Shown here: positions 1 to 64,000 of the stretch, one piece after another
Position numbering within the stretch: position 1 is the first letter of the stretch
Layout: every line of letters begins with the position of its first letter
NCBI RefSeq assembly: GCF_900637515.1
Contig: NZ_LR134375.1
Coordinates: 1,261,952-1,325,951 of the forward strand
Length of the DNA: 64,000 nt
Source of the DNA: Veillonella dispar
GTDB taxonomy: Bacteria > Bacillota > Negativicutes > Veillonellales > Veillonellaceae
Direction: 5' to 3'
Translations under genes and position numbers: made by a program
Notes under the pieces: model-generated
The model's input: the letters and a program-made list of their open reading frames with translations, nothing else
Databases searched by the model: none
What the model was told of the DNA's origin: nothing

Positions 1-94
1 ATATATACCTCGTTTTATAAAAAACTAGTTCTATTATATCACGGATTCTATAGAACTGTTATATGTAAGAACTTAAACATTCTATTTATCTAAT

Positions 95-132
95 TACTAC
101 CAGTTAAAAATAATTACTTTTAACTGGTAGTA
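95..132. repeat. Perfect 15-bp inverted repeat upstream of the thioesterase gene
   Basis: Arms at 95-109 and 118-132 are exact reverse complements, separated by 8 bases. There is no clear T-run on either side, so a simple Rho-independent terminator is not well supported. It lies just upstream of two TATAAT-like hexamers (146-151 and 181-186), so it could be an operator for the gene at 228 or the end of a transcript entering from the left. The rest of 1-227 shows nothing else recognisable. Confidence 0.5.
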
Positions 133-227
133 TCTATAAAATATGTATAATAGCATTAGCATAAAAATTATCGAAAGATGTATAATACTATTATAACGAG
201 AATATTCTTAATGAAAGAAGGTATATT

Positions 228-620
228 ATGGTATCAGCAGGTCAAACAGCTACGGCGACTGTAACAGTTACAGAATCTAATATTGCTAAAACAATGAAAT
301 CCGGTTCTTTAGAAGTCTTTGCCACACCAGCTATGTGTGCTTTAATGGAAGAAGCAGCTCAAGCAGCAGTACAGCCATATTTAGAAGATGGCGAAGGTAC
401 TGTAGGTATCGCTCTATCCATTACTCATGAGGCCCCTACTCCACTTGGTGCAACAGTAACTGCTAAAGCTACAGTTAGTGCTGTAGAGGGACGTAAAATA
501 ACCTTTGATATTGAAGCATCTGACGGCGTTGGTATCATTGGTCGAGGAACTCATGAACGATTTGTTATTAATAACGAAAAATTCATGGCTAAAGTTACAA
601 GTCGTGCAAAATCTAACTAA
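228..620 (+). CDS. FlK-like hotdog-fold thioesterase
   Basis: A 130-residue single-domain protein of the size and pattern of fluoroacetyl-CoA thioesterase (FlK) relatives, hotdog-fold enzymes that hydrolyse short acyl-CoA esters. The N-terminal third has an ATPAMCALMEEAAQ segment that matches the helix holding the family's Thr/Glu catalytic residues. A central THEAPTPLGATV segment matches the loop carrying the family histidine, and the strand VEGRKITFDIEASDG follows. The ATG at 228 has an AAGAAGG ribosome site about 8 bases upstream. The gene stands alone, facing ilvE convergently across a shared terminator. The substrate cannot be read from the sequence; FlK relatives in non-fluoroacetate organisms are generic acyl-CoA thioesterases. 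No signal peptide or membrane segment. Confidence 0.8.
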   Translation: MVSAGQTATATVTVTESNIAKTMKSGSLEVFATPAMCALMEEAAQAAVQPYLEDGEGTVGIALSITHEAPTPLGATVTAKATVSAVEGRKITFDIEASDGVGIIGRGTHERFVINNEKFMAKVTSRAKSN

Positions 621-695
621 TAACTAGTTTTACTAATAGTCTATAACTAATTGTATAATAGCCTAAGTGCGAATTTAACATAACAAAATAATACA

Positions 696-731
696 AAATG
701 GCATCTATCCAACGATAGATGCCATTTCTAT
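696..731. terminator. Bidirectional terminator between thioesterase gene and ilvE
   Basis: A perfect 14-bp stem (696-709 with 714-727) closes a 4-base loop. The flanks are T-rich in both directions, so it can end transcripts of both converging genes. Confidence 0.85.
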
Positions 732-776
732 TTACGTGTTAAATTATATAATCTACTAGATTAATCTATTAAAAGA

Positions 777-1799
777 TTAGCAAATTTTAACTACCCAGCC
801 TTCAGGAGCTTCAATTTCACCATGTTGAATGCCAAGTAATGTGTCATATAATTTTTTAGTGATAGGCCCCATATCATCCATACCAGCTGGTACATTAATA
901 GTACCTTCTGGAGTATCGATTTGACCTACTGGAGAAATAACAGCTGCTGTACCACAAAGACCAATTTCAGCAAAGTCTTTTAATTCATCTTTATGAACAG
1001 GGCGATTTTCTACAGTCATACCAAGGTAGTGTTCTGCTACATACATCAAAGAACGACGTGTAATGGATGGCAAAATACTATCGGATTTAGGTGTAACTAA
1101 TTTACCATCTTTGGTGATGAAGATAAAGTTCGCACCACCAGTTTCTTCTACATATGTACGAGTAGCCGCATCAAGGTACATGTTTTCTGCATAACCTTTT
1201 TCATGTGCATCAGTAATAGCATACAAACTCATAGCATAATTCAAACCAGCTTTAATATGGCCAGTACCATGAGGAGCTGCACGATCAAAATCAGTGATAC
1301 GAATTTTGATTGGTTTAGCGCCACCTTTGAAGTAAGGGCCTACTGGTGTAGTAAATACACGGAATTGATATTCATCCGCAGGTTTTACACCGATAACGGA
1401 GTTTGTACCCATCATGTATGGACGAATATAAAGACTTGCACCATGACCATAAGGAGGAACAAAGTCTTTGTTGGCTTTTACAACTTCTTTTACAGCTTCA
1501 AGGAAACGACCTTCAGGTAATGTAGGCATTACAAGGCGTTCACAAGATTGATTCAAACGAACTGCATTCAAATCTGGACGGAAGCATACGATGTGACCAT
1601 CTTTAGTGTAGTATGCTTTCAAACCTTCAAAGACAGTTTGAGCGTATTGGAATACACCAGCACATTCATTAAGAACAACGTTAGCATCAGTAATTAATCC
1701 GCCTTCGTCCCATTTACCATCTTTATATGTAGTTAAATAACGGTAGTCGGTTTCTACATAACCAAAACCGAGATTATCCCAATCGATATTCTTGCTCAT
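777..1799 (-). CDS. ilvE: Branched-chain amino acid aminotransferase
   Basis: A class IV PLP-dependent aminotransferase of about 340 residues. It interconverts leucine, isoleucine and valine with their 2-oxo acids using glutamate/2-oxoglutarate in the cytoplasm. Family features visible: the VFEGLKAY segment near residue 60, the RPYMMGTN stretch near 130, HIKAGLNYAMSL near 185 which holds the PLP-binding lysine, and EETGGANFIFI near 225. The C-terminal GLCGTAAVISPVG segment is also typical. The start chosen is the ATG at 1799 (MSKNIDW), because GGAGG lies 8 bases upstream of it; an in-frame ATG five codons earlier overlaps that ribosome site. The gene has its own promoter (1834-1862) and terminator, so it is monocistronic. 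No T-box leader was seen in the short 5' region. Confidence 0.95.
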   Translation of the reverse strand: MSKNIDWDNLGFGYVETDYRYLTTYKDGKWDEGGLITDANVVLNECAGVFQYAQTVFEGLKAYYTKDGHIVCFRPDLNAVRLNQSCERLVMPTLPEGRFLEAVKEVVKANKDFVPPYGHGASLYIRPYMMGTNSVIGVKPADEYQFRVFTTPVGPYFKGGAKPIKIRITDFDRAAPHGTGHIKAGLNYAMSLYAITDAHEKGYAENMYLDAATRTYVEETGGANFIFITKDGKLVTPKSDSILPSITRRSLMYVAEHYLGMTVENRPVHKDELKDFAEIGLCGTAAVISPVGQIDTPEGTINVPAGMDDMGPITKKLYDTLLGIQHGEIEAPEGWVVKIC

Positions 1800-1833
1800 A
1801 ACAATAACCTCCATGCTTATTAATATACTTATA

Positions 1834-1862
1834 ATCTTAACACTATGAGCAAGTTATTTCAA
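1834..1862 (-). promoter_or_regulatory. Probable ilvE promoter
   Basis: Read on the minus strand, TTGAAA (1857-1862) and TAAGAT (1834-1839) are separated by exactly 17 bases, about 35 bases before the ilvE start. The rest of 1863-2128 holds no complete gene, only a short open fragment listed separately. Confidence 0.6.
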
Positions 1863-1948
1863 CATATTCTATAGAGAACAGAAATTAGACATGTAATAAG
1901 TTAAGTATACTTAAGTACAAAATATAGAATACCACTTATTTTGATGCC

Positions 1949-2053
1949 TTATAAATCATATGGATCATCATATCTATAACGATTAGTATCATAAATAATC
2001 TCTATGTCTTTATCTATAATAAATTTAGTTCGTTTCAAATCATAAGGATAAAA
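1949..2053 (-). other. Short open fragment without start, possible gene remnant
   Basis: The minus strand is open for 34 codons between two stops and has no start codon with a ribosome site. The residue content (many Asp, Tyr, Arg, Lys; ending near YRYDDPYDL) looks protein-like rather than random, which suggests a decayed C-terminus. An open run of this length can occur by chance, so this is a weak call. Confidence 0.2.
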
Positions 2054-2128
2054 TTATTCTTTACATACCGATTTATATTATAATTAACTTACCATATATG
2101 TATCTCATCTCTTAAGGAGGTATCTCTC

Positions 2129-2794
2129 ATGAAAGAATCTACTAACCGTACCCTAATTACTAATCCAAAAAACATAATCTGTATCGGTTTAAACTATGCA
2201 GACCATATAGAGGAAACTAGTCTTGCTACACATGATTTTCCAGAAATCTTTATGAAAACATCTAATGCATTGGCGTCTCATCAAGATATAGTTCCCATTC
2301 AAGATGAAAACCTTCATTATGATTACGAAGGAGAACTGGTTATCGTCATTGGTAAGGCTGGTAAAAATATATCTCGCGACCAAGCTAAAGAACATATCTT
2401 AGGATATACCATAGGTAATGATGTATCAGCTCGAGCCTTACAATTTAGAGGCTCTCAATGGATTCTCGGCAAATCACTAGATAACTTTGCCCCTATCGGT
2501 CCTACTATTGTCTCTCCAGATGATTTTGATTTTGACAATGCCACTATTACTACAACAGTAAATGGTGAAGTGCGTCAACAAGCTAAATTAGAACAAATGT
2601 TATTTAAACCAGATGCAATCATAGAGTTTGTATCTCAGTATATTACACTACAAGAGGGTGATATTATCTTTACCGGTACACCTAGTGGTGTTGTACTTGG
2701 TAAAAATGAAAGCAAATATGGTTGGTTAAAATCAGGAGATACCGTATCTATATCGATTAGTGGCATTGGTACCTTAGTAAATCAATTTAAATAG
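2129..2794 (+). CDS. Fumarylacetoacetate hydrolase (FAH) family protein
   Basis: A 221-residue cytoplasmic metal-dependent hydrolase or decarboxylase of the FAH/MhpD superfamily. Visible family blocks in order: ICIGLNYADHIEET near residue 20, MKTSNAL near 45, DYEGELVIVIGK near 72 (acidic metal ligands), YTIGNDVSARALQ near 98, GKSLDNFAPIGP near 118 and IFTGTPSGVVLG near 185. Members act on acylpyruvates, oxaloacetate or 2-hydroxyhepta-2,4-diene-1,7-dioate; the substrate is not determined by these motifs. An excellent AAGGAGG site lies 9 bases before the ATG. The gene appears to be transcribed alone and ends at a strong terminator shared with ogt, which converges on it. Confidence 0.88.
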   Translation: MKESTNRTLITNPKNIICIGLNYADHIEETSLATHDFPEIFMKTSNALASHQDIVPIQDENLHYDYEGELVIVIGKAGKNISRDQAKEHILGYTIGNDVSARALQFRGSQWILGKSLDNFAPIGPTIVSPDDFDFDNATITTTVNGEVRQQAKLEQMLFKPDAIIEFVSQYITLQEGDIIFTGTPSGVVLGKNESKYGWLKSGDTVSISISGIGTLVNQFK

Positions 2795-2812
2795 TCCCAC
2801 CTATATATACCA

Positions 2813-2862
2813 AAAGAGATTACCTATGATGTGTCTATCCATCATGAGTAATCTCTTTCTTC
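2813..2862. terminator. Bidirectional terminator between FAH gene and ogt
   Basis: A long stem pairs AAAGAGATTAC...ATGATG with CATCAT...GTAATCTCTTT around 2813-2857, with a small internal mismatch. It is followed by TCTTCTTTTTC on the plus side. Confidence 0.8.
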
Positions 2863-2908
2863 TTTTTCTATAAGTCTATTTAAATATGATTTTACAATCT
2901 AATATGTA

Positions 2909-3406
2909 CTATTTATGTTTCGCTTCAAGATCAAGCATGTATTTCTTGCGTTCAATACCGCCAGCATAGCCAGTTAATTTTCCATTACTACCAATCACAC
3001 GATGACATGGAATGATAATAGAAATAGGATTATGACCTACCGCACCTCCTACTGCTTGGGCAGACATCCTATCTTTTCCTTGCTGTTTTGCAATCTCTTT
3101 ACCTATATCTCCATATGTTGTAGTTTTACCGTAAGGTATGGTTTGTAATATGGACCATACAGACTTACGGAACTCTGTCCCCTCTAACTGAATCGGTGGT
3201 GTAATAAAAGGCTTTTTACCATTAAAGTATTGGTCTAGCCACATAATAGTTACTTCAAATGGACCTGTTAGTTGCTCTATATACTCCGCATCATCATAAC
3301 TTGGTGCATAATCTTCATCGATAAAAAACAAATCTGTTAAGTATGATAATGTACCAAGCATAATCATAGTTCCTAATGGGCTTTCATAGGTGTATTTATA
3401 ATTCAT
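2909..3406 (-). CDS. ogt: Methylated-DNA--protein-cysteine S-methyltransferase
   Basis: A 165-residue suicide DNA-repair protein that transfers methyl groups from O6-methylguanine to its own cysteine. The active-site motif IIPCHRVIG lies near residue 135, preceded by a helix-turn-helix-like segment around TTTYGDIGKEIA and the AVGGAVGHNPISI stretch. The short N-terminal domain and lack of an Ada domain fit the Ogt type. GGAG lies about 10 bases before the ATG. It is transcribed away from the macrodomain gene region on the same strand, with a roughly 100-base gap. No missing catalytic residue. Confidence 0.94.
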   Translation of the reverse strand: MNYKYTYESPLGTMIMLGTLSYLTDLFFIDEDYAPSYDDAEYIEQLTGPFEVTIMWLDQYFNGKKPFITPPIQLEGTEFRKSVWSILQTIPYGKTTTYGDIGKEIAKQQGKDRMSAQAVGGAVGHNPISIIIPCHRVIGSNGKLTGYAGGIERKKYMLDLEAKHK

Positions 3407-3508
3407 AGTACATTATCTCCTTCTTAAACTAACAAATCATTCATAACCTTTTTTATGTCATTATTAAATGATACAGTATTTTTATGAATTTCAAAAGGAG
3501 TATATTAT

Positions 3509-4288
3509 TTATCCCAATAATTTGTTGTAGATGTCATAATCTATATCCTTTAATACATTAAATACCACTTGTATTTTACTATTTGTTTCTTTTAAATATG
3601 TTCGTACCGTATCTATGGCAATCTGTGCTGCTTCTTCATTAGGGAATCTAAATTCACCAGTAGAAATACAACAGAATGCAATAGATCGTAAGTTATAAGC
3701 ATTGGCTAACTTTAAACAGGATTGATAGCAAGAAGCTAATTCAATTCTTTCCTTATCTGTTACACTTTCATAAATAATAGGACCTACCGTATGAAGTACA
3801 TGCTTTGCGGGCAAATTATACCCATAGGTCATACGAGCCACACCCGTTTTTTCAGGCATTTCCATATACTCAGTCATTCTAGCACATTCCATGCGAAGCT
3901 CTATACCAGCAAAGGTATGGATTTCATTATCGATACACTTATGATTTGGAGCAAAACATCCGAGTAATTTATTATTGGCTGCATTTACAATAGCATCTAC
4001 AGATAATCGAGTAATATCTCCTTGCCACAAATAAATCTGAGGCTCTCGCTCTTCCATATCACTAATCGTTACGATTCCCTTTTCATGGGCCAATATATTT
4101 AAATATTCAGACTCTATCTTCATCCATTCAAGAGACATGCCACCAGCAGGACGAATATTACATAAAGATCTAAAGAGAGTAAATTGCTCTTCTTCATTCA
4201 TAGGGATCTCTATATGTTCGTTATGTCTCTCATTGTATTCTGCTACTAAGCCTTCAACCAAATAGCGTAACCGTTCTTGCTGTGTCAT
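3509..4288 (-). CDS. Zinc-containing macrodomain protein-ADP-ribose hydrolase
   Basis: A 259-residue protein with an N-terminal helical region (about 1-85) and a C-terminal macrodomain. Signature blocks are GDITRLSVDAIVNAANN near residue 92, LLGCFAPNHKCIDN near 110, and CCISTGEFRFPNEEAA near 205. The Cys-x5-His-x-Cys arrangement in the second block is the zinc site of the Zn-Macro subclass (SauMacro-like), which removes ADP-ribose from modified proteins. In streptococci and staphylococci such proteins sit beside a SirTM sirtuin and a lipoylated GcvH-like protein. Neither partner is adjacent here, so the target in this organism is unknown. Start ATG preceded by AAAAAGGAG. Confidence 0.85.
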   Translation of the reverse strand: MTQQERLRYLVEGLVAEYNERHNEHIEIPMNEEEQFTLFRSLCNIRPAGGMSLEWMKIESEYLNILAHEKGIVTISDMEEREPQIYLWQGDITRLSVDAIVNAANNKLLGCFAPNHKCIDNEIHTFAGIELRMECARMTEYMEMPEKTGVARMTYGYNLPAKHVLHTVGPIIYESVTDKERIELASCYQSCLKLANAYNLRSIAFCCISTGEFRFPNEEAAQIAIDTVRTYLKETNSKIQVVFNVLKDIDYDIYNKLLG

Positions 4289-4333
4289 ATGTAACTCCTT
4301 TTTGTATAGACTATACGTTCACCTAATATATAA

Positions 4334-4369
4334 CAAAAAACTGCTAGCACATATGTATATGCTAGCAGT
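4334..4369 (-). terminator. Terminator of the ABM-domain gene
   Basis: A 10-bp stem (4340-4349 with 4360-4369) is followed, on the minus strand, by a run of six T. Confidence 0.85.
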
Positions 4370-4409
4370 AACTTTACTGTGATTATATTATACTATATTA
4401 TATTCAGTT

Positions 4410-5177
4410 TTAAGGTCTTACAAATGCTTGACCCCCATGGTTGACGAGGACATCCCCATCTAAAACCTTTGTGGTAACATTTTGTAGACTACCTTGAATT
4501 TGGCTCATCATGAATCGATAACCAGGACTATTTAAATGTTTTGTTAAGGCCTCTTGATCACTATAAATTTGGATAACATACCAATGATTTTTTACATTTC
4601 TTTCACGAAGCACATAACCAGCCTTATAACCCGCATCATCGCGTACGGCCCGTTCAATATCGAGTTGGTATTGACGTTGTACTGTGTCGATATCATTGCT
4701 ATTAACAGTAAACTCTGTCAGAGTCACTATTGCTTTACCATCATTGACAATAGATAAAGCATCTTTTTTCTCAAACAATAGTACAGACTGTACGTCGTAC
4801 ATTTTACGATTTGTTAATTTAGAACCTACTTCATTAACAAAGGCCTGATAATGATCAGATTTGCGATGTGTTTCAATAGCAGCTAAATCTTTATAAACCT
4901 CTACTACATAAGACTCAGATGGATTTCCTTTTACATGCGCTACATTCATAGATAATGTATTAGGTTCTTTCTCCATAGATGCTGTTAGATTGGCAACACC
5001 TGCACTGTTATATGTGCCCTGTAACTCTGCTGGTACTTCGAATCGATACATATTGACACTAGGTGCTGTATCTACAGATTGATCTCGTTCCATAACAAGA
5101 GCCGCAAAGGATGTACTAACACCTAATACAGCAATCGTAGAGGTTACTAAAATACGTTTAAATAATTTTTTAGTCAT
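4410..5177 (-). CDS. Exported protein with two ABM-type (antibiotic biosynthesis monooxygenase-like) domains
   Basis: About 255 residues from the chosen ATG (5177), which has AAAGGAG 8 bases upstream; a longer reading frame would overlap the preceding gene. The N-terminus (MTKKLFKRILVTSTIAVLGV, then STSFA) is a typical signal peptide with a cleavage site near AFA-type residues. Two repeats follow, each ending in a pattern such as IETHRKSDHYQAFVNEVG (first) and LTKHLNSPGYRFMMSQIQ (second). These match the dimeric ferredoxin-like ABM fold of small quinol monooxygenases and heme-degrading proteins. Here two copies are fused in one chain and exported, which is unusual for the family. It follows the radical SAM gene by 10 bases, so the two are probably cotranscribed. 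The substrate is unknown. Confidence 0.7.
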   Translation of the reverse strand: MTKKLFKRILVTSTIAVLGVSTSFAALVMERDQSVDTAPSVNMYRFEVPAELQGTYNSAGVANLTASMEKEPNTLSMNVAHVKGNPSESYVVEVYKDLAAIETHRKSDHYQAFVNEVGSKLTNRKMYDVQSVLLFEKKDALSIVNDGKAIVTLTEFTVNSNDIDTVQRQYQLDIERAVRDDAGYKAGYVLRERNVKNHWYVIQIYSDQEALTKHLNSPGYRFMMSQIQGSLQNVTTKVLDGDVLVNHGGQAFVRP

Positions 5178-5187
5178 AAATACTCCT

Positions 5188-6528
5188 TTACATATATCTT
5201 GATAGCTTTTCAGCAAACAAGCCAATACGCTTATAAGTTAACAGATTACATACTTTTGCTGTAAAGTGTCCAAATCTACGATAAAAGAAATTAAATGTTA
5301 AATATGCTGGTATTGTGCCCATAGTTTTAGGCATGCGACGAAATATATTTTTTATGGAATATAGCTCTTTATAGATCCAAAGATACCCTTTTTCTAATTC
5401 TTCTTTAGACATACCTAACGGTGATACAACTACATGAGACGTATTATATTTTGATAAATCATAATCAAAAATTCTATTTTGCTCTTCCATTCTCTTGTAG
5501 AATTCAGTACCTGGATATGGTGTGACAATATGTGATGTAATCGTATCAATTTTCTGGCTAATAATCCAATTTAACGTATTTTTAAAAGTCTCTGGTGTAT
5601 CTCCATCTAATCCAAATACAAAGCTAGCATTAACCATAATACCACGCTTATGTAATTCGTTAATAAGTCGTTCAAACTCTTCACGATTATTTTGCATTTT
5701 ATGAACACTAGATAAAGATTGAGAACTAATACTTTCAAAACCAATAAATAAACTCTGGCAACCAGTTTCTTTCATTAAATCCATTAATTCAGGGTGTTGC
5801 CCTATTTTCATAGTAACTGCTGCATTCCAGTTTAACTTCAAAGGTTTAATACGTTCTAAAAACTGTTTAGTCCAAGAAATATTGCCAATAAAGTTATCAT
5901 CTATAAACATAATATGTTTTGTACCTAATTTTTTGATATCTTCCAACACATCTTCTATATTGCGATTAATATATTGGTGTGTTCCAGAACTATTATAGCA
6001 AAAATCACATCTATGAGGGCAACTTCGACTAGTAGAAACAACATTGTACCATAAGTAATCGGTCTTATCTATTAAGTCATATGCAGGTGATGCAATATCG
6101 TCTCCAGACTCTAAAGGAGCAGATACGTATTGAGATTGTAATCGACCATGTTTAGCATCTTCTATAATTTGAGGCCATGTATTTTCTGCAAAACCTATAC
6201 AAAGACTATCAAATGCCTCCTTAGGTATGGTATTGGATGCTGTCGTAATATGTATACCACCAGCAATCACCTTAACACCTTTTTCTTTATATATAGATGC
6301 AATTTCAATAGCTCTAGGTAAAATATCTACTGTAACTGCTATCCCTACCAAGTCAGGCACATCATCAAAATCAATAGCTCTAATATTTTCATTTTCAATT
6401 GTGACCTCACACTCATAACGAATAATATTAGCCACCGTTAACAAACCTAAATGTGGTGACATACGTATTTTTAAATCTGTATCCATAGGACGCTTCAACA
6501 TACGCGGCTGAATTAATTTAACTTTCAT
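5188..6528 (-). CDS. B12-binding radical SAM protein
   Basis: About 446 residues. The N-terminal roughly 130 residues form a cobalamin-binding-like domain (PHLGLLTVANI, VGIAVTVDILPRAIEIA, IAGGIHIT). A radical SAM core follows with the cluster motif CPHRCDFCYN near residue 175 and a MFIDDNFIGN strand. The C-terminus (about 360-446) is a helical cap. Members of this type carry out methyl transfers or rearrangements on lipids, hopanoids or peptides, so the substrate cannot be assigned. The ATG at 6528 has AGAGG 7 bases upstream and gives the family-typical MKVKLIQPR start; an ATG seven codons earlier lacks a site. The next gene begins 10 bases after its stop. Confidence 0.82.
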   Translation of the reverse strand: MKVKLIQPRMLKRPMDTDLKIRMSPHLGLLTVANIIRYECEVTIENENIRAIDFDDVPDLVGIAVTVDILPRAIEIASIYKEKGVKVIAGGIHITTASNTIPKEAFDSLCIGFAENTWPQIIEDAKHGRLQSQYVSAPLESGDDIASPAYDLIDKTDYLWYNVVSTSRSCPHRCDFCYNSSGTHQYINRNIEDVLEDIKKLGTKHIMFIDDNFIGNISWTKQFLERIKPLKLNWNAAVTMKIGQHPELMDLMKETGCQSLFIGFESISSQSLSSVHKMQNNREEFERLINELHKRGIMVNASFVFGLDGDTPETFKNTLNWIISQKIDTITSHIVTPYPGTEFYKRMEEQNRIFDYDLSKYNTSHVVVSPLGMSKEELEKGYLWIYKELYSIKNIFRRMPKTMGTIPAYLTFNFFYRRFGHFTAKVCNLLTYKRIGLFAEKLSRYM

Positions 6529-6591
6529 GTACAACCTCTTATATAACAAATACTCTTATATTATTATAAAAGATTATTATTCTTTTTGCAT

Positions 6592-6653
6592 ATAAAAACA
6601 TCCTATCTGTAGAAACAATATTAATTAATATTATTTCCCACAAATAGGATGTT
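6592..6653 (-). terminator. Terminator of the ProX-like gene
   Basis: A 14-bp outer stem (around 6597-6610 with 6640-6653, one mismatch) encloses an AT-rich palindrome. A T-rich tract follows on the minus strand. Confidence 0.7.
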
Positions 6654-6657
6654 GAGC

Positions 6658-7143
6658 TTATATTGTTATATATTCAATAGTTGTACCATGTTCTTCAATT
6701 AAGTTAACTAAGTCTTTTCCCTGTAGCCATACGGTAGCATCATTTTGATTAGGATGTATACCGATTAGATTATCTTTATAATCCGCATCAATATAGTAAT
6801 GAACTTTCCGTGCTTCATCGTGAAGTAAACAGAATGGAGATACGTGACCTGGTTTAATCTTCAAAATATCCCATAGCTCTTCTTCAGAGCCAAAAGAAAT
6901 CTTTTTTAGCTTATGGTCCTTACGAAACTGTTTTAAATCCACACGCTTAGAACCACGAACAGTAATCAAATAATAGTGTTCCCGCTTGTGGTCTCGAATG
7001 AATAAATTTTTCGCATCCCACTCAGGATATGGTAACTCTACATTGGGCTTGTCGTCCATACTAAATAGCGGTGCGTGATCCGTAACTTCAAAATCGATAT
7101 GATGGTCACGTAAACAATCATATACGCCTTGTTTATCTAACAT
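6658..7143 (-). CDS. Prolyl-tRNA deacylase of the YbaK/ProXp family
   Basis: A 161-residue free-standing trans-editing domain that hydrolyses mischarged aminoacyl-tRNA, most likely Ala-tRNA(Pro) by similarity to the PrdX/ProXp-ala branch. Visible features: the VTDHAPLFSMDD segment near residue 20, AKNLFIRDHKREHYYLITV near 45 with the conserved lysine, and FGSEEELWDILKIKPGHVSP near 85, the family's GxxSP-type loop. The length matches stand-alone members. AGAGG lies 7 bases before the ATG. A terminator follows directly. It sits at the edge of the immunity-gene island but looks like an ordinary housekeeping gene. Confidence 0.88.
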   Translation of the reverse strand: MLDKQGVYDCLRDHHIDFEVTDHAPLFSMDDKPNVELPYPEWDAKNLFIRDHKREHYYLITVRGSKRVDLKQFRKDHKLKKISFGSEEELWDILKIKPGHVSPFCLLHDEARKVHYYIDADYKDNLIGIHPNQNDATVWLQGKDLVNLIEEHGTTIEYITI

Positions 7144-7230
7144 GTAATACCTCTAATATATAGTTTACGCTTGGTGAAAGTAATATTTATAGTTATATTA
7201 CTATTATATGACCTAATTAACCCACCAAGT

Positions 7231-8253
7231 CTATTCTCGAACTTTATAGGTACCATCAAATACAAATAATTCAGGATGTTCATGTACGAATGTGTCTTCA
7301 TAGATTCCATCATATTCATATACTACATCATCTTTTTTATCGAGGAAATCGAACAACTCCTCTTCATTCTCCCAGTCTTGTAAAATAGTCCATCGCTCAG
7401 CTCGATCAAATGAAATAGAACCGCCAAAGTAATCGATTACGGATTGTAAATTATCTGCTAATGTATCCATCTTAAAGAGGCGTAATCCAGCAAGAGCATC
7501 CTCCCATACAATGCCTGTAGAGTTATAGAAGAACTGATGATGTCCACCATTATTAACCTCTGCGAAGTACCAGGATATAGCATTGAGATAGCGTTGCTCT
7601 ACAGTAAAAGGTTTTGCAGATTCTAAATAATCATCATATGAGCCATATATATTGATAGTCCAGTACATTGGCTCATTAATGGTCCACATATCGTCTGTAG
7701 CTTGTATCTCTTCAACAGTGATAGTACGATGACGAGGTACACCTTCTCTTTTCTTCTTTTTAGCTGCTACATACTCATTATAGGCAGTACATAAATCAGG
7801 ATAATCAGCTTCACATTTTTCAAAGTCCATTTGCATATAGCACATATCCATGACTTCAAAACAATACGATTTTATATCATCTAGTTCCGATTCCGTAGCT
7901 AACCGTACACCCTGATCCACTAACCTTAGCATCTGTTGCATAGTATCAGATATGTACGCTTCATTATTATCTAAAACAATAGATCCATACGCATAGGCAC
8001 AGCGATAATACCACACCGCATCACGATGCTCTTCATCAATAGCCTCTAATACCTTAATTGCCTCTTTTTCATTGCCATTATTGTTATAAGCTCTACCAAG
8101 CTCACCTAACAGAGGTATAGATAAATTTTCTATGCCCACACTAGTTAACACATCAATAATAGTTTTTACGTTTCCACTATCATTAAGATCTTTAATAGTT
8201 TGTAACTGTTCAGCATCAGACAAAGATAAAAACTGTTCAACACTTAAAGACAT
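7231..8253 (-). CDS. TPR-like module fused to a DUF4375 domain; putative immunity protein
   Basis: About 340 residues. Residues about 5-165 form a helical TPR-like module (LLGELGRAYNNNGNEKEAI, then WYYRCAYAYG). It is clearly homologous to the middle of the 508-residue protein at 9616-11142. The C-terminal part (about 190-330) carries the DUF4375 signature EVNNGGHHQFFYNSTG. DUF4375 and SUKH domains are common in immunity proteins of polymorphic-toxin systems; no toxin is adjacent. Two starts are possible: ATG at 8253 with AGGGG about 11 bases upstream (chosen), or GTG at 8262 too close to the same site. Function is inferred from domain and context only. Confidence 0.72.
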   Translation of the reverse strand: MSLSVEQFLSLSDAEQLQTIKDLNDSGNVKTIIDVLTSVGIENLSIPLLGELGRAYNNNGNEKEAIKVLEAIDEEHRDAVWYYRCAYAYGSIVLDNNEAYISDTMQQMLRLVDQGVRLATESELDDIKSYCFEVMDMCYMQMDFEKCEADYPDLCTAYNEYVAAKKKKREGVPRHRTITVEEIQATDDMWTINEPMYWTINIYGSYDDYLESAKPFTVEQRYLNAISWYFAEVNNGGHHQFFYNSTGIVWEDALAGLRLFKMDTLADNLQSVIDYFGGSISFDRAERWTILQDWENEEELFDFLDKKDDVVYEYDGIYEDTFVHEHPELFVFDGTYKVRE

Positions 8254-8378
8254 ACAATACACGTCCCCTCATAGCACAAATATGTATATGAAATCATCTT
8301 AAGATAATTATAACAAACAACACAACACTATGGGTTACAGATTTTAAAATAATAGTTTACGACAAAACAGCTATTTAA

Positions 8379-8957
8379 CTAGCTACCAAGCCATACCACA
8401 AATACAGGAGTACCTTCATCATCATCGTCGACATCTTCGGCATCGTCTGCTTCAAACTCGTGATCATCATAGGCTAGATTTTCAAAGAATACATGATCAC
8501 CGAGCTCTTTATTGGCCATTAAATTATGTAGCTTGAAAAGAAGCTCTTCAGTAGTAAAATACTGGCCATTATCTGCTTTAAGTCGAGCATAAATTTCTAC
8601 TTGCCACATACCGTCTTCTTTATCGTATTCTTCTAATTCATCGTCTTCGTATAAGTATTCATTAGGGTGAAGCTGACTTTTACTTTCAATCCAAGCTTCG
8701 TAGCTCACCAAAATTTCAGGCTCTACTAATGGCGGTAAATTATCACGATTAACATTATGCTCTTCTAAGCATTTATAAAACTCCTTAAGAAACTCTTCTC
8801 TAGTATAAGTAGTTTTATTGAAAACCCAAGGAATTCCCTTAAATTCATGATAGTAACCTTCATATATTTTATTACCATCTTTATCAGTACCGAGATATTC
8901 AATCTGCTCAGTATTCTCATCCTTGTTAAAAAGTTTTTTTATGGCATCAAAAATCAT
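8379..8957 (-). CDS. Unknown acidic protein; C-terminal module of a shuffled immunity-like family
   Basis: 192 residues, rich in Asp and Glu, no signal peptide or membrane segment. From about residue 45 onward it matches the last roughly 140 residues of the 508-residue protein (9616-11142). Shared blocks include EPEILV.YEAWIES, KEDGMWQVEI, and LLFKLHNLMANKELGDHVFF. The family is not one I recognise. The ATG at 8957 uses AAGGAGG as ribosome site. Those bases correspond to codons in the homologous larger protein, and the upstream 100 bases are a decayed copy of its TPR module (see the remnant at 8958-9060). The gene therefore seems to be a surviving C-terminal fragment that has become a free-standing gene. 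Probably cytoplasmic. Confidence 0.7.
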   Translation of the reverse strand: MIFDAIKKLFNKDENTEQIEYLGTDKDGNKIYEGYYHEFKGIPWVFNKTTYTREEFLKEFYKCLEEHNVNRDNLPPLVEPEILVSYEAWIESKSQLHPNEYLYEDDELEEYDKEDGMWQVEIYARLKADNGQYFTTEELLFKLHNLMANKELGDHVFFENLAYDDHEFEADDAEDVDDDDEGTPVFVVWLGS

Positions 8958-9060
8958 AGGATAATCCTCCTTGTAATCCTTTGAGCTAATAGAGATTAAT
9001 AAATACTCTACTACTTCACAACACTAATCTATTTATCTAAAGTAGCTCTTTTTCCATTTT
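8958..9060 (-). pseudogene. Decayed end of a TPR-like module upstream of the 192-residue protein
   Basis: Read on the minus strand, this stretch aligns base by base with the 508-residue gene around 10220-10315. Shared strings include TTTAGATAAA, TGTGAAGT and TACAAGG.GGATTATCCT. Relative to the intact gene it has lost 5 bases in two places, which shifts the frame and creates stops. The last 20 codons before the ATG at 8957 are still in frame and read CEVVEYLL...SSKDYKEDYP, matching CEVVKYHL...KPKEYKVDYP. This is direct evidence that a larger gene was truncated here. Confidence 0.75.
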
Positions 9061-9072
9061 GATGGCAATATA

Positions 9073-9444
9073 TCAGCCATCAATAGCAAAGTAATTTAAA
9101 TCTTCAAACTCATCGTCCCAAAATTCAAAGCAAAATATATGCGTATAATCAAAGGTTTGTTCACAATAGGTTACAGTACCTAGCTCTGGATCAATTTGAG
9201 GGATACCGATCCGTTCTTTCACATCATCTATAGTAATAGATTCATCATACAGTTCTCGAATGTCTTCAAGCATAAAAGCAGCAATCTTATCAATATTTTT
9301 ATGGTAATTTTCGGCAAGAACTTTTACAGTATCTAAATAATCACCTGATGGTTTCTCATCCCAACAGAATTCTAAGCCTTCATAAAGAAGTCTATAATCA
9401 CAATATCTCTCATTATATACGAGTTCATTTTCACTCATAGGCAT
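9073..9444 (-). CDS. Small DUF2262-like putative immunity protein
   Basis: 123 residues, acidic, cytoplasmic by composition. The helical middle (LAENYHKNIDKIAAFMLEDI), the ITIDDVKERIGI segment and the closing pattern THIFCFEFWDDEFEDLNYFA ending in IDG resemble DUF2262-type proteins, which occur in immunity-gene clusters. The family match is from pattern only and is moderate. The ATG at 9444 follows AAGGAG by about 5 bases; a second ATG two codons later is possible. A truncated copy of its 3' end is found at 11691-11738. Its stop lies 12 bases before the remnant TPR sequence, placing the truncation junction just after this gene. Confidence 0.6.
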   Translation of the reverse strand: MPMSENELVYNERYCDYRLLYEGLEFCWDEKPSGDYLDTVKVLAENYHKNIDKIAAFMLEDIRELYDESITIDDVKERIGIPQIDPELGTVTYCEQTFDYTHIFCFEFWDDEFEDLNYFAIDG

Positions 9445-9565
9445 TCTCTCTCCTTATTAATGCTTCGATTTCAAAATTACTAAAATTCTTTCTCAATATT
9501 TTACACGAAGCCCATATAAAATAACGTAGCCCAAAGCACAGAAGTATATACTTTCTAAGTATATA

Positions 9566-9594
9566 GTAAAAGCCCCTCGCATAAGCGAAGGGCT
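9566..9594 (-). terminator. Terminator of the SUKH-TPR gene; copy 1 of a repeated terminator
   Basis: A 10-bp stem (9571-9580 with 9585-9594) is followed by TTTTACTATA on the minus strand. The same hairpin with flanking GTATA.AGTAAAAGCCC sequence recurs at 13341-13368 and 14581-14613. Confidence 0.8.
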
Positions 9595-9615
9595 AATCTA
9601 TTATATATCTATTAG

Positions 9616-11142
9616 TTAGCTACCACAGCATGTATAGAATACAGGTATACCATCTTCGTTATCTATAAGCCCGTAACCTTCACATTCATGGCCTTCGTAT
9701 TCAATACCTTCAAAGAATACGTGATCACCTAGTTCTTTATTAGCCATTAGATTATGCAATTTAAAGAGCAACTCTTCTCTTGTAAAATATGTACCATTAT
9801 CAGCTACAAGATGAGCCATGATTTCTACTTGCCACATACCATCTTCTTTATCCTCTTCAAATAGTTCTTCATCGGTTACACGTTCATTATCAAAAAGTTG
9901 GTCTGTACTTTCAATCCAAGCTTCATAGGTTACTAGAATTTCCGGTTCTTCTAATCTATCGTCGTCTGCTTCATCATCTACATATTTCTCTACTTCTTTA
10001 TGGTATTCTTTAGAAAACTCTTCTCTGCTATATGTTTGCTTATTAAATACCCAATGTACTACATCATATGTAGGATACTTATCTTCTTCGCATTCATTAA
10101 TATCTCCAGTAACTTTACCTTCTGTAGTAACTTTATCTTCTATAGTATCTTTGCTATTTTTCTTATCAAAGACATTCTTAATAGTTTCATATACCAAAGG
10201 ATAATCCACCTTGTACTCTTTTGGCTTAATTTTAAATAGGTGATATTTTACCACTTCACAGCACCAAACAAGCTGTTTATCTAAATGGGCTTCTTTCGTC
10301 ATTTTTATGCCTGTTTCTATTAATTGTAATGCCTTCTGTACATGTTCAGATTCATAGCTTTTACCATACCCTAGCATCCCATGAGCATAGCCACAACGAT
10401 AATACCAAGACCAATCGCGATGTGCCTCATCGATACGTTCAAATAAATCAATAGCCTCTGCTGCGCGGCCACTATTGTTATACATACGTCCTAAGGAGCT
10501 TAACAATATAGGCGACAAATTATCAATGCCTATGTTAGTTAATAACTCCATCGCACGCTTGAAATCGATGCCCTCTTGTTCATTAAGGAGCTTAACCTTT
10601 TCTGTATCACTTAATTCTTGAAACTCTTCATCCGTAATTTCTTCTATATTGAAATATAAGTTCTTAATAAAGTCACCAAAATTATCTGCTAACGGCGTAA
10701 TTGAATAATCACATTCTTGGTCTACACGGACTACCTTAGGTTCACCGGTTGGACCGCACTCACGATAATCGAGGAAAACCATGTCGTGACCGCCGGAAAT
10801 TGTATCGGCTACAACGATACCAATAGGGGGATATTTTACTTTGGAAATCCAAAATTCATTACCCATCTCACCTAAAAGAGAGTATTTTTTATCTCTATCG
10901 ATGCCATATATTCCTGTTATATATACACAATCGTCATCATCGTTAATAAAACAATTCTTATTTACTACACCACCATTATGGTTTTTAAGTAGCTCTATAT
11001 ATGCTGTAGGCAATGTATAGCCTAGTTTAGCTTCAGCATTCTTAATATCCTCATCGGTAACCTCTCTACCTATATAGGACTCAAATGCATAATCGGTGTC
11101 TTTCCAAAATCCAGTCCAATTGAAATCTTTTAGATGACTCAT
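9616..11142 (-). CDS. Three-module protein: SUKH (Smi1/Knr4) domain, TPR-like module, unknown acidic C-terminal module
   Basis: 508 residues. Residues about 1-160 are a SUKH domain, with the classic pattern IKNAEAKLGYTLPTAYIELL, then KNHNGGVV near residue 40 and AD...GGHDMVFLDY near 110. SUKH proteins are common immunity factors against polymorphic toxins. Residues about 170-330 are a TPR-like helical module homologous to the N-terminus of the DUF4375 protein (LGRMYNNSGRAAEAIDLFERI, then WSWYYRCGYAHG). Residues about 365-508 match the 192-residue protein at 8379-8957 and end in a Cys-Cys-Gly-Ser tail. It is thus a natural fusion of domains found separately next door. ATG preceded by AGGAGAG. 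The toxin it might neutralise is not in this window. Confidence 0.75.
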   Translation of the reverse strand: MSHLKDFNWTGFWKDTDYAFESYIGREVTDEDIKNAEAKLGYTLPTAYIELLKNHNGGVVNKNCFINDDDDCVYITGIYGIDRDKKYSLLGEMGNEFWISKVKYPPIGIVVADTISGGHDMVFLDYRECGPTGEPKVVRVDQECDYSITPLADNFGDFIKNLYFNIEEITDEEFQELSDTEKVKLLNEQEGIDFKRAMELLTNIGIDNLSPILLSSLGRMYNNSGRAAEAIDLFERIDEAHRDWSWYYRCGYAHGMLGYGKSYESEHVQKALQLIETGIKMTKEAHLDKQLVWCCEVVKYHLFKIKPKEYKVDYPLVYETIKNVFDKKNSKDTIEDKVTTEGKVTGDINECEEDKYPTYDVVHWVFNKQTYSREEFSKEYHKEVEKYVDDEADDDRLEEPEILVTYEAWIESTDQLFDNERVTDEELFEEDKEDGMWQVEIMAHLVADNGTYFTREELLFKLHNLMANKELGDHVFFEGIEYEGHECEGYGLIDNEDGIPVFYTCCGS

Positions 11143-11172
11143 AATACTCTCTCCTAAACAAATAGATATAAT

Positions 11173-11643
11173 CTAACCACATTTTATTTGATCAATGGAA
11201 TATTTTTTTATTAAAGCTTTCACCTCACGCCGTATCAAAATGGTATCTATAATATAGGAAAAAATGATATAAGGACATACATTTATAATCCCGATAGGGG
11301 CCAATATAAGGGCTGCCCACAATAAATTCAGTGAATACGCATACCACTTAAAATCAATGGTATTTAAAAATGGTATAACATAGTCAATAACTCTTACTTC
11401 CCATTGCATTAATGGGTTCAATTCCTCACTTGTGCCTAATAGCCAAGTGAAAGTAAGGGCAAATATCAAACCATATACTATGCCAACAGGAATCAATATC
11501 TTCGCTCTCTTTTTTAACAGATTACGGCAAATCTCATCTTCTTCCTCTGGTGTTACATCGTATACCATATTACATTCTATCTGAATCCGTCTAAATCGAT
11601 AGCGAATATACTTATACAAAAGGTTATTCGGTGAATATAACAT
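11173..11643 (-). CDS. Small membrane protein of unknown function
   Basis: 156 residues with at least two hydrophobic membrane spans: about 50-70 (ILIPVGIVYGLIFALTFTWL) and about 105-135 (LNLLWAALILAPIGIINVCP, then YIIFSYIID). A basic N-terminus precedes them and a charged C-terminal helix follows. No recognisable family. GGAG lies 7 bases before the ATG. It sits between immunity-like genes, and small membrane proteins in such clusters are often immunity proteins against membrane-active toxins; that role is a guess from context. Confidence 0.55.
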   Translation of the reverse strand: MLYSPNNLLYKYIRYRFRRIQIECNMVYDVTPEEEDEICRNLLKKRAKILIPVGIVYGLIFALTFTWLLGTSEELNPLMQWEVRVIDYVIPFLNTIDFKWYAYSLNLLWAALILAPIGIINVCPYIIFSYIIDTILIRREVKALIKKYSIDQIKCG

Positions 11644-11690
11644 AATGGGCTCCGTATACTATTTGTAGTAACTTAATTTTAGAAAATATA

Positions 11691-11738
11691 TCATCCATCT
11701 ATGGCAAAGTAATGTAAATCTTTGAATTCATTATCCAA
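11691..11738 (-). pseudogene. Remnant of the 3' end of a DUF2262-like gene
   Basis: The minus strand reads LDNEFKDLHYFAIDG and a stop, matching DDEFEDLNYFAIDG and stop at the end of the gene at 9073-9444. DNA identity across the matching stretch is high and continues past the stop (ATATCA...). It lies 15 bases beyond the stop of the unrelated gene at 11753, in a different frame. It is therefore a leftover fragment of a second gene copy. Confidence 0.7.
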
Positions 11739-11752
11739 AATATATTGCAGGA

Positions 11753-12172
11753 TCAGTCATCGTTTGTCCCCTTTACATAGCTTTCCATCTTCGGTCTTAA
11801 ATCTAACACGATTTCCCAACTATCTAATGTAGGAACCTTACGATGTGCAATAAAATCTTCTATTATCTGTAATACCTCTTGATGGCCCAGCTCATTCTTA
11901 CCATATATGATAGCGCCGCGGTCGCCATCATTAGTTACACTAAGCTCTATATGTAATAAATCGGTATCTTGATCACTACAAACCTGTACAAAGTTATATA
12001 GTTTATTATCTATGGAGATTGCCTTTGATGGAGAAATAACTACAAAGTCTTGCTCTTGGTCTTCAATAGCATACAGATTTTGTTCAACTTCATTCAGTGT
12101 AATACCTTCATATTTATAGGTGCCTACATCAATGGACCAATCCGTATATGTTTTCTCAAATGTATCTGTCAT
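11753..12172 (-). CDS. Small acidic protein of unknown function in the immunity-like island
   Basis: 139 residues, acidic, without signal peptide or membrane segments. No family recognised. Strand-rich segments such as DFVVISPSKAISIDNKLYNF and LLHIELSVTNDGDRGAIIYG suggest a compact alpha/beta fold. A good AGGAGAGG site lies before the ATG. It follows the ankyrin gene by 28 bases, so the two are probably cotranscribed. Position among SUKH, DUF4375 and ankyrin genes suggests an immunity role, but nothing in the protein itself shows it. Confidence 0.5.
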   Translation of the reverse strand: MTDTFEKTYTDWSIDVGTYKYEGITLNEVEQNLYAIEDQEQDFVVISPSKAISIDNKLYNFVQVCSDQDTDLLHIELSVTNDGDRGAIIYGKNELGHQEVLQIIEDFIAHRKVPTLDSWEIVLDLRPKMESYVKGTNDD

Positions 12173-12200
12173 ATGTATTGCCTCTCCTTTACGATATACA

Positions 12201-13262
12201 TTAAAATAAGGTTTCTAATTGACCTGCCATATCGGACATAAACTCATCAAATTTACAAAGCTCTCGTAGTTCTTGATGTTCTACATCATAACAAGAAATC
12301 TTTTTAGTTTTAGGGTCCCATACAATTTGCCACTCGTTATACTCGCCCAGTTCTTTAGATAAACGCAATAGATTACGACGACCTAATTTAAATGGAATCG
12401 TATCAATAAGTGGGAAGAACTCTATAGATATAAAATCGGAGTCTGGCAATTCAAAGTAAAGTTGTTCGCCCGCTAAAAAATTCACTAATGCTTTTGGTAA
12501 TTTAAATGGCTTTAACTGATCCATTTTATTTTGTATATCATGAAACTCAGCAGGCTCTAAGGATTTAAAATACTCTGCCATTTCCATATCGCCTTTTTCA
12601 ATAGCAATGCTATAGGCGCGCATACCATCCTTTTCCGTGATGGTCACGTCAGCGCCATGTTCTACCAAGTATTTACACATCTTTAAATCTACATACCGTG
12701 CTGCTACGCACAATGGCGTTGGCTTAAAGGGATATACAGAATCAGGCTTATTGTAGTTAATATCTACACCATTATGAATAAAGAAATCTAGAACCTCATA
12801 ATTTCTATCTGTAATGGCATTTCTGAAAGCTTTACCGCCATACTTCTGTACCGTATGGCCTAAGTCATGAATAATCTGTAAATGATTATATTTCTTGCCA
12901 TATAAGGCAGCTCGAAAGGCATCTACTTTTACACGGTTCAAGGCGTGAAAATTAGCACCATGAGTCACAACATAGTCGATAATCTCTTTATTACCATACC
13001 GTACAGCTAATAAGAAACTTGGATTTTCTTCATCATTAAGATTAGCGCCATTCTCCACTAACCATTGAATACTTGGCAAGCAACACATAACAAGAGCTAA
13101 TTCTAAAGGTGTATGCTCACTATACTCACCAATTTCTATAGGTATATTAATATCCCAACCATTGGCTAATGCATTTTCTAAAGCGCTAATATTTCCTGTT
13201 ACAATATCTGTTACGATATGAGGCACAGATTCAAATGTACCTAAATCTTTTAACTGTATCAT
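12201..13262 (-). CDS. Ankyrin-repeat protein with an unassigned C-terminal domain
   Basis: 353 residues. About residues 25-235 contain ankyrin repeats, visible as TPLELALVMCCLPSIQWLVE, PSFLLAVRYGNKEIIDYVVT, TPLCVAARYVDLKMCKYLVE and YSIAIEKGDMEMAEYF. Such repeats mediate protein binding. The last roughly 100 residues (FKLPKALVNFLAGEQLYFEL ... WQIVWDPKTKKISCYD) are a separate domain, which faintly recalls SUKH-type C-terminal strands but is not a secure match. GGGAG lies before the ATG. Ankyrin proteins are frequent in bacterial immunity arrays; binding a toxin is the likely role, inferred from context. Confidence 0.72.
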   Translation of the reverse strand: MIQLKDLGTFESVPHIVTDIVTGNISALENALANGWDINIPIEIGEYSEHTPLELALVMCCLPSIQWLVENGANLNDEENPSFLLAVRYGNKEIIDYVVTHGANFHALNRVKVDAFRAALYGKKYNHLQIIHDLGHTVQKYGGKAFRNAITDRNYEVLDFFIHNGVDINYNKPDSVYPFKPTPLCVAARYVDLKMCKYLVEHGADVTITEKDGMRAYSIAIEKGDMEMAEYFKSLEPAEFHDIQNKMDQLKPFKLPKALVNFLAGEQLYFELPDSDFISIEFFPLIDTIPFKLGRRNLLRLSKELGEYNEWQIVWDPKTKKISCYDVEHQELRELCKFDEFMSDMAGQLETLF

Positions 13263-13310
13263 GTCACTCTCCCATGAACTATATATTTAAAATGATTATC
13301 ACTAATTACA

Positions 13311-13350
13311 TTATATTACATTTATAAGTATGAGTGTATAGTAAAAGCCC
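13311..13350. repeat. 40-bp direct repeat, copy A
   Basis: Matches 14551-14590 at 39 of 40 positions; the single difference is at 13339. The repeat runs into the 5' part of the repeated terminator. The two copies bracket the genes at 13375-14509. Confidence 0.85.
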
Positions 13351-13368
13351 TCCGCATAGCGAAGGGCT
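13341..13368 (-). terminator. Terminator of the PNPOx-like gene; copy 2 of the repeated terminator
   Basis: A 10-bp stem (13346-13355 with 13359-13368) with a 3-base loop is followed by TTTTACTATA on the minus strand. Confidence 0.8.
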
Positions 13369-13374
13369 AATCTA

Positions 13375-13854
13375 TTATTTCTCTTGTACTTGTTTACCAC
13401 TCATATGTTCAATGGTAATTTCAAACATTTGTGTTGCTCGCCCATTACGAGCAATTTGTTCATCAGCTAACGCTTCATCAGGATAATATTTCATAGCAAA
13501 TTCTTTTAATCGATCTATAGATTCTGAACCGGCCTCTAACAAACGACATCTTCCAAATACGACTACACTTTGCACATACGGCGCCCATGGTTCAGATTTA
13601 TCAATACGCTCATCACCATATACGGTAAAACATACCTTATCTGAAGTTTTCAATGCCTCTACCTTATGACCAGCTTTAGCTCCATGAAAATAAATTTTCT
13701 TCTTATCACAATCATAAAAATAATTAATAGGAATAGCATAAGGGTAACCATTATCGCCGTTCATGGCTAAAATACCTCGACGATTAGATTGTAATAAAGC
13801 TTCTGCAGCACTATGGTCTATTTCATTTATCTTTTTACGAATAGATTTAAACAT
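13375..13854 (-). CDS. Pyridoxamine 5'-phosphate oxidase-like flavin-binding protein (NimA-like)
   Basis: 159 residues with the split-barrel FMN-binding fold. The pattern GILAMNGDNGYPYAIPINYF near residue 27, IYFHGAKAGHKVEAL near 55 and VCFTVYGDE near 75 is that of NimA/YhbP-type proteins. These reduce nitroimidazoles or bind flavin or heme; the natural substrate is generally unknown. A TAGGAGA site lies before the ATG. It starts 16 bases after the candidate nuclease gene on the same strand, so the two form a two-gene unit, bracketed by 40-bp direct repeats. A metabolic gene inside an immunity-like island is unexpected and may have arrived with its neighbour. Confidence 0.8.
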   Translation of the reverse strand: MFKSIRKKINEIDHSAAEALLQSNRRGILAMNGDNGYPYAIPINYFYDCDKKKIYFHGAKAGHKVEALKTSDKVCFTVYGDERIDKSEPWAPYVQSVVVFGRCRLLEAGSESIDRLKEFAMKYYPDEALADEQIARNGRATQMFEITIEHMSGKQVQEK

Positions 13855-13870
13855 AATCTATCTCCTAATT

Positions 13871-14509
13871 TTATTTACTTATCCTATTTACAAGATACAT
13901 AAAAGTACCACTATTAGTATCATCAACTTTAGAATATTCTTTCCAATTTATAGGATATATCCCAGTTAATACTATAGGTGCTTCCATTCCACGCATTGTT
14001 CCTTTTCCCGTATTAGAGGACCAATTCATACATCCAGTTTTTATAGAACCCTCCTCAATAGAGAATTCAGCGTATGTACAACTTACTTTTGTCGGAGGCT
14101 TTAGATAAGATATCTCACTAGTTATCTTAATCGTATAACCTTCAATAAAGTTATTACTCTTATCCCTAAATTCCTCTATACGCATTATATCTTTTAAGTA
14201 GTTATAGCAGCCTTGATCCTTAGCACCTTGCTCCTTCAACACATACACTTCCCCATTTATAGTTTTAATGCATTTTTTTGTCGTATATTTAAGCTCAATA
14301 GGAATCCATTTACCATCTAATATAACAAGAATATCAAGATGTAAATTAGAATTAAATTCAGGTACAAACTCTAGTCTAATATCACAATTTGGATATTGCT
14401 CTTTAATCATCCAGGCTAAGCTAAACTGAAAGTCTGCTTCCGAATGAAATATTGGTCGCCAAATACTCAATTGGTGCATTACCTCATAAATATCTAAAAT
14501 TAATCCCAT
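13871..14509 (-). CDS. Candidate PD-(D/E)XK-superfamily nuclease
   Basis: 212 residues from the ATG at 14509, which has GAGG about 9 bases upstream. A longer frame to 14665 would run through a terminator copy and has no ribosome site. The N-terminus has FHSEADFQFSLAWMIKEQYP, a helix with the glutamate typical of restriction-like folds. A beta-hairpin core then reads HLDILVILDGKWIPIELKY: Asp, then Glu-x-Lys, spaced as in the catalytic D...ExK motif. The rest shows no known domain. The call is a motif reading, not a family match. The gene lies between a HEPN candidate and a flavoprotein gene. A defence or mobile-element role is plausible; DNA cleavage is not shown. Confidence 0.55.
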   Translation of the reverse strand: MGLILDIYEVMHQLSIWRPIFHSEADFQFSLAWMIKEQYPNCDIRLEFVPEFNSNLHLDILVILDGKWIPIELKYTTKKCIKTINGEVYVLKEQGAKDQGCYNYLKDIMRIEEFRDKSNNFIEGYTIKITSEISYLKPPTKVSCTYAEFSIEEGSIKTGCMNWSSNTGKGTMRGMEAPIVLTGIYPINWKEYSKVDDTNSGTFMYLVNRISK

Positions 14510-14550
14510 AACAAATACCTCATCGAATACAATACATATATCTATTTTAA

Positions 14551-14590
14551 TTATATTACATTTATAAGTATGAGTGTACAGTAAAAGCCC
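14551..14590. repeat. 40-bp direct repeat, copy B
   Basis: Same orientation as 13311-13350, with one mismatch at 14579. It lies between the candidate nuclease and HEPN genes. Confidence 0.85.
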
Positions 14591-14613
14591 TTTGCATAAG
14601 CGAAGGGCTTTTA
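14581..14613 (-). terminator. Terminator of the HEPN-like gene; copy 3 of the repeated terminator
   Basis: The stem is 14586-14595 with 14600-14609, with one mismatch, extended by AAAA/TTTT pairs. TTTTACTGTAC follows on the minus strand. Confidence 0.75.
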
Positions 14614-14645
14614 GTCTAGACAACAAAATATCATTATTGATTATT

Positions 14646-15071
14646 TTAATATTCACGATATTCATGCAATAAGTAAGATAATTTATTATTCAACTCTATA
14701 AAATTTATCAAATAATGCTCATCTATATAAAATTGTTGATTGGTAATTCTATCTTTTGTAGCTAAAATTTGCTCATTTTTAGATGAAGTGATTCTAAAAC
14801 TATGAATGATACGATTGCGCCTATAAACAATATCTGAAAATAACTCAGCTATTTCTCCACCAGCATTTTTCGTAATTGTTTGAGCAATAGGCGATTTAAG
14901 TTGGCCTAATTCTTTATCAATCAAGTCATACCAAGAATAATCACTATCTGTATTAATAATGTTCTCTATAATAAAACCATTATTAGAGATAAATACTGAA
15001 ATAGCCATCCCCAACAAGTAAACATATTCGTCCTTAGGTAAAGATATCCTAGCAAGTGATCGAAGCTCCAT
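14646..15071 (-). CDS. Candidate HEPN-domain protein
   Basis: 141 residues, largely helical. Near residue 84 it has IVYRRNRIIHSFRI, which contains the R-N-x-x-x-H signature of HEPN RNases (the catalytic Arg-x4-His). A preceding helix ends in Asp and a later helix follows (YLINFIELNNKLSYLLHEYR). Length and helix order fit a single HEPN domain. HEPN proteins act as toxins or RNases in toxin-antitoxin, abortive-infection and CRISPR-linked systems. No MNT-type nucleotidyltransferase partner is adjacent; neighbours are a zinc-finger-like protein upstream and a candidate nuclease downstream. AAAGGAG precedes the ATG. The assignment rests on one motif plus helix pattern. Confidence 0.5.
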   Translation of the reverse strand: MELRSLARISLPKDEYVYLLGMAISVFISNNGFIIENIINTDSDYSWYDLIDKELGQLKSPIAQTITKNAGGEIAELFSDIVYRRNRIIHSFRITSSKNEQILATKDRITNQQFYIDEHYLINFIELNNKLSYLLHEYREY

Positions 15072-15147
15072 TGTCTTACTCCTTTAAAAGATACGGCTTA
15101 TATTATTTATCCACCAAAAAAATAATCTCATAATAGTTTATAAAATA

Positions 15148-15903
15148 TCAATTTAAAATAGATATTTGTCTATCACTATATATTTTTGTTTCAAAGTAAC
15201 CATAGCCTAAATTTGAAGGTTTCCAGTCTCCAGCAACTATAATAATTTTATCTTTATTTTCAAATACCATATTTCTTATCTTGTTATAAAGGTTTATATC
15301 AGAAATAGATAATATAAAATGATAATTAGGATTTGCTACAGGAGCTACTAAATAAATCTCATTTTTATCACTATCGTAAAAGCGACCTTTTACACAAGAC
15401 TCAATTATTTTAAAGCCGAAAACACCTTTAGGATACCAGTATGCAGTTCTATCATCTAAAATCATTCTTCCAATTTTCTCATTTCCATATGAGTAATTAG
15501 GATGGAATCGTTTACATATAGAATATATCTGCTTTATTGTACTGAGTGTGAGATTATAATGTTCACCATATGAAGATTTTTTAGAATTCCCACTTGAATT
15601 TTTCGGATTCTTCTTAACTAAAAGATTTTGCATTGCATTTTCAAAAGAAAAATTTAACTCATTAAATTTATTGTCATCAAAAGCGACTGAACTATTTGCA
15701 TAAGGACAATTAGCAATATGTTTATACGCAGATTTAGTTGCTCTAAAATATGCTTTCCGAGAGCCATCACCAGCACATACAAATAATTTACTATTACATA
15801 GCGGATATGGACAATAAAAAGACTTATCCCTATTTTCTTCAAGAGCCTCACTTGCTAGTATTATATCTCGTCTTTCTTTATCTCTATATGCATGGTTAGC
15901 CAA
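15148..15903 (-). CDS. Unknown protein with N-terminal Cys/His zinc-finger-like region
   Basis: 251 residues starting at a TTG codon (15903) with GGAG 8 bases upstream. The N-terminus (about 1-70) has FYCPYPLCNSKLFVC then, about 30 residues later, HIANCPY. This gives a Cys-x4-Cys ... His-x3-Cys set that could bind zinc and recalls the N-terminal region of CoiA-like competence proteins, though the match is weak. The middle is Lys/Ser/Asn-rich (LLVKKNPKNSSGNSKKSS). The C-terminal part is alpha/beta without a known motif. A 12-codon open frame with a strong ribosome site sits just upstream (15908-15946). It may form an operon with the HEPN candidate, 76 bases downstream. Confidence 0.5.
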   Translation of the reverse strand: MANHAYRDKERRDIILASEALEENRDKSFYCPYPLCNSKLFVCAGDGSRKAYFRATKSAYKHIANCPYANSSVAFDDNKFNELNFSFENAMQNLLVKKNPKNSSGNSKKSSYGEHYNLTLSTIKQIYSICKRFHPNYSYGNEKIGRMILDDRTAYWYPKGVFGFKIIESCVKGRFYDSDKNEIYLVAPVANPNYHFILSISDINLYNKIRNMVFENKDKIIIVAGDWKPSNLGYGYFETKIYSDRQISILN

Positions 15904-15907
15904 AGAA

Positions 15908-15946
15908 TCATCTCCATTTATAAAGTAACCAACTTACCAACTCCAT
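15908..15946 (-). CDS. Possible 12-residue leader peptide
   Basis: ATG at 15946 is preceded by GGGAG 6 bases upstream. The frame encodes MELVSWLLYKWR and stops 4 bases before the TTG start of the next gene, overlapping that gene's ribosome site. This geometry fits a leader peptide coupling translation. It could also be a relic of the original start. From 15947 to 16171 nothing else was recognised. Confidence 0.3.
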   Translation of the reverse strand: MELVSWLLYKWR

Positions 15947-16171
15947 TATAATCTCCCTTATAAAGTATACGCTCGGTTTACTTTATCACACGTAAAATGC
16001 TATAGCCCAATCTATGTGATGTCAACCAATCGTTGTTGATATACTACCTTCTTACCTCTGAACTAATTATCCCCATTACATACTGTACTAATATTTATAA
16101 CCTTATTATATAAAAAATCAGACATTCTGAAAATTATTTACTAAATAAACCTTTGGAAATAGTCTTAATGT

Positions 16172-16222
16172 AAAAAAGGTGTAAAAGAATGCGGTTTTAC
16201 TGCATTCTTTTACACCCTTTTA
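16172..16222 (-). terminator. Strong terminator downstream of the secreted-protein gene pair
   Basis: A 15-bp perfect stem (GGTGTAAAAGAATGC at 16178-16192 with 16202-16216), extended by A/T pairs, is followed by TTTTTTAC on the minus strand. Confidence 0.85.
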
Positions 16223-16290
16223 TTATATTAGAAGTAAGCCATAAAAGTTTTGGATTTATAAAAATGTAAAATAACATTCTTAATAAAACA

Positions 16291-16818
16291 TTATTTCTTA
16301 TCAATAAAAACTGCATCACCTCTATAAAGTGAATATGAGTCATCCAAAATATATTTATTAGACGTATTTAATGCTGGAAACTGAATTACCGCATCTCCAA
16401 CTTTAACTGCATCAGACTTAATATGAACTTCAAAAGAGCTATTAGTATCGATATTAGATAAATCAAATAATGATTGATAACCTACTGTTACCCACATACC
16501 AGGACCTTCAAATTGATCATCGCCACGTACGGTCTCTGTTGGATAATATGTATTTCCATTTTGTACTATAGATATAACGACATTATTAGTATCATTATAA
16601 ATCTTACTTTCCGGCATATAAAGGAAAGATCTAACCCGTAATATATTATTAGCATTTCTTGTTGAATAATTACTTGCTACACCTCTAGCATCCTCCAATG
16701 CCGTATTGGCATAAATTGCAAATGGAGTTTGAACATATACGATACCTTGCAATTCATTTCTTGGGAAAATTCCACCATAACGCCTTTTAATAAACTTCTT
16801 CTTAGCAGTAGATATCAT
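16291..16818 (-). CDS. Probable C-terminal part of a secreted protein split by a frameshift
   Basis: 175 codons open from an ATG at 16818 that has no convincing ribosome site. The protein is strand-rich (VVISIVQNGNTYYPTETVRG, GMWVTVGYQSLFDLSNI) with no known domain and no signal peptide of its own. Directly upstream, 2 bases away, ends an ORF that has a good signal peptide but only 59 codons. A six-A tract (16826-16831) lies at the junction; removing one A would join the two into a single frame of about 237 codons. The gene is therefore best read as the downstream part of one exported protein, broken by a frameshift, phase-variable tract or sequencing error. Confidence 0.6.
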   Translation of the reverse strand: MISTAKKKFIKRRYGGIFPRNELQGIVYVQTPFAIYANTALEDARGVASNYSTRNANNILRVRSFLYMPESKIYNDTNNVVISIVQNGNTYYPTETVRGDDQFEGPGMWVTVGYQSLFDLSNIDTNSSFEVHIKSDAVKVGDAVIQFPALNTSNKYILDDSYSLYRGDAVFIDKK

Positions 16819-16819
16819 T

Positions 16820-16999
16820 TTAATATTTTTTCTTTTCTACTAAAGACTGTCCATAAGATGTTGCTGCTGCAATATCTGCATTTGTTATTTGGTGTTTCTC
16901 AATAACTTGAGGATTATAAGTACTAATATCTTCTGCAGATACTGCCATAACAGACATAGCTAAAATTGAAAATAAAATAATTTGTTTCTTAAAATTCAT
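16820..16999 (-). CDS. N-terminal part of a secreted protein (signal peptide), split by a frameshift
   Basis: 59 codons from the ATG at 16999, which has AGGTGAG just upstream. The N-terminus MNFKKQIILFSILAMSVMAV, followed by SA, is a clear signal peptide. The mature part is only about 37 residues (EDISTYNPQVIEKHQITNAD and on) and stops within a Lys-rich end at the six-A tract. See the downstream part at 16291-16818, which would follow in frame if one A were lost. As annotated it could be translated as a short exported peptide, but this is less likely. Confidence 0.55.
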   Translation of the reverse strand: MNFKKQIILFSILAMSVMAVSAEDISTYNPQVIEKHQITNADIAAATSYGQSLVEKKKY

Positions 17000-17076
17000 A
17001 GTCTCACCTACAAAACATATACTTATAAAAATCAGCAAAAAAAATTTTTAGACATCTATAATCTGATCAGTGGTTC

Positions 17077-17122
17077 GGCGTTTCCAATCACACTTCGTCT
17101 TCGTCTCGTGTTCTTGGACGCC
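17077..17122. other. GC-richer intergenic stretch with a hairpin, downstream of rlmD
   Basis: GGCGTTTCCAA (17077-17087) pairs with TTGGACGCC (17114-17122), leaving a 2-base bulge. The stretch 17070-17145 is visibly richer in G+C than its surroundings. Transcribed from the rlmD side it would form a structured 3' region, but no T-run follows closely. No coding signal was found on either strand. Confidence 0.35.
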
Positions 17123-17145
17123 TATCACATGGGCAGTGCTAATGC

Positions 17146-18633
17146 TTACTGCGTCACTTCGTTCCTAGTAAGCAAAGCCACCGCTTCGACATGCGCAGTC
17201 ATTGGAAACATGTCTACAGGTTGGACTTCTTGTAGTTCATAGCCGTAGTGTGTAAGGATTTCAATGTCTCGAGCCATGGTGGCTGGGTTACAGGATACGT
17301 AAACAATGCGTTTTGGTTCCATGCCAGCTGCAGAGGTTAGTACTTCTTCTTTACAGCCTGCTCGAATTGGATCGAATACGATTACGTCTGGTCGTACGCC
17401 AGCCTTGTAAAGTTTTGGCATTTCTACAGCCGCATCAGCGACGATGAATTCTGTATTATCATAGCCATTGCGTTGGGCATTTTCACGAGCATTAATAATG
17501 GCTGGTTCTACGATTTCAATACCGATAACATGTTTTGCCTTATGTGCTAAAAATAGTGAAATGGTCCCCGTACCACAATACGCATCGATAACGGTTTCAT
17601 CCCCTTTAAGGTCTGCATAGGCTAATGCTTGATCGTACAGTACTGTAGTTTGTTCCGGATTGACTTGGAAGAATGAATGTGGAGATAAGGTAAACCTTAA
17701 ATCCTTAATGTGATCTGTAATCGTCCCATCACCATAGAGGATATTATTTTTAGGTCCTAAAATAACATTAGTTCGCTTACCATTTACGTTATGAACAATA
17801 GTTTCTACTTGAGGAATTCGTTCTATTAATTTTTCTACCCACTTCTCTTTATGCGGCAATTGTTCTGTTGCCGTTACAAGTATAATCATCCATCCAGATT
17901 GCCCAATGCGTCCAATAATATGGCGCAGTACACCCTTTCCTGTATGTTCATCATACGGTTCAATATCAAACGCTTTAGCGATTTGGTAACAAGCTTGAGC
18001 GATGATATTATTCCCTTCATCTTGAATAGGACAGTTTGTGCCTTGCACGATATCGTGAGATCCCATCGCATAGAATCCCATTTGAATATCGCCTTTAGTA
18101 CCGCCTACAGGCATTTGCATTTTATTGCGATATGCCCAAGGTTCTTTAGGTCCTAATGTAGGCTTAACAAGGTCTGGATTTTGATGACCAATACGTTCGA
18201 TAACGTCCTTTACCTTTTGTGTTTTTAGTGAAAGCTGACCTTCATAGGTAATGTGTTGCAGTTGGCAGCCTCCACATAAGCCATAAAGATCACAACTTGC
18301 ATCGATACGATTGGAAGCCATCGTAACAATTTCTAAGAGACGCCCTGTAGCATAGGTTTTTTTAACCATATCAATAGCTACTTTCACAGTTTCTCCAGGT
18401 AAGGCAAAAGGCACAAAGACAGTAAAGTCATCTACACGACCTACCCCTTCACCGCTGCTACCAATGCCATGAATTGTTACCATTACTTCATCACCAAACT
18501 TAACAGGCGCATTTAAAATAGCCTGTTGTTTTTTAGATAATTGGCCGTTTATAGCTTGCTGTGAATTAGAGCGATTACTCCTTCTATGTTGTTTAGATTG
18601 TTTTTTACGAGATGTACGATTAGTACCGTTCAT
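17146..18633 (-). CDS. rlmD: 23S rRNA (uracil-C5)-methyltransferase, RlmD/RumA family
   Basis: About 495 residues. An N-terminal basic tail is followed by a TRAM domain (about 40-95, VMVTIHGIGSSGEGVGRVDD), which binds RNA. A four-Cys iron-sulfur motif follows (CDLYGLCGGCQLQH near 120, with C...C-x2-C and a later Cys), then a SAM-dependent methyltransferase domain. In that domain, VIDAYCGTGTISLFLA is near 345, FDPIRAGC near 425, and the catalytic VYVSCNPATMARD is near 450. It methylates U1939-type sites of 23S rRNA. The start at 18633 overlaps the stop of the preceding TerC gene (TAATG), giving translational coupling; a TTG seven codons earlier is less likely. Which uracil is modified is not fixed by sequence, since Firmicutes often have several paralogues. 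Confidence 0.92.
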   Translation of the reverse strand: MNGTNRTSRKKQSKQHRRSNRSNSQQAINGQLSKKQQAILNAPVKFGDEVMVTIHGIGSSGEGVGRVDDFTVFVPFALPGETVKVAIDMVKKTYATGRLLEIVTMASNRIDASCDLYGLCGGCQLQHITYEGQLSLKTQKVKDVIERIGHQNPDLVKPTLGPKEPWAYRNKMQMPVGGTKGDIQMGFYAMGSHDIVQGTNCPIQDEGNNIIAQACYQIAKAFDIEPYDEHTGKGVLRHIIGRIGQSGWMIILVTATEQLPHKEKWVEKLIERIPQVETIVHNVNGKRTNVILGPKNNILYGDGTITDHIKDLRFTLSPHSFFQVNPEQTTVLYDQALAYADLKGDETVIDAYCGTGTISLFLAHKAKHVIGIEIVEPAIINARENAQRNGYDNTEFIVADAAVEMPKLYKAGVRPDVIVFDPIRAGCKEEVLTSAAGMEPKRIVYVSCNPATMARDIEILTHYGYELQEVQPVDMFPMTAHVEAVALLTRNEVTQ

Positions 18634-19301
18634 TACGCGTCTCTTTTCTTCCAAATTTTAATCATACCAGTCACAATGAGTACGAAGAATACAGTACCAA
18701 ATTTCACAAGTAATTCTTCGCCTTGAATATACGGCATGAGAAGTGGATCTTCCACGATCATTTCGCCTGCAACCCAGCCAAGGAGTGCACCACCAGCCCA
18801 AAGAATAGCAGGGAATTTATTAATAATTCGAGCAAATAATGTAGAGCAAAATACGATAATTGGAACAGTAATTAACATACCTGCAATAACAAGCTCTAAA
18901 TGACCTCTAGCGGCCCCTACTACACCGATGACATTATCAATACTCATCATAGCATCAGCTACAATAATCGTCCAAATGGCACCCATTAATGAATTCTTAG
19001 CTTCGATATGTGCATCTTCATCGCCACCTTTTAATAATTGAATGGCAATCCATACAAGTACAAGGCCACCACCTAAGTGGATAAGAGGAATTAAAGTAAG
19101 AGCCTCTACTAAAAGAGTGGCAAATACAAGGCGCATTACAATGGCACCTACTGTACCCCAGATAACAGCTTTCTTTTGTAGTTCTGGAGCTAGCTTACCT
19201 GCTGCCATACCAATTACTACAGCATTATCGCCAGCTAATAAAATATCAATCAAAATTATTTTACCAATGGTTACCCACGTGGCAACTTCTAAAAATTCCA
19301 T
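18633..19301 (-). CDS. TerC-family integral membrane protein
   Basis: 222 residues with about seven hydrophobic spans and the two conserved acidic motifs of the TerC/YjbE family: DILLAGDNAVVIGMAA near residue 20 and IVADAMMSIDNVIGVVGAA near 115. Family members export manganese or help metal loading at the membrane. It overlaps rlmD by a TAATG junction and is probably cotranscribed with it. A paralogue lies just upstream (19448-20107). GAGG about 10 bases before the ATG. Substrate inferred from the family only. Confidence 0.85.
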   Translation of the reverse strand: MEFLEVATWVTIGKIILIDILLAGDNAVVIGMAAGKLAPELQKKAVIWGTVGAIVMRLVFATLLVEALTLIPLIHLGGGLVLVWIAIQLLKGGDEDAHIEAKNSLMGAIWTIIVADAMMSIDNVIGVVGAARGHLELVIAGMLITVPIIVFCSTLFARIINKFPAILWAGGALLGWVAGEMIVEDPLLMPYIQGEELLVKFGTVFFVLIVTGMIKIWKKRDA

Positions 19302-19403
19302 TCTGTACGTACCTCAATTCAGTCTACTAATTCAATAACTATCCCTTAACTATACCATAATTTTTCTATTTTCTCACCTAAAAAGAGAGGTATGAGTTTA
19401 CAT

Positions 19404-19439
19404 AAAAAAATCTCTCCTCCTATGATTAGGAGAAGAGAT
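19404..19439 (-). terminator. Terminator between the two TerC genes
   Basis: A 12-bp stem with one G-T pair is followed by seven T on the minus strand (19404-19410). The paralogous TerC genes are thus mostly separate transcription units. Confidence 0.88.
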
Positions 19440-19447
19440 ATATTCTA

Positions 19448-20107
19448 TTATTTCTTGAGCTTTTTAGCTACCAAAGATGCCCCTACTACGAGTATTACTG
19501 CAGCAATTTTGATGAATAGTGCATATGGTTCAACACTATGAGCAATCAATGTATCCTCTACTGCCATACCAGCACCTACCCAGCCAAGGATACCGCCGCC
19601 AACGTATAGGATAATTGGGAAGCGTTCGATGACTTTCACAAATAAAGTACTGCCATAAATGATGATTGGTACAGTTATGAGCATACCAATAGCTACCATT
19701 GTCATATGACCACCTGCAGCACCAACTACACCGATAACATTATCGATACCCATGATACCGTCAGCAATAACAATAGTTGTAATGGCTGCGCGTAAATTAT
19801 CCTTAGCTTCGATATTATGCTCGCTTTCATCATCAGCAACGAGCTTGTATCCGATCCATAATAGGAGGATACCACCTACTAAACGAAGTGCAGGAATATT
19901 GTTCAATGCCTCTACAAATAGGAATGCCATAACAAGGCGTAAAATAATGGCACCGGCTGTGCCCCAGAAGATGGCTTTCTTCTGTAAATGTGCTGGCAAG
20001 TTACGAGCTGCCATACCAATTACAATGGCATTGTCGCCAGCAAGTAAGATATCGATAACGATGATCTGAAGCATCGCTAATAAACCTTGTACAGATAAGA
20101 TGTCCAA
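19448..20107 (-). CDS. TerC-family integral membrane protein (paralogue)
   Basis: 219 residues, same architecture as its neighbour: about seven membrane spans, with DILLAGDNAIVIGMAA near 18 and IVIADGIMGIDNVIGVVGAA near 112. The start is TTG at 20107 with GGAGG 5 bases upstream. It is close to the other TerC protein throughout, so the pair arose by tandem duplication. Some TerC genes are controlled by the manganese yybP-ykoY riboswitch; the leader here shows no such element. Likely role: metal (Mn) efflux or metalation of exported enzymes. Confidence 0.85.
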   Translation of the reverse strand: MDILSVQGLLAMLQIIVIDILLAGDNAIVIGMAARNLPAHLQKKAIFWGTAGAIILRLVMAFLFVEALNNIPALRLVGGILLLWIGYKLVADDESEHNIEAKDNLRAAITTIVIADGIMGIDNVIGVVGAAGGHMTMVAIGMLITVPIIIYGSTLFVKVIERFPIILYVGGGILGWVGAGMAVEDTLIAHSVEPYALFIKIAAVILVVGASLVAKKLKK

Positions 20108-20141
20108 TGTATCCTCCTTAGAATATAACTATAGTATATAT

Positions 20142-20171
20142 ATTATAATCGATATAGTTCAGTAGTGTAAA
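20142..20171 (-). promoter_or_regulatory. Probable promoter of the upstream TerC gene
   Basis: On the minus strand TTTACA (20166-20171) and TATAAT (20142-20147) are separated by 18 bases, about 35 bases before the start. The remaining 20172-20397 is AT-rich and shows no other feature. Confidence 0.6.
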
Positions 20172-20397
20172 ATTCAATTTGTAAAATATATATTCATTTT
20201 TAGCATACTCCATTCATATTAATATGAGAATCATAACACTACAAATGGAAGTTCTAGGATATAAAAAATCATTAATTATAGATTCATAATAGACTAATCA
20301 ATAATATATATTTAATTCCCAATTCTCAAGGAATTTATCTATTAAATTAGGCTACTTTATGATATCGTATAATATATCATTAATAAGGGAGGTAAAT

Positions 20398-21741
20398 ATG
20401 TATCAAACATATTCTATATTACAAAAGTTATGGTTGTTCATTAAGCTATTTACTCCTATGTGCATAACGCAATTTTCCCTTATAGGTGGTACATTTATAG
20501 CCATCTTTTTAACGGGACAATATAGTACAATAGATTTAGCTGGGGTTGCTACAGGGTATAATTTATGGCTCCTCTTCTATATCTTTGCACAAGGAACGTT
20601 GTTAGGTATTACTCCAATTATTTCTCAGCTATTGGGAGCTAAGAAAACCGATGATATTTCAACAATCTTTTATCAAGGTCTTTATATCGGTACAGGCCTA
20701 GCATGTATCATTTTAATAATTGGTCTCTTAGGTCTACGTCCTCTTCTGACAGCATTAAATCTGGAACCGGCAGCAGCTGAGGTATGTATTAGTTACCTGA
20801 AAGCATTTGCTATAGGTCTATTCCCTCTACTTTGGGTTAATACATTACGCAATACAGTCGACAGTCATGGATTAACACATTATTCTATGGCCATCGTATT
20901 TACAAGCTTTATTGTGAACGTATTCTTGAACTATTCGCTCATCTTTGGCCATTTCGGATTTCCTGAAATCGGTGGTGTCGGTGCTGGCTATGGTATAGCA
21001 GGTGCTTGCTGGACTAACTTTATTCTCTTCAGCTTAGTATTACTATTACATCCGAAGTTAAAGGGATATCGTATCTTTAAAGACTTCAGTAAACCAAGTT
21101 TTCACTACATTCGCGAACAGCTACATATAGGTATTCCTATTGGCTTTTCCATCTTCTTAGAAGCTAGTATCTTTAGTATTGCTGGCCTCTTGATGGTTCA
21201 CTTTGGATCCGCCGTCGTAGCTGCTCATCAATCTGTTATTTCCTTTACCAATGTATTCTACTGTTTACCTCTTAGTATCGCTATGGCCTCTACCATTGCA
21301 GTTGCATATGAACTTGGGGCAGGTCGTAAACAAGAGGCTATCCAGTACTCTTATATTTCTCGCATCTTAGCCATTGTATTGGCTATCATGATTTGTACAT
21401 TTACGTTTACTAATATGGATGCTATTGCAGATCTCTTTACAAATGATGATGAAGTATACAAGCTTATCTACAGCTTCCTTGGATACGGTGTATTCTTCTC
21501 TGCTATCGATGCCATAGGTACCCCATTGCAAGGTATATTGAGGGCTTATAAGGATGTAAAAGTAGTTCTTTACATTTCCCTCGTTTCCTATTGGGGTGTA
21601 TGCTTCCCTACGGCCTATATTCTCGCTAAAAATCCTAATTATGGACCATTTGGCGTATGGATTGGCTTACTCTCTAGCGTACTAGTAGCGGGTATATTAT
21701 TTACTTGGCGTACATGGTACATTCAATGTAAACAAAAGTAA
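20398..21741 (+). CDS. MATE-family multidrug/sodium antiporter
   Basis: About 447 residues with twelve predicted membrane helices in two bundles. MATE traits: the N-terminal FTPMCITQFSLIGGTFIA helix, QGTLLGITPIISQLLGAKK near 80, and the second-half equivalents PIGFSIFLEASIFSIAGLLM and GAVVAAHQ-type VVAAHQSVISF near 280. Such proteins export cationic drugs or metabolites in exchange for Na+ or H+. The start used is the ATG at 20398, which has AAGGGAGG 6 bases upstream; an earlier in-frame ATG lacks a site. The gene is divergent from the TerC pair and convergent with uvrC. Substrate unknown. Confidence 0.9.
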   Translation: MYQTYSILQKLWLFIKLFTPMCITQFSLIGGTFIAIFLTGQYSTIDLAGVATGYNLWLLFYIFAQGTLLGITPIISQLLGAKKTDDISTIFYQGLYIGTGLACIILIIGLLGLRPLLTALNLEPAAAEVCISYLKAFAIGLFPLLWVNTLRNTVDSHGLTHYSMAIVFTSFIVNVFLNYSLIFGHFGFPEIGGVGAGYGIAGACWTNFILFSLVLLLHPKLKGYRIFKDFSKPSFHYIREQLHIGIPIGFSIFLEASIFSIAGLLMVHFGSAVVAAHQSVISFTNVFYCLPLSIAMASTIAVAYELGAGRKQEAIQYSYISRILAIVLAIMICTFTFTNMDAIADLFTNDDEVYKLIYSFLGYGVFFSAIDAIGTPLQGILRAYKDVKVVLYISLVSYWGVCFPTAYILAKNPNYGPFGVWIGLLSSVLVAGILFTWRTWYIQCKQK

Positions 21742-21758
21742 ATAACAATTAATACAGT

Positions 21759-21791
21759 AAAAGAGCATCTTATGTAAGATGCTCTTTTTTA
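21759..21791. terminator. Bidirectional terminator between MATE gene and uvrC
   Basis: Stem AAAGAGCATCTTA with TAAGATGCTCTTT and six T on the plus side, with A-rich sequence mirrored for the minus strand. It overlaps the last codons of uvrC. Confidence 0.85.
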
Positions 21792-23615
21792 TTTCAATAT
21801 ATCTTGTTTTTCTACTTTGGACATACGAAAGAAATTATATAATGCTTCTGCCGTTTTATAGTTCATAGATTCCACCTTTGAAAGCTCATCAATGGATGCC
21901 TCTTTCATGGCCTCTAAACTATTAAAATGCGCCCATAATGCTTTGCGGCGTTTAGGACCAATCCCTTCAATATGATCTAAAATAGATTCTAAGTTACGTT
22001 TACCCCGCAATTTGCGATGGTAAGTAATAGCAAATCGATGGGCTTCATCACGTATTTGTTGCAGTAATTGAAGCTCTGGCGTGTGATGGCTCAAAATGAT
22101 ACTTTCAGATTGCCCTTCTACAAAGACCTCTTCAATACGTTTAGCCAAGGAGATAACAGGCACATCGGTAACACCTACAGCACGAATTAACGGCAAGGCT
22201 GCGTTGAGCTGCCCTTTACCACCATCGATGATGATAAGGTCAGGCATAGGCCAATCTGTTTCATTACCGTAACGACGTTCCATGATTTCTGCCATGGATT
22301 TGAAGTCATCTGGCTTACCTTGCGTAGTCTTCAATTTAAAGCGACGATATTCCTTCTTCGCCGGCTTACCACCTTCAAAGACAACCATTGACGCCACAGT
22401 TTCAGCCCCTTGAGTATGGGAAATATCGAAACACTCCATACGTTCTGGTAAGCGCGGCAAGTCTAAGACTTCCGCTAATTTCTTAACGGCCCCACCAGTC
22501 TTATCGATTTGGTACTGCCATTGACGACGGCGCTCTTCAAGGAAGGTTTCTGCATTCTCATGAGCCATCTTGATCATATCCATCTTATAGCCACGCTGAG
22601 GCACAGATACCTCTACATTCTGACCTTTGAGCTGTGTAAACCATTCACTTAATAAGTCTCTATCAGAACTATCCATAGGTAATAATAATTCCTTCGGAAT
22701 GAAGTTCGTATCCCCATAGTATTGCTTGATAAAGTCCGTCATAATCGTTTCTGGACTATCTCCATCGTGTTGAACAAAGTAGTTCTCACGACCTAATAGT
22801 CGGCCACCACGGATGAATAATAGCTGTACACAGGCCATAGATGTATCAACAGCAATCCCTAACACATCTAAGTCACCACGCTGCGTCACCATCCGTTGCT
22901 TTTCTTGTATTTTTTCAATACTGCTCAACTGATCTCGATACCGTGCTGCATCTTCAAATTGCAAGTCTTCTGCAGCTAGTTCCATCTTCTCTTTGATTTC
23001 CTTCAACAATGGTATAGGCTTACCTTCAAAGAGCTCTATGATTTCATCGATGTATTTCCGATAGTCAGGTATAGATATTTTATTAAAGCACGGCGCCTCA
23101 CAATAATGCATATGATATTGCAAGCATGGACGCTCTACCTTCATAGACTTACATGTGCGCAGTGGGTAGTACTGGCGTATCAATTTCAATACTACATGGA
23201 CCGATGTTACATCTGTGAAAGGACCAAAGTACTTAGCCCCATCACGTTCAAGGCGACGTGTCATATATACGCGAGGATAGTCCTCTTGAACAGAGATTTT
23301 CACATACGGATAGGTCTTATCATCGCGGAGCCGAATATTGTATTTAGGCTCATGCTCTTTGATAAGCGTATTCTCTAATATGAGAGCTTCCATCTCTGTC
23401 TTTGTTTGGATGATCTCTACATCGACGGCACGCTTCATCATAGCCGTAACCTTAGGCGCTCGGTTCGCATCGTTACGCACATAAGAACGCACGCGATTAC
23501 GTAAGTTAATAGCTTTACCTACATAGATGATGCGGTTGTACTGATCACGCCATAAATACACACCGGGCGTAGTTGGCAAATGACTGACCTTCTCTAGTAA
23601 TTCTTCAGATGGCAT
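21789..23615 (-). CDS. uvrC: Excinuclease ABC subunit C
   Basis: 608 residues; makes both incisions in nucleotide-excision repair. The N-terminal GIY-YIG nuclease (PGVYLWRDQYNRIIYVGKA near residue 20) makes the 3' cut. A UVR motif (DLQFEDAARYRDQLSSIEK near 205) binds UvrB. The RNase H-like domain for the 5' cut includes ECFDISHTQGAE near 390 and LIIIDGGKGQLNAAL near 455. A C-terminal helix-hairpin-helix pair (IEGIGPKRRKALWAHF) binds DNA. AGGAGG precedes the ATG at 23615; a longer frame has no site. It is the last of the uvrB-uvrA-uvrC series, separated from uvrA by a large hairpin. Confidence 0.97.
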   Translation of the reverse strand: MPSEELLEKVSHLPTTPGVYLWRDQYNRIIYVGKAINLRNRVRSYVRNDANRAPKVTAMMKRAVDVEIIQTKTEMEALILENTLIKEHEPKYNIRLRDDKTYPYVKISVQEDYPRVYMTRRLERDGAKYFGPFTDVTSVHVVLKLIRQYYPLRTCKSMKVERPCLQYHMHYCEAPCFNKISIPDYRKYIDEIIELFEGKPIPLLKEIKEKMELAAEDLQFEDAARYRDQLSSIEKIQEKQRMVTQRGDLDVLGIAVDTSMACVQLLFIRGGRLLGRENYFVQHDGDSPETIMTDFIKQYYGDTNFIPKELLLPMDSSDRDLLSEWFTQLKGQNVEVSVPQRGYKMDMIKMAHENAETFLEERRRQWQYQIDKTGGAVKKLAEVLDLPRLPERMECFDISHTQGAETVASMVVFEGGKPAKKEYRRFKLKTTQGKPDDFKSMAEIMERRYGNETDWPMPDLIIIDGGKGQLNAALPLIRAVGVTDVPVISLAKRIEEVFVEGQSESIILSHHTPELQLLQQIRDEAHRFAITYHRKLRGKRNLESILDHIEGIGPKRRKALWAHFNSLEAMKEASIDELSKVESMNYKTAEALYNFFRMSKVEKQDILK

Positions 23616-23642
23616 ATGTCCTCCTTTCCTTATAGATTTCAT

Positions 23643-23709
23643 GGAAATAGAATACATTCTTATCTAAGATATGTTCATGGTAAATGCTTAGAAAATGTAT
23701 TCTATTTCC
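23643..23709. repeat. Large inverted repeat in the uvrA-uvrC gap
   Basis: Arms of 16 bases (23643-23658 and 23694-23709) are perfect reverse complements. A further CTAAG/CTTAG pair lies inside, giving a roughly 67-nt hairpin in the uvrC leader. No T-run follows on the minus strand, so this is not a standard terminator. Confidence 0.7.
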
Positions 23710-23748
23710 CTTATGATTTTTTATAGAAACTAAATGTAATACTCTATT

Positions 23749-26601
23749 TTAGTTCTTATTTTTAGCTGCTTTCATAAATTTCTTAGTCTGTTCTAATACA
23801 GGGCCTAAGAATTTACCGGTATAGCTTTCTTTTACCTTGGCGATTTGCTCAGGCGTACCTGTTGCTACAATGGTACCACCGCGATTACCACCTTCTGGAC
23901 CTAAATCGATAATATGATCCGCCATCTTAATAACATCTAAGTTATGTTCAATAACGACCACTGTATCTCCACCATCAACGAGTTTTTGTAGTACATCTAA
24001 GAGCTTACGAATATCTTCAGCATGTAAGCCTGTAGTAGGTTCATCAAGGATATAAAGGGTTTTGCCTGTACTACGACGAGCCAATTCAGTAGCTAATTTA
24101 ACGCGTTGAGCCTCACCACCAGATAATGTTGTGGCAGCTTGACCTAAACGGATATAGCCAAGACCTACCTCTTGTAAGGTAATCATCTTACGATGAATTT
24201 TAGGGATAGCACTAAAGAATTCTACTGCATCATCTACCGTCATATCTAATACATCAGCAATGGATTTGCCTTTGTATTTAACCTCTAAGGTTTCGCGATT
24301 ATAACGAGCGCCTTTACATATTTCGCAAGGTACGTATACATCTGGCAAGAAGTGCATTTCAATTTTAATAATACCATCTCCACGACAAGCTTCACAGCGA
24401 CCGCCTTTTACGTTAAAGCTAAAGCGTCCTTGTTTATAGCCGCGCATCTTAGCCTCTGGTGTTTGGCTATAAAGCTCGCGTATAGCATCAAATACGCCGG
24501 TATAGGTAGCTGGATTAGAGCGAGGTGTACGACCAATAGGGCTTTGGTCAATATTAATGATTTTATCAATATGTTCTAAGCCGCGGATTTCTTTATGGTC
24601 CCCTACCTTATGGAAGGAACGGTACAACTGATTCGCTAAACCTTTATAAAGAATTTCATTGATTAAGGTAGACTTACCAGAACCACTGACACCAGTAACC
24701 ACATTAAATAGGCCGATAGGGAATTTTATATTTACATTTTGTAAATTATTTTCCTTCGCACCGCGAATTTCGATGCAATTCTTACCTGGCTTACGTCGCT
24801 CTTCAGGGAGCGCTATAAACTTACGTCCACTCAAGTACTGACCAGTAATGGAGTTTTCTACCTTCATCACTTCGTCTACAGTACCAGCTGCAATAATTTG
24901 ACCCCCATGCTCACCTGCACCTGGACCGATATCTACGAGATAGTCTGCAGCACGCATCGTATCTTCGTCGTGTTCTACAACGAGCAATGTATTGCCTAAG
25001 TCACGTAAACCTTTCAAGGTATCGATAAGACGATCATTATCTCGTTGGTGTAAACCGATAGATGGTTCATCTAGAATATACAACACACCAACAAGGCCAG
25101 AGCCAATTTGTGTAGCCAAGCGAATACGTTGTGCTTCACCACCAGAAAGGGTCCCTGCACTACGGTTCATGGTAAGGTAATCGAGGCCTACATTGTTGAG
25201 GAACCCAAGACGAGCATTGATTTCCTTCAAAATTTGAGCACCAATCACTTGTTCCCGCGCAGTTAACTGTAAATTACCAAAGAAATCCAGTGCTTCTTTA
25301 ATGGTCAATTGGGTCACTTCATTGATATTCTTATCCCCTACGGTAATGGCTAATACTTCAGGTTTAAGACGAGCACCATGACAAGTAGTACATGGCTTAA
25401 TGGACATAAATTTTTCAAACTCTTCACGCATGGAATCGGTAGATGCTTCACTATGACGGCGTTTTACCATCGGCAAAATACCTTCGTACTCCGTAAAGAA
25501 TTCCTTTACTTCACCTCTCATATTTTCATAGGTGAAAGCTACCTTATCCGTCGTGCCATACATAACCTTCTTCTGTAATGCTTTTGGCAATTCATCATAG
25601 GTAGAGTCTAAAGAATATCCATTAGCTTTTAATAGGCCTTCTACTTGACGCATAAACCATGCATTAGGATTAGAACTCAATGCTTGCACACAACCATCGG
25701 CAAAACTAATAGAGCCATCCGGAATAACGCGCTCTTCGTCTACTTCCATAGTGGATCCAATACCCAAACATGCTGGGCAAGCACCAAATGGGCTGTTAAA
25801 GGAGAACATACGCGGTTCAATTTTCGGCAAAGAAATATGACAATCTGGACATGCAAAGTGTTGGCTATACATGTGTTCAGGTCCATCTACCTCTTGGATA
25901 ACTACAATGCCTTCTGCCCATTTTGATGCGGTCTCCATAGAGTCTGCTAAGCGAGATTCAATACCTTCTTTTACAACGAGACGGTCTACTACGATATCGA
26001 TGGAATGTTTTTTATTTTTCTCTAATACAATATCTTCATCTAATGTACGTACAACACCATCTACACGGGCACGAACAAAGCCTTCTTTTCGAAGTTGTTC
26101 AAAGACAGATTTATGCTCCCCTTTTTTCCCTTGAATCATAGGGGCTAATACTAAAATCTTAGTACCTTCTGGGAAGCTCATTACGTCATCTGTCATTTGT
26201 TGTATTGTTTGCTGTGTAATAGGCTTACCACATTCAGGACAATGAGCATGACCTACGCGAGCAAATAATAGACGCAAGTAATCGTAAATCTCCGTTACAG
26301 TACCAACTGTAGAACGAGGATTACGGCTTGTGGTCTTTTGGTCGATAGAAATAGCTGGAGATAAACCTTCAATATAGTCTACATCGGGTTTATCCATTTG
26401 TCCCAAGAATTGACGTGCATAAGCAGATAAAGACTCTACATAGCGTCGTTGCCCTTCTGCGTAAATTGTATCAAATGCCAAGGACGATTTGCCAGAACCA
26501 CTGAGGCCTGTCAACACAATAAACTGGTCCCGTGGTAAGGATATATCTATATTTTTAAGGTTATGCTGACGCGCACCTTTTACTATCAATTGATCTTTCA
26601 T
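23749..26601 (-). CDS. uvrA: Excinuclease ABC subunit A
   Basis: 950 residues, normal length. An ABC-type ATPase that finds DNA damage and loads UvrB. Two nucleotide-binding halves: Walker [15 protein letters not shown] near 32 and [14 protein letters not shown] near 645; signature [16 protein letters not shown] near 490 and [16 protein letters not shown] near 830; Walker [15 protein letters not shown] and [14 protein letters not shown]. Zinc modules at about 120 (CPECGKPI), 255-285 (CPDC ... CPACLG) and 740-765 (CEACRGDG ... [10 protein letters not shown]). All expected motifs intact. Located 119 bases after uvrB, with a hairpin in the gap, and before uvrC. Confidence 0.98.
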
Positions 26602-26617
26602 TATGTTCCCTATTTAA

Positions 26618-26645
26618 AGAGATGATACCAAACGGCATCATCTCT
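26618..26645 (-). other. Stem-loop just upstream of the uvrA ribosome site
   Basis: On the minus strand AGAGATGATGCC pairs with GGTATCATCTCT (12 pairs, one G-T) across GTTT. Only TTTAAAT follows, so termination after uvrB would be partial. It ends about 6 bases before the uvrA Shine-Dalgarno-like AGGGAAC. Confidence 0.55.
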
Positions 26646-26720
26646 CCGATTACTAACATGAAATAATATATGTATATTATCGCACATATAGTCTATATAA
26701 TCTATGTGTTTTATTACAAT

Positions 26721-28895
26721 CTAATTACTCTTTGAGCTAGTCCGCTTGCTACCTTTAGTTGATGCAGGTTTTTTTAACTTGCTTTCACCTGCACTATGCA
26801 TATCGGACCATTGTTGACGTAGTTCCCCTAATTGGTCGCGAAGTTTTGCAGCCTTTTCAAATTCAAGCTGCTTTGCAGCGGCCTTCATTTGACGATCAAG
26901 CTCTTCAATTTTATTGAATAACTCTTCCGGTGTTATATCTGCCACCTTAGGCGTAGATATATCTTGTACATATGGTTCGTGTCCATGGTCCATACCCGTT
27001 GTAGAGGATTTCTTTTTCCCTTTCTTCGATGAAAAGTCCTTTCCATCGGTGACCATATCTTCTTCAATTTTCGTCAACTCAATAAGCTCTTTTACATCTT
27101 TAGAGACAGACTTAGGCGTAATATTATGTTCAATATTATAAGCCTCTTGCTCGGCACGACGACGATCTGTTTCATCGATGGCGCGCTGCATAGAACCTGT
27201 TACACGATCAGCGTACATGATAACGTGACCATTCACATTACGAGCGGCACGCCCGATAGTTTGAATCATGGCTGTATCGGAGCGTAAGAAACCTTCTTTA
27301 TCCGCATCTAAGATAGCCACTAAAGAAACCTCTGGCATATCAAGACCTTCACGAAGCAAGTTGATACCAACTAGTACATCGAATACACCAGCTCGTAAAT
27401 CCCGAATAATTTCAGCACGCTCGATGGTAACAATATCCGAATGGAGGTATCGAACGCGGACGCCCATTTCCTTCAAGAACTCTGTTAAATCCTCTGCCAT
27501 TTTCTTTGTTAAGGTCGTAACGAGGACACGCTCATTCTTGGCAGCACGCTTATGAATTTCACCGAGCAAGTCATCCATTTGTCCCTTAATAGGACGAATT
27601 TCAATGGATGGATCAAGTAGACCGGTAGGACGAATGATTTGTTCAGCAATATTCGTTTGTACTTCCATTTCATAAGGACCAGGCGTAGCCGATACGTAAA
27701 CGATTTGATTGATACGCTCCACAAATTCATCAAATTGAAGTGGTCTATTATCGAGTGCAGATGGCAGACGGAAGCCATATTCGATTAGTGATTCTTTACG
27801 TGCACGGTCACCATTGTACATGGCCCGTACTTGAGGAATGGTTACATGAGACTCGTCCACCATGATGAGGAAATCATCTGGGAAATAGTCTATCAATGTA
27901 TGTGGTGCCTCCCCGGCCTTACGTTCAGACATATGACGAGAATAGTTTTCGATGCCTGAACAATAGCCCATTTCTTGCATCATTTCTATATCGTAACGGG
28001 TACGCTGTTCAAGACGTTGCGCCTCAAGCAGACGGTCTGCAGCTTTTAACTTAGCTAACTGTTCATCTAATTCGGCTTCAATTCGCTCTACTGCAACTTT
28101 CATCTTTTCTTTCGTTGTGACATAGTGAGATGCTGGGTATACTGCAACGTGCTTACGCTCGACAATTACTTCACCCGTCAAGGCATCTACCTCTACAAGG
28201 CGATCAATTTCATCACCGAAGAGTTCTACCCGAATGGCTCTTTCACTATAGGCGGCAGGGAAAATCTCGATGGTATCACCTTGCACACGGAAGGTACCGC
28301 GGATAAAGTTCATATCATTTCTCGTATACTGAATATCTACGAGTTTAGACAGAATTTCATCACGAGATTTCGTCTGACCTAATCGTAAGGACAACACAAG
28401 CTCAGAGTAGTCCTCAGGGTCACCTAAGCCATAAATACAGCTAACAGAGGCAACGATGATTACATCGCGGCGCTCAAAGAGACTCATCGTAGCGCTATGT
28501 CGCAATTTATCGATTTCATCATTGATAGACGCATCCTTCTCGATATACGTATCACTAGAAGGAATATACGCTTCTGGTTGGTAGAAATCGTAGTAAGACA
28601 CAAAGTATTCTACCGCATTATTAGGGAAGAAGCTTTTAAACTCACTACATAGCTGGGCAGCTAAGGTTTTATTATGGGCAATAATCAGAGTTGGCTTTTG
28701 AACGGCCTCGATAACCTTAGCCATTGTAAAGGTTTTGCCAGTACCAGTGGCACCGAGCAAAACTTGGGCCCATTCACCACGTTCAATGCCGTCTGTTAAG
28801 GATTGAATCGCAGTTGGTTGGTCCCCAGTAGGCGTAAAGGGCGCCTCCACTTTAAATGGTTGGCCCCCTTCATAATTATATGTATTATGTTTCAT
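26721..28895 (-). CDS. uvrB: Excinuclease ABC subunit B
   Basis: 724 residues. Helicase-like damage-verification subunit. Walker [11 protein letters not shown] near residue 47, the beta-hairpin region [16 protein letters not shown] near 95, DEAD-like [11 protein letters not shown] near 340, helicase motif [11 protein letters not shown] near 535, and a C-terminal UVR domain ([20 protein letters not shown]) that binds UvrC. The C-terminus before the UVR is longer and Lys/Ser-rich than in typical members. The start overlaps the stop of the upstream small gene (TAATG), giving translational coupling with the ftsY-side genes. No LexA-type box was recognised upstream, as the gene has no separate promoter region. 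Confidence 0.97.
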
Positions 28896-29278
28896 TACTG
28901 TTCATCCTGATATTTACGGATAGCCTTAAGTTCTTCCTCTGATAGGCGACGTCCTGCATTTTCTGCTTGATTTAATGTATCTTCACCTTCAAGAACTTCG
29001 ATAAGCATAGCAATAGAAAAGCGATCTAATGTAGGCGTTGTCTTTTGGATTTCATCGGCCATCATCCAATCTAATTCAGTATAGTTATTAATACGTTCAG
29101 TAATCTCTTCCCAGTTTGAAAGTAGCAATCTTGTAATAGGACGATATAACTCAATGCCAAAATACTCGATTAAACTAACAATCTTTTCCATATTTTCTAG
29201 GCTAACATTACATTCATTTTTTTTATTTTCAGATTCTACATATTCAAGTAAGAATTCCCGGTTATATTTATTTGTCAC
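28895..29278 (-). CDS. Small helical protein of unknown function between ftsY and uvrB
   Basis: 127 residues from a GTG start (29278) that overlaps the end of ftsY by 11 bases; AAAGGA lies about 10 bases upstream inside ftsY. Mostly helical and acidic ([40 protein letters not shown]), without cysteine motifs, signal peptide or membrane spans. It is not YlxM, the usual ftsY neighbour in Firmicutes. Its stop overlaps the uvrB ATG. Tight overlaps on both sides indicate it is translated as part of the operon. No family recognised. Confidence 0.6.
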
Positions 29279-30203
29279 CTTGAATCATTCCTTTATTAAA
29301 TAGTGCATTAGCAAATTCTTTCGCATTAAATGGACGCAAGTCATCCATGCCTTCGCCAACGCCAATCCAGCGAACAGGTACACCTAGTTCCTCTTTAATA
29401 GAGATAACTACGCCACCTTTTGCTGTGCCATCAAGCTTAGTCACAACAATACCATTTACTGGTACTGCTTGACCAAATAATTTAGCTTGGCTTACTGCAT
29501 TTTGACCTGTAGTACCGTCTAACACGAGCAATGTTTGATGTGGTGCCCCTTCTACGTGGTTATTCGCTACGCGGCCCATCTTTTTAAGTTCTTCCATAAG
29601 ATTAACTTTAGTGTGTAAACGACCTGCAGTATCTACAATAACGAGGTCTGCATTACGAGCTTTAGCTGCTTCCATTGCATCGTATACGACAGCTGCAGGG
29701 TCAGCCCCTTCTTTATGTTTAACGATAGGTACACCTACGCGATCTGCCCAGATAGACAATTGATCAGCCGCAGCGGCACGGAATGTATCACCTGCAGCAA
29801 TAATTACCTTTTTGCCTTCTTTAGTGTAATAGTTAGCTAACTTAGCGATAGTCGTAGTTTTACCAACACCATTTACCCCAACAACAAGGATAACCTCTGG
29901 ATGATGTAGTGTAATTTCATCTTCTTGGTCAACTAACATTTCTGTGATGCGGTCTTCCATGAATGGCATTACATCACCAGTATTGTTAATAACACCTTCT
30001 GTTACACCACGACGAATTTCTTTCATCAAATATTCTGTCGTTTTAGGACCTAAGTCACTAGTGAGCATAACTGCTTCTAAATCATCTAAGAAATCATCAT
30101 CAATTTGTGCATAACCGATAACGATACTTTCAACGTTTTTTACAAAGGACTTACGAGTTTTCTCTAAGCCGTCTTTAATTCTATCAAAGAATCCAAATGC
30201 CAT
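29268..30203 (-). CDS. ftsY: Signal recognition particle receptor FtsY
   Basis: 311 residues, the short form without a long acidic A domain. SRP GTPase that docks ribosome-nascent chains at the membrane. N helical domain about 1-90, then the NG GTPase: P-loop [15 protein letters not shown] near 110, [13 protein letters not shown] near 145, DTAGRLHTK near 195, [10 protein letters not shown] near 255. The start overlaps the stop of smc (TAATG). All motifs complete. Confidence 0.97.
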
Positions 30204-33200
30204 TATGCTAGATCCTCCTTCACATCTTCAAATGCTACTGTTAATAATCGCGATACGCCTCGTTCAACCATGGTCACCCCTTGTAATACTTCGGCAGCTT
30301 CCATCGTCTTTTTACGGTGCGATACTACGATAAATTGTGTTTCTTTATTTACCCGATTTAAGTAAGAACTAAATCGTTCTACATTGGCTTCATCAAGAGC
30401 TGCGTCAACTTCGTCAAGCACGCAGAACGGCGCTGGACGATAATCTAGGAACGAGAACAATAAAGCAATAACCGTAAGGGCACGCTCACCACCGGATAAC
30501 AAGGTCAATTGTTGACGTTTCTTCCCTGGCGGCTGAATATAGAAATCGATACCACCAGTTAAGATATTATCTGGATCAGTCAATACAATTTGCGCCGTAC
30601 CACCGCCAAATAGTTGGCTAAATACCTCTTGGAATCTACGACCTACTACATCTAATACATCGTATAGCTGTGTACTCATAGCCTTGTCCATTTCAGCAAT
30701 AACCGCTTGCAATTGCTCCTTCGCTGTATCTAAATCTGCTAACTGTGTAGTTAAGAAATCATAACGTTCTTTAGTTTCTTCATATTCTTCAACAGCGTTC
30801 GGATTGACTGGGCCTAGTTCGGCAATTTCTGCCATCAAGCGAGCCTGCTCATCCTTCCAATCGTTTACAGAACCTTCAATGCGAAGAGCCTGCGCATCTT
30901 CTATGGTAAAGCCTAACTCTTGTAGTTCTTCTACAAAACGCTCACAATCCATGCGATGACGTGTAATCTTACCTTCCATATCAACGAGGCGCCCTTGCAC
31001 CACTTTATATCGTTGGTTCAAACGGTCTTGTTCGCTGAGTATGGCTTCTAATTCCTCACGACCTGTAGAGGTCTTATCATAGGCTTCGTCACGAAGAGTA
31101 CGCAAACGTTCAACCTCTGCTGTAGCCGTAGCTAGCTCTCGTTCTGCTAATTCTTTAGCCTTCGGTAATTCCTCTTCACATCGCTGTGTAGTACTGATGA
31201 GTAAATTACGTAATGGCGTTAGACGCTCTACAATGCTAGCAATAGATTGATTACGTTGTTCTCGCTGAGCTTCACGTTCCTTAATGGTTTGTCGCAACGT
31301 ATCACAGGTGAGGCGTGCCTCTGTGAAAGCTTCATACGCCTCTTGCTGTACATTTTGTAATACAGTTAACCGCTCCATTAAGGCCCCTTGATTGCCATCT
31401 ACACCGTGGTCTTCTTGCAAAGAAGCCAATGCTGTTTCTTGGTCTTTCAAGTTAGCCGTTGTACTGGCTAAATCAATATCGATTTGTAATAAACGTTGCT
31501 CTTCTTCAGAAAGGACACGTTTCTTACGATCCATTTGATTTTGAATATTTTGTACCTTTGTTTCACTAGCCACATAGAGTAAGTTCGTATGTTGGTAGCT
31601 TTCATCAAGGGTAGCTCGTTCTTTTTCAGCTTCCTCAACCCGTTTTTCAAGGTTTTCCAAGCTAGCTGTTAAGGAACGAATTTGTTCTTCAATTTGCAAT
31701 AGCTCTTGTTCAAGGCTAGCCGCCTCTTCCTTACGGCTCAATACAGAGGCACGCTTACGCTTTGTAGTACCACCCGTTAAAGAGCCACCAGGTTGGAATT
31801 GTTCCCCTGTAAGCGTAACAATACGCAATTGTTGATTATATTTTTTTTGCAGACCAATAGCATCATCCATGGAGGATACTACCAAGGTGCGCCCCAATAA
31901 GTATTGGAAAATATGAGCGTATGTATTATCAAAGGAAATACAATCAACAGCAGTGCCGATTACACAACTTTCATGTAAAGCCGGTGTCTCATAGAGTTTT
32001 CCTTTTACAGAATCCATCGGCAAGAAGGTTACGCGGCCACCTTGGATAGATTTCAAATAATTGACACCCTCCGCAGCAGCGCGAGCAGTAGTGGTCACAA
32101 CGTGGTTAACACTACCACCTAATGCCGTTTCGATAGCCGTAGTATATTTATCTTCTACCGTAAAGAGATCACCAATAGCACCCGTAATCTGTTCGCGCCA
32201 AGATCCTTTACCATTTAGGATATTCTTAGTACCTTCTAAATAGCCTTCATGTTGTTCTTCCCATTGGGCTAATAGTTCGATACGACCTTTAACACGTTGC
32301 TCTTGGGTACGCAATTTTTGTAATTCTTTGCGTTCTTCACGAGCTTGTAAGGCTGCTTCTTTACCGCCATCAACGAGGGCTTGTCGTTGTGCAGAAATAG
32401 CATTAAACTGTTGGCCTAATGTGTCAAATTCACCGCGAGCTGCTTGTAATTCACTATCTACTTGACCTATTTCAGCCTTTAAAACCTCACATTGTTTTGT
32501 AGACTCTTCCTTACGAGCTTCTAAGCTACGAATACTAGCCTTTGCTGTTTCAATAGCGCTCACAAGTTCTAATTGATGTTGCTCAAAGGCTTCTCGATTA
32601 GACTGCAAGGACTGGAACTTAGCTTGCTCGGCGCTAACATCTTCAACAGCTTTTTTATAATTCGCCTCTAATTTTTCTAGTTTAGATTCTTTCTCTACTA
32701 GTTGAGCACGTTCATCTTGAATCAACTGATTTAAAATGCGCAATTGTTGTTCTTCGCCCTTTTGCGTAGCTTCTAATTCGCTAATACGCATAGATGTTTC
32801 ATCTAATTCACGACGAGCTGTCTTCAACTGCTCGTCTAACAGACGTAAATGACCTGCTAAACGTTCTTCATCACGTTGCTTTTCCGTATACTGAGCTTCC
32901 CACAACTTGAGTTGTTCTTGCTCTTTTGTTGATGCGGATTGCAAGGTATGACGGCGCACTTCCAATTTAGACAATTCAGTTTGAAGCTCAATCTCTTCAT
33001 CCTTAAATGCAATATTATCATTTTCAAAACGCGTTAATAAACGATCAGAGGTCTTATAATTGTGAAAGCCTAATGCCCCATCATAGTCGCGCTTTGTACG
33101 ACTTAAGGTCATATATTTTTTAGTCTTTTCCGCCTTTTCAGACAAAGGTCCTAGTTGCTCTTCGATAGTAGCCATTACGTCGCGTACGCGTTCCATGTTT

Positions 33201-33757
33201 CGGTCTGTGCTAGCAATACGACGCAATGCATCTTCTTTATTGATTTTAAAACGAGAAATACCTGCTACATCTTCAAAGATCAAACGACGTTCTTCAGGCT
33301 TTGAATTCAAAATAGCATCAATGCGGTTCTGACCGATAATAGCCATTGAGTCTTTCCCCAGACCTGTATCAGCTAATAAAAGATGAATATCCTTTAAACG
33401 ACAAGAGCGTTTATTGATAAGGAACTCGCTTTCACCAGTACGATAAATACGGCGTGTAATAGCAACCTCAGCCATATCTACATCTAATTGATGGTCACTA
33501 TTGTCAAATACAAGTGTAACCTCAGCTGCACTCATTGGTTTACGTTTTTCCGTACCAGAGAAGATAATATCCTCTGCTTTTTGACCACGTAAGTTACGGA
33601 CATTGGATTCCCCTAAAACCCATTTCATAGCATCCGTAATATTACTTTTACCACTTCCGTTAGGTCCAATAACGGCAGTCATTCCTGGTGAGAATTTTAC
33701 AACCGTTTTATCTGCAAACGATTTAAAGCCCTTTAATTCTAACCGAAGTAATTGCAT
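30203..33757 (-). CDS. smc: Chromosome segregation SMC ATPase
   Basis: 1184 residues, full length. N-terminal ATPase half with Walker A IGPNGSGKSNITDAMKWVLG near 30 and the Q-loop near FSGTEKRKPMSAAEV. A long coiled coil follows (about 165-500), then a hinge around 520-650 (including GGRVTFLPMDS). A second coiled coil spans about 670-1010. The C-terminal ATPase half has signature LLSGGERALTVIALLF near 1095 and Walker B CVLDEVDAALDEANV near 1125. It works with ScpA/ScpB, not in this window, to compact and segregate the chromosome. GGAGG 7 bases before the ATG. The rnc-smc-ftsY order is the usual Firmicute arrangement, here with a radical SAM gene inserted between rnc and smc. Confidence 0.98.
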   Translation of the reverse strand: MQLLRLELKGFKSFADKTVVKFSPGMTAVIGPNGSGKSNITDAMKWVLGESNVRNLRGQKAEDIIFSGTEKRKPMSAAEVTLVFDNSDHQLDVDMAEVAITRRIYRTGESEFLINKRSCRLKDIHLLLADTGLGKDSMAIIGQNRIDAILNSKPEERRLIFEDVAGISRFKINKEDALRRIASTDRNMERVRDVMATIEEQLGPLSEKAEKTKKYMTLSRTKRDYDGALGFHNYKTSDRLLTRFENDNIAFKDEEIELQTELSKLEVRRHTLQSASTKEQEQLKLWEAQYTEKQRDEERLAGHLRLLDEQLKTARRELDETSMRISELEATQKGEEQQLRILNQLIQDERAQLVEKESKLEKLEANYKKAVEDVSAEQAKFQSLQSNREAFEQHQLELVSAIETAKASIRSLEARKEESTKQCEVLKAEIGQVDSELQAARGEFDTLGQQFNAISAQRQALVDGGKEAALQAREERKELQKLRTQEQRVKGRIELLAQWEEQHEGYLEGTKNILNGKGSWREQITGAIGDLFTVEDKYTTAIETALGGSVNHVVTTTARAAAEGVNYLKSIQGGRVTFLPMDSVKGKLYETPALHESCVIGTAVDCISFDNTYAHIFQYLLGRTLVVSSMDDAIGLQKKYNQQLRIVTLTGEQFQPGGSLTGGTTKRKRASVLSRKEEAASLEQELLQIEEQIRSLTASLENLEKRVEEAEKERATLDESYQHTNLLYVASETKVQNIQNQMDRKKRVLSEEEQRLLQIDIDLASTTANLKDQETALASLQEDHGVDGNQGALMERLTVLQNVQQEAYEAFTEARLTCDTLRQTIKEREAQREQRNQSIASIVERLTPLRNLLISTTQRCEEELPKAKELAERELATATAEVERLRTLRDEAYDKTSTGREELEAILSEQDRLNQRYKVVQGRLVDMEGKITRHRMDCERFVEELQELGFTIEDAQALRIEGSVNDWKDEQARLMAEIAELGPVNPNAVEEYEETKERYDFLTTQLADLDTAKEQLQAVIAEMDKAMSTQLYDVLDVVGRRFQEVFSQLFGGGTAQIVLTDPDNILTGGIDFYIQPPGKKRQQLTLLSGGERALTVIALLFSFLDYRPAPFCVLDEVDAALDEANVERFSSYLNRVNKETQFIVVSHRKKTMEAAEVLQGVTMVERGVSRLLTVAFEDVKEDLA

Positions 33758-33802
33758 GACTGCCTCCTTTCTACTAACAACCCCGAATAATCATATCTTT
33801 TA

Positions 33803-34945
33803 TTATAACATATATTGTAGGCCATCAATACAGCAACGAACAGTATTTCTCGTATTATCTTCACACCAATCTATGCTAAATTGAGGATACATTTCTTGAA
33901 AATATAAAATATTGCGATTTTTGAGACCTCGCACCTTTGATGTACTGCTTCTAGGATAAGAAATTACAATCCTATGTTTCATCAAAATATCACCACTATC
34001 CGAATAAAATCTACATCCTACCTTATGGGTATTGTAACAATCAAAATGAGAAAAATTGTAATCATTTTGCTTTCCTAATAAATTTTCTGAAGAAAGATGT
34101 TCATCAATACATCTTTCAATACGTTGTTTATATTGTTCATTTACAACGAGCTCACCCATAGCAGGTTCATAGGGACCTGCTACCAAACTATTGCCTGAAT
34201 CGAGCTCTTCCGTGCTTTGTAATCCTGTACGTATAACTTCAATATTATGCTGTTCAAACCATTCCTTTAAGAATGCACAATATTTAATAGCTTGCTCAGT
34301 ACTTAATGGCTCATATTCACCAGATCTATATTGATCTGCTAGTTCCGTATTTTCTATAACAAGAACAGGATAGATTCGTACAAAATCTGGTTCTAGTTTA
34401 ACTACAGCAATAGCGGTTTCTAGAATGGTTTCCCAAGTTTCACCTTTTAATCCTGGTAAAAGCTGAACACCTACAGTCATGCCACGTTGCTTTAATCGTG
34501 CAACAGCATCTACTACCTCTTGTGCGGTATGACCGCGCTTAGCATCGACTAAAATACCATCATTCATAGACTGTACGCCAAGCTCTACTGTTTTTACCCC
34601 GTAAGACTGTAATAAGGTAATTGCTTTGTCACCTACAGCATCAGGCCGTGTAGAGCAACGTATGCCATCGATTATGTCCTGTTGTAACATCTCATAAGCT
34701 GGCTCTAATAAGGTATGTTGCAAATCGCGATGAATGGCTGTAAAAGAGCCTCCATAAAAGGCGACCTCCCAAAACTTATCATTTCGTTTTTTACCCACAT
34801 AATCTGTAATCGTTTTTTTTATATAATCCGGTGTTAGGTGACTAATACCAGATTGGCCTGTAATACGGGACTGATTACAAAATGTACATACATAAGGACA
34901 CCCTACATGAGGTATAAAAAAAGGTATCATACCAAATGGTTTCAT
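33803..34945 (-). CDS. Elp3-like radical SAM protein
   Basis: About 380 residues from the ATG at 34945 (GGAG 7 bases upstream; a GTG two codons earlier sits too close to the site). The radical SAM cluster motif is CPYVCTFCNQ near residue 17. Elp3-type features follow: FYGGSFTAIHRD near 65, GIRCSTRPDAV near 95 and VELGVQSMNDGIL near 120. There is no acetyltransferase domain at the C-terminus. Bacterial members of this group lie between rnc and smc in several Firmicutes; the reaction has not been settled, and tRNA modification is the favoured idea. The C-terminal 120 residues are not conserved with anything I recognise. Confidence 0.85.
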   Translation of the reverse strand: MKPFGMIPFFIPHVGCPYVCTFCNQSRITGQSGISHLTPDYIKKTITDYVGKKRNDKFWEVAFYGGSFTAIHRDLQHTLLEPAYEMLQQDIIDGIRCSTRPDAVGDKAITLLQSYGVKTVELGVQSMNDGILVDAKRGHTAQEVVDAVARLKQRGMTVGVQLLPGLKGETWETILETAIAVVKLEPDFVRIYPVLVIENTELADQYRSGEYEPLSTEQAIKYCAFLKEWFEQHNIEVIRTGLQSTEELDSGNSLVAGPYEPAMGELVVNEQYKQRIERCIDEHLSSENLLGKQNDYNFSHFDCYNTHKVGCRFYSDSGDILMKHRIVISYPRSSTSKVRGLKNRNILYFQEMYPQFSIDWCEDNTRNTVRCCIDGLQYML

Positions 34946-35111
34946 AGTCACTCTCCTTTCTTATATAAAATAAACTCAGCCAAAACCTTTTATATTAATA
35001 TATTAATATCCATGTATTTATTCCTTATGATATGTAATTAATATATTAAGATATAAGGCTTTCGATACAACGATTATAAGATAAATATATTTACTATTCT
35101 ATATACTATTA

Positions 35112-35142
35112 TACAGAAAAAAGCGCCATTAGGCGCTTTTCT
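35112..35142 (-). terminator. Terminator after rnc
   Basis: Stem AAAAGCGCC (35119-35127) with GGCGCTTTT (35132-35140), followed by TTTTTTCTG on the minus strand. It ends the fab-rnc operon. The 34946-35111 gap shows nothing else. Confidence 0.85.
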
Positions 35143-35878
35143 ATTTGGCCATTAACTTTTCTAACGTTAATTGAGCCGCATGTTGTTCTGCAATTTTTTT
35201 ACTTTTACCAGAGCCTGCCTCGTAAGTAACACCATTGATTTCGACCACCATATGGAAGGTCTTAGCATGGTCGGGACCACTTTCACTGAGCAAACGATAG
35301 ACGGTATGTTTATCACCATCCCGTTGCACATATTCTTGTAACAAGGTTTTATAATCCTTGCCCCGTTTACCTTCTAAAGCTTGCTTGATATACGTAATGA
35401 GATGTTTTAAAACGAAGTTCATCGCCGTTTGGTAATCTGTAGAAATATAGATAGCACCAATGAGAGACTCAAAGGTATCCGCTAAAATAGAATTACGATT
35501 ATTACCACCAGAAGCACGTTCACCATGACCGAGCAATAAATATTGCCCCAATTGTAAAGAACGACTTACAGATGCTAAAGAATCTTCACACACTGTAGCG
35601 GCCTTAATTTTTGTCAAATCACCTTCGGCCATGTCTGGATAAGTCTTAAATAGGTATTCCCCAATAATAAGATCCAAAACAGCATCGCCTAAAAACTCTA
35701 ATCGCTGATTGTGATTAATATGCTTTGATTTATGTTCATTCGCATAAGATGTATGTGTAAAAGCACAATCTAAAATGGATATATCTGACACAGGTATGTC
35801 TAAACGAGCAACAAGCCCATGAAGAGATTCTTCACGAGCTTGTGTCATCTTACTCTTATGCGCTTCAACAGCTACCAT
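35141..35878 (-). CDS. rnc: Ribonuclease III
   Basis: 245 residues. Double-strand RNA endonuclease for rRNA and mRNA processing. The catalytic signature NQRLEFLGDAVLDLIIGEYL is near residue 58, with the second acidic site LADTFESLIGAIYI near 130, and a C-terminal double-stranded-RNA-binding domain from about 170 (YKTLLQEYVQRDG ... GSGKSKKIAEQHAAQLTLEK). The ATG overlaps the fabF stop (TAATG), so it is translationally coupled to the fatty-acid operon. The N-terminus is about 15 residues longer than usual. Confidence 0.97.
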   Translation of the reverse strand: MVAVEAHKSKMTQAREESLHGLVARLDIPVSDISILDCAFTHTSYANEHKSKHINHNQRLEFLGDAVLDLIIGEYLFKTYPDMAEGDLTKIKAATVCEDSLASVSRSLQLGQYLLLGHGERASGGNNRNSILADTFESLIGAIYISTDYQTAMNFVLKHLITYIKQALEGKRGKDYKTLLQEYVQRDGDKHTVYRLLSESGPDHAKTFHMVVEINGVTYEAGSGKSKKIAEQHAAQLTLEKLMAK

Positions 35879-37122
35879 TAGCCTTCATAACGGCGTACGC
35901 AAAGTGTACCGTTATGACCACCAAAACCGAAAGAGTTGGAAAGAGCACATTTAACTTGAAGGTCACGTGCACCTTCGCGAACATAGTCAAGATCCAAACC
36001 TTCATCAGGGTTGTCACAGTTGATTGTAGGATGAACTTTGCCAGTTTCGATAGCCATCGCCATAACGATAGTTTCGATAGCACCAGCAGCACCTAACAAG
36101 TGACCTGTCATGGATTTTGTAGAGTTAACAGCGATGTCTTTAGCATGATCGCCGAACAATTCTTTAATAGCCAATGTTTCATTTTTGTCATTAAGGCCAG
36201 TAGATGTACCATGAGCATTGATGTAGTTAACGTCTTTAGGATCGATACCTGCATCTTTAATTGCTAATTCCATACATTTACGAGCTTGTACACCACCTGG
36301 AGCTGGTGCAGTAATATGGTAAGCATCACCATTAGTACCATAACCTACAACTTCAGCGTAGATATGAGCACCACGAGCTTTTGCATGTTCTAATTCTTCA
36401 AGAACAACGATACCAGAACCTTCACCCATTACGAAACCATCGCGATCGCGGTCAAATGGACGAGATGCTTTTGTTGGTTCGTCATTGCGTGTAGACATAG
36501 CTTTCATAGCTGCGAAACCAGCTACAGCTGCAGGAGATACAGCTGCTTCAGTACCACCGGCAAACATGATATCAGCATCACCACGTTGGATGATACGGAA
36601 AGCATCGCCAATAGCATTTGTACCAGAAGTACAAGCTGTTACGTCTGTAATAACAGGACCTTTAAGGCCAAGACGGATGGATACACGTGCAGATGTCATA
36701 TTTGCAATCATCATAGGAACTGCAAATGGACTTACACGGCCAGGACCTTTTTCGAATAATGTTTCATATACTTCATGGATGGAGTCGATACCGCCAATAC
36801 CAGTACCAACCACAGTACCACAACGATCTAAATCTTGTTTATCTAAATCAAGATCAGCATCTTCACAAGCAAGAACAGCAGCACCGATAGCCAATTCTAC
36901 AGAACGGTCCATACGACGAGCTTCTTTCTTGTCTACGCCATAGTTTGTAACATCAAAATCTTTTACTTCGCCAGCAATACGCGTTGCATAGTCAGATGCA
37001 TCAAAGCGTGTAATTGGCCCAATACCAGATTGACCTGCCAATAACGCATTGTAAAAGTTCTCTTTACCGATACCTACAGGAGTCACTGCCCCTAAGCCAG
37101 TAATTACTACACGTTTTTCCAA
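35878..37122 (-). CDS. fabF: 3-oxoacyl-ACP synthase II
   Basis: 414 residues. Condensing enzyme of fatty-acid elongation. The active-site Cys is in TACTSGTNAIG near 165, with the two histidines in NAHGTSTGLND near 305 and MTGHLLGAAGAIE near 342, and a C-terminal SNSFGFGGHNGTL. Starts at TTG (37122) with GGTGG close upstream. Last fab gene before rnc in the operon. All catalytic residues present. Confidence 0.97.
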   Translation of the reverse strand: MEKRVVITGLGAVTPVGIGKENFYNALLAGQSGIGPITRFDASDYATRIAGEVKDFDVTNYGVDKKEARRMDRSVELAIGAAVLACEDADLDLDKQDLDRCGTVVGTGIGGIDSIHEVYETLFEKGPGRVSPFAVPMMIANMTSARVSIRLGLKGPVITDVTACTSGTNAIGDAFRIIQRGDADIMFAGGTEAAVSPAAVAGFAAMKAMSTRNDEPTKASRPFDRDRDGFVMGEGSGIVVLEELEHAKARGAHIYAEVVGYGTNGDAYHITAPAPGGVQARKCMELAIKDAGIDPKDVNYINAHGTSTGLNDKNETLAIKELFGDHAKDIAVNSTKSMTGHLLGAAGAIETIVMAMAIETGKVHPTINCDNPDEGLDLDYVREGARDLQVKCALSNSFGFGGHNGTLCVRRYEG

Positions 37123-37158
37123 TTATTCCACCTCTTATAGCTATACAGCCCTTTTAAA

Positions 37159-38115
37159 TTAATCAATCTCTGCTACTTGCTGTTTGAGTTGCGCAAAGAT
37201 ATCTTTAACTGGCATAATCTTGTCGACTTTTCTCATATTATTGCCAGAGAACACCAAACCTGTTTCCACATCACCTTGTTGTGCACGAGAAAGAGCACGG
37301 ATGATACAGAATTTATGGGAACAATGTTTTAAACAGTTATCACACACCGTTGGAGGTGCTACAGTACCGTCTAATACAGATTCAGCAAATTTATTTTTAA
37401 TTGCTTGTCCAGGCAAACCTACAGGGCTTTGAATTAATACAATGTCCTCAGGGTTAGTAGCCCGTACATACATTTTTTTCAATTCGTCAGATGCATTACA
37501 TTCATCAGAAGCAGCAAAACGGCTACCCATTTGAACGCCACTAGCACCTAATTTCAACATTTCTACAATGTCACGACCATCAAGAACACCACCAGCACCA
37601 ATAACTGGAATGTTTTTAACAGCAGCTACAACTTCCGGAACGATTTCTCGAGCGGAACGATCCGTACCCAAGTGGCCACCAGCTTCGCAACCTTCTACGA
37701 TGACTGCTGCCGCACCTAGACCTTCAGAAATGCGAGCTAATTTTGCGGACGAAACGATTGGTACGATTGGAGTACCAGACTCTTTGCCCATTGCGAACAT
37801 ATCTCTTGAAAAACCAGCACCTGCTACTACAAGATCAATGCCCTCTTCGATGGCAGTTTTTACTAAGCCAGCAAATTGTGTTGCTGCTACCATCGCATTT
37901 ATACCAATAATACCCGTAGGTGATAATTTTCTAGCTAATTGTATTTCGTATCGTAATTCATCAAACGGCAAACCGGATGCTGCAATAAGGCCGATACCAC
38001 CTTCATTTGCAACGGCTGCCGCCAAGCGAGCTGTAGACAATCTAATCGCCATACCACCTTGAATAATAGGTACTTTGGCCACTAGATTCCCAATGCGAAG
38101 TTCAGGGAGCTTCAC
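37159..38115 (-). CDS. FabK/nitronate monooxygenase-like flavoprotein with C-terminal Cys cluster
   Basis: About 318 residues, TIM-barrel FMN protein of the FabK/2-nitropropane dioxygenase family. N-terminal PIIQGGMAIRLSTARLAAAV, FMN-phosphate motifs VEGCEAGGHLGTD near 140 and GAGGVLDGRDI near 175. Unlike the two other family members in this window, it carries a cysteine-rich end (CDNCLKHCSHKFCI near 275), which may bind a metal or cluster. The GTG at 38115 has GGAGG 8 bases upstream and is preferred over a TTG two codons earlier. It sits between acpP and fabF, so a role in acyl-ACP metabolism is likely, but whether it is an enoyl reductase or a nitronate monooxygenase is open. Confidence 0.75.
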   Translation of the reverse strand: MKLPELRIGNLVAKVPIIQGGMAIRLSTARLAAAVANEGGIGLIAASGLPFDELRYEIQLARKLSPTGIIGINAMVAATQFAGLVKTAIEEGIDLVVAGAGFSRDMFAMGKESGTPIVPIVSSAKLARISEGLGAAAVIVEGCEAGGHLGTDRSAREIVPEVVAAVKNIPVIGAGGVLDGRDIVEMLKLGASGVQMGSRFAASDECNASDELKKMYVRATNPEDIVLIQSPVGLPGQAIKNKFAESVLDGTVAPPTVCDNCLKHCSHKFCIIRALSRAQQGDVETGLVFSGNNMRKVDKIMPVKDIFAQLKQQVAEID

Positions 38116-38135
38116 TATCAAATCCTCCTGTAAAT

Positions 38136-38165
38136 AAAACCGGTTGGGAGGCCACTCGGCCTCCC
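38136..38165 (-). terminator. GC-rich hairpin between acpP and the FabK-like gene (possible attenuator)
   Basis: GGGAGGCC (38146-38153) and GGCCTCCC (38158-38165) form an 8-bp stem with a 4-base loop. On the minus strand AACCGGTTTTATTT follows. It could partly end transcription after acpP, or protect the 3' end of acpP mRNA, raising ACP over the downstream enzymes. Confidence 0.55.
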
Positions 38166-38192
38166 GTGCGGCTGAATTGTCAGCTTTACAGC

Positions 38193-38423
38193 TTATTTAG
38201 CAGAATCAATATATTCTACTGTATCCTTAACGGTTTTAATTTTTTCTGCAACATCGTCAGGGATTTCAACATTGAATTCTTCTTCGAATGCCATGATCAA
38301 TTCAACGATATCTAAGGAGTCAGCGCCTAAGTCGTCGATGAATGTAGAATCAATGGTAACTTCAGCTTCATCAACACCTAATTGTTCCACAACGATTGCT
38401 TTTACTTTATCGAAAGTGTTCAT
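38193..38423 (-). CDS. acpP: Acyl carrier protein
   Basis: 76 residues from the ATG at 38423 (MNTFDKVKA). Acidic four-helix carrier; the phosphopantetheine serine is in [19 protein letters not shown] near residue 37. A strong AAAGGAGG lies 11 bases upstream; the longer frame begins within that site. It shuttles acyl chains among Fab enzymes and to PlsX. Embedded between fabG and the FabK-like gene. Confidence 0.97.
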
Positions 38424-38474
38424 TGGTGGTTCACCTCCTTTCAAAGTGTATTTATATATAGTCTAATTTTGAAA

Positions 38475-39218
38475 CTACATCACCATACCGCCATCTACAT
38501 TGATGACTTGGCCTGTAATATAGTTAGCAAAATCGCTAGCAAGGAATGTTGCTACTGTTGCTACTTCTTCAGCATCAGCCATACGGCCCAATGGAATTTC
38601 AGCAACCATAGCTTCTTTAACTTTTTCTGGCAATACATCAGTCATATCTGTATTGATAAAGCCTGGTGCAATAGCATTAACAGTAATGCCACGGCTCGCT
38701 AATTCTTTAGCACAGGATTTAGTGAAACCAATTACGCCAGCTTTAGAAGCTGCATAGTTAGTTTGACCCGCATTACCCATAACACCTACAACAGATGTCA
38801 TGTTGATAATACGACCAGAACGTTGTTTCATCATGATTTTAGATACTGCTTTAGTTACTAGATATACACCTTTAAGATTGATATCAATAACAGCATCAAA
38901 ATCTTCGTCTTTCATACGCATCAACAAACCGTCGCGCGTAATACCCGCATTATTTACGAGAATATCAATGTGACCAAACTCTTTATGAGCTTCTTCTACC
39001 ATAGAAGCAACTTCATCAGCATTGGCTACATTGGCTTTAATTTTAATGGCTTTACGGCCTAAAGCTTGTACAGCTTCAACAGTTTCTTGAGCTGCACCTT
39101 CGCTACCGCTATAGTTAACTACAACATCAGCACCAGATTGTGCTAAATTGATAGCTACAGCGCGACCAATGCCACGGGATGCGCCAGTTACAATGGCTAC
39201 TTTACCCTCTAAATGCAT
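38475..39218 (-). CDS. fabG: 3-oxoacyl-ACP reductase
   Basis: 247 residues, short-chain dehydrogenase. NADPH motif TGASRGIGRAVAINLA near 10, NNAGITRDGLLMRM near 87, catalytic Ser near 138 (MTSVVGVMGN) and YAASKAG near 151, closing with ITGQVINVDGGMVM. Reduces the keto group after each condensation. Start 2 bases after the fabD stop. Confidence 0.97.
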   Translation of the reverse strand: MHLEGKVAIVTGASRGIGRAVAINLAQSGADVVVNYSGSEGAAQETVEAVQALGRKAIKIKANVANADEVASMVEEAHKEFGHIDILVNNAGITRDGLLMRMKDEDFDAVIDINLKGVYLVTKAVSKIMMKQRSGRIINMTSVVGVMGNAGQTNYAASKAGVIGFTKSCAKELASRGITVNAIAPGFINTDMTDVLPEKVKEAMVAEIPLGRMADAEEVATVATFLASDFANYITGQVINVDGGMVM

Positions 39219-39219
39219 T

Positions 39220-40161
39220 TTATCGAACCCCTTTCAAAAATTCAAGCGTTTTCTCTAAGGATGCAATGTCTTCAACATTGGCTAATTCCATATCTTTATT
39301 GATCTTTTTAGTAAAGCCTGTAAGAACTTTACCAGGACCTACTTCAACGAAACGAGTTACGCCAAAGTTAACCATTTCAGCTACGCAGTCTTCCCACAAT
39401 ACAGGATTAGCAGCTTGTGTAACTAAGGACTCTTTAATATCGTTTGCATTAGTCAAAATTTTACCTGTAACATTTGCTACTACAGGGATTTGAGCATCGC
39501 TCACTTGGATTTTATCCAACTCTTCTTTTAAACGAAGAGCTGCAGGTTCCATCAAACGGCTGTGGAATGGAGCACTTACAGGAAGCATAACAGCACGTTT
39601 TGCACCGGCTTCTTTCATCTTTTCTGCTGCAGTTTCTACCGCTGCTGTTTCACCAGCAATAACAATTTGACCTGGGCAGTTGAAGTTAACTGCTTGCACA
39701 GAACCAACAGAATCGTTAACCTCTTTACAAATTTCTACAACTTGTTCACGAGGTAAAGCTAGAATTGCTGCCATAGCACCTTTGCCCAATGGCACAGCTT
39801 CTTGCATATATTCACCGCGTTTATGAACAACATACACAGCATCTTTAAAATTCAATACACCTGCCGCTACAAGAGCACTGTATTCACCAAGACTATGACC
39901 ACCTACGATATCAGGTGTAAAGCCTTGTTCTTTAAGAACTTCATAGCAAGCTACAGATGCAGTTAAAATAGCTGGTTGTGTATTAGCTGTTTTAACAAGT
40001 TCAGTATCAGGACCTTCAAAGCACAATTTGGAAATAGAGTAACCAAGTGCTTCATCAGCTTCTTCAAAACGTTGTTTCACAATAGGATATGCATTGTACA
40101 AATCTTGTAACATGCCTACTTTTTGGGAACCTTGACCAGGAAAAACAAATGCCGTTTTCAT
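39220..40161 (-). CDS. fabD: Malonyl-CoA:ACP transacylase
   Basis: 313 residues from the ATG at 40161, which has AAGGAGG 7 bases upstream; the longer frame has no site. Loads malonyl groups on ACP. GQGSQ near residue 10, the nucleophile motif GGHSLGEYSALVAAG near 88, and the catalytic histidine in PVSAPFHSRLMEPA near 200. Overlaps no neighbour; 10 bases after fabK. Confidence 0.97.
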   Translation of the reverse strand: MKTAFVFPGQGSQKVGMLQDLYNAYPIVKQRFEEADEALGYSISKLCFEGPDTELVKTANTQPAILTASVACYEVLKEQGFTPDIVGGHSLGEYSALVAAGVLNFKDAVYVVHKRGEYMQEAVPLGKGAMAAILALPREQVVEICKEVNDSVGSVQAVNFNCPGQIVIAGETAAVETAAEKMKEAGAKRAVMLPVSAPFHSRLMEPAALRLKEELDKIQVSDAQIPVVANVTGKILTNANDIKESLVTQAANPVLWEDCVAEMVNFGVTRFVEVGPGKVLTGFTKKINKDMELANVEDIASLEKTLEFLKGVR

Positions 40162-40171
40162 AAGGGCCTCC

Positions 40172-41116
40172 TTATTTACCAAGACCTTGAAGGTTTTTAA
40201 TTACAGTTTCAGTTTCAGTCATAATATCTTTGATAATAGTTGCACATGGTTTAACATCTGTTAACATACCAGAGATTTGACCGATCATTACAGAACCTTC
40301 TTTTACATCACCTTCAATAGCAGCTTTACGAAGTGTACCTGCACCTAAATTTTCTAACTCTTCTTTGGAACCACCGCTAAATTCAAGGGATTTATATTTA
40401 TGAGCTAATGCATTATCAATGATACGTACAGGATGACCTGTTGTTAAACCAGTCATAACAGTAGCACGATCTTTTGCTTTCAATACTGCAGTTTTATAGT
40501 TTTCATGAGCAATACATTCTTCGGATAATACGAATCGCGTACCCATTTGTACTGCTTGAGCGCCTAATGCAAATGCCGCAGCCATACCACGGCCATCCGC
40601 AATACCACCAGCAGCGATAACTGGGACATCTACAGCATCTACTACTTGTGGAATCAATGCCATAGTAGTAATATCGCCTACGTGACCACCAGATTCTGTA
40701 CCTTCTGCGATAATTGCATCAATACCACCACGTAACAAGCGTTTTGCAAGTAATACGGAAGCAACTACAGGGATTACCTTTGTACCGATTTCTTTTAAAG
40801 CTGGAATGTACACGCCAGGATTACCAGCACCTGTTGTAATTACAGGAACGCGTTCTTCCACAACTACTTCCATAACTTCTTTAACAAATGGAGACATGAG
40901 CATGATATTACAACCAAATGGTTTATTTGTACGCTCTTTTAATTTGTGAATTTCATTACGGAAAATATCAGGAGGCATATGACCAGCCCCAATAATACCA
41001 AGGCCACCCGCTTCGGAAACAGCTGCCGCTAATTCTGCAGTACCGAGCCAAGCCATACCACCTTGTAAGATTGGGTACTCAATCTGTAATAAATCACAAA
41101 TGTCAGTCTTAATCAT
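40172..41116 (-). CDS. fabK: Enoyl-ACP reductase II
   Basis: 314 residues. FMN-dependent enoyl-ACP reductase that completes each elongation cycle. N-terminal IEYPILQGGMAWLGTAELAAAV, catalytic-histidine block AEGTESGGHVGDITTMALIP near 140, FMN-binding AAGGIADGRGMAAAFALGA near 175 and MGTRFVLSEECIAHENYK near 200. The match to FabK is closer than for the cysteine-rich paralogue downstream. No fabI is seen, so FabK is probably the main enoyl reductase. GGAGG about 10 bases before the ATG. Confidence 0.93.
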   Translation of the reverse strand: MIKTDICDLLQIEYPILQGGMAWLGTAELAAAVSEAGGLGIIGAGHMPPDIFRNEIHKLKERTNKPFGCNIMLMSPFVKEVMEVVVEERVPVITTGAGNPGVYIPALKEIGTKVIPVVASVLLAKRLLRGGIDAIIAEGTESGGHVGDITTMALIPQVVDAVDVPVIAAGGIADGRGMAAAFALGAQAVQMGTRFVLSEECIAHENYKTAVLKAKDRATVMTGLTTGHPVRIIDNALAHKYKSLEFSGGSKEELENLGAGTLRKAAIEGDVKEGSVMIGQISGMLTDVKPCATIIKDIMTETETVIKNLQGLGK

Positions 41117-41131
41117 CTTGATGTGTCCTCC

Positions 41132-42127
41132 TTAATACCATTTCAAGACAAGGCTAGCCCATGTAAGGCCTGCACCAAATCCTGCAAACGCAACATTATC
41201 GCCACGTTTGAAACGCCCTTCACGATTAGCTTCGTCCAAAGCTATCGCTACAGACGCGGCAGATGTATTACCATACTTATGTAAATTAACAAATACTTTT
41301 TCCATCGGCATATGTAAGCGTTTTGCAGCCGAATCAATAATACGAATATTTGCTTGATGTGGAATGAAGAAATCCAACTCATTAAGTTCCATTCCAGCTC
41401 GTTCTAAAGATTTTAAAACAGTACGTCCCATCGTTTTAACAGCAAATTTATATACTTCAGGGCCATCCATATGAATGAATGTTAATCCTTCTTCAACGCG
41501 TTGATCATTGGCAACTACTGCTGTACCACCTGCAGGAATGCATAAAGATGGACCACCAGTACCATCAGCCCCCATGTCAATACCTTTAATGCCATAACCT
41601 TCAGGGACCTCAGATACTACCGCGGCGCCAGCACCATCACCAAAGAGGATACATGTACCACGATCATTCCAATTTACCCGTCGAGATAGAATTTCAGCCC
41701 CTACAACAAGAACCTTTTTATATAAACCGGAGCTAATATAGCTAGCTGCAGTAATCAATCCATATACAAAGCCAGAGCATGCAGCTTGTAAATCATAGGC
41801 CGCTGCATTCTTAGCTCCTAAATTCGCTTGTAATACACAAGCGGCTGAAGGAATAATCATATCTGGTGTTAAGGTAGCAAAGATAATCATATCTATATCT
41901 TCGGCACTAACCTTAGCCATTTGCATAGCTTTTTTGGCTGCCTCAGTCGCCATATAGGATGTATTCATACCTTCCGGTGCAATGCGTCGTTCCTCGATAC
42001 CAGTACGTTCTCTAATCCATTGGTCATTGGTATCAACCATTTTTTCTAGATCAAAGTTTGTTACTACATTGTCAGGAAGGAAGCTCCCAGTACCAATGAT
42101 TCCTACCGGTTTACTCATCATAGTCAT
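41132..42127 (-). CDS. fabH: 3-oxoacyl-ACP synthase III
   Basis: 331 residues. Starts fatty-acid synthesis by condensing acyl-CoA with malonyl-ACP. Active-site Cys in AACSGFVYGL near 116, His in HQANIRIIDSAAKRL near 255, and Asn in KYGNTSAASVAIAL near 286. The ATG at 42127 overlaps the plsX end by 17 bases and has GGAG 9 bases upstream; alternative ATGs two and three codons later are possible. Confidence 0.96.
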   Translation of the reverse strand: MTMMSKPVGIIGTGSFLPDNVVTNFDLEKMVDTNDQWIRERTGIEERRIAPEGMNTSYMATEAAKKAMQMAKVSAEDIDMIIFATLTPDMIIPSAACVLQANLGAKNAAAYDLQAACSGFVYGLITAASYISSGLYKKVLVVGAEILSRRVNWNDRGTCILFGDGAGAAVVSEVPEGYGIKGIDMGADGTGGPSLCIPAGGTAVVANDQRVEEGLTFIHMDGPEVYKFAVKTMGRTVLKSLERAGMELNELDFFIPHQANIRIIDSAAKRLHMPMEKVFVNLHKYGNTSAASVAIALDEANREGRFKRGDNVAFAGFGAGLTWASLVLKWY

Positions 42128-43139
42128 ACTTCAAGGCTCCTTCAATATCCATTGTTTCTCTTATGTGTTGAATAATTTTACGCTCTACTAAATCACTGGC
42201 AATTTCAATAGCAGTTTTAATCTCTTTAGCTTTGGAGCTACCATGGGCAATCATAAACACCCCGTTAACCCCTAAGAGTGGAGCACCACCATTTTCCGTG
42301 TGATCTAAGCGTTTTGCCATCTTTTTTAAAGCTGGCTTTACAAGCATAGCACCAATTTTAGCAAAAATACTACCTGCCATAATGCTATCCTTTACTAATT
42401 GTGTAAGACCTGTTACCAAGCCTTCTGCAAATTTAAGTACCACATTACCGACAAAACCATCGCAAACAACAACATCTACGACCCCTTTTGGAATATCACG
42501 GCCTTCAATATTACCTTTGAAATTAATAGTTTTCATACGTTCCAAAATTGGATATGTGGCTAGAACGACATCGTTCCCCTTAGTGGCTTCTTCGCCAATA
42601 TTTAATAACCCTACTGTAGGTTCTTCTTTACCTAATAAAAGTTTTGCATATTCAGAACCCATCAATGCACCTTGTACAAGATGTTTTGGTTTACTATTTG
42701 AGTTAGCACCAGAATCTAACATAACAGTAATGCCACTAACTGTTGGCATCGGAGTTGCAATAACCGGGCGATCAACCCCTTTAATACGACCAAGACCAAA
42801 CAATGCAGCTGCTACAGCAGCACCTGTGCTACCTGGAGCAATCACGGCATCGCAGACATTATCACGAACTAAAGATGTTGCTACCACAACAGATGCGTCC
42901 TTTTTCTTACGCAATGCTTGTCCTGGATGTTCATCCATCCCGATGACTTGACTGGCATGATGTACAGAAATGCGTGGATTCTTAGCTTCATTATTAGCTT
43001 CTAATATATTAAAAATTTGCTGCTCATCGCCGACGAGCACCACTTCAATGTGTTCATTTGCTCGTACGGCTTCAATGGATCCTAGTACAGTCTCCAATGG
43101 AGCAAAGTCGCCACCCATGGCGTCTATTGCAATTTTCAT
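42111..43139 (-). CDS. plsX: Phosphate acyltransferase PlsX
   Basis: 342 residues. Converts acyl-ACP to acyl-phosphate for PlsY, linking fatty-acid to phospholipid synthesis at the membrane. Visible family blocks: MKIAIDAMGGDFAPLETVLG at the start, ALRKKKDASVVVA near 75, APGSTGAAVAAALFGLGRI near 100, and GGAPLLGVNGVFMIAHGSS near 288. Follows fapR by 3 bases; overlaps fabH. Confidence 0.97.
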   Translation of the reverse strand: MKIAIDAMGGDFAPLETVLGSIEAVRANEHIEVVLVGDEQQIFNILEANNEAKNPRISVHHASQVIGMDEHPGQALRKKKDASVVVATSLVRDNVCDAVIAPGSTGAAVAAALFGLGRIKGVDRPVIATPMPTVSGITVMLDSGANSNSKPKHLVQGALMGSEYAKLLLGKEEPTVGLLNIGEEATKGNDVVLATYPILERMKTINFKGNIEGRDIPKGVVDVVVCDGFVGNVVLKFAEGLVTGLTQLVKDSIMAGSIFAKIGAMLVKPALKKMAKRLDHTENGGAPLLGVNGVFMIAHGSSKAKEIKTAIEIASDLVERKIIQHIRETMDIEGALKYDYDE

Positions 43140-43142
43140 AAT

Positions 43143-43703
43143 CTACACCCTATTCTCTACGGATTCCATAATAAATTTTGCGCGAAATACTTCTTTTATT
43201 TTATCTCTTATAATGACCCAAATAAAGAACTTATTACCACGGCGACGCACAATTTCTGCTTTTGCCACCAAATTAGTACCAGCTCCTACTGGATTCTTAT
43301 ATTTTATATTTCCAACCTCCGCAGAACAAACAGTAGTCCCCATGACTACCTTTGCGAGGGAATTCGCTTGAGCATATAAATACTGTGGCTCTACATATCC
43401 AAATCGATCTTCCATGTCTGCAGTAGTACGCAACATCGATAATGCTTGTTGCCCTTCCGTGACATCAATCAATTCGCCAACCACTTCGTACGGTACATGT
43501 TCTACCGTTTCTTGTGATTGACCTGTAGCCATGACGCGTATGCGTTCACGCAATTCAGGAATCCCCAACTCTAGTCGATCAAGACGAATAGTTGGCACAC
43601 TTACATTAAAGTGTGTTGCCAATTCTTCATCAGTAAGAAATGGCGTAATATTCAGTTTTTCTTGTAACTGCTTTTGGCGCTCTTGCTTCTTTAACCGACT
43701 CAT
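43143..43703 (-). CDS. fapR: Fatty-acid and phospholipid biosynthesis transcription regulator FapR
   Basis: 186 residues. N-terminal helix-turn-helix (about 5-60: FLTDEELATHFNVSVPTIRL) binds operators; the C-terminal hotdog-fold domain binds malonyl-CoA, which releases the repressor. In this domain GYVEPQYLYAQANSLAKVVM near 100 and VGAGTNLVAKAEIVRRRGNK near 140 match the effector region. First gene of the fab operon, with a consensus-like promoter and an operator-like site immediately upstream, so it probably regulates itself and the operon. AAAGGTGG before the ATG. Confidence 0.95.
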   Translation of the reverse strand: MSRLKKQERQKQLQEKLNITPFLTDEELATHFNVSVPTIRLDRLELGIPELRERIRVMATGQSQETVEHVPYEVVGELIDVTEGQQALSMLRTTADMEDRFGYVEPQYLYAQANSLAKVVMGTTVCSAEVGNIKYKNPVGAGTNLVAKAEIVRRRGNKFFIWVIIRDKIKEVFRAKFIMESVENRV

Positions 43704-43714
43704 GGGACCACCTT

Positions 43715-43733
43715 TTATGACCTAGTATTAATA
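43715..43733 (-). promoter_or_regulatory. Probable FapR operator
   Basis: The plus strand reads TTATGACCTAGTATTAATA, closely resembling the Firmicute FapR site with its central ACCTAGT core and TTA...TAA ends. It lies just downstream of the fapR -10 hexamer and before the ribosome site, where repressor binding would block transcription. Confidence 0.6.
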
Positions 43734-43743
43734 TTACATCCTA

Positions 43744-43772
43744 AGTATATACAATAATTCCCCTATTGGCAA
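43744..43772 (-). promoter_or_regulatory. Promoter of the fapR-fab operon
   Basis: On the minus strand TTGCCA (43767-43772) and TATACT (43744-43749) are separated by exactly 17 bases, about 40 bases before the fapR ATG. Confidence 0.7.
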
Positions 43773-43862
43773 GGCTTTTCATACATATAGTAACAGATTT
43801 TCCTCATATATACTAAATATAGATATTATTTTATATTTAAGTATCGTTTTGTTTATAAAAGT

Positions 43863-43912
43863 ATAAAAAATGCCACTACTCTACAGTTTTATATTACTAT
43901 AAAATAATGGCA
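43863..43912 (-). terminator. Second terminator-like hairpin downstream of rpmF
   Basis: A 16-pair stem with several G-T pairs (43871-43886 with 43897-43912) is followed by TTTTTTATAC on the minus strand. A terminator for rpmF already lies at 43975-44011, so this one is either a backup or ends a short unannotated transcript from 43913-43974. No coding frame is visible there. Confidence 0.65.
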
Positions 43913-43974
43913 CTGACTAATGCATATGAAGTATATTAAGTTATATATATTACTAAAAGTATACAAAAGCATAC

Positions 43975-44011
43975 AAAAAAGACGCCTACTACTACAGTAG
44001 GCGTCTTTTTT
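43975..44011 (-). terminator. Terminator after rpmF
   Basis: Stem GACGCCTACT with AGTAGGCGTC, extended by A/T pairs, and six T on the minus strand. Confidence 0.9.
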
Positions 44012-44022
44012 CCGCTCACATA

Positions 44023-44199
44023 TTAAGCATTAGCTACTACTTGCTCACCTTTATAGTGACCACATGTAGGGCAAACACGATGAGGCATCTTAGGTTCGTG
44101 GCATTGTGGACATGCTACATAACCAGGAGCTTCTAATTTCCAATTAGCACGACGGCGATCGCGACGGCATTTAGACAATCTACGCTTAGGTACTGCCAT
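44023..44199 (-). CDS. rpmF: Ribosomal protein bL32, zinc-binding form
   Basis: 58 residues from the ATG at 44199 ([17 protein letters not shown]), with AAGGAGG 7 bases upstream. Basic N-terminus and a zinc ribbon CPQC ... CPTCG (near 30 and 43). Part of the large ribosomal subunit. Follows the DUF177 gene, the standard arrangement that often precedes fab/plsX genes. Confidence 0.97.
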
Positions 44200-44224
44200 T
44201 ATCTGCACCTCCTTAGTACAATCA

Positions 44225-44737
44225 TTAGGACAATCTATCATCTTTCTCATCAAGCAAAGCACGTAACTCTGCAAATCGAGGATCCACCACAAAGGATTCA
44301 CAAGAACAAGGTGAAACATTTAAATTTGCTCCGCAATGAACGCACAATCCTTTGCAATCATCCTGACATAACACTTGAGAGGGCTCATTGATGATTAATG
44401 TATCCCTAATTAGTTCGGTTAAGTCAATTTCCTCTCCATCGAAAGGAATCACATCTTCAACAGCGTCTCTAGAATCACTAAAGATTTCCTCAAAGGAATC
44501 CTTACGATTATGCTCTGTTGTAGTTAAACAACGAGAACACTCGTAATCACCTTTAGACTCTATCGAACCTTGAACGATGTAATTTTGACCATCAAACCAA
44601 AACTCACCATTAATGGTTATATCATGACGGCTCCAAGGAAAAGCAGTTACGTCACCAAGCTCAGAGGTTGGTATCGTATAGCTATAAGGAAATTTCTTTC
44701 CTATATGTTCTTTTGCTTGCTCTACTTGCAGTTTCAT
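44225..44737 (-). CDS. DUF177 (YceD/Rpml32-associated) protein
   Basis: 170 residues from the ATG at 44737 ([11 protein letters not shown]), with GAGG 7 bases upstream; an earlier in-frame ATG lies in the leader without a site. The C-terminal half has Cys pairs CSRCL near 75 and CKGLCVHCG near 130 with the DUF177 pattern [19 protein letters not shown]. The E. coli YceD relative is linked to 23S rRNA and L32 accumulation. Directly precedes rpmF. Confidence 0.9.
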
Positions 44738-44758
44738 AATCTTACCTCGACTCATAAT

Positions 44759-44787
44759 ATTATAAACATGACATAGTGCTTTGTCAA
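44759..44787 (-). promoter_or_regulatory. Perfect consensus promoter of the DUF177-rpmF unit
   Basis: Exact TTGACA (44782-44787 on the minus strand), 17-base spacer, exact TATAAT (44759-44764). It implies a leader of only about 15 bases before the ATG at 44737. Confidence 0.85.
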
Positions 44788-44789
44788 AT

Positions 44790-44828
44790 AAAAAAGACTA
44801 TCTTAAGCGGACTCAAGATAGTCTTTTT
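44790..44828 (-). terminator. Terminator of the rubredoxin gene
   Basis: A 14-bp perfect stem (44791-44804 with 44815-44828) ends in a T-run on the minus strand, directly adjoining the next promoter. Confidence 0.88.
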
Positions 44829-44838
44829 GGTAAGTCAA

Positions 44839-44973
44839 TTACATTTTTTCGAATTGGTCTTTACCAACACCGCAAATTGGGCAAACATAATCAGCTGGTT
44901 GATCTTCGAATTTTACGCCTTCAACAGCTTCGTCATAAACCCAACCACATACTACGCATACGTATTTTTCCAT
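44839..44973 (-). CDS. Very short rubredoxin
   Basis: 44 residues, translated by eye: starts [15 protein letters not shown] and ends [14 protein letters not shown]. Two Cys-x2-Cys-Gly motifs for one iron, as in rubredoxins, and the YD pair after the first. The loop between the two cysteine pairs is shorter than the usual roughly 52-residue protein, lacking about 8 residues. GAAGGAGG precedes the ATG. Own promoter and terminator. Likely a soluble electron carrier, for example for peroxide or oxygen reduction in an anaerobe. Confidence 0.88.
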
Positions 44974-45048
44974 GAGTATTTCCTCCTTCACTTGAAAATT
45001 ATTGTTTAATGTTTATCTTTTATAATTCAGATACTCTATCTGTAATGT

Positions 45049-45077
45049 AGTATATCAAAGATATCGAAACTTTTCAA
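45049..45077 (-). promoter_or_regulatory. Promoter of the rubredoxin gene
   Basis: On the minus strand TTGAAA (45072-45077) and TATACT (45049-45054) are separated by 17 bases, about 75 bases before the start. Confidence 0.6.
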
Positions 45078-45155
45078 TACTCATTTTCTTAATTTCTCAT
45101 TTTTTCTAATATTTAAAAAGCATATATGATATGCGGATTTGTGCTACATTATAAT

Positions 45156-45197
45156 TTGAAATGTATTATCATTTAGACTAATTATGACCTAAATTTA
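45156..45197 (+). promoter_or_regulatory. Possible promoter with FapR-like site upstream of the second fabK-like gene
   Basis: TTGAAA (45156-45161), 17 bases, TAATTA (45179-45184). Overlapping it is TTATGACCTAAATTTA (from 45182), sharing TTATGACCTA with the site at fapR. The distance to the gene is long, about 340 bases, and the stretch is very AT-rich, so chance is possible. The rest of 45198-45521 shows only AT-rich sequence with no clear element. Confidence 0.25.
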
Positions 45198-45521
45198 CCT
45201 CAATTCCTTTCCCTATTGCTACTCATCTGTCAATATATCTATTAATATAAGTAATGGCCATTATTATACCGATAGTTTTTAAGGTATTAACTAAAATAAG
45301 ACCTAAGGTGTACATAATTTATATATTATACTATTATATATAGAAGAGAATATTGTTATATTATTTATTCTAAAAGAACTTAATTAATAACTTATTATAT
45401 AAGTATGTACTTATGAACTCTTACTTCTCTATGCAATATAATCATAATAAGAACTTCACGATCTTAATATGAAATATTGATCAGAGAAATCGTCATTTAT
45501 ATTGTTATCATAGGAGGATTT

Positions 45522-46475
45522 ATGAGAACAGCTTTAACAGAACTTTTACAAATCGAATACCCTATTATCCAAGGCGCTATGGCTTGGGTATCTGAACACA
45601 AATTAGTATCTGCCGTTGCTAATGCTGGCGCAACAGGCGTTATCGCCCTCGGCGGTCGTGATGCAGAATGGACTCGCAATGAAATTCGTGCATGCAAAGA
45701 ATTAACAGATAAACCATTCGGTGTTAACCTTATGTTGATGGCTCCTAATAAAGATGAGTTAGTAGATGTTATCATCCAAGAAAAACCTGCTTTTGTAACA
45801 CTTGGTGCTGGTAATCCTGTACCATATATCAAACCTCTTCAAGAGGCTGGTATCAAGGTTATCCCTGTAGTTCCTTCCCTTAAATTAGCTAAACGTATCG
45901 AAGAAGCTGGCGCTGATGCGATGATCGTAGAAGGTATGGAAGCTGGTGGCCACATCGGTAGCCAAACAACAATGTCTTTAATGGAAAACATTTTACCTGA
46001 AATCTCTATTCCTGTAGTAGTAGCTGGCTCTATCGTTGATGGTCGCGGTCTTGCCGCTGCATTACTCATGGGTGCACAAGGTGTACAAATGGGCTCTCGC
46101 TTCTTACTTGCTGAGGAATGCCAAGCACACAAAAATATGAAAGAAGCCATTATCAAAGCTACAGATACTGATTCTGTTGTAACTGGTCTTCTCTCTGGCC
46201 ACGGTGGTGTTCGTAGTTTAAAAAATGAATTTACTACTCGCTATTTGGCCGCAGAAACTGATGGCGTTACTACCCCTGAAGAACGGACAAAAATGTCTCA
46301 AGGCACTAATAAACGCGCTGCTATTGATGGCGATGTTGTAAATGGTGCTGTACAAGTCGGTCAAGCATTGAATCGTCTTGTAGCTATTGAGCCAGCTCAT
46401 ACAATCGTTCAATCTGTAATGAACGAAGCTATCATGTCTATTCGTAAGGCTCAACGCCTTCTTGAAATTGTTTAA
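45522..46475 (+). CDS. Second FabK-like enoyl-ACP reductase/nitronate monooxygenase
   Basis: 317 residues from the ATG at 45522, which has TAGGAGG 6 bases upstream; the longer frame lacks a site. Same TIM-barrel FMN family as fabK: IEYPIIQGAMAWVSEHKLV, the His block VEGMEAGGHIGSQTTMSL near 135, AGSIVDGRGLAAALLMGA near 175, MGSRFLLAEECQAHKNMKEA near 195. It is nearer to FabK than to the cysteine-rich paralogue. Transcribed opposite to the fab operon and followed by a carbonic-anhydrase-like gene 17 bases on. A back-up enoyl reductase or a nitronate monooxygenase are both possible. Confidence 0.8.
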   Translation: MRTALTELLQIEYPIIQGAMAWVSEHKLVSAVANAGATGVIALGGRDAEWTRNEIRACKELTDKPFGVNLMLMAPNKDELVDVIIQEKPAFVTLGAGNPVPYIKPLQEAGIKVIPVVPSLKLAKRIEEAGADAMIVEGMEAGGHIGSQTTMSLMENILPEISIPVVVAGSIVDGRGLAAALLMGAQGVQMGSRFLLAEECQAHKNMKEAIIKATDTDSVVTGLLSGHGGVRSLKNEFTTRYLAAETDGVTTPEERTKMSQGTNKRAAIDGDVVNGAVQVGQALNRLVAIEPAHTIVQSVMNEAIMSIRKAQRLLEIV

Positions 46476-46492
46476 TGAATTAGGAGTACCAT

Positions 46493-47041
46493 ATGTTACC
46501 ATTTCATGGAAAATATCCAAAATTAGATCCTAAAAGTTGCGTCATGCCCGGTGCAGAACTTGCTGGTGATGTAGAACTTAAAGAATATGCTTCTATTTGG
46601 CAAAACTGTGCACTTCGTGGTGACGTAAACAAGATTGTAGTAGGTCGTTACTCTAATGTACAAGACAACTCTGTACTACATGTAGACGACGATAAAGCAT
46701 GTATTCTTGGCGATTACGTAACAATCGGCCATGGTGCCATCGTTCACGCTAGCACAATTGAAGATAATGTTTTAGTTGGCATGGGCGCCATTGTATTAAG
46801 TGGTTGTCATATCGGCTCTGGATCTATTATTGCAGCCGGTGCGGTAGTAAAAGAAAACACTGTCATCCCACCTAACTCTTTAGTAGTAGGCATTCCTGCT
46901 CGTATTGTTCGCACAGATGAAACTCAAATCGAACGTATTCACAATCAAGCTTTAAAATATAAACACTTATGGACTATTGAATACGGTATGCTTCCAGATG
47001 CAGGTGGCGAAGAATACGATAAAAACGCTAAAATCGTATAA
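46493..47041 (+). CDS. Gamma carbonic anhydrase family protein
   Basis: 182 residues, left-handed beta-helix made of hexapeptide repeats (for example IWQNCALRGDVNKIVVGRYS, VTIGHGAIVHASTI). The three metal-binding histidines are in place: LHVDDD near 63, IGHGAIVHAS near 82-87. Cytoplasmic trimer expected. Many YrdA-like members bind zinc but have unproven activity. TTAGGAG before the ATG, tightly downstream of the FabK-like gene, ending at a strong terminator. A link to acyl metabolism could reflect bicarbonate supply for acetyl-CoA carboxylase, but this is a guess. Confidence 0.85.
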   Translation: MLPFHGKYPKLDPKSCVMPGAELAGDVELKEYASIWQNCALRGDVNKIVVGRYSNVQDNSVLHVDDDKACILGDYVTIGHGAIVHASTIEDNVLVGMGAIVLSGCHIGSGSIIAAGAVVKENTVIPPNSLVVGIPARIVRTDETQIERIHNQALKYKHLWTIEYGMLPDAGGEEYDKNAKIV

Positions 47042-47052
47042 TTACATATAAT

Positions 47053-47091
47053 AAAAGCGGATAGTTGATCACAACTATCCGCTTTTATTTT
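47053..47091 (+). terminator. Terminator after the carbonic-anhydrase-like gene
   Basis: A 15-bp perfect stem (47053-47067 with 47072-47086), 4-base loop, then ATTTTTT. The gap to 47206 shows nothing else. Confidence 0.9.
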
Positions 47092-47206
47092 TTATTCACA
47101 AGCTTAATTTGCCTTTATACAACTAAATATCACATTATAACTTTATAGCATTTCAACGAAATAAAAATATATAGCCATACACATTTATAAATACTCTACT
47201 TAATAA

Positions 47207-48445
47207 CTATTTACTGGTCTTTAATTTAGCCTGAACAATTTGTTCTACCATAAGTGCTGTTCCCATGGTCAATGCTATAGGGAACAACATCTCTACAGAA
47301 AACCTAGATAACTCAAGCATAAATACACAAGATGTCATCGGCATCTTTTGAGCAAGGCCAAGGAATGCTACGGCACCGATAAATGCTGCCATACCTAATG
47401 ATATAGGGGCAACAGCAATAGACCAAATGGTACCAAATACTATAGCTAGCGTACTTCCCAACATCATAGATGGAGTAATACGGCCACCATACGCACCTGC
47501 TGCTAATGCGAGTAGTACTGCTACCCACTTAGAACCAAATAAACCTAATGCATAAGTCCATGTAATTTCATTGGTAAAAGTTAATTCATTTCCAGCTTTA
47601 CCATTCCCAAGGATTTCAGGGAAATACATAGCTAATACACCGATAAGTGTAAATGCTACGATAGAAATGGGAATCATAACAGGACTGCTACGATGAATAG
47701 CCGGCAACCTACTTTGTGTAATATTAAATAAAACTACACCTAACGCAATAATAGCACCTAAGGCAATGGAGAATTCAACATAATGGCTACCCAAGCTAGG
47801 TTGAGCCATTGTATATTGAATAACATCCCCTACACCTGCCTGTCTCGTAACAAAGGTTGCTAATCCACAGCATATAAGAGCAGCACTCATAGCCCGTATA
47901 TTCCATGTAAGAAGCAATGTTTCCAACGTAAAAATCGCTGCCGATAACGGTGAATTATAAACCGCTGCCAAGCCAGCACCTGCTGCACAAGCAATCAATA
48001 GTTGGCGATCTTCTTGTTTAATATCAAAATGTTTAACTAAAAAAGTAGTAATCCCTGCACTGGCTTCACGTGGTGCAACTTCTCGCCCTAATGGTGAACC
48101 AATACCTACGGTAATAATTTGTAAAGTTGCATGTAAAACAGTAGTAATAGGATTCATATCCATCTTACCAGATACAGCCGTTTTAATATCTACAACACCT
48201 TTACCATATCGGTGAATAAGTACCCAACCAACACCGCCTATAAGACCGCAAATAATCAATGGTATCAATCGCTCTACCGGAGATACACGAGCTACAGCAG
48301 CGCCAAAACTCATATGATCAGCAGAAGAATAATGATATACAAAGTGCTGAATTCCATGTAATAAATGTGTATAAGAGGCCCCTACTAATCCCGCTATAAA
48401 TCCAACGATAATTATGAGGCCTATTAAACGTTTATCAAATGCCAT
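47207..48445 (-). CDS. CLC-family chloride/anion channel or transporter with variant filter
   Basis: 412 residues, about ten to twelve membrane helices. The gating block PLGREVAPREASAG near residue 118 corresponds to the GREGP motif, so the gating Glu is kept but the block is GREVAP. The position of the GSGIP filter reads RYGKGVVDIKTAV, with Lys in place of the Cl-coordinating Ser. The third filter part reads YGGRITPSMMLG instead of GxFxP. The ion carried may thus differ from chloride (fluoride or another anion are possible). GGAG lies before the ATG, inside the end of nrdG, so it is cotranscribed with nrdG. Confidence 0.8.
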   Translation of the reverse strand: MAFDKRLIGLIIIVGFIAGLVGASYTHLLHGIQHFVYHYSSADHMSFGAAVARVSPVERLIPLIICGLIGGVGWVLIHRYGKGVVDIKTAVSGKMDMNPITTVLHATLQIITVGIGSPLGREVAPREASAGITTFLVKHFDIKQEDRQLLIACAAGAGLAAVYNSPLSAAIFTLETLLLTWNIRAMSAALICCGLATFVTRQAGVGDVIQYTMAQPSLGSHYVEFSIALGAIIALGVVLFNITQSRLPAIHRSSPVMIPISIVAFTLIGVLAMYFPEILGNGKAGNELTFTNEITWTYALGLFGSKWVAVLLALAAGAYGGRITPSMMLGSTLAIVFGTIWSIAVAPISLGMAAFIGAVAFLGLAQKMPMTSCVFMLELSRFSVEMLFPIALTMGTALMVEQIVQAKLKTSK

Positions 48446-48447
48446 AC

Positions 48448-48945
48448 TTACTCCATTGCTAATACGACTTCGCCTGTTTCTAATGTTTTCTTAACGTCTA
48501 TAATACGTTGATTAGATGACCCTCTAAATCGCAATGCTGGATCTTTTAGTTCATCTACAAAGCGACCGTCTACGAGAATATCAATTTCATGTAATAAAGC
48601 GCTTCTCAACTCATCTTCTAAGATATCATCTATTGTATAACCTGAATAGGCCCAAATTTTCTTTTCTGGCGCCGCCGCACGAACTGCCCGCACCACCGGT
48701 AATAAGCCTTGTACATTTTGGAACGGTTCCCCACCTAACAAGGTTAAACCTGAGCATGTTGGACTTTTCACATAGGATACAACTAAATCAGTTTCAGATT
48801 GAGTCCATTCCTTACCGGCATTAAAATTCTGGTATTCTTCATTAAAACAGTTATAGCAACAATGTGTACAACCGGTTACGAATATAGATGTACGAATACC
48901 TTCCCCATTGGCAATATCATATTGTCTTATTTGCCCATATCTCAT
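48448..48945 (-). CDS. nrdG: Anaerobic ribonucleotide reductase activase
   Basis: 165 residues from the ATG at 48945, with GGAGG 7 bases upstream. Radical SAM enzyme that generates the glycyl radical on NrdD. Cluster motif CTHCCYNCFNEEY near residue 25 (Cys-x3-Cys-x2-Cys), then LTLLGGEPFQNVQGL near 70, and WAYSGYTIDDIL near 100. Separated from nrdD by 135 bases containing a terminator-like hairpin (49017-49047), so partial read-through or a separate promoter is needed. Confidence 0.95.
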   Translation of the reverse strand: MRYGQIRQYDIANGEGIRTSIFVTGCTHCCYNCFNEEYQNFNAGKEWTQSETDLVVSYVKSPTCSGLTLLGGEPFQNVQGLLPVVRAVRAAAPEKKIWAYSGYTIDDILEDELRSALLHEIDILVDGRFVDELKDPALRFRGSSNQRIIDVKKTLETGEVVLAME

Positions 48946-49016
48946 AATTACCTCCATAATAGTGGTTATCAAATGATCAACACCATATAGATATATTTCA
49001 ATTTCTCATATATACA

Positions 49017-49047
49017 GTAAAAGCTGTGCCTTAAGCACAGCTTTTAC
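49017..49047. terminator. Hairpin terminator between nrdD and nrdG
   Basis: GTAAAAGCTGTGC (49017-49029) pairs perfectly with GCACAGCTTTTAC (49035-49047) around CTTAA. A T-rich side follows on the minus strand (TTTTACTG). Confidence 0.75.
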
Positions 49048-49080
49048 CATGTATTTATAGTAACTATAATTCTAATAATT

Positions 49081-51231
49081 TTAAATATGCATTACACGAT
49101 CTTTGATTTCTTTCGTACGACCTTCATTCCAGAAGTTTTCACCTAAATAACCACAAGTACGACGAATTACAGTTAATTTATCGCGGTTTGTGTTGTGGCA
49201 ACGAGGACATTCCCATTCATTATGTTCATTGACCTTAATTTCACCATCAAAACCACATTCGTGACAGTAGTCGGACTTGGTATTAAATTCAGCATAAGAA
49301 ATATGATCATAAATATATTGAATCATAGTCAAAACAGCTGGGATATTGTTAGTCATATTCGGAATTTCCGCATAGGAAATACAACCGCCGGTCGATTTCT
49401 TTTGGAATTCAGATTCAAAATTAAACTTATCAAATACATTGATTTCTTCACGAACATTAACGTGATAGCTATTAGTATAATATCCTTTATCAGTGATATC
49501 TTCAATTACACCAAAGCGAGCACGATCTAGAGAAGAGAATCGATTTGTTAAGCTTTCAGCAGGTGTACCATATAAACCAAAGCCAAGATTATGTTTATCA
49601 TGCCATAGATTGATGGCATCATTTAAACGATCCATAATTTTCATGGCAAATACACGACCTTTTTCACCTGTGTTAGACTCACCGGTAATCAATCGTGTTG
49701 CTTCATAAATGCCGATGTAGCCAAGAGAAATTGTCGCATAACCACCAGTAAGGAATCGACCGATTTTTTCGCCTTTTTTTAGGCGCGCAATAGCACCGTG
49801 TTGCCAATGAATTGGAGATACATCACTTACTACATCCTTTAATAAGTTATACCGTAATAGTAATGCTTTTTCTGCTAATTCAAGGCGCTTATCTAAAATT
49901 TCAAAATATTTTTCTTCGCTACCACGAGCTAAGATGCCAATTTGAGGTAAGTTCAAACTTACAACGCCCATATTAAAGCGACCATCAAACTTATAGTTCC
50001 CCTTTTCATCCTTCCAAGGAGATAAGAATGAACGACATCCCATTGGGCTAAATACATTACCTTCATAGTTTTCCTTCATCTTCTTAGCGGAAATGTAATC
50101 TGGATACATGCGTTTAGCAGTACATTGTGCAGCAAGATCAGTTAAATAGTAATATGGACTATCAGGCGTTACATTATGTTCATCAAGAACATAAATCAAT
50201 TTAGGGAATGCTGGCGTAATATATACATCAGCTTCATTTTTTACACCTTTAATGCGTTGACGCAAAATCTCTTCTGTAATAAGAGCAGCTTCTTTAGCAT
50301 ATTCATAATCAGGCTTAAAATACATGAACAATGTAACAAATGGAGATTGACCATTTGTAGTCATCAATGTATTGATTTGATATTGGATAGTTTGGATACC
50401 ATCCTTAACCTCTTTACGCGTACGTTTCCACGCAATTTCACGGGCTTTTTCCATATTTGGTTCCATACCGTAAATTTCAACTTGTTCTTCAATAACATTG
50501 TTGAGGATTTTTTCGTAAGACTTACGTACGAATGGTGCTAAGATACGATCGATACCGTTGATGCTTTGACCACCATATTGACCAGATGCAACTTGAGCAA
50601 TAATTTGTGTTGTTACGGTACATGCAACTTGGAAAGACTTAGGTGTATCAATCTTCTTACCATTGATAACTGTACCATTTGTAAGCATATCTTCCAAATT
50701 GATCAAGCAACAATTAAACATAGGTTGGATAATGTAATCCATATCATGGAAGTGGATAGCACCACTATCATGGGCTTCTAAAATATCTGTAGGAATTAAT
50801 TTACGGCGAGCGATATCCTTAGATACTTCACCAGCGATTAAATCACGTTGTGTAGATACAATAGCAGCATCCTTATTAGAGTTTTCGTCGAGAACGCTAA
50901 CATTACTGCGATCTAATAAACCGATTACATCATCATCTGTAGTATTTTGACGACGTTTAAAAGCTTGAACAGCTTTGTAACCTTCATAGGCACGTGCCGT
51001 TGCAGGATTATGATACTCAATCAACTTATAATACACTTGATCTTCAATAGCATAAATTGTCATGTCTTTTTGGAGTTTTGTAGCATATTCTTCAATTTCA
51101 TCAGCAATAAGCTGTGCCAACCCCTCTTCGTACAACCCTGTACTACTATGCTCAGCTTTTTCTATAGCCAAAGCAATCTTATTCTTATCAAATGGTACCT
51201 TTGTACCATCCCGTTTAATGACCTGCAACAT
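49081..51231 (-). CDS. nrdD: Anaerobic ribonucleoside-triphosphate reductase
   Basis: 716 residues. Makes deoxyribonucleotides without oxygen. An N-terminal ATP-cone (about 1-95) regulates by ATP/dATP. The catalytic core contains SQVACTVTT-like SFQVACTVTTQIIAQVASGQ near 200 and GCRSFLSPWKDEKGN near 395. The C-terminus has the four-Cys zinc site (CHECGF ... CPRCHN near 660) and the glycyl-radical motif RRTCGYLGENFWNEGRTKEI near 690. GGGGAGG 7 bases before the ATG. Preceded by a promoter with NrdR-like boxes and a leader hairpin. Confidence 0.97.
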   Translation of the reverse strand: MLQVIKRDGTKVPFDKNKIALAIEKAEHSSTGLYEEGLAQLIADEIEEYATKLQKDMTIYAIEDQVYYKLIEYHNPATARAYEGYKAVQAFKRRQNTTDDDVIGLLDRSNVSVLDENSNKDAAIVSTQRDLIAGEVSKDIARRKLIPTDILEAHDSGAIHFHDMDYIIQPMFNCCLINLEDMLTNGTVINGKKIDTPKSFQVACTVTTQIIAQVASGQYGGQSINGIDRILAPFVRKSYEKILNNVIEEQVEIYGMEPNMEKAREIAWKRTRKEVKDGIQTIQYQINTLMTTNGQSPFVTLFMYFKPDYEYAKEAALITEEILRQRIKGVKNEADVYITPAFPKLIYVLDEHNVTPDSPYYYLTDLAAQCTAKRMYPDYISAKKMKENYEGNVFSPMGCRSFLSPWKDEKGNYKFDGRFNMGVVSLNLPQIGILARGSEEKYFEILDKRLELAEKALLLRYNLLKDVVSDVSPIHWQHGAIARLKKGEKIGRFLTGGYATISLGYIGIYEATRLITGESNTGEKGRVFAMKIMDRLNDAINLWHDKHNLGFGLYGTPAESLTNRFSSLDRARFGVIEDITDKGYYTNSYHVNVREEINVFDKFNFESEFQKKSTGGCISYAEIPNMTNNIPAVLTMIQYIYDHISYAEFNTKSDYCHECGFDGEIKVNEHNEWECPRCHNTNRDKLTVIRRTCGYLGENFWNEGRTKEIKDRVMHI

Positions 51232-51282
51232 ATTGGCAACCTCCCCATTTTGTTACCGCTGAAATATATGTTAAGACATAGA

Positions 51283-51308
51283 AAAAAGTATGGAAAACCA
51301 TACTTTTT
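51283..51308 (-). terminator. Terminator-like hairpin in the nrdD leader (possible attenuator)
   Basis: An 11-bp perfect stem (51283-51293 with 51298-51308) with loop TTTT on the minus strand is followed by T-rich sequence. It lies between the predicted nrdD promoter and the gene, about 50 bases before the ATG. Confidence 0.6.
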
Positions 51309-51371
51309 ATAAATTTATATGTAAAAATGTAAAGAATTATGACTAAACTCTCTATTTTTTACCGCTAACTC

Positions 51372-51400
51372 AGTATACTATATATGGTGGTTGTTTTCAA
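51372..51400 (-). promoter_or_regulatory. Probable nrdD promoter
   Basis: On the minus strand TTGAAA (51395-51400) and TATACT (51372-51377) are separated by 17 bases. The NrdR-like boxes overlap it. Confidence 0.65.
51375..51390. promoter_or_regulatory. NrdR-box-like site 1
   Basis: The plus strand reads ATACTATATATGGTGG, matching the NrdR consensus (acaCwATATaTwGtgt) at about 13 of 16 positions. It overlaps the promoter spacer and -10. A second site lies 32 bp away. Confidence 0.5.
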
Positions 51401-51406
51401 GAACAA

Positions 51407-51422
51407 ATACAATATAAAGTAA
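51407..51422. promoter_or_regulatory. NrdR-box-like site 2
   Basis: ATACAATATAAAGTAA, weaker than site 1 but on the same face of the helix at a 32-bp (three-turn) spacing, as is typical of NrdR operators. It is upstream of the -35. Confidence 0.4.
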
Positions 51423-51471
51423 AAATAGGCTCTTTTAGCCATGCCAATACAGCATGAATAAAAGAACCTAT
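51421..51471 (-). terminator. Terminator of the CpsB-like gene
   Basis: A 20-pair stem with one mismatch (51425-51444 with 51452-51471) is followed by TTTTTAC on the minus strand. Confidence 0.82.
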
Positions 51472-51476
51472 ATAAA

Positions 51477-52280
51477 TTATAATGTAAAACCAAATAGACG
51501 TGTCAAGAAATTGGACTTTTGACCTACCCAACTAGAAGGAACCGCTGGATAGAATGTGCGATCAGCTAAAAGATCGCGTTCATTGAGATGAATATTCGGC
51601 AACAAATCTTTTTTGTACGTACTATCTAATTTAGAAATAGCTTCTACGTATCCTTGATGTGCTTGTACATCACTTTCATTACAGTAACCAGTACCAAAGA
51701 AGTGAATTAGACCATTGCGATATAATTCAATAGCTCTGTGATAATTAGCATTGCTATGATTAAAGGAAGCCATATTACATTGAATTAGTATCCCTTTATC
51801 TACCCATTCCAACAATTGCTCTGGTTTAGTAAACAATTGACGATGTATCTCTACTTCACTAATGATAGGAACAATACCCATATTAAGCAAATCTAATAAC
51901 CATGCATTAATGTGATGGACTTTGCTATTTTCAGGAATGGACACTAACATAAAATGGCTATTTCCCAATAGATATTGATTGCGATGAGAAGCAATATATT
52001 CAATCATTTCATCACAAAGCAAAACTCGAGCACCACCATGAATAGTTACATCTACTTGTTGTTCCCCTACAGCAAGCTTCACATCATTCAATGTTGTTTC
52101 CATCTCATCCCATGTATTCATATCCATAGATACGGTTACATCAGGTGTACTAAAAATATCTGTAATACCTTGTTCAGCCAAGGATTTTATCATTTTTACT
52201 GATTCTGCCATTGTTTGTGGCCCTTGAGGCCCTAACACAGCTGGCAAAATGCAACCATGTAAGTCAACCACGCGATTCAT
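51477..52280 (-). CDS. CpsB/CapC-like PHP-fold protein with degenerate metal site
   Basis: 267 residues. It aligns through its length with CpsB-type manganese-dependent tyrosine phosphatases of capsule control: DLHGCILPAVLG near residue 6, AEQGITDIFSTPD near 35, TIHGGARVLLCDEM near 80, LLNMGIVPIISEVEIHRQ near 135, GILIQCNMASFNH near 160, and LIHFFGTGYCNESD near 190. Nearly all metal ligands are replaced: His-x-His is His-Gly-Cys, TPH is TPD, GAE is GAR, AHPER-type is SEVEI, and SDAH-type is TGYC. It is thus likely not an active phosphatase. Located near the polysaccharide locus. No membrane segment. Confidence 0.7.
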   Translation of the reverse strand: MNRVVDLHGCILPAVLGPQGPQTMAESVKMIKSLAEQGITDIFSTPDVTVSMDMNTWDEMETTLNDVKLAVGEQQVDVTIHGGARVLLCDEMIEYIASHRNQYLLGNSHFMLVSIPENSKVHHINAWLLDLLNMGIVPIISEVEIHRQLFTKPEQLLEWVDKGILIQCNMASFNHSNANYHRAIELYRNGLIHFFGTGYCNESDVQAHQGYVEAISKLDSTYKKDLLPNIHLNERDLLADRTFYPAVPSSWVGQKSNFLTRLFGFTL

Positions 52281-52482
52281 ATTCTTTCCCTTCTACTTAC
52301 GATAATCCCTTACAGAAATCGTTCTCTTTATAAAGTTCATGTTTATCTCATTTATTTTTCATTTTCTATTCATGATTATATCAAGGGAAAAGTGGCTTGT
52401 ACAGTGGTTTTTATATAAAAATAGATAAATTATAATATGTTCATTTAATATATTTTTTATATTTTCATGTTATCTTCATTAA

Positions 52483-52517
52483 AAATACCTCATAATCCCT
52501 AAGATTATGAGGTATTT
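52483..52517. terminator. Bidirectional terminator downstream of the VanZ gene
   Basis: A 15-bp perfect stem (52483-52497 with 52503-52517), 5-base loop, T-run on the minus strand. The gap 52281-52482 upstream of the CpsB-like gene shows only AT-rich sequence. Confidence 0.85.
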
Positions 52518-52543
52518 ATATATATTTGTATATTATTAACAAA

Positions 52544-52990
52544 TTAATTTTTAAATGTACTTCGTTTATACCTGATGTAATGAACTAGTTTCACTACTAG
52601 AATACCAATAACAACACCAACAGTATCAATCAAAATATCAGAAACCTGAGAGCTACGCCCTGGTGAGAACAATTGTATAAATTCATCAAGACTAGCTATC
52701 AACATTCCTAAACCTATAGTCTTAATTACGGTACCATATGTAATATATCGACGTAGAATCGTATATAAAACACCACCAAGAATTGTAAACTCTGTGAGAT
52801 GTGCTAATTTTCGAACAATCCTATTTAAGGTCCATATATTTCCATGAAAGCCTAATTTATTTGCTATAGGAGTCAAAGTCTCTGCAAAAAGCAAACTAAA
52901 TCCATCTGATGATCCACCATTCTGCATCGAATTATCCCATATAAAAAATACTATTAGCCCTAACAGGATATATAGTATCCAACGTTTCAT
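52544..52990 (-). CDS. VanZ-family membrane protein
   Basis: 148 residues with about four membrane spans, including the N-terminal ILYILLGLIVFFIWDNSMQN. VanZ traits: LAHLTEFTILGGVLYTIL near 65 and SLDEFIQLFSPGRSSQVSDI near 103, whose Asp/Glu-x-x-Gln-x-x-x-x-x-R pattern is the family hallmark. VanZ gives low-level glycopeptide resistance in enterococci, but most homologues have unknown envelope roles. It follows ugd by 36 bases and may be the last gene of the polysaccharide locus. AGGAGAG before the ATG. Confidence 0.85.
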   Translation of the reverse strand: MKRWILYILLGLIVFFIWDNSMQNGGSSDGFSLLFAETLTPIANKLGFHGNIWTLNRIVRKLAHLTEFTILGGVLYTILRRYITYGTVIKTIGLGMLIASLDEFIQLFSPGRSSQVSDILIDTVGVVIGILVVKLVHYIRYKRSTFKN

Positions 52991-53026
52991 ACTACTCTCC
53001 TAAACGCCACAATACATATACTTATA

Positions 53027-54193
53027 TTAATCGCGGTCAAAAATGTCTCTTGTGTAAACTTTATCCTTCACATCTTCTAAACTATTATCCCAACGGTTAG
53101 CTACTATGACATCACTAACACGTTTAAAGTCTTCAAAGTTACGAATCACAGGGGAATTAAAGAAGTCTTCTGCATCAAGAGTCGGTTCATAAACAACTAC
53201 TGCAATCCCCTTCGCTTTAATTCGTTTCATTACACCTTGAATTGCAGATGCTCTAAAGTTATCAGAGTTCATTTTCATAGTCAAGCGATAGATGCCAACA
53301 ATTTTTGGGTTCTTTCCTATAATAACATCTGCTATGTGATCCTTGCGAGTTCTATTAGCATCAACAATAGCAGAAATCAAATTTTGTGGAACATCATTAT
53401 AGTTAGCTAATAATTGCTTAGTATCTTTTGGTAAGCAATACCCTCCATAACCAAAGGATGGATTATTATAGAAGTCGCCTATACGAGGATCTAAACAAAC
53501 ACCATTAATAATCTGGCTTGTACTAAGACCTCGAACTTCGGCATAAGAATCTAACTCATTAAAGTAAGCAACGCGCAATGCTAAATACGTATTAGCAAAT
53601 AATTTAATAGCTTCTGCTTCCGTAGAATCCGTATACAATTGAGGCACATTTTCTTTGATGGCACCATCAGCTAATAGTTGACCAAAACAACGAGCCCTTT
53701 TAGAGTCTTCTCCTACCACTATACGAGAAGGATGTAAATTATCATATAAAGCTTTACCTTCACGTAAGAACTCTGGAGAGAACATCAAGTTCTCTGTATC
53801 GAATTCTTTACGCATTTGAGCTGTATACCCAACTGGTACTGTTGACTTGATAACCATAACAGCATCTGGATTGATATCTAATACTGTTTTGATAACTTGC
53901 TCTACAGAAGATGTGTCAAAAAAATTCTTTTGAGGATCATAATTAGTAGGGGTCGAAATAATAACATAATCAGCACCTGTAAAAGCCTCTACAGGATCTA
54001 AGGTAGCTTTAAAGTTTAATTTTTTAGTAGCCAAGTACTCTTGCAATTCTGCATCTACAATAGGTGACTCTTTGCGATTTAACATTTCTACCTTTTCAGG
54101 AATAATATCGAGGGCTACTACTTCATTATGTTGTGCTAATAAAACACCATTTGAAAGGCCTACATAGCCGGTCCCAGCAATTGCAATCTTCAT
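53027..54193 (-). CDS. ugd: UDP-glucose 6-dehydrogenase
   Basis: 388 residues. Oxidises UDP-glucose (or a related sugar) to UDP-glucuronate with NAD. NAD motif [20 protein letters not shown] at the start; catalytic Cys in [17 protein letters not shown] near 250; active-site lysine region [17 protein letters not shown] near 195. Immediately follows the epimerase gene with no gap (stop then ATG), which suggests that the two act in one path: UDP-Glc to UDP-GlcA to its epimer. The order of steps reads opposite to gene order. Confidence 0.93.
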
Positions 54194-55291
54194 TTATTTG
54201 CCCTCCGTCATATAAAACTCTTTATACCATATAGCAAATTTCCGTAACCCTTCACGTAAAGATGTATTTGGCTTGAATCCAAAATCTTCTTCTAGAGCAC
54301 TTGTGTCTGCATAGGTAACAGGTACGTCGCCTGGTTGCATCGCCACTAATTCTTTATGGTCTTCAAAATTATAATCCTCTGGTAATACGCCAGCTGCAAC
54401 TAATTCCTCTGAAAGAATACGCACAAAATCTAGAAGATTTTCAGGATGACTATTGCCAATATTATAAATAGCATACGGAGGAACTGGTAAACCATCGGCA
54501 CCGTTGCGACGTTCTGGAGCCGCACACATCACCTTAGATACGCCCTCTACTATATCATCGATATAGGTAAAGTCACGTTTACAGTTACCATAGTTAAAGA
54601 TTTTTATAGTGCCACCGCTCCGCAACGTGTTAGTAAAGCCAAAGTACGCCATATCCGGACGCCCCGCTGGACCGTACACAGTGAAGAAACGAAGCCCTGT
54701 ACTAGGTATGTTATATAACTTGGCATACGAATAAGCCAATAATTCATTCGATTTTTTAGTAGCTGCATACAGAGAAACTGGGTTATCTACTTTATGCTCT
54801 GTAGAGTATGGAATTTGTTTGTTCGCACCGTATACGGAGGAGGATGATGCATATACTAAATGCTCTACTCCACTTTCACCATTATCATAAGAATGACGAC
54901 AAGCCTCTAATATATTGTAGAAACCAATAATATTAGACTCGATATAAGCATCGGGGTTCGTAATAGAATAACGCACACCCGCCTGTGCTGCTAAGTTAAC
55001 AACAACACGTGGTTTATAAGTAGAGAAAATTTCTTCGATAAAGGCCTTATCTGCAATATTCCCTTTTTTAAATACCCACGCATTTTTATTATCTTTGCAC
55101 ATCTCATCAATTTGTTGCAATCGATAATCTTTTAAGGCCACGTCATAGTAATCATTAACAGAATCTATGCCGATAATTTGAGTTCCTTCTGCTTCAGATA
55201 ACAGGGACATAACAAGATTAGCCCCTACAAATCCAGCGGCTCCCGTTACTAGGATCACCGTGTTGTTTAAGTCTACATTTTTTGAAAGCAT
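54194..55291 (-). CDS. NAD-dependent nucleotide-sugar epimerase, UDP-glucuronate 4-epimerase type
   Basis: 365 residues from the ATG at 55291, which has AAAGGAG 6 bases upstream. Extended SDR fold: TGAAGFVGANLVMSLLSEA near 15, YASSSSVYGANKQIPY near 142 and YAATKKSNE near 172 (Ser/Tyr/Lys triad). A C-terminal substrate domain has RDFTYIDDIVEGV near 230. Pairing with ugd makes UDP-glucuronate 4-epimerase (to UDP-galacturonate) the best guess. Confidence 0.88.
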   Translation of the reverse strand: MLSKNVDLNNTVILVTGAAGFVGANLVMSLLSEAEGTQIIGIDSVNDYYDVALKDYRLQQIDEMCKDNKNAWVFKKGNIADKAFIEEIFSTYKPRVVVNLAAQAGVRYSITNPDAYIESNIIGFYNILEACRHSYDNGESGVEHLVYASSSSVYGANKQIPYSTEHKVDNPVSLYAATKKSNELLAYSYAKLYNIPSTGLRFFTVYGPAGRPDMAYFGFTNTLRSGGTIKIFNYGNCKRDFTYIDDIVEGVSKVMCAAPERRNGADGLPVPPYAIYNIGNSHPENLLDFVRILSEELVAAGVLPEDYNFEDHKELVAMQPGDVPVTYADTSALEEDFGFKPNTSLREGLRKFAIWYKEFYMTEGK

Positions 55292-55317
55292 ATGTACTCC
55301 TTTCATAGTTCTGTTAA

Positions 55318-56769
55318 TTATGATCGTCTTACTTTACTTAATAATTTATCAACGCCAGAAGTGATAATAGTGCGCTCAGATGGTATGAGATATAAGATAA
55401 CCACATACAATACAACGCATAAAATCATACAAGCTATAGTCCACCATACCGCATCATATAAATGTAAAATACTATATGCAAGAGCACCAACAATAGATGC
55501 AGTAATTAGATATACACCTATATTAGTAATCACCCGAAGGGCACTTATATGTATAAATAATGCTAAGAAAATCATGGCAACCATTAACATTTCCATGCGT
55601 ACTATTGAACGAGCATAGACAAATGTACTAAAGTCATACTGAATACAAATATAAATGACCGGTATTAATACAACTAAATGTAATATTTGAGTCCAGAATG
55701 ATAAATTAGGAACTCCTTTTGCACGGAATACTTCAGAAATCAAATTCGCTGTTACTGTCATAATAGCGGAACTCAAGGCCCAAGATCCCAATACAATACC
55801 TGCTAACTTCCATTGTGGTCCCAATAAGAGATCAACAACAAAGTCTTGGAATACAAACAAGCCTATCCCTATAGGTACTAAAAAAAGAGCCATATAGCGT
55901 TGGAAGGTAAAGAATGTATTGGAAAATGCCTGTTCATCCTGTTGAACTCGACTTAAAGCGGCAAATAATACAGGCGCTAAAGATGAAGTAGCCATAGCCA
56001 TGACAGTTGTAACAATAGCCATAGGCATTTTATAGATCCCTAAATAATAGGCATCCAAAAAGCGACTAATAATGAAGGTATCCACCCATGCAGTAAGCCA
56101 AATAGAAAATGCTTCAGCCAATGACCATGCACTATAACTAAACATGTTCATAAAGACTCTAGAACTAAAGAAGAGATGGATTTGATTTTTCCTACTCTTC
56201 AATAAGGCCAAAGCCGTAAATAACTGAGCCCCTAACATACCAGCGATTAAAGACCAATAGTCATATCCCATGAGCGCCATAGGTATGGATATCAATATAG
56301 GAGTCAGAATTGTGATGAGCCGAATGTTAAGAAGAAACTTAAAGTTAAAGTCCCGTCTATACAATGCCATTTGTACACTACTGAAAGCAGAGAGCGGAAT
56401 CATGGCCCCCATTATGGCCAACGGTATGCCTAAGCCATCATTTCCAACTAATACGGCCAGTTCATCACGACCGACTATAATAGCCCCCCACAAGAGTAAA
56501 GAAAGAACTAAGTTAGCAATAAAAGCTACATCTGTAGCCTCCTGTTTTTCTTTATCACTTTGAAACTCATGCTGTACAAGAAATTTTTGGAATCCCGCAT
56601 CAGCTAGCATTTCTGCAAAGGATATAACCATCATAATTGTTGCCAATATCCCAAATGCCGTAGGTGCTAGCATATGGGCCAATATTATATTTGTTAGTGG
56701 TGTAATAAGCTTTGCTAAAACCTCTGTTATGACAGACCATTTAGCAGCAGCTACTATTTTTGTATCCAT
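55318..56769 (-). CDS. Polysaccharide flippase (Wzx/PST family)
   Basis: 483 residues with about twelve to fourteen membrane spans. MOP-superfamily pattern: AAAKWSVITEVLAKLITPLT at the start, PTAFGILATIMMVISFAEML near 35, and AFSSVQMALYRRDFNFKFLL near 120. Expected to move lipid-linked repeat units across the cytoplasmic membrane. Starts at a TAATG junction with the CapA-like gene. Together with the Wzy-like protein it implies the Wzx/Wzy pathway. Confidence 0.85.
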   Translation of the reverse strand: MDTKIVAAAKWSVITEVLAKLITPLTNIILAHMLAPTAFGILATIMMVISFAEMLADAGFQKFLVQHEFQSDKEKQEATDVAFIANLVLSLLLWGAIIVGRDELAVLVGNDGLGIPLAIMGAMIPLSAFSSVQMALYRRDFNFKFLLNIRLITILTPILISIPMALMGYDYWSLIAGMLGAQLFTALALLKSRKNQIHLFFSSRVFMNMFSYSAWSLAEAFSIWLTAWVDTFIISRFLDAYYLGIYKMPMAIVTTVMAMATSSLAPVLFAALSRVQQDEQAFSNTFFTFQRYMALFLVPIGIGLFVFQDFVVDLLLGPQWKLAGIVLGSWALSSAIMTVTANLISEVFRAKGVPNLSFWTQILHLVVLIPVIYICIQYDFSTFVYARSIVRMEMLMVAMIFLALFIHISALRVITNIGVYLITASIVGALAYSILHLYDAVWWTIACMILCVVLYVVILYLIPSERTIITSGVDKLLSKVRRS

Positions 56770-57932
56770 TATTTTTTATTGATATTCTTAATGCCCCGCA
56801 AGAATAATTCATGGTGAGCTTCACATTCCAAGTAATTTTGAATTGCTAAATAACTTGTTTTTCCTAAAATAAGTTGTATTAATTTTCGTCCAAATAATCC
56901 ATTTATTGCACGAATGATAAAAGATCTACCTAAAAATTCACGCAAATATCGCTTTACATGAGTATCAGCAAAATCCTTATATGCTTGAGCAACAAAATGA
57001 GCATCTCTAATGTTTTCACTTCGCTTTTTATATTCCGTCAATGTTTCCATGGCTTCCGATTCAGTAGCCAAACGGGTGCCCCTTTCGGTACCACGAATTG
57101 GCACTTCAGATACAATAAAACTATCCTTTGTAGCCTCTACACTGATTAATAAGGAATCTTTTACAAACTCCTTATGATGTATATAGGATTCGGAGTTAAA
57201 GATAAAGTTACCTTGGCCATAAATAATAGTCCCCTTACCATAGTCCTCACGAGAACCTATACAATGACTATGTTGGCAAATTACAAGATCTGCCCCTTTA
57301 TCAACAAATTTTCTGCAATATCTTTGTAACATTGGCGATGGATAGCGATAAAACTCCTTCCCACCATGATATAGGACGATAACATAATCACAAGTTTTTT
57401 TTAAAGCTTCTACATCATCGAAGCTCTCTAATACATCAAATGGATTAGCCCCCATTGTATGACAAGAAGCAACGGTAAACTCATGTTCTGCACATAAGTA
57501 AAATCCTATACGTATACCTTCTTTTTCAAAGATAAATGGCTTTTTAGCTTCCTTTACATTGGCACCAGCACCTGCATTTTTAATATCATGCTTTTTTAAT
57601 AACTCCAATGTAGTAGTTAAGCCTTCCACACCATGGTCTAAGGAGTGATTATTAGCCAGTGTTAAAAATATAGGTTCTAAAGCCTTATAACCGTATATTG
57701 TTTTCGTAGGCGACTTTAAATTATTACCAAATTTATCAATCGGTGTAGATGCATCAGTTAAGGGTACCTCTAGATTAAACACATTTAAATCAGATTGCTT
57801 AAAGAGTCCTAATAATTCTTTACCAACTAAAGCTTCTATATTACCAGTTTCAAATAATACTCTATTTATATCCGTAGGAACAAAATCAGCTCCGATGTAC
57901 AGTTTCAAGGTGTAACCACTCTCCCAATTCAT
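56769..57932 (-). CDS. CapA-family (poly-gamma-glutamate capsule-type) metallophosphatase-like protein
   Basis: 387 residues from the ATG at 57932; a TTG at 57908 giving LKLYIGADFVPTD is an equally plausible start. PGA_cap fold: NVFNLEVPLTDASTPI near 50, LTLANNHSLDHGVEGLTTTL near 90, VIVLYHGGKEFYRYPSPM near 185 and LVICQHSHCIGSREDYGKG near 215, matching the calcineurin-like metal-binding residues. No signal peptide, so the protein appears cytoplasmic, unlike many CapA proteins. The C-terminal about 90 residues are helical. Overlaps the ATP-grasp gene by 47 bases. Role in decorating or trimming the polymer is unknown. Confidence 0.78.
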   Translation of the reverse strand: MNWESGYTLKLYIGADFVPTDINRVLFETGNIEALVGKELLGLFKQSDLNVFNLEVPLTDASTPIDKFGNNLKSPTKTIYGYKALEPIFLTLANNHSLDHGVEGLTTTLELLKKHDIKNAGAGANVKEAKKPFIFEKEGIRIGFYLCAEHEFTVASCHTMGANPFDVLESFDDVEALKKTCDYVIVLYHGGKEFYRYPSPMLQRYCRKFVDKGADLVICQHSHCIGSREDYGKGTIIYGQGNFIFNSESYIHHKEFVKDSLLISVEATKDSFIVSEVPIRGTERGTRLATESEAMETLTEYKKRSENIRDAHFVAQAYKDFADTHVKRYLREFLGRSFIIRAINGLFGRKLIQLILGKTSYLAIQNYLECEAHHELFLRGIKNINKK

Positions 57933-58818
57933 AATCTTTTGATATAGGACGAAACTGTTCTAATCCCGCACCAGGGAAGAACGTTAACTCTCCAATATAC
58001 AGTCGTCTCTTTATTTCATAGAAATCAACACGTAAAAACGGACAGTCTTTACTAAGTTCTGTAGCAAGTCTTAACATCTCATCATATGTTTCAGGTCTCG
58101 GGAACTCTGTTGGCAACGGTGGATAATGGCCAAAATGAATGCCCATAGGTTTCCAATCGATATCGTAAAAATTCATACGCGTTCCAGTTTTAGAAAAACG
58201 GTCAGAACAAACTACTGTCATCTTTGGTTCACCGTGGAAACAATACATCTTATAATCTAAGATTTCATTGCTACCTAATTCAGATAAGTATTCCTCTGCG
58301 ATAATCCGACGAGGAACCTCCTTATAAGGCCACTCTCTGGCTATACGCGAATAATCCCGTTGTAAGGATGCACTTAATTTAGCTTTAGCAGCTTCTCGAT
58401 CAAGGGATGACTTATCTTTACAAATAACGATGCCCCCACTATCATGTGTACATTTCAAAACAAATTGATTAGGTAATGCATCAAAGTCTATATCCTCTAC
58501 AGAATCCCAAACAGCAAGTGTGCGAATTATATATTGTTCACCCACCCGTTGAGCAATAAAGTTCTTAGCTTCATGTTTATCAACCATTACAGTTTGTATA
58601 GGGTCTCTGTAATTAACCTTTAGCCATTGTAACTTTTCGCTAAAAGTTTTAGGATTCTCTAAATCTAGAGGATAGCCCATGTATTTTGGGAATACTTTCT
58701 TTAAAAACTCTTCATCAGATAAAGAATCATAATAACCTAATTTGATTAATACTCTTGTGCGATAGTAAGGTTTTGTTAAAAAGGACATGCCAACTTTACA
58801 TAACTTGCTGAGCTTCAT
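57886..58818 (-). CDS. TupA-like ATP-grasp protein of polysaccharide loci
   Basis: 310 residues. The family signature is YPLDLENPKTFSEKLQWLKV near 50, VDKHEAKNFIAQRVGEQYII near 78, QFVLKCTHDSGGIVICKDKS near 118 (ATP-grasp loop), and DFYEIKRRLYIGELTFFPGA near 265. TupA-like ATP-grasp enzymes occur in capsule and teichuronopeptide gene sets and are thought to ligate amino acids or glycerate-like groups to sugars. Overlaps the Wzy-like gene by 23 bases at its start. Confidence 0.82.
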   Translation of the reverse strand: MKLSKLCKVGMSFLTKPYYRTRVLIKLGYYDSLSDEEFLKKVFPKYMGYPLDLENPKTFSEKLQWLKVNYRDPIQTVMVDKHEAKNFIAQRVGEQYIIRTLAVWDSVEDIDFDALPNQFVLKCTHDSGGIVICKDKSSLDREAAKAKLSASLQRDYSRIAREWPYKEVPRRIIAEEYLSELGSNEILDYKMYCFHGEPKMTVVCSDRFSKTGTRMNFYDIDWKPMGIHFGHYPPLPTEFPRPETYDEMLRLATELSKDCPFLRVDFYEIKRRLYIGELTFFPGAGLEQFRPISKDYELGEWLHLETVHRS

Positions 58819-60037
58819 TTTTACGTCCTTTCCGGATCAATTGCATCTCTAAATAAAACATCATCATATAAAAATATGTACTCTTACTTTCATAAGACAC
58901 CATCCCCATATCCATGACGATTTGAGAAAGGAATAAAATGAGCACCATTACATATTCATTGCTATGAAAATTTCGATAGCGAATTAAGTTATAAGCTATA
59001 TACACATACATTGAGTAATACGCCAATAAGCCGATTATCCCTGTACCCGCTAATAGTTCAATATAATTATTATGTAAATAATAATTCTCTTTACCATATA
59101 AAAAATAGGTAAGTACAGATGGATTATTAACCCCCACCCCAGTCATGGGCGATTGATAAAATAAATCCCACCCTATATCAACCAAGGCTAAACGAATAAT
59201 AGTAGATGAATCACCACCAGTACCGGAGAAAGCATCCACCATACTCGACATACGATCCAGAACCTCTGAAAACATAGGTAATTGTAGAACTGCAATACCA
59301 ATGATGGTAAGAGCTAACAATGACCCAATAATCTTAGCAATAGAATTTACTACATTGGCACTACGTAAACTTTTAAATACAAATAGTAATACTGTACCAA
59401 CAACAACAAATACTAAAGCTTTACGACTACCAGTAGCTGCTAGAATCCCCAATGTAGGTAAGGCTATAATATTCCACCAACGAGGTCGATCGTATAACAT
59501 GTAATACAATGTCATAACGATAGCATTGGCACCTAATAAACCTACAGTATTCGCATTTAATGCATCATTTGCAATTCGTGCGGAAGATGACAAAACCGTA
59601 ATAAAGTAATCTAAGCCATAGAAATATACCGTGTAAAAACAAACTATATAACCGGTCCACATACCAATTTTTAGTAATGTGTCCACCGATGTTTTATCTT
59701 GATAACACATGTATAAAATGATAAGCATAAAGAATATCTTGACGATATCAAAACTTCGACTGAGTGCTACAGATGGCTCAATAGCATTAATAGTACTCAG
59801 ATAACAGGCTCCAATAAAGAGCAGCATATAACCATGCATCCAGGTAAGCCTAAATTTTATAACTCCCTGCTCTCGTATGAGATAAAAAATAATAAGTCCA
59901 AATAGGCATACAAATAATACATAGGCACCATAATTCGCATCGCCAAGGGCAAAGGAAATGGTCAACGACAACACTAAAAATATTAGAGTTATGAACCATA
60001 TCATGCGGTCAGCAATAGCCGTAATATTTAACTTCAA
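58796..60037 (-). CDS. O-antigen polymerase/ligase-type membrane protein (Wzy/WaaL-like)
   Basis: 413 residues, mostly hydrophobic, with about ten to twelve membrane spans. The family pattern sits near 275-320: DIGWDLFYQSPMTGVGVNNP, then YYLHNNYIELLAGTGIIGLL with the conserved His. It would polymerise repeat units or ligate the polymer to lipid A. The sequence does not decide between these. Upstream gene is the GT4 transferase, 19 bases before. Confidence 0.82.
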   Translation of the reverse strand: MKLNITAIADRMIWFITLIFLVLSLTISFALGDANYGAYVLFVCLFGLIIFYLIREQGVIKFRLTWMHGYMLLFIGACYLSTINAIEPSVALSRSFDIVKIFFMLIILYMCYQDKTSVDTLLKIGMWTGYIVCFYTVYFYGLDYFITVLSSSARIANDALNANTVGLLGANAIVMTLYYMLYDRPRWWNIIALPTLGILAATGSRKALVFVVVGTVLLFVFKSLRSANVVNSIAKIIGSLLALTIIGIAVLQLPMFSEVLDRMSSMVDAFSGTGGDSSTIIRLALVDIGWDLFYQSPMTGVGVNNPSVLTYFLYGKENYYLHNNYIELLAGTGIIGLLAYYSMYVYIAYNLIRYRNFHSNEYVMVLILFLSQIVMDMGMVSYESKSTYFYMMMFYLEMQLIRKGRKNEAQQVM

Positions 60038-60056
60038 TGGTTCTCCTCCTTACAAC

Positions 60057-61124
60057 TCATAAAACATCTAACCAACGTTTAGCAATTTTACATAGTGGGA
60101 ATTTATCACGAACCTTGATAGCTTCCTGTGAAAGTTTTGCTGCTAGTGCAGGGTCTTTCAGAATACTACGCATAGCTTCATACATGGCCTTTGTATCTCC
60201 TACAGGTACCAAGATTCCATTTTCTCCACTATTTATTACCATACGAGCACCACCTACTGGACAGTCTGTAACTACAGCAGGCAAGCCCATGCCAAGTGCT
60301 TCTAACATAGAGTTTGAAATACCTTCAAAATCAGATGATGAAACATACATAGAACAAGGTGCAACCTTCTCTAAAATATTACTAGCAAAGCCAGGTAATA
60401 AAATACGATTTTCTAAATTGAGCGCTTTAATTTGAGCACGTAGTTCATCCTCTAAAACACCTTGGCCATAAATAACAAGTTTATACTCTGGAAACTCATC
60501 TGCCAGCATACTAAAAGCATTAATCATCATAGGCAAATTCTTTTGAGGATGTAATCGACAAGCCGTAACAATTGTCTTCTCACGTTCCCCTTCTATTGGT
60601 GGTGGCAGTTTACCATTAATAGGATTTGGAATGATAACACCACGCTTTTGTACAGATTCAGGGAAATATGAACGAGCATCCTCAGTTTGGAATACTAACG
60701 CATCAGCAAAGCGAAAGGCAAAATTACGCAACGCTTGTTGATGCCAACCAATAGGCACCTTACGCGGATTATTTCGCTCCGAAAAGACGATGCGATTCTT
60801 CACAAACCAAGAGCTAATGGCGAGAATAAAGCTCGATGCCGACAAAAACGATAAGCATGTTGCGTTAGGTCTTGTCTTCAAAATCTTGATCAGCTCTTTA
60901 ATTTCCTGAATAAAGCGAATTACTTTATTAGAGCTTGTAGTATGAATTTGAATTTGTTCAATACCTTCCTCTAAAGCATATTCATTACCATAACGATTAG
61001 GGCTTGTTTGGATAACCGTAATATGGTGACCATCATGCACCCACTGACGAGCTAACTCTGTTAAAATACGTTCAGCTCCATCATTACCGAGGGAGATGGT
61101 AACAATAATTATTTCCTTTTTCAT
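60057..61124 (-). CDS. Family GT4 glycosyltransferase
   Basis: 355 residues, GT-B fold. N-terminal SLGNDGAERILTELARQW matches the Gly-rich acceptor loop; the donor-site block is YVSSSDFEGISNSMLEALGMG near 270, carrying the E-x7-E pair, then PAVVTDCPVGGARMVI. Adds a sugar to the lipid-linked repeat unit. ATG overlaps the previous gene's stop by 4 bases (ATGA). Sugar unknown. Confidence 0.88.
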   Translation of the reverse strand: MKKEIIIVTISLGNDGAERILTELARQWVHDGHHITVIQTSPNRYGNEYALEEGIEQIQIHTTSSNKVIRFIQEIKELIKILKTRPNATCLSFLSASSFILAISSWFVKNRIVFSERNNPRKVPIGWHQQALRNFAFRFADALVFQTEDARSYFPESVQKRGVIIPNPINGKLPPPIEGEREKTIVTACRLHPQKNLPMMINAFSMLADEFPEYKLVIYGQGVLEDELRAQIKALNLENRILLPGFASNILEKVAPCSMYVSSSDFEGISNSMLEALGMGLPAVVTDCPVGGARMVINSGENGILVPVGDTKAMYEAMRSILKDPALAAKLSQEAIKVRDKFPLCKIAKRWLDVL

Positions 61125-62170
61125 AAGCCTTCCTCTTGGATATATTCTGCAAGTCTTACATAGGCTTGTGCCATTGACACTTTAGGCTGCCAACCTAAAG
61201 ATTTCAACTTCTTAGAGCTTAAGAACATGTGAACTGTCGGTGCGTATCCCAAACCCTGTACATCTTCTGGAATGTCAAAAACTACTTCACTTTTTCCATG
61301 ACTTACATGCGTAGCTACTAGATGCGCAATACTTGCTATGGAGCGAGTTTCCTCATCATGACAAATATTATATGCTTCACCAGCTTCGCCATCCTTCATG
61401 AGGGTTAAAATGCCCGTTAATGCATCAGTAATATAGCAATAATTCGACATGGAGTCACCTTTTGTATGAAGAATAATATTTTCATTTCGTAAAGCACTCT
61501 TAGTAAACTGCATGAATACACGATTATCAGATACGGGAACACCTGGTCCAAAGGTTTGAGCAAGTCTAGCTATAACAGCAGGAACTCCAAATTCTACAGC
61601 ATAGGACTTACAATAACACTCACATAATCTCTTACTTTCAGAATAAGAACTACGAATATTTAAATGATCTAAATACCCTAATCGTTCTTCTGTCATCACT
61701 TGTCCGGATTCATAGGGTACACCATACTGTTCCATACTCGATAAGTACACAAGTTTTTTTACCGTTTTATGATGTCCGAGCTCTAACATAGCTTCAGTAC
61801 CATGAATTGATGTACGAATAGTTTCTACAGGATGCTCCATAAAGAATTTAGATTGTGTTGGTGCAGCACCATGTAAGATATAGTCACAAGGTACGTCAAT
61901 AGATTCTAAAGCACCATCAATAAGTGTAATGGAATCATTATCTAAGTAGTTACCTAATATAGCCTGTGCTTTATCATGACTTCGTACATGACCTATTACC
62001 TTTATGTCCAAGTTAAAAGTCTCATTGGCAAGTATAAGCAATTTTATAAACATAGAACCAATAAGTCCCGTCGCACCTGTCACAAGAATGCGCTGATGGC
62101 GGAGGAATTCAAAGTACTCTTTGTCTTGTAATAAAGCTATTAACTCGCGCTTAATAACGGAATTACTCAT
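61121..62170 (-). CDS. NAD-dependent epimerase/dehydratase family protein
   Basis: 349 residues, extended SDR. Cofactor loop ILVTGATGLIGSMFIKLLI near 30, active site YLSSMEQYGVPYE near 145 and SYSESKRLCECYC near 175 with the Tyr-x3-Lys. Substrate domain follows. It overlaps the cytidylyltransferase gene by 8 bases, so it probably acts on that enzyme's product or precursor. In related loci such pairs make CDP-linked alcohols or 4-epimers. Confidence 0.82.
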   Translation of the reverse strand: MSNSVIKRELIALLQDKEYFEFLRHQRILVTGATGLIGSMFIKLLILANETFNLDIKVIGHVRSHDKAQAILGNYLDNDSITLIDGALESIDVPCDYILHGAAPTQSKFFMEHPVETIRTSIHGTEAMLELGHHKTVKKLVYLSSMEQYGVPYESGQVMTEERLGYLDHLNIRSSYSESKRLCECYCKSYAVEFGVPAVIARLAQTFGPGVPVSDNRVFMQFTKSALRNENIILHTKGDSMSNYCYITDALTGILTLMKDGEAGEAYNICHDEETRSIASIAHLVATHVSHGKSEVVFDIPEDVQGLGYAPTVHMFLSSKKLKSLGWQPKVSMAQAYVRLAEYIQEEGL

Positions 62171-62885
62171 CTTGTAATCCTCCTAATTCACGGTTTTTAA
62201 TAATACCTGTGAACATATAATAATCAGATGGTGTAGTAATCTTTATATTTTCTGTTTCTCCTAATACTGGATACAAGGTGTATCCATAATGCATCATCAT
62301 GGATGCAGAATCTATAAAATTATGGATACCTTCTGCTTTAGCTCTATCATGAACCGATAAAATATCATCTAGTTTAAAGCTTTGAGGTGCTTTTGCCATA
62401 AGGCATTCACTACGATTTAAAATTCGGTTTATAGAACCATTATCTGTAACCATAACGGTTTCAATAGCAGGTGTAACTGTAATAGCAGAACCCTTTGTTT
62501 CTACAGATTCAATATTCCTCTCTATTGTTGCCTTATCCACAAGTGGTCTAACACCATCGTGAATCAATACGGTAATCTCTTCATTAGGAAATAATCGTTT
62601 TGCCTCTGTCAATCCATTATATTGAGAGTCTAAAGCACTGTCTCCACCTGGAACAATGGATACAATTTTTTGTAAACCAGCCTCTTTGATGAGGTTTTTA
62701 GTATGATCAATCCACTCTGCTTTGCAAGCTAAAACAATACCGTCAATAGAGTCGGTTTGTTCAAACACATCTAAAGTTTGAATCAAAATAGGTCTACCGT
62801 TCCATTCTAGAAACTGTTTTGGCGTCTTGCTGTTATTCATTCGAGCACCTACGCCACCCGCAAAGATTACTGCTATTCGTTTCAT
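62163..62885 (-). CDS. IspD/TarI-type cytidylyltransferase
   Basis: 240 residues. Nucleotide-binding start IAVIFAGGVGARMNNSKTPK and QFLEWNGRPIL near 25; HDGVRPLVDKATI near 110; C-terminal MMMHYGYTLYPVLGETENIK and ITTPSDYY near 215. The family includes IspD (isoprenoid MEP path) and TarI/Bcs1 (CDP-ribitol). Place beside LicD and an SDR enzyme in a polysaccharide locus favours a TarI-like role making a CDP-alcohol for surface polymer, not isoprenoid synthesis. GGAGGG precedes the ATG. Confidence 0.8.
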   Translation of the reverse strand: MKRIAVIFAGGVGARMNNSKTPKQFLEWNGRPILIQTLDVFEQTDSIDGIVLACKAEWIDHTKNLIKEAGLQKIVSIVPGGDSALDSQYNGLTEAKRLFPNEEITVLIHDGVRPLVDKATIERNIESVETKGSAITVTPAIETVMVTDNGSINRILNRSECLMAKAPQSFKLDDILSVHDRAKAEGIHNFIDSASMMMHYGYTLYPVLGETENIKITTPSDYYMFTGIIKNRELGGLQDE

Positions 62886-62894
62886 AGGCCCTCC

Positions 62895-63761
62895 TTAAGG
62901 TTGAGCTTCGTTCTTGGCATAATGTATGCCTCTATACTCCTTGTAAGGTGTATGTAAATCAGCAAACACAGCATCATGTTTTGCTACACGCTGTTCTACT
63001 GGTGGTAATTGCATATAGTCGCCCCAAATGAGACGTAAATATCTTTCATACCCTTTCATAACAGGTATCTGATGACCTTCAAAGTCTTTATATACAACAG
63101 ATTCGAAGTCTTCTCGAGGATGACGCAACTTCATGCCTTTTAAACTACCAATTAACTCAGTACACTCCTTGCTCGTATTAAAATCATATTTAGTCATTTG
63201 CTTTTCTGCAAAGCGCCATATATGGTAACGTAATGACTGACTAGAGAATACCTTGTAGATACATCCTGCTAATGCACGATACATCGGTCCTTTATTATCC
63301 GGTAAACGTTGTGCATTAAAAAGTGCAAAGGTCATAGCCCACATAAGTTGTAAAGTGCGGCTAATTTTTCCTGGTGCACAACCATCAATAGGCATAATTT
63401 CAAGAGCTAAACCATGACAAATATCTTCATGCATACTATGACGATTAATAAATGTCGTATGATTATCTCTAATAGAAGCACCTGCATCATGATAGATATG
63501 ATGCCGATCCGTACGACAATAGGTATACCGTTCTGTATCTGCATACTTAGGCCATAGTTCAGCTAACTTTTCGTAATCTGGACGTGGCATAAATAAATCC
63601 AAGTCGTCATCCCAAGGGATAAAACCATTATGACGTATAGCCCCAATGAGGCCACCGCCACAGAGATAAAAGCGCAAATTATGTTTGTCACAAAACTCTT
63701 TAAAGTACAGCAACATACTAAGCTCTTTTTCTTGTATTTCCTTTGTCATAGATGTACTCAT
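62895..63761 (-). CDS. LicD-family phosphotransferase
   Basis: 288 residues. The family core is YLCGGGLIGAIRHNGFIPWD near 32, then DDLDLFMPRPDYEKL near 52, with the Asp-Asp-x-Asp metal site. LicD proteins transfer phosphocholine or other CDP-linked phospho-groups to surface glycans. With the CDP-alcohol synthase next to it, it probably adds phospho-ribitol/-choline/-glycerol. Ten bases upstream of the cytidylyltransferase gene on the same strand; AGAGG before the ATG. Confidence 0.9.
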   Translation of the reverse strand: MSTSMTKEIQEKELSMLLYFKEFCDKHNLRFYLCGGGLIGAIRHNGFIPWDDDLDLFMPRPDYEKLAELWPKYADTERYTYCRTDRHHIYHDAGASIRDNHTTFINRHSMHEDICHGLALEIMPIDGCAPGKISRTLQLMWAMTFALFNAQRLPDNKGPMYRALAGCIYKVFSSQSLRYHIWRFAEKQMTKYDFNTSKECTELIGSLKGMKLRHPREDFESVVYKDFEGHQIPVMKGYERYLRLIWGDYMQLPPVEQRVAKHDAVFADLHTPYKEYRGIHYAKNEAQP

Positions 63762-63772
63762 AGGAACCTCTC

Positions 63773-64000
63773 TTAACGTAAAACAGCTAGTACGGTATCA
63801 ATCATCGTTTTAATATCTTGTAGAAAAGAAAACTCTTTAATACTCTTTAAATTCCAAGCCATTTTGCCTGGTAAAACCTCATTGATATACACTTCATCAA
63901 CATTTTTAGCATTTTGTAAAAGTTGATCTTCGTCTTTATAGGCAATGCTTGCCACACTAGTTACACCAGCTGGCAATAATAAAGTCGCCTTCATTTCATT
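63773..64000 (-). CDS. C-terminal part of a sugar-phosphate transferase (initiating glycosyltransferase), cut by window end
   Basis: The frame is open to the window edge. The visible 75 residues (LLPAGVTSVASIAYKDEDQL, then a charged helix EVLPGKMAWNLKSIKEFSFL and a hydrophobic tail) match the C-terminus of bacterial sugar transferases (PglC/WcaJ/EpsL type) that start repeat-unit synthesis on undecaprenyl phosphate. The internal ATG at 63994 is not a real start. Membrane anchor and catalytic Asp/Glu lie outside the window. Confidence 0.75.
   Translation of the reverse strand, partial: NEMKATLLLPAGVTSVASIAYKDEDQLLQNAKNVDEVYINEVLPGKMAWNLKSIKEFSFLQDIKTMIDTVLAVLR

Follow-up and report, generated by a model that had tools for sequence, protein, structure and literature searches.

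The minus-strand open reading frame SHORT (8379..8957) very probably is a functional gene that was made once, by partial duplication of an operon with internal deletions, and is translated from the ATG at 8957 (probability of about 0.8). It lies in the window, a stretch of 64,000 nucleotides from the complete 2.12 Mb genome of Veillonella dispar. SHORT is a free-standing copy, 192 amino acids in length, of the C-terminal module of LONG together with its last TPR helix and linker. LONG (9616..11142, minus strand; 508 amino acids) has the parent architecture, a SUKH domain (PF09346, E 9.7e-22) followed by a TPR region and the module. An earlier note on this DNA gave both reading frames as they are found here, and explained SHORT as a gene born when a longer gene was truncated in place. 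Its view that a SUKH-TPR-module gene was the ancestor of the module gene is borne out by homology to LONG upstream of SHORT; the route was probably a different one. In a well-preserved state, the locus documents the release of a domain gene by partial duplication of its operon; the gene inherited its start signal from codons. The class of mechanism is already known; this example and the prediction of an internal start in LONG are new.

Gene order of the locus

SHORT, LONG, x123, y139 and mem156 are working gene labels assigned in the analysis, and all features described here lie on the minus strand. Read along that strand, the locus begins with a terminator, followed by an ankyrin gene (12201-13262), y139 (11753-12172), a relic of x123 copy A (about 11690..11755), mem156 (11173-11643) and LONG. 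Past LONG, it continues with another terminator copy (9562..9603), x123 copy B (a 123-aa gene, 9073..9444), a decayed coding remnant (8958..9072), SHORT, the TPR-DMP19 gene (7231..8262; PF14300, E 4.8e-20) and a YbaK-like gene (6658-7143). The SUKH, ankyrin and DMP19-type genes are thus encoded on one strand, and the other members of the locus match no family. Besides PF09346, family searches with LONG gave weak TPR matches in its TPR part. The TPR parts of TPR-DMP19 and LONG are 31-41% identical, and the C-terminal domain of TPR-DMP19 is DMP19-like; the two proteins are alike in the adaptor and different in the C-terminal module. An Rfam search of 7000-13500 gave no match, and a consensus promoter scan found fewer sites than in shuffled sequences.

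The coding remnant upstream of SHORT

The 115 bases 5' of the ATG (8958-9072) correspond to the last part of LONG's TPR region, at about codons 280-315, in a broken frame. For 8961-9072 the alignment score is 79, compared with a mean of 32.4 (sd 4.4) and a maximum of 50 among 500 dinucleotide shuffles. Over the final 19 codons before the ATG the alignment is gapless, with VVEYLLISISSKDYKEDYP in the remnant and VVKYHLFKIKPKEYKVDYP in LONG. The earlier note had described this codon-by-codon correspondence and named a comparison with shuffled sequence as its check, and the correspondence withstands that check. When possible sources of the remnant were compared in one test, the scores were 85 for LONG, 36 for TPR-DMP19 and 26 for the ankyrin gene. 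TPR-DMP19 is ruled out as the source.

The Shine-Dalgarno sequence of SHORT, AAGGAGG (8966..8972), stands 8 bases before the ATG and has a duplex energy of about -11.2. In the remnant, it corresponds to the AAG GAG G of KDYKEDYP, that is, to Lys-Glu codons. That reading, also taken from the earlier note, is correct for the remnant but not for LONG of the window genome, which has AAG GTG (Lys-Val) at the homologous place; Glu is retained at this site by LONG in four other species.

The remnant is kept in three species (that of the window, V. infantium and V. rogosae), and its lesions were read from alignments. A CAG to TAG stop with a 1-base insertion after LDK is common to all three remnants, as is a further 1-base gap farther upstream. 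In addition, the window alone has a 5-base deletion, and V. rogosae alone a 1-base deletion. The frame had been said to be destroyed by two indels totalling 5 bases. The lesions are more numerous than that. The upstream indels are later than the loss of the 5' part, or accompanied it, and are not what created the gene.

Copied flanks and the proposed origin

What stands before SHORT repeats what stands before LONG. x123B duplicates the gene found before mem156-LONG in other species, so that x123B-remnant-SHORT has the order of x123A-mem156-LONG minus mem156. Intact copy A is found in that position in five other species, and x123B is 58-62% identical to copy A in five species; the window keeps only the two ends of copy A. 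In this relic, the start and the end of the gene are joined by a large internal deletion. The stop of every x123 copy, A and B, is followed by TGATATATT / TAATATATT. Both copies share the same bases past the stop (T[GA]ATATATT) and then diverge at once, copy A continuing to mem156 and copy B jumping into LONG at codon ~280. In the window this junction lies at 9066..9075, where the stop codon and TATATT of the shared flank are followed by LONG sequence. The flank common to the x123 copies is only 9 bases long.

The terminator before x123B, a hairpin, matches the one at 13337-13378, which precedes the ankyrin gene, with 93% identity over 42-43 bases. It has three copies genome-wide, all in the locus, the third at 14550-14609, and species that lack SHORT have no such terminator after LONG. 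Each copy, with adjoining sequence, precedes a variable gene block. A HEPN-like gene and two unassigned genes lie upstream of the ankyrin operon at 13871-15903. They have the look of variable cargo: most were not found in the sampled regions of other species, G007 having an intact z264.

Since the remnant starts at the copied flank of a copied x123, behind a copied terminator, we propose partial operon duplication with internal deletions as the origin of SHORT. A partial copy of the operon (terminator/promoter, ankyrin gene, y139, x123, mem156, LONG) would have been inserted between LONG and TPR-DMP19 before the divergence of several Veillonella species. Internal deletions in the copied block, one of ankyrin-y139 and one of mem156 with the 5' part of LONG, would then have followed, the latter bringing codon ~280 of the copied LONG directly behind the copied x123 and its 3' flank. 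The leftover TPR coding sequence would have decayed into a leader. SHORT would be translated from the ATG at 8957 by means of an AAGGAGG that was once LONG coding sequence, and in some species still is, and transcription probably starts in the leader or in the copied promoter region. This order of duplication and deletions is our inference. The copied block was found to contain no trace of ankyrin, y139 or mem156, so that a rearrangement that was smaller, or went in several steps, would fit equally well. In the model of LONG (pLDDT 53, used for the TPR helices only), the last TPR helix spans 315-329; SHORT starts at its first residue, and a linker of low confidence follows the helix.

The copied block has continued to change. 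x123B is absent in T11011-6 and G007, which share one deletion junction; x123B and most of the remnant are gone, and the AAGGAGG is spared. The x123B of V. infantium is broken by an internal deletion (L025:5516-5660), and the SHORT behind it stays intact.

Distribution, age and selection

Our sample consisted of 14 Veillonella species genomes, one genome per species. SHORT is present in five of them, always between LONG and TPR-DMP19, and four species have LONG without SHORT. The five orthologues are 88-97% identical to one another and 54-55% identical to the C-terminus of LONG. They form one clade (support 100/99). SHORT is therefore the product of one ancient event common to five Veillonella species and is not particular to the window genome. 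In the best tree, SHORT lies outside all LONG genes (LONG clade 79/53), but a grouping of SHORT with LONG of G008 is not rejected (p 0.28). The tree does not settle the position of SHORT relative to the LONG genes or point to one donor LONG. Trees of the flanking genes disagree with one another. The locus thus recombines, and the distribution of SHORT cannot be taken as a direct record of how the species split; the cassette may have spread by recombination.

SHORT is under purifying selection. All five genes have 192 codons and zero indels, with pairwise dN/dS of 0.05-0.26 at dS 0.2-0.37. Between the window and V. infantium, the differences in SHORT fall on the three codon positions as 2, 2 and 26; in the 57 bases before SHORT, they fall as 2, 3 and 4. 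In the remnant, 7-13% of sites differ, irrespective of codon position, and indels occur as well; this is close to the third positions of SHORT, of which 13.5-14.6% differ. The Shine-Dalgarno stretch AAGGAGGATTAT is unchanged in 5/5 SHORT loci. The proline codon right after it is invariant in LONG and has been lost before the ATG in three species. Given the absence of codon bias in the remnant, the third-position bias of SHORT and the loss of this proline, coding constraint begins at the ATG. This boundary lends comparative support to the predicted start at 8957, and upstream of it the Shine-Dalgarno stretch alone is conserved. The earlier note held that the C-terminal module is now expressed alone; that it has become a gene of its own agrees with this selection and with constraint that sets in at the ATG.

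A possible start signal inside LONG

The start codon of SHORT is homologous to codon 316 of LONG (10195..10197; TTG in the window genome). This codon is ATG, GTG or TTG in 9/9 LONG genes, one per species, although the residue it encodes is M, V or L. GTG makes up 12% of the Val codons and TTG 16% of the Leu codons in LONG, so both are minor codons. Among columns of mixed M/V/L/I in LONG, 1/17 has NTG in all species. The same test in 30 genes of the region gave 9/262, most of the other all-NTG columns being Met-rich, and by this base rate p is about 0.03.

A usable Shine-Dalgarno sequence precedes codon 316 in 8/9 LONG genes as well. Its energy is -5.6 to -11.2 in 7/8 full-length LONG genes, while the genes' own starts have -6.5 to -8.1; that of T11011-6 is weak (-3.1). 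With SKV38 judged by codons, it is strong in four LONG genes, fair in four and weak in one (n=9). AAGGAGG-N8-GTG stands inside LONG of G007, V. atypica, V. tobetsuensis and SKV38. The earlier note had the ribosome-binding site of SHORT made from former codons. Its place in former codons is confirmed; the signal itself is older than SHORT and was not made by a truncation, being found inside LONG of these four species. In four LONG genes, the Glu codon that completes AAGGAGG (Glu 312) has been replaced by one for Val, Ala or Met. Synonymous constraint at LONG 308-316 is moderate (rank 50 of 497 windows). The homologues in Mogibacterium and E. infirmum show no such start site at the homologous place. 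LONG may already make the C-terminal module from this putative internal start. In SKV38, LONG is split into frames of 203 and 301 aa by a frameshift in the TPR region (L032 reverse, about 5700-5727), and the part with the internal start and the module stays open.

Alternative explanations

If SHORT had arisen by truncation in place, a complete second LONG would once have stood here and its 5' part would have decayed by indels and stops, as the broken frame and the stop upstream of the ATG might suggest. However, the homology ends right behind the x123B stop and its flank, and there is no trace of the SUKH domain or of earlier TPR sequence. The order of the flanking copies indicates a deletion junction, with the remnant beginning where a copied flank ends behind a copied terminator. 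The earlier note had also pointed to related genomes as the place to look for an intact SUKH-TPR-module gene at this site; none was found in the related species genomes examined, and no second full-length LONG in any of the 14. We regard truncation in place as improbable. Decay is certainly at work among the neighbours, as seen in x123A of the window, x123B of V. infantium and LONG of SKV38, and SHORT might be one more decaying pseudogene fragment with a frame open by chance. For the five species this is already refuted by the constant length, the third-position bias and the dN/dS values, and we give it practically no credence. Hardly more credible is an ancestral free-standing module, from which LONG arose by fusion of SUKH-TPR to it. 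The module is known in other architectures and the best tree places SHORT outside LONG; against this, LONG TPR sequence is present 5' of the SHORT start, SUKH-TPR-module proteins of 508-509 aa occur outside the genus, and a free-standing module without a remnant was not found.

A different matter is the possibility that LONG is a gene within a gene, in which a start at codon 316 would yield the module as a second protein and SHORT would be the duplicated inner gene. The NTG codon in 9/9 genes and an internal Shine-Dalgarno about as strong as LONG's own start in 8/9 speak for it, and the separately translated C-terminal domains of Rpn proteins provide a precedent (PMC10327210). The changed Glu codon in four LONG genes, the moderate synonymous constraint, the missing site in Mogibacterium and E. 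infirmum and the base rate of NTG conservation speak against it. On balance we think it possible but unlikely. The internal Shine-Dalgarno is strong in 3/4 species without SHORT and in 1/5 with SHORT, a difference that is not significant (one-sided p about 0.17, hand count). A fuller version, in which the inner gene was copied out as SHORT and the internal Shine-Dalgarno of LONG then weakened in most SHORT carriers, is a little more doubtful still. An inner gene in LONG and the origin of SHORT by partial duplication are compatible, and both can be true. Whether an internal start in a multidomain gene precedes the separate gene can be tested directly at this locus.

The module and its possible function

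SHORT has no match in Pfam, NCBIfam or PADLOC, and a profile search against PDB gave none either. A SUKH domain was not detected in SHORT with these three family collections, while LONG carries PF09346. The AlphaFold2 model of SHORT has a mean pLDDT of 63, with a better predicted core at about residues 50-160. Fold searches with this model gave a best Foldseek E of 0.41 and a best VIA Z of 2.7, and no fold was assigned. No relatives were found in viral contigs.

The module recurs in other settings. SUKH-TPR-module proteins of 508-509 aa are also found in Mogibacterium pumilum and Eubacterium infirmum. In G028 and G031, the module is fused behind a domain resembling y139, with E 1e-9 and 3e-5 for the y139 portion and, in G028, E 1e-26 for the module; the fusion is a functional link between the two. 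Two Veillonella genomes and related Negativicutes have the module next to a LemA-like gene, at the C-terminus of a protein that probably contains two membrane stretches. The loci with other module architectures are L060, L061, L068, L033 and L034. SHORT thus represents a domain not yet described, which is found in no fewer than three architectures and has no match in Pfam, NCBIfam, PADLOC or solved structures.

The gene content of the locus is like that of SUKH polyimmunity loci (Zhang et al. 2012, PMC3482391). Such loci likewise have co-oriented SUKH, ankyrin-repeat and small unassigned genes, vary in gene content between close species and contain duplicated members. In contrast, LONG combines SUKH with TPR and the undescribed module, known immunity domains are absent from SHORT, and the likeness is one of gene content. 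In the rAID orphan immunity arrays, one immunity protein has two domains, and its C-terminal SUKH domain suffices for protection by itself (PMC12247911). These arrays also contain SUKH genes, and a detached domain can work alone there; however, they belong to Bacteroidales and come with a recombinase and a known effector, and the part set free in Veillonella is not SUKH. Because of the SUKH, ankyrin and array context (PMC3482391) and the protection by a single SUKH domain (PMC12247911), we tentatively consider SHORT most likely to be an immunity-type protein in a locus resembling polyimmunity loci, with a role beside the LONG module or as its replacement. It could be a small cytoplasmic protein-binding module.

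RpnL/RpnS provide another comparison, as the C-terminal domain has its own start inside the long frame (PMC10327210). A similar internal start pattern is visible in LONG and is used by SHORT. Unlike the Rpn proteins, LONG has no known nuclease or toxin part, its internal start is predicted from sequence, and in Veillonella there is also a separate gene for the inner part.

In gene fission or partial duplication, a domain of a multidomain protein becomes a separate gene. SHORT shows what is expected of a released domain gene: homology 5' of its start, purifying selection and duplicated flanks, namely the x123 copy with its 3' flank and the terminator. What sets the Veillonella locus apart is that the coding remnant, shared frame lesions and duplicated flanks can still be seen. 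The release can be read in several stages in different species, from the parent gene and the decayed codons to the copied flanks and the conserved start signal.

Elsewhere in the window, the gene at 3509-4288 reads like one for a macrodomain protein, as suggested by VDAIVNAANNKLLG.

Follow-up and report, generated by a model that had tools for sequence, protein, structure and literature searches.

The alignments of this study showed loss of catalytic residues in both a CpsB-type phosphatase and a CpsD-type BY-kinase of Veillonella, a bacterium of the mouth and gut, and both genes have been kept. From these residues we infer that catalysis has very probably been lost in both proteins, here called pseudo-CpsB and pseudo-CpsD. 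The loss of both active sites in genes that persist suggests that the proteins now work via binding and not via chemistry. The reading preferred here, with a probability of about 0.6 for the whole, is that the Veillonella system is a phosphorylation-independent capsule co-polymerase (PCP-2) in which the former switch enzymes remain as binding proteins, the catalytic loss having been fixed before the sampled capsule-bearing species diverged and the phosphatase gene having been kept by purifying selection. Pseudo-CpsB is encoded within the window, i.e., the whole stretch of 64,000 nucleotides of V. dispar DNA that was analysed, and pseudo-CpsD beyond it (Table 1).

Loss of catalytic residues in the phosphatase and its partner kinase

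The open reading frame of pseudo-CpsB starts with ATG and encodes 267 amino acids. Its product scored 89.7 bits against the CpsB_CapC profile PF19567 (cut-off 27), with residues 5-204 on profile positions 2-200 of 234, and matched the crystal sequences of YwqE and CpsB with E values of 2e-10 to 1e-7. The score against the Cps4B equivalog NF041488 (58.1 bits, threshold 400) was uninformative, since an intact sister-genus CpsB also fell below the threshold (97.5). The AlphaFold2 models of pseudo-CpsB (pLDDT 87.5) and pseudo-CpsD (pLDDT 92.7) were built from alignments that included intact relatives and therefore indicate that the sequences are compatible with the folds, which is not proof of folding. 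The pseudo-CpsB model is a PHP barrel, with the CpsB/Cps4B structures 3qy8 and 2wjd as its best PDB matches (Z 28.4, rmsd 2.4, 235-236 residues) and YwqE 3qy6 at Z 28.3, the next unrelated fold being at Z 15.1; the pseudo-CpsD model matched CapB (Z 29.6) and Wzc (Z 28.7) best. An end-to-end alignment with CpsB phosphatases, as claimed in an earlier note on this DNA, is thus justified at the level of structure (VIA Z 28.4, with 236 residues aligning with Cps4B), the Pfam match stopping at residue 204.

Nine metal ligands (His5, His7, Asp14, His42, Glu80, Glu108, His136, Asp199, and His201) are named for Cps4B in the description of that enzyme, along with Arg139 and Arg206 as the arginines that bind phosphate (PMC2777267). 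The window protein has retained a single ligand (His5 = H8) and has the other eight replaced, while Arg139 and Arg206 correspond to I145 and A207, so that neither the three-metal site nor the arginine pair is preserved. The motifs listed in the earlier note, HGC (residues 8-10), TPD (45-47), GAR (83-85), SEVE (141-144), and TGYC (197-200), were all found, and its statement that the ligands are changed at nearly every metal position is borne out; it had missed the losses of Glu108 (S114), Asp14 (Q19), and both arginines.

Full-length open frames for pseudo-CpsB occurred in 11 of 14 Veillonella genomes, including that of the window, and the orthologues were 97 to 54% identical (82-97% in Veillonella sp., V. 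infantium, V. rogosae, and V. parvula SKV38). At the 11 active-site positions, i.e., nine ligands and two arginines, ten of the proteins keep one residue and one keeps two. Both arginines are kept in none of the 11, and L028 alone keeps R145. The two deepest Veillonella proteins retain different histidines of the HxH motif (QTH in L027, HTY in L028). The alignment of homologues proposed in the earlier note therefore showed a loss of ligands shared by all 11 orthologues, and its description of a conserved pseudo-enzyme is backed by these orthologues together with purifying selection and an intact outgroup. Decay in one strain was rejected, because the degenerate form is present in 11 of the 14 genomes of the genus and is under purifying selection.

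The dN/dS values of cpsB were 0.037-0.130 in seven of nine pairs, the other two pairs being not estimable. Among the Veillonella orthologues, the columns of the former site had a mean of 2.8 states versus 1.8 in other ancestrally invariant columns. The variability of the site and the differing HxH histidines look like released constraint at the site; elsewhere the protein is constrained, as the low dN/dS indicates. Columns kept in all 11 proteins numbered 0 of 11 in the site and 10 of 23 among the other ancestrally invariant columns (Fisher test, p 0.0135; 0.06 and 0.066 with looser thresholds). At the C-terminus (residues about 245-263) there is an aromatic/basic tail with the alignment consensus KKxxFxxRLxG. 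It is common to the dead and to many intact Negativicutes CpsB proteins and could possibly be a membrane- or partner-binding peptide.

Outside Veillonella, the 11 active-site residues were intact in 31/31 relatives first checked from other Negativicutes genera. A class-wide search of 380 Negativicutes genomes gave a CpsB-family match in 56, and all 47 non-Veillonella matches were examined: 43 were fully intact, two ran off the ends of contigs but were intact as far as they went, one was a truncated frame (L185, genome G158), and one was a degenerate orphan. L174 (G568:C161:4150-5200), from another Negativicutes family, is an independent, partly degenerate second CpsB that keeps 5/11 active-site residues; no kinase or Wzz homologue was seen within the 12 kb viewed around it, and the same genome also has an intact CpsB (L173). 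In a phylum sample of 398 genomes, 166 had a match, 27 were re-searched (mainly low scorers), and 14 proteins were tabulated, of which L149 was left out because its frame was wrong. Ligand residues are kept in L148, L150, L151, L152, L168, L156, L158, and L159, with the one exception of His for Asp at column 19 of L159; the last Arg was not shown in this alignment for L148, L156, and L159. L154, L155, L160, L161, and L162 are truncated or have broken frames, but what can be read of them is intact. No further pseudo-CpsB was therefore found among the tabulated proteins.

CpsB is usually partnered by the BY-kinase CpsD. Pseudo-CpsD scored 155.5 bits against TIGR01007 (cut-off 108.05) and is thus a BY-kinase homologue by sequence. 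The Walker A Lys (K48) is present in none of the 11 Veillonella kinases (Thr in nine, Val in two), the second Asp of Walker A' (D72) is Asn in all 11, and none of them has the tyrosine tail (0-1 Tyr in the last 35 amino acids). In other genera Lys, Asp, and 4-9 Tyr were found in 32/32 kinases; these are the ones with retrieved loci among 38 matches, 26 being found by pattern search and the other six, likewise intact, by BLAST. The Walker B Asp is kept in 11/11 Veillonella kinases, as is the ring-interface motif EX2RX2R (E16, R19, and R22), which has been said to form half of the octamer interface (PMC3795738). Purifying selection was also evident for cpsD (dN/dS 0.030-0.187 in 9/9 pairs). A recent stop or frameshift that cut off the tyrosine tail was considered and rejected, as three-frame translation of 150 bases past the stop in six of the 11 Veillonella genes gave no Tyr-rich remnant.

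These proteins are also a trap for annotation, the dead kinase being above the TIGR01007 cut-off and the dead phosphatase above that of Pfam. The NCBIfam model names the kinase 'polysaccharide biosynthesis tyrosine autokinase', and pipelines are likely to misname it.

Genomic context and joint divergence

Past the window the cluster continues with Bac_transf, DegT, pseudo-CpsD, Wzz, a CapD/PglF-like protein, and Wza. Wzz consists of 481 amino acids with Wzz and GNVR domains only. The gene order in Veillonella is Wza-CapD-Wzz-pseudoCpsD-DegT-sugar transferase-LicD-TarI-...-Wzx-epimerase-Ugd-VanZ-pseudoCpsB-nrdD-nrdG, and the sister-genus genome G023 has CapD-CpsB-Wza-Wzz-CpsD-DegT-sugar transferase close to nrdD-nrdG. 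Pseudo-CpsB is therefore at the far end of the Veillonella cluster, beside nrdD and always about 13-14 kb from pseudo-CpsD.

Table 1. Features of the pseudo-CpsB region and its polysaccharide cluster (window coordinates unless a locus is named)
Feature	Position	Strand	Basis or remark
Terminator-like hairpin, pseudo-CpsB / nrdD gap	51283..51308	(-)	
Pseudo-CpsB, PHP-fold CpsB/YwqE-type protein	51477..52280	(-)	PF19567 match, residue alignment, predicted fold
Promoter-like site of pseudo-CpsB, TGTACA-17-TATAAT, extended -10 TG	52375..52403	(-)	Conserved across species
Terminator-like hairpin, AT-rich inverted repeat, VanZ / pseudo-CpsB gap	52483..52517	(.)	Alignment
VanZ-like protein, last cluster gene	52544..52990	(-)	Pfam VanZ
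UDP-glucose/GDP-mannose dehydrogenase-family protein (Ugd-like)	53027..54193	(-)	Pfam
NAD-dependent epimerase	54194..55306	(-)	Pfam Epimerase
Wzx-type flippase	55318..56769	(-)	Pfam Polysacc_synt_3
PGA_cap protein	56769..57932	(-)	Pfam PF09587
TupA-like ATP-grasp protein	57886..58818	(-)	Pfam PF14305
Wzy-type polymerase / O-antigen ligase-like protein	58796..60037	(-)	Pfam Wzy_C
Glycosyltransferase group 1	60057..61124	(-)	Pfam
NAD-dependent epimerase/dehydratase	61121..62170	(-)	Pfam
IspD-type cytidylyltransferase (TarI-like)	62163..62885	(-)	Pfam PF01128
LicD-family protein	62895..63761	(-)	Pfam PF04991
Pseudo-CpsD	L059:2679-3290, about window +65728..66339 (beyond window)		Adjoins Wzz
Wzz	L059:3292-4737 (beyond window)		Adjoins pseudo-CpsD

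Capsule loci usually vary from species to species. The gene set and order of this cluster (window 52544-63761; L061, L062, L063, L064, and L065) were nearly the same among the Veillonella species compared; in G009 (L062) the PGA_cap gene was not found between TupA and Wzx. The epimerase beside the Ugd-like gene presumably has a UDP-glucuronate epimerase-like specificity. The LicD-family gene beside the IspD/TarI-type cytidylyltransferase gene suggests that the polysaccharide may carry a phosphodiester-linked decoration.

The TATAAT of the promoter-like site upstream of pseudo-CpsB was present in 8/8 aligned species. Promoter-like matches in the whole region were not above chance (10 found versus a shuffle mean of 12.0), and the support for this site is its conservation across species. 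Terminator-like sites numbered three, versus 0.4 expected from shuffles. The stem of the hairpin in the VanZ / pseudo-CpsB gap seems, by eye from the alignment, to covary in several Veillonella species, and the hairpin is probably a two-way terminator. Pseudo-CpsB is thus probably transcribed alone. The earlier note had placed the gene near a polysaccharide locus, and it does adjoin the end of the cluster; however, with its own promoter-like site and hairpins on both sides it cannot be regarded simply as a co-transcribed member of the cluster, and the simplest operon argument is weakened.

Of the 28 genomes of the family, 13 had a CpsB-family protein, and the same 13 had a BY-kinase that scored above the TIGR01007 cut-off; no p-value is attached to this count because the genomes are related. 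The dead kinase and the dead phosphatase were found in the same 11 Veillonella genomes. Both proteins are absent from the remaining three of 14, and the pair is therefore dispensable at the level of the genus. A true CpsB/CpsD pair elsewhere, which the earlier note had advised looking for, was not found in the window genome: it encodes no other PF19567 protein, and its sole TIGR01007 kinase above the cut-off is catalytically degenerate. A low-molecular-weight (LMW)-type (Wzb-like) phosphatase was set aside as a candidate replacement, since PF01451 occurs in 28/28 family genomes, kinase-less ones included, and is uninformative.

Divergence from the sister genus was concentrated in the same two proteins. 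When the window genome was compared with two genomes of the sister genus, identity was 28% for CpsB and 39-40% for CpsD, versus 51 and 56% between the sister-genus genomes themselves. The corresponding values were 52-54% versus 55% for Wzz and 59-64% versus 67% for Wza. The writer and the eraser have therefore changed sharply while Wzz, the co-polymerase, and Wza, the outer-membrane exporter, have not. Both trees had one long Veillonella stem, with 2.56 changes per column for CpsB and 2.03 for CpsD, the latter from a quick tree that carries a long-branch warning.

Explanations of the paired loss

Assembly and disassembly of the Wzz/CpsD ring are normally driven by the phosphotyrosine cycle. 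PCP-2 capsule co-polymerases have been modelled as cycling between Tyr phosphorylation by the kinase and dephosphorylation by CpsB or Wzb (PMC12004946). Since the CpsB-type phosphatase and CpsD are dead in the same Veillonella genomes, this cycle appears to have been lost as chemistry. In its place, pseudo-CpsD would dock on the C-terminal tail of Wzz and hold the co-polymerase ring via the retained EX2RX2R, serving in the manner of EcpK or HfsB as a scaffold that needs no phosphorylation. The cytoplasmic tail of Wzz keeps an LG-x-IP or IG-x-IP (LGVIP-type) segment in the aligned Veillonella and sister-genus proteins, which by analogy may correspond to the kinase-docking segment of CapA. Pseudo-CpsB, which is predicted still to fold as a PHP barrel and has a conserved basic/aromatic C-terminal tail, would bind the pseudo-CpsD/Wzz complex or the nearby membrane and tune the assembly of the complex by occupancy. 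A binding or regulatory role for the protein, as proposed in the earlier note, would agree with this scheme, in which we infer both the formation of the ring and the binding of pseudo-CpsB to pseudo-CpsD/Wzz. That pseudo-CpsB acts on this complex has close to an even chance. The most specific version, in which writer and eraser of the Wzx/Wzy capsule machine lost catalysis in one ancestor, both were kept, a chemical switch became a binding switch, and dead CpsB serves as assembly/disassembly factor of the dead-CpsD/Wzz ring, is tentative and falls somewhat short of even odds. The separate promoter-like site with its flanking hairpins and the three Veillonella genomes that lack the pair count against the preferred reading, and so do two further observations. 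The best-known target of CpsB, the tyrosine tail of the kinase, is gone, which would leave the old binding interface unusable. Moreover, few proteins of the cluster evolve as fast as pseudo-CpsB, which is 55-56% identical to its orthologues in the deepest species (G009 and G020) where the nearby Ugd is 87-88% identical; VanZ is lower than pseudo-CpsB.

The position and probable separate transcription of the gene could possibly mean that pseudo-CpsB is a real pseudo-enzyme that has departed from capsule assembly, is expressed alone, and binds a regulator, a nucleotide, or a component of a neighbouring pathway. Its conserved promoter-like site, the flanking hairpins, and its place beside nrdD, where the sister-genus CpsB is beside Wza-Wzz-CpsD, all fit such a departure. 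However, the protein occurs in exactly those Veillonella genomes that have the BY-kinase homologue of the cluster, at a nearly fixed distance from it, and the long stem and faster divergence are common to both proteins, so this explanation is considered unlikely. A re-engineered site is less probable still. H8, C10, D47, E142, and C200 of the window protein are all potential ligands and residue 142 is acidic in 11/11 orthologues, as might be expected if they formed a new metal site that served some new activity, but the other candidates vary among orthologues (H or Q at 8, C/H/Y at 10, D/T/K at 47, and C/S/D at 200), and the columns of the former site are more variable than other ancestrally invariant ones. 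The shared death of kinase and phosphatase and the variation of the former site residues among species would also be seen if the kinase had died first and the phosphatase, left without a substrate, were a relic in the course of erosion. The low dN/dS, the open frames in 11/11 genomes, the confidently predicted fold, and the conserved promoter-like site make such decay highly improbable, and it is disfavoured here.

Comparison with known systems

As both catalytic sites have been removed and both proteins kept, the role of each through binding alone can be tested directly in Veillonella. The genus includes a genetically tractable laboratory strain, V. parvula SKV38, for which transposon and deletion mutants are described (PMC7549365). 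A search of the open-licence literature found no report on Veillonella Wzz, Wzc, or BY-kinase genes and no CpsB pseudophosphatase.

Pseudo-CpsB resembles Cps4B/CpsB of S. pneumoniae and YwqE of B. subtilis, which are metal-dependent PHP tyrosine phosphatases, in family sequence and fold, and its link to a Wzx/Wzy cluster that encodes both a PCP and a homologue of BY-kinases is a further likeness. It differs from them in the lack of eight of nine ligands and both arginines, in its dead partner kinase, in the remote position of its gene at one end of the cluster, and in having its own promoter-like site. The next-best fold matches were the RNase P/MRP chains 6w6v_I and 6agb_I (Z 15.1 and 14.8, 9-10% identity), which belong to an unrelated pathway and share fold likeness only; the PHP-like barrel of this RNase P/MRP subunit is put to a structural use.

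For the kinase, CapB1 of Staphylococcus aureus is inactive in vitro and has been proposed as a pseudokinase (PMC3795738). As described there, it is unlike pseudo-CpsD in that it binds ADP-Mg, has a Y-cluster, has not lost its motifs in the same way, and coexists with the active CapB2. For the BY pseudokinases EcpK and HfsB, binding has been proposed as the means by which they support their PCP-2, and the same work defines a phosphorylation-independent subfamily (PMC12004946). The passages of that paper on CpsB, phosphatases, and PHP proteins concern active enzymes and references only and give no CpsB-type partner for EcpK or HfsB. As presented in the same source, EcpK/EpsV of Myxococcus xanthus and HfsB/HfsA of Caulobacter share with the Veillonella system a stand-alone BY-kinase-like protein without the catalytic Lys or Tyr tail, a PCP-2 without a kinase domain, the Wzx/Wzy pathway, and a diderm host; judged by sequence, pseudo-CpsD and Wzz have the features of this class. 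In contrast to EcpK and HfsB as described there, both the Walker B Asp and EX2RX2R are still present in pseudo-CpsD, and a dead CpsB-type phosphatase has been retained as well. The BY pseudokinase half of the Veillonella pair is already known in kind from EcpK and HfsB, and the matching CpsB-type pseudophosphatase appears to be its new part.
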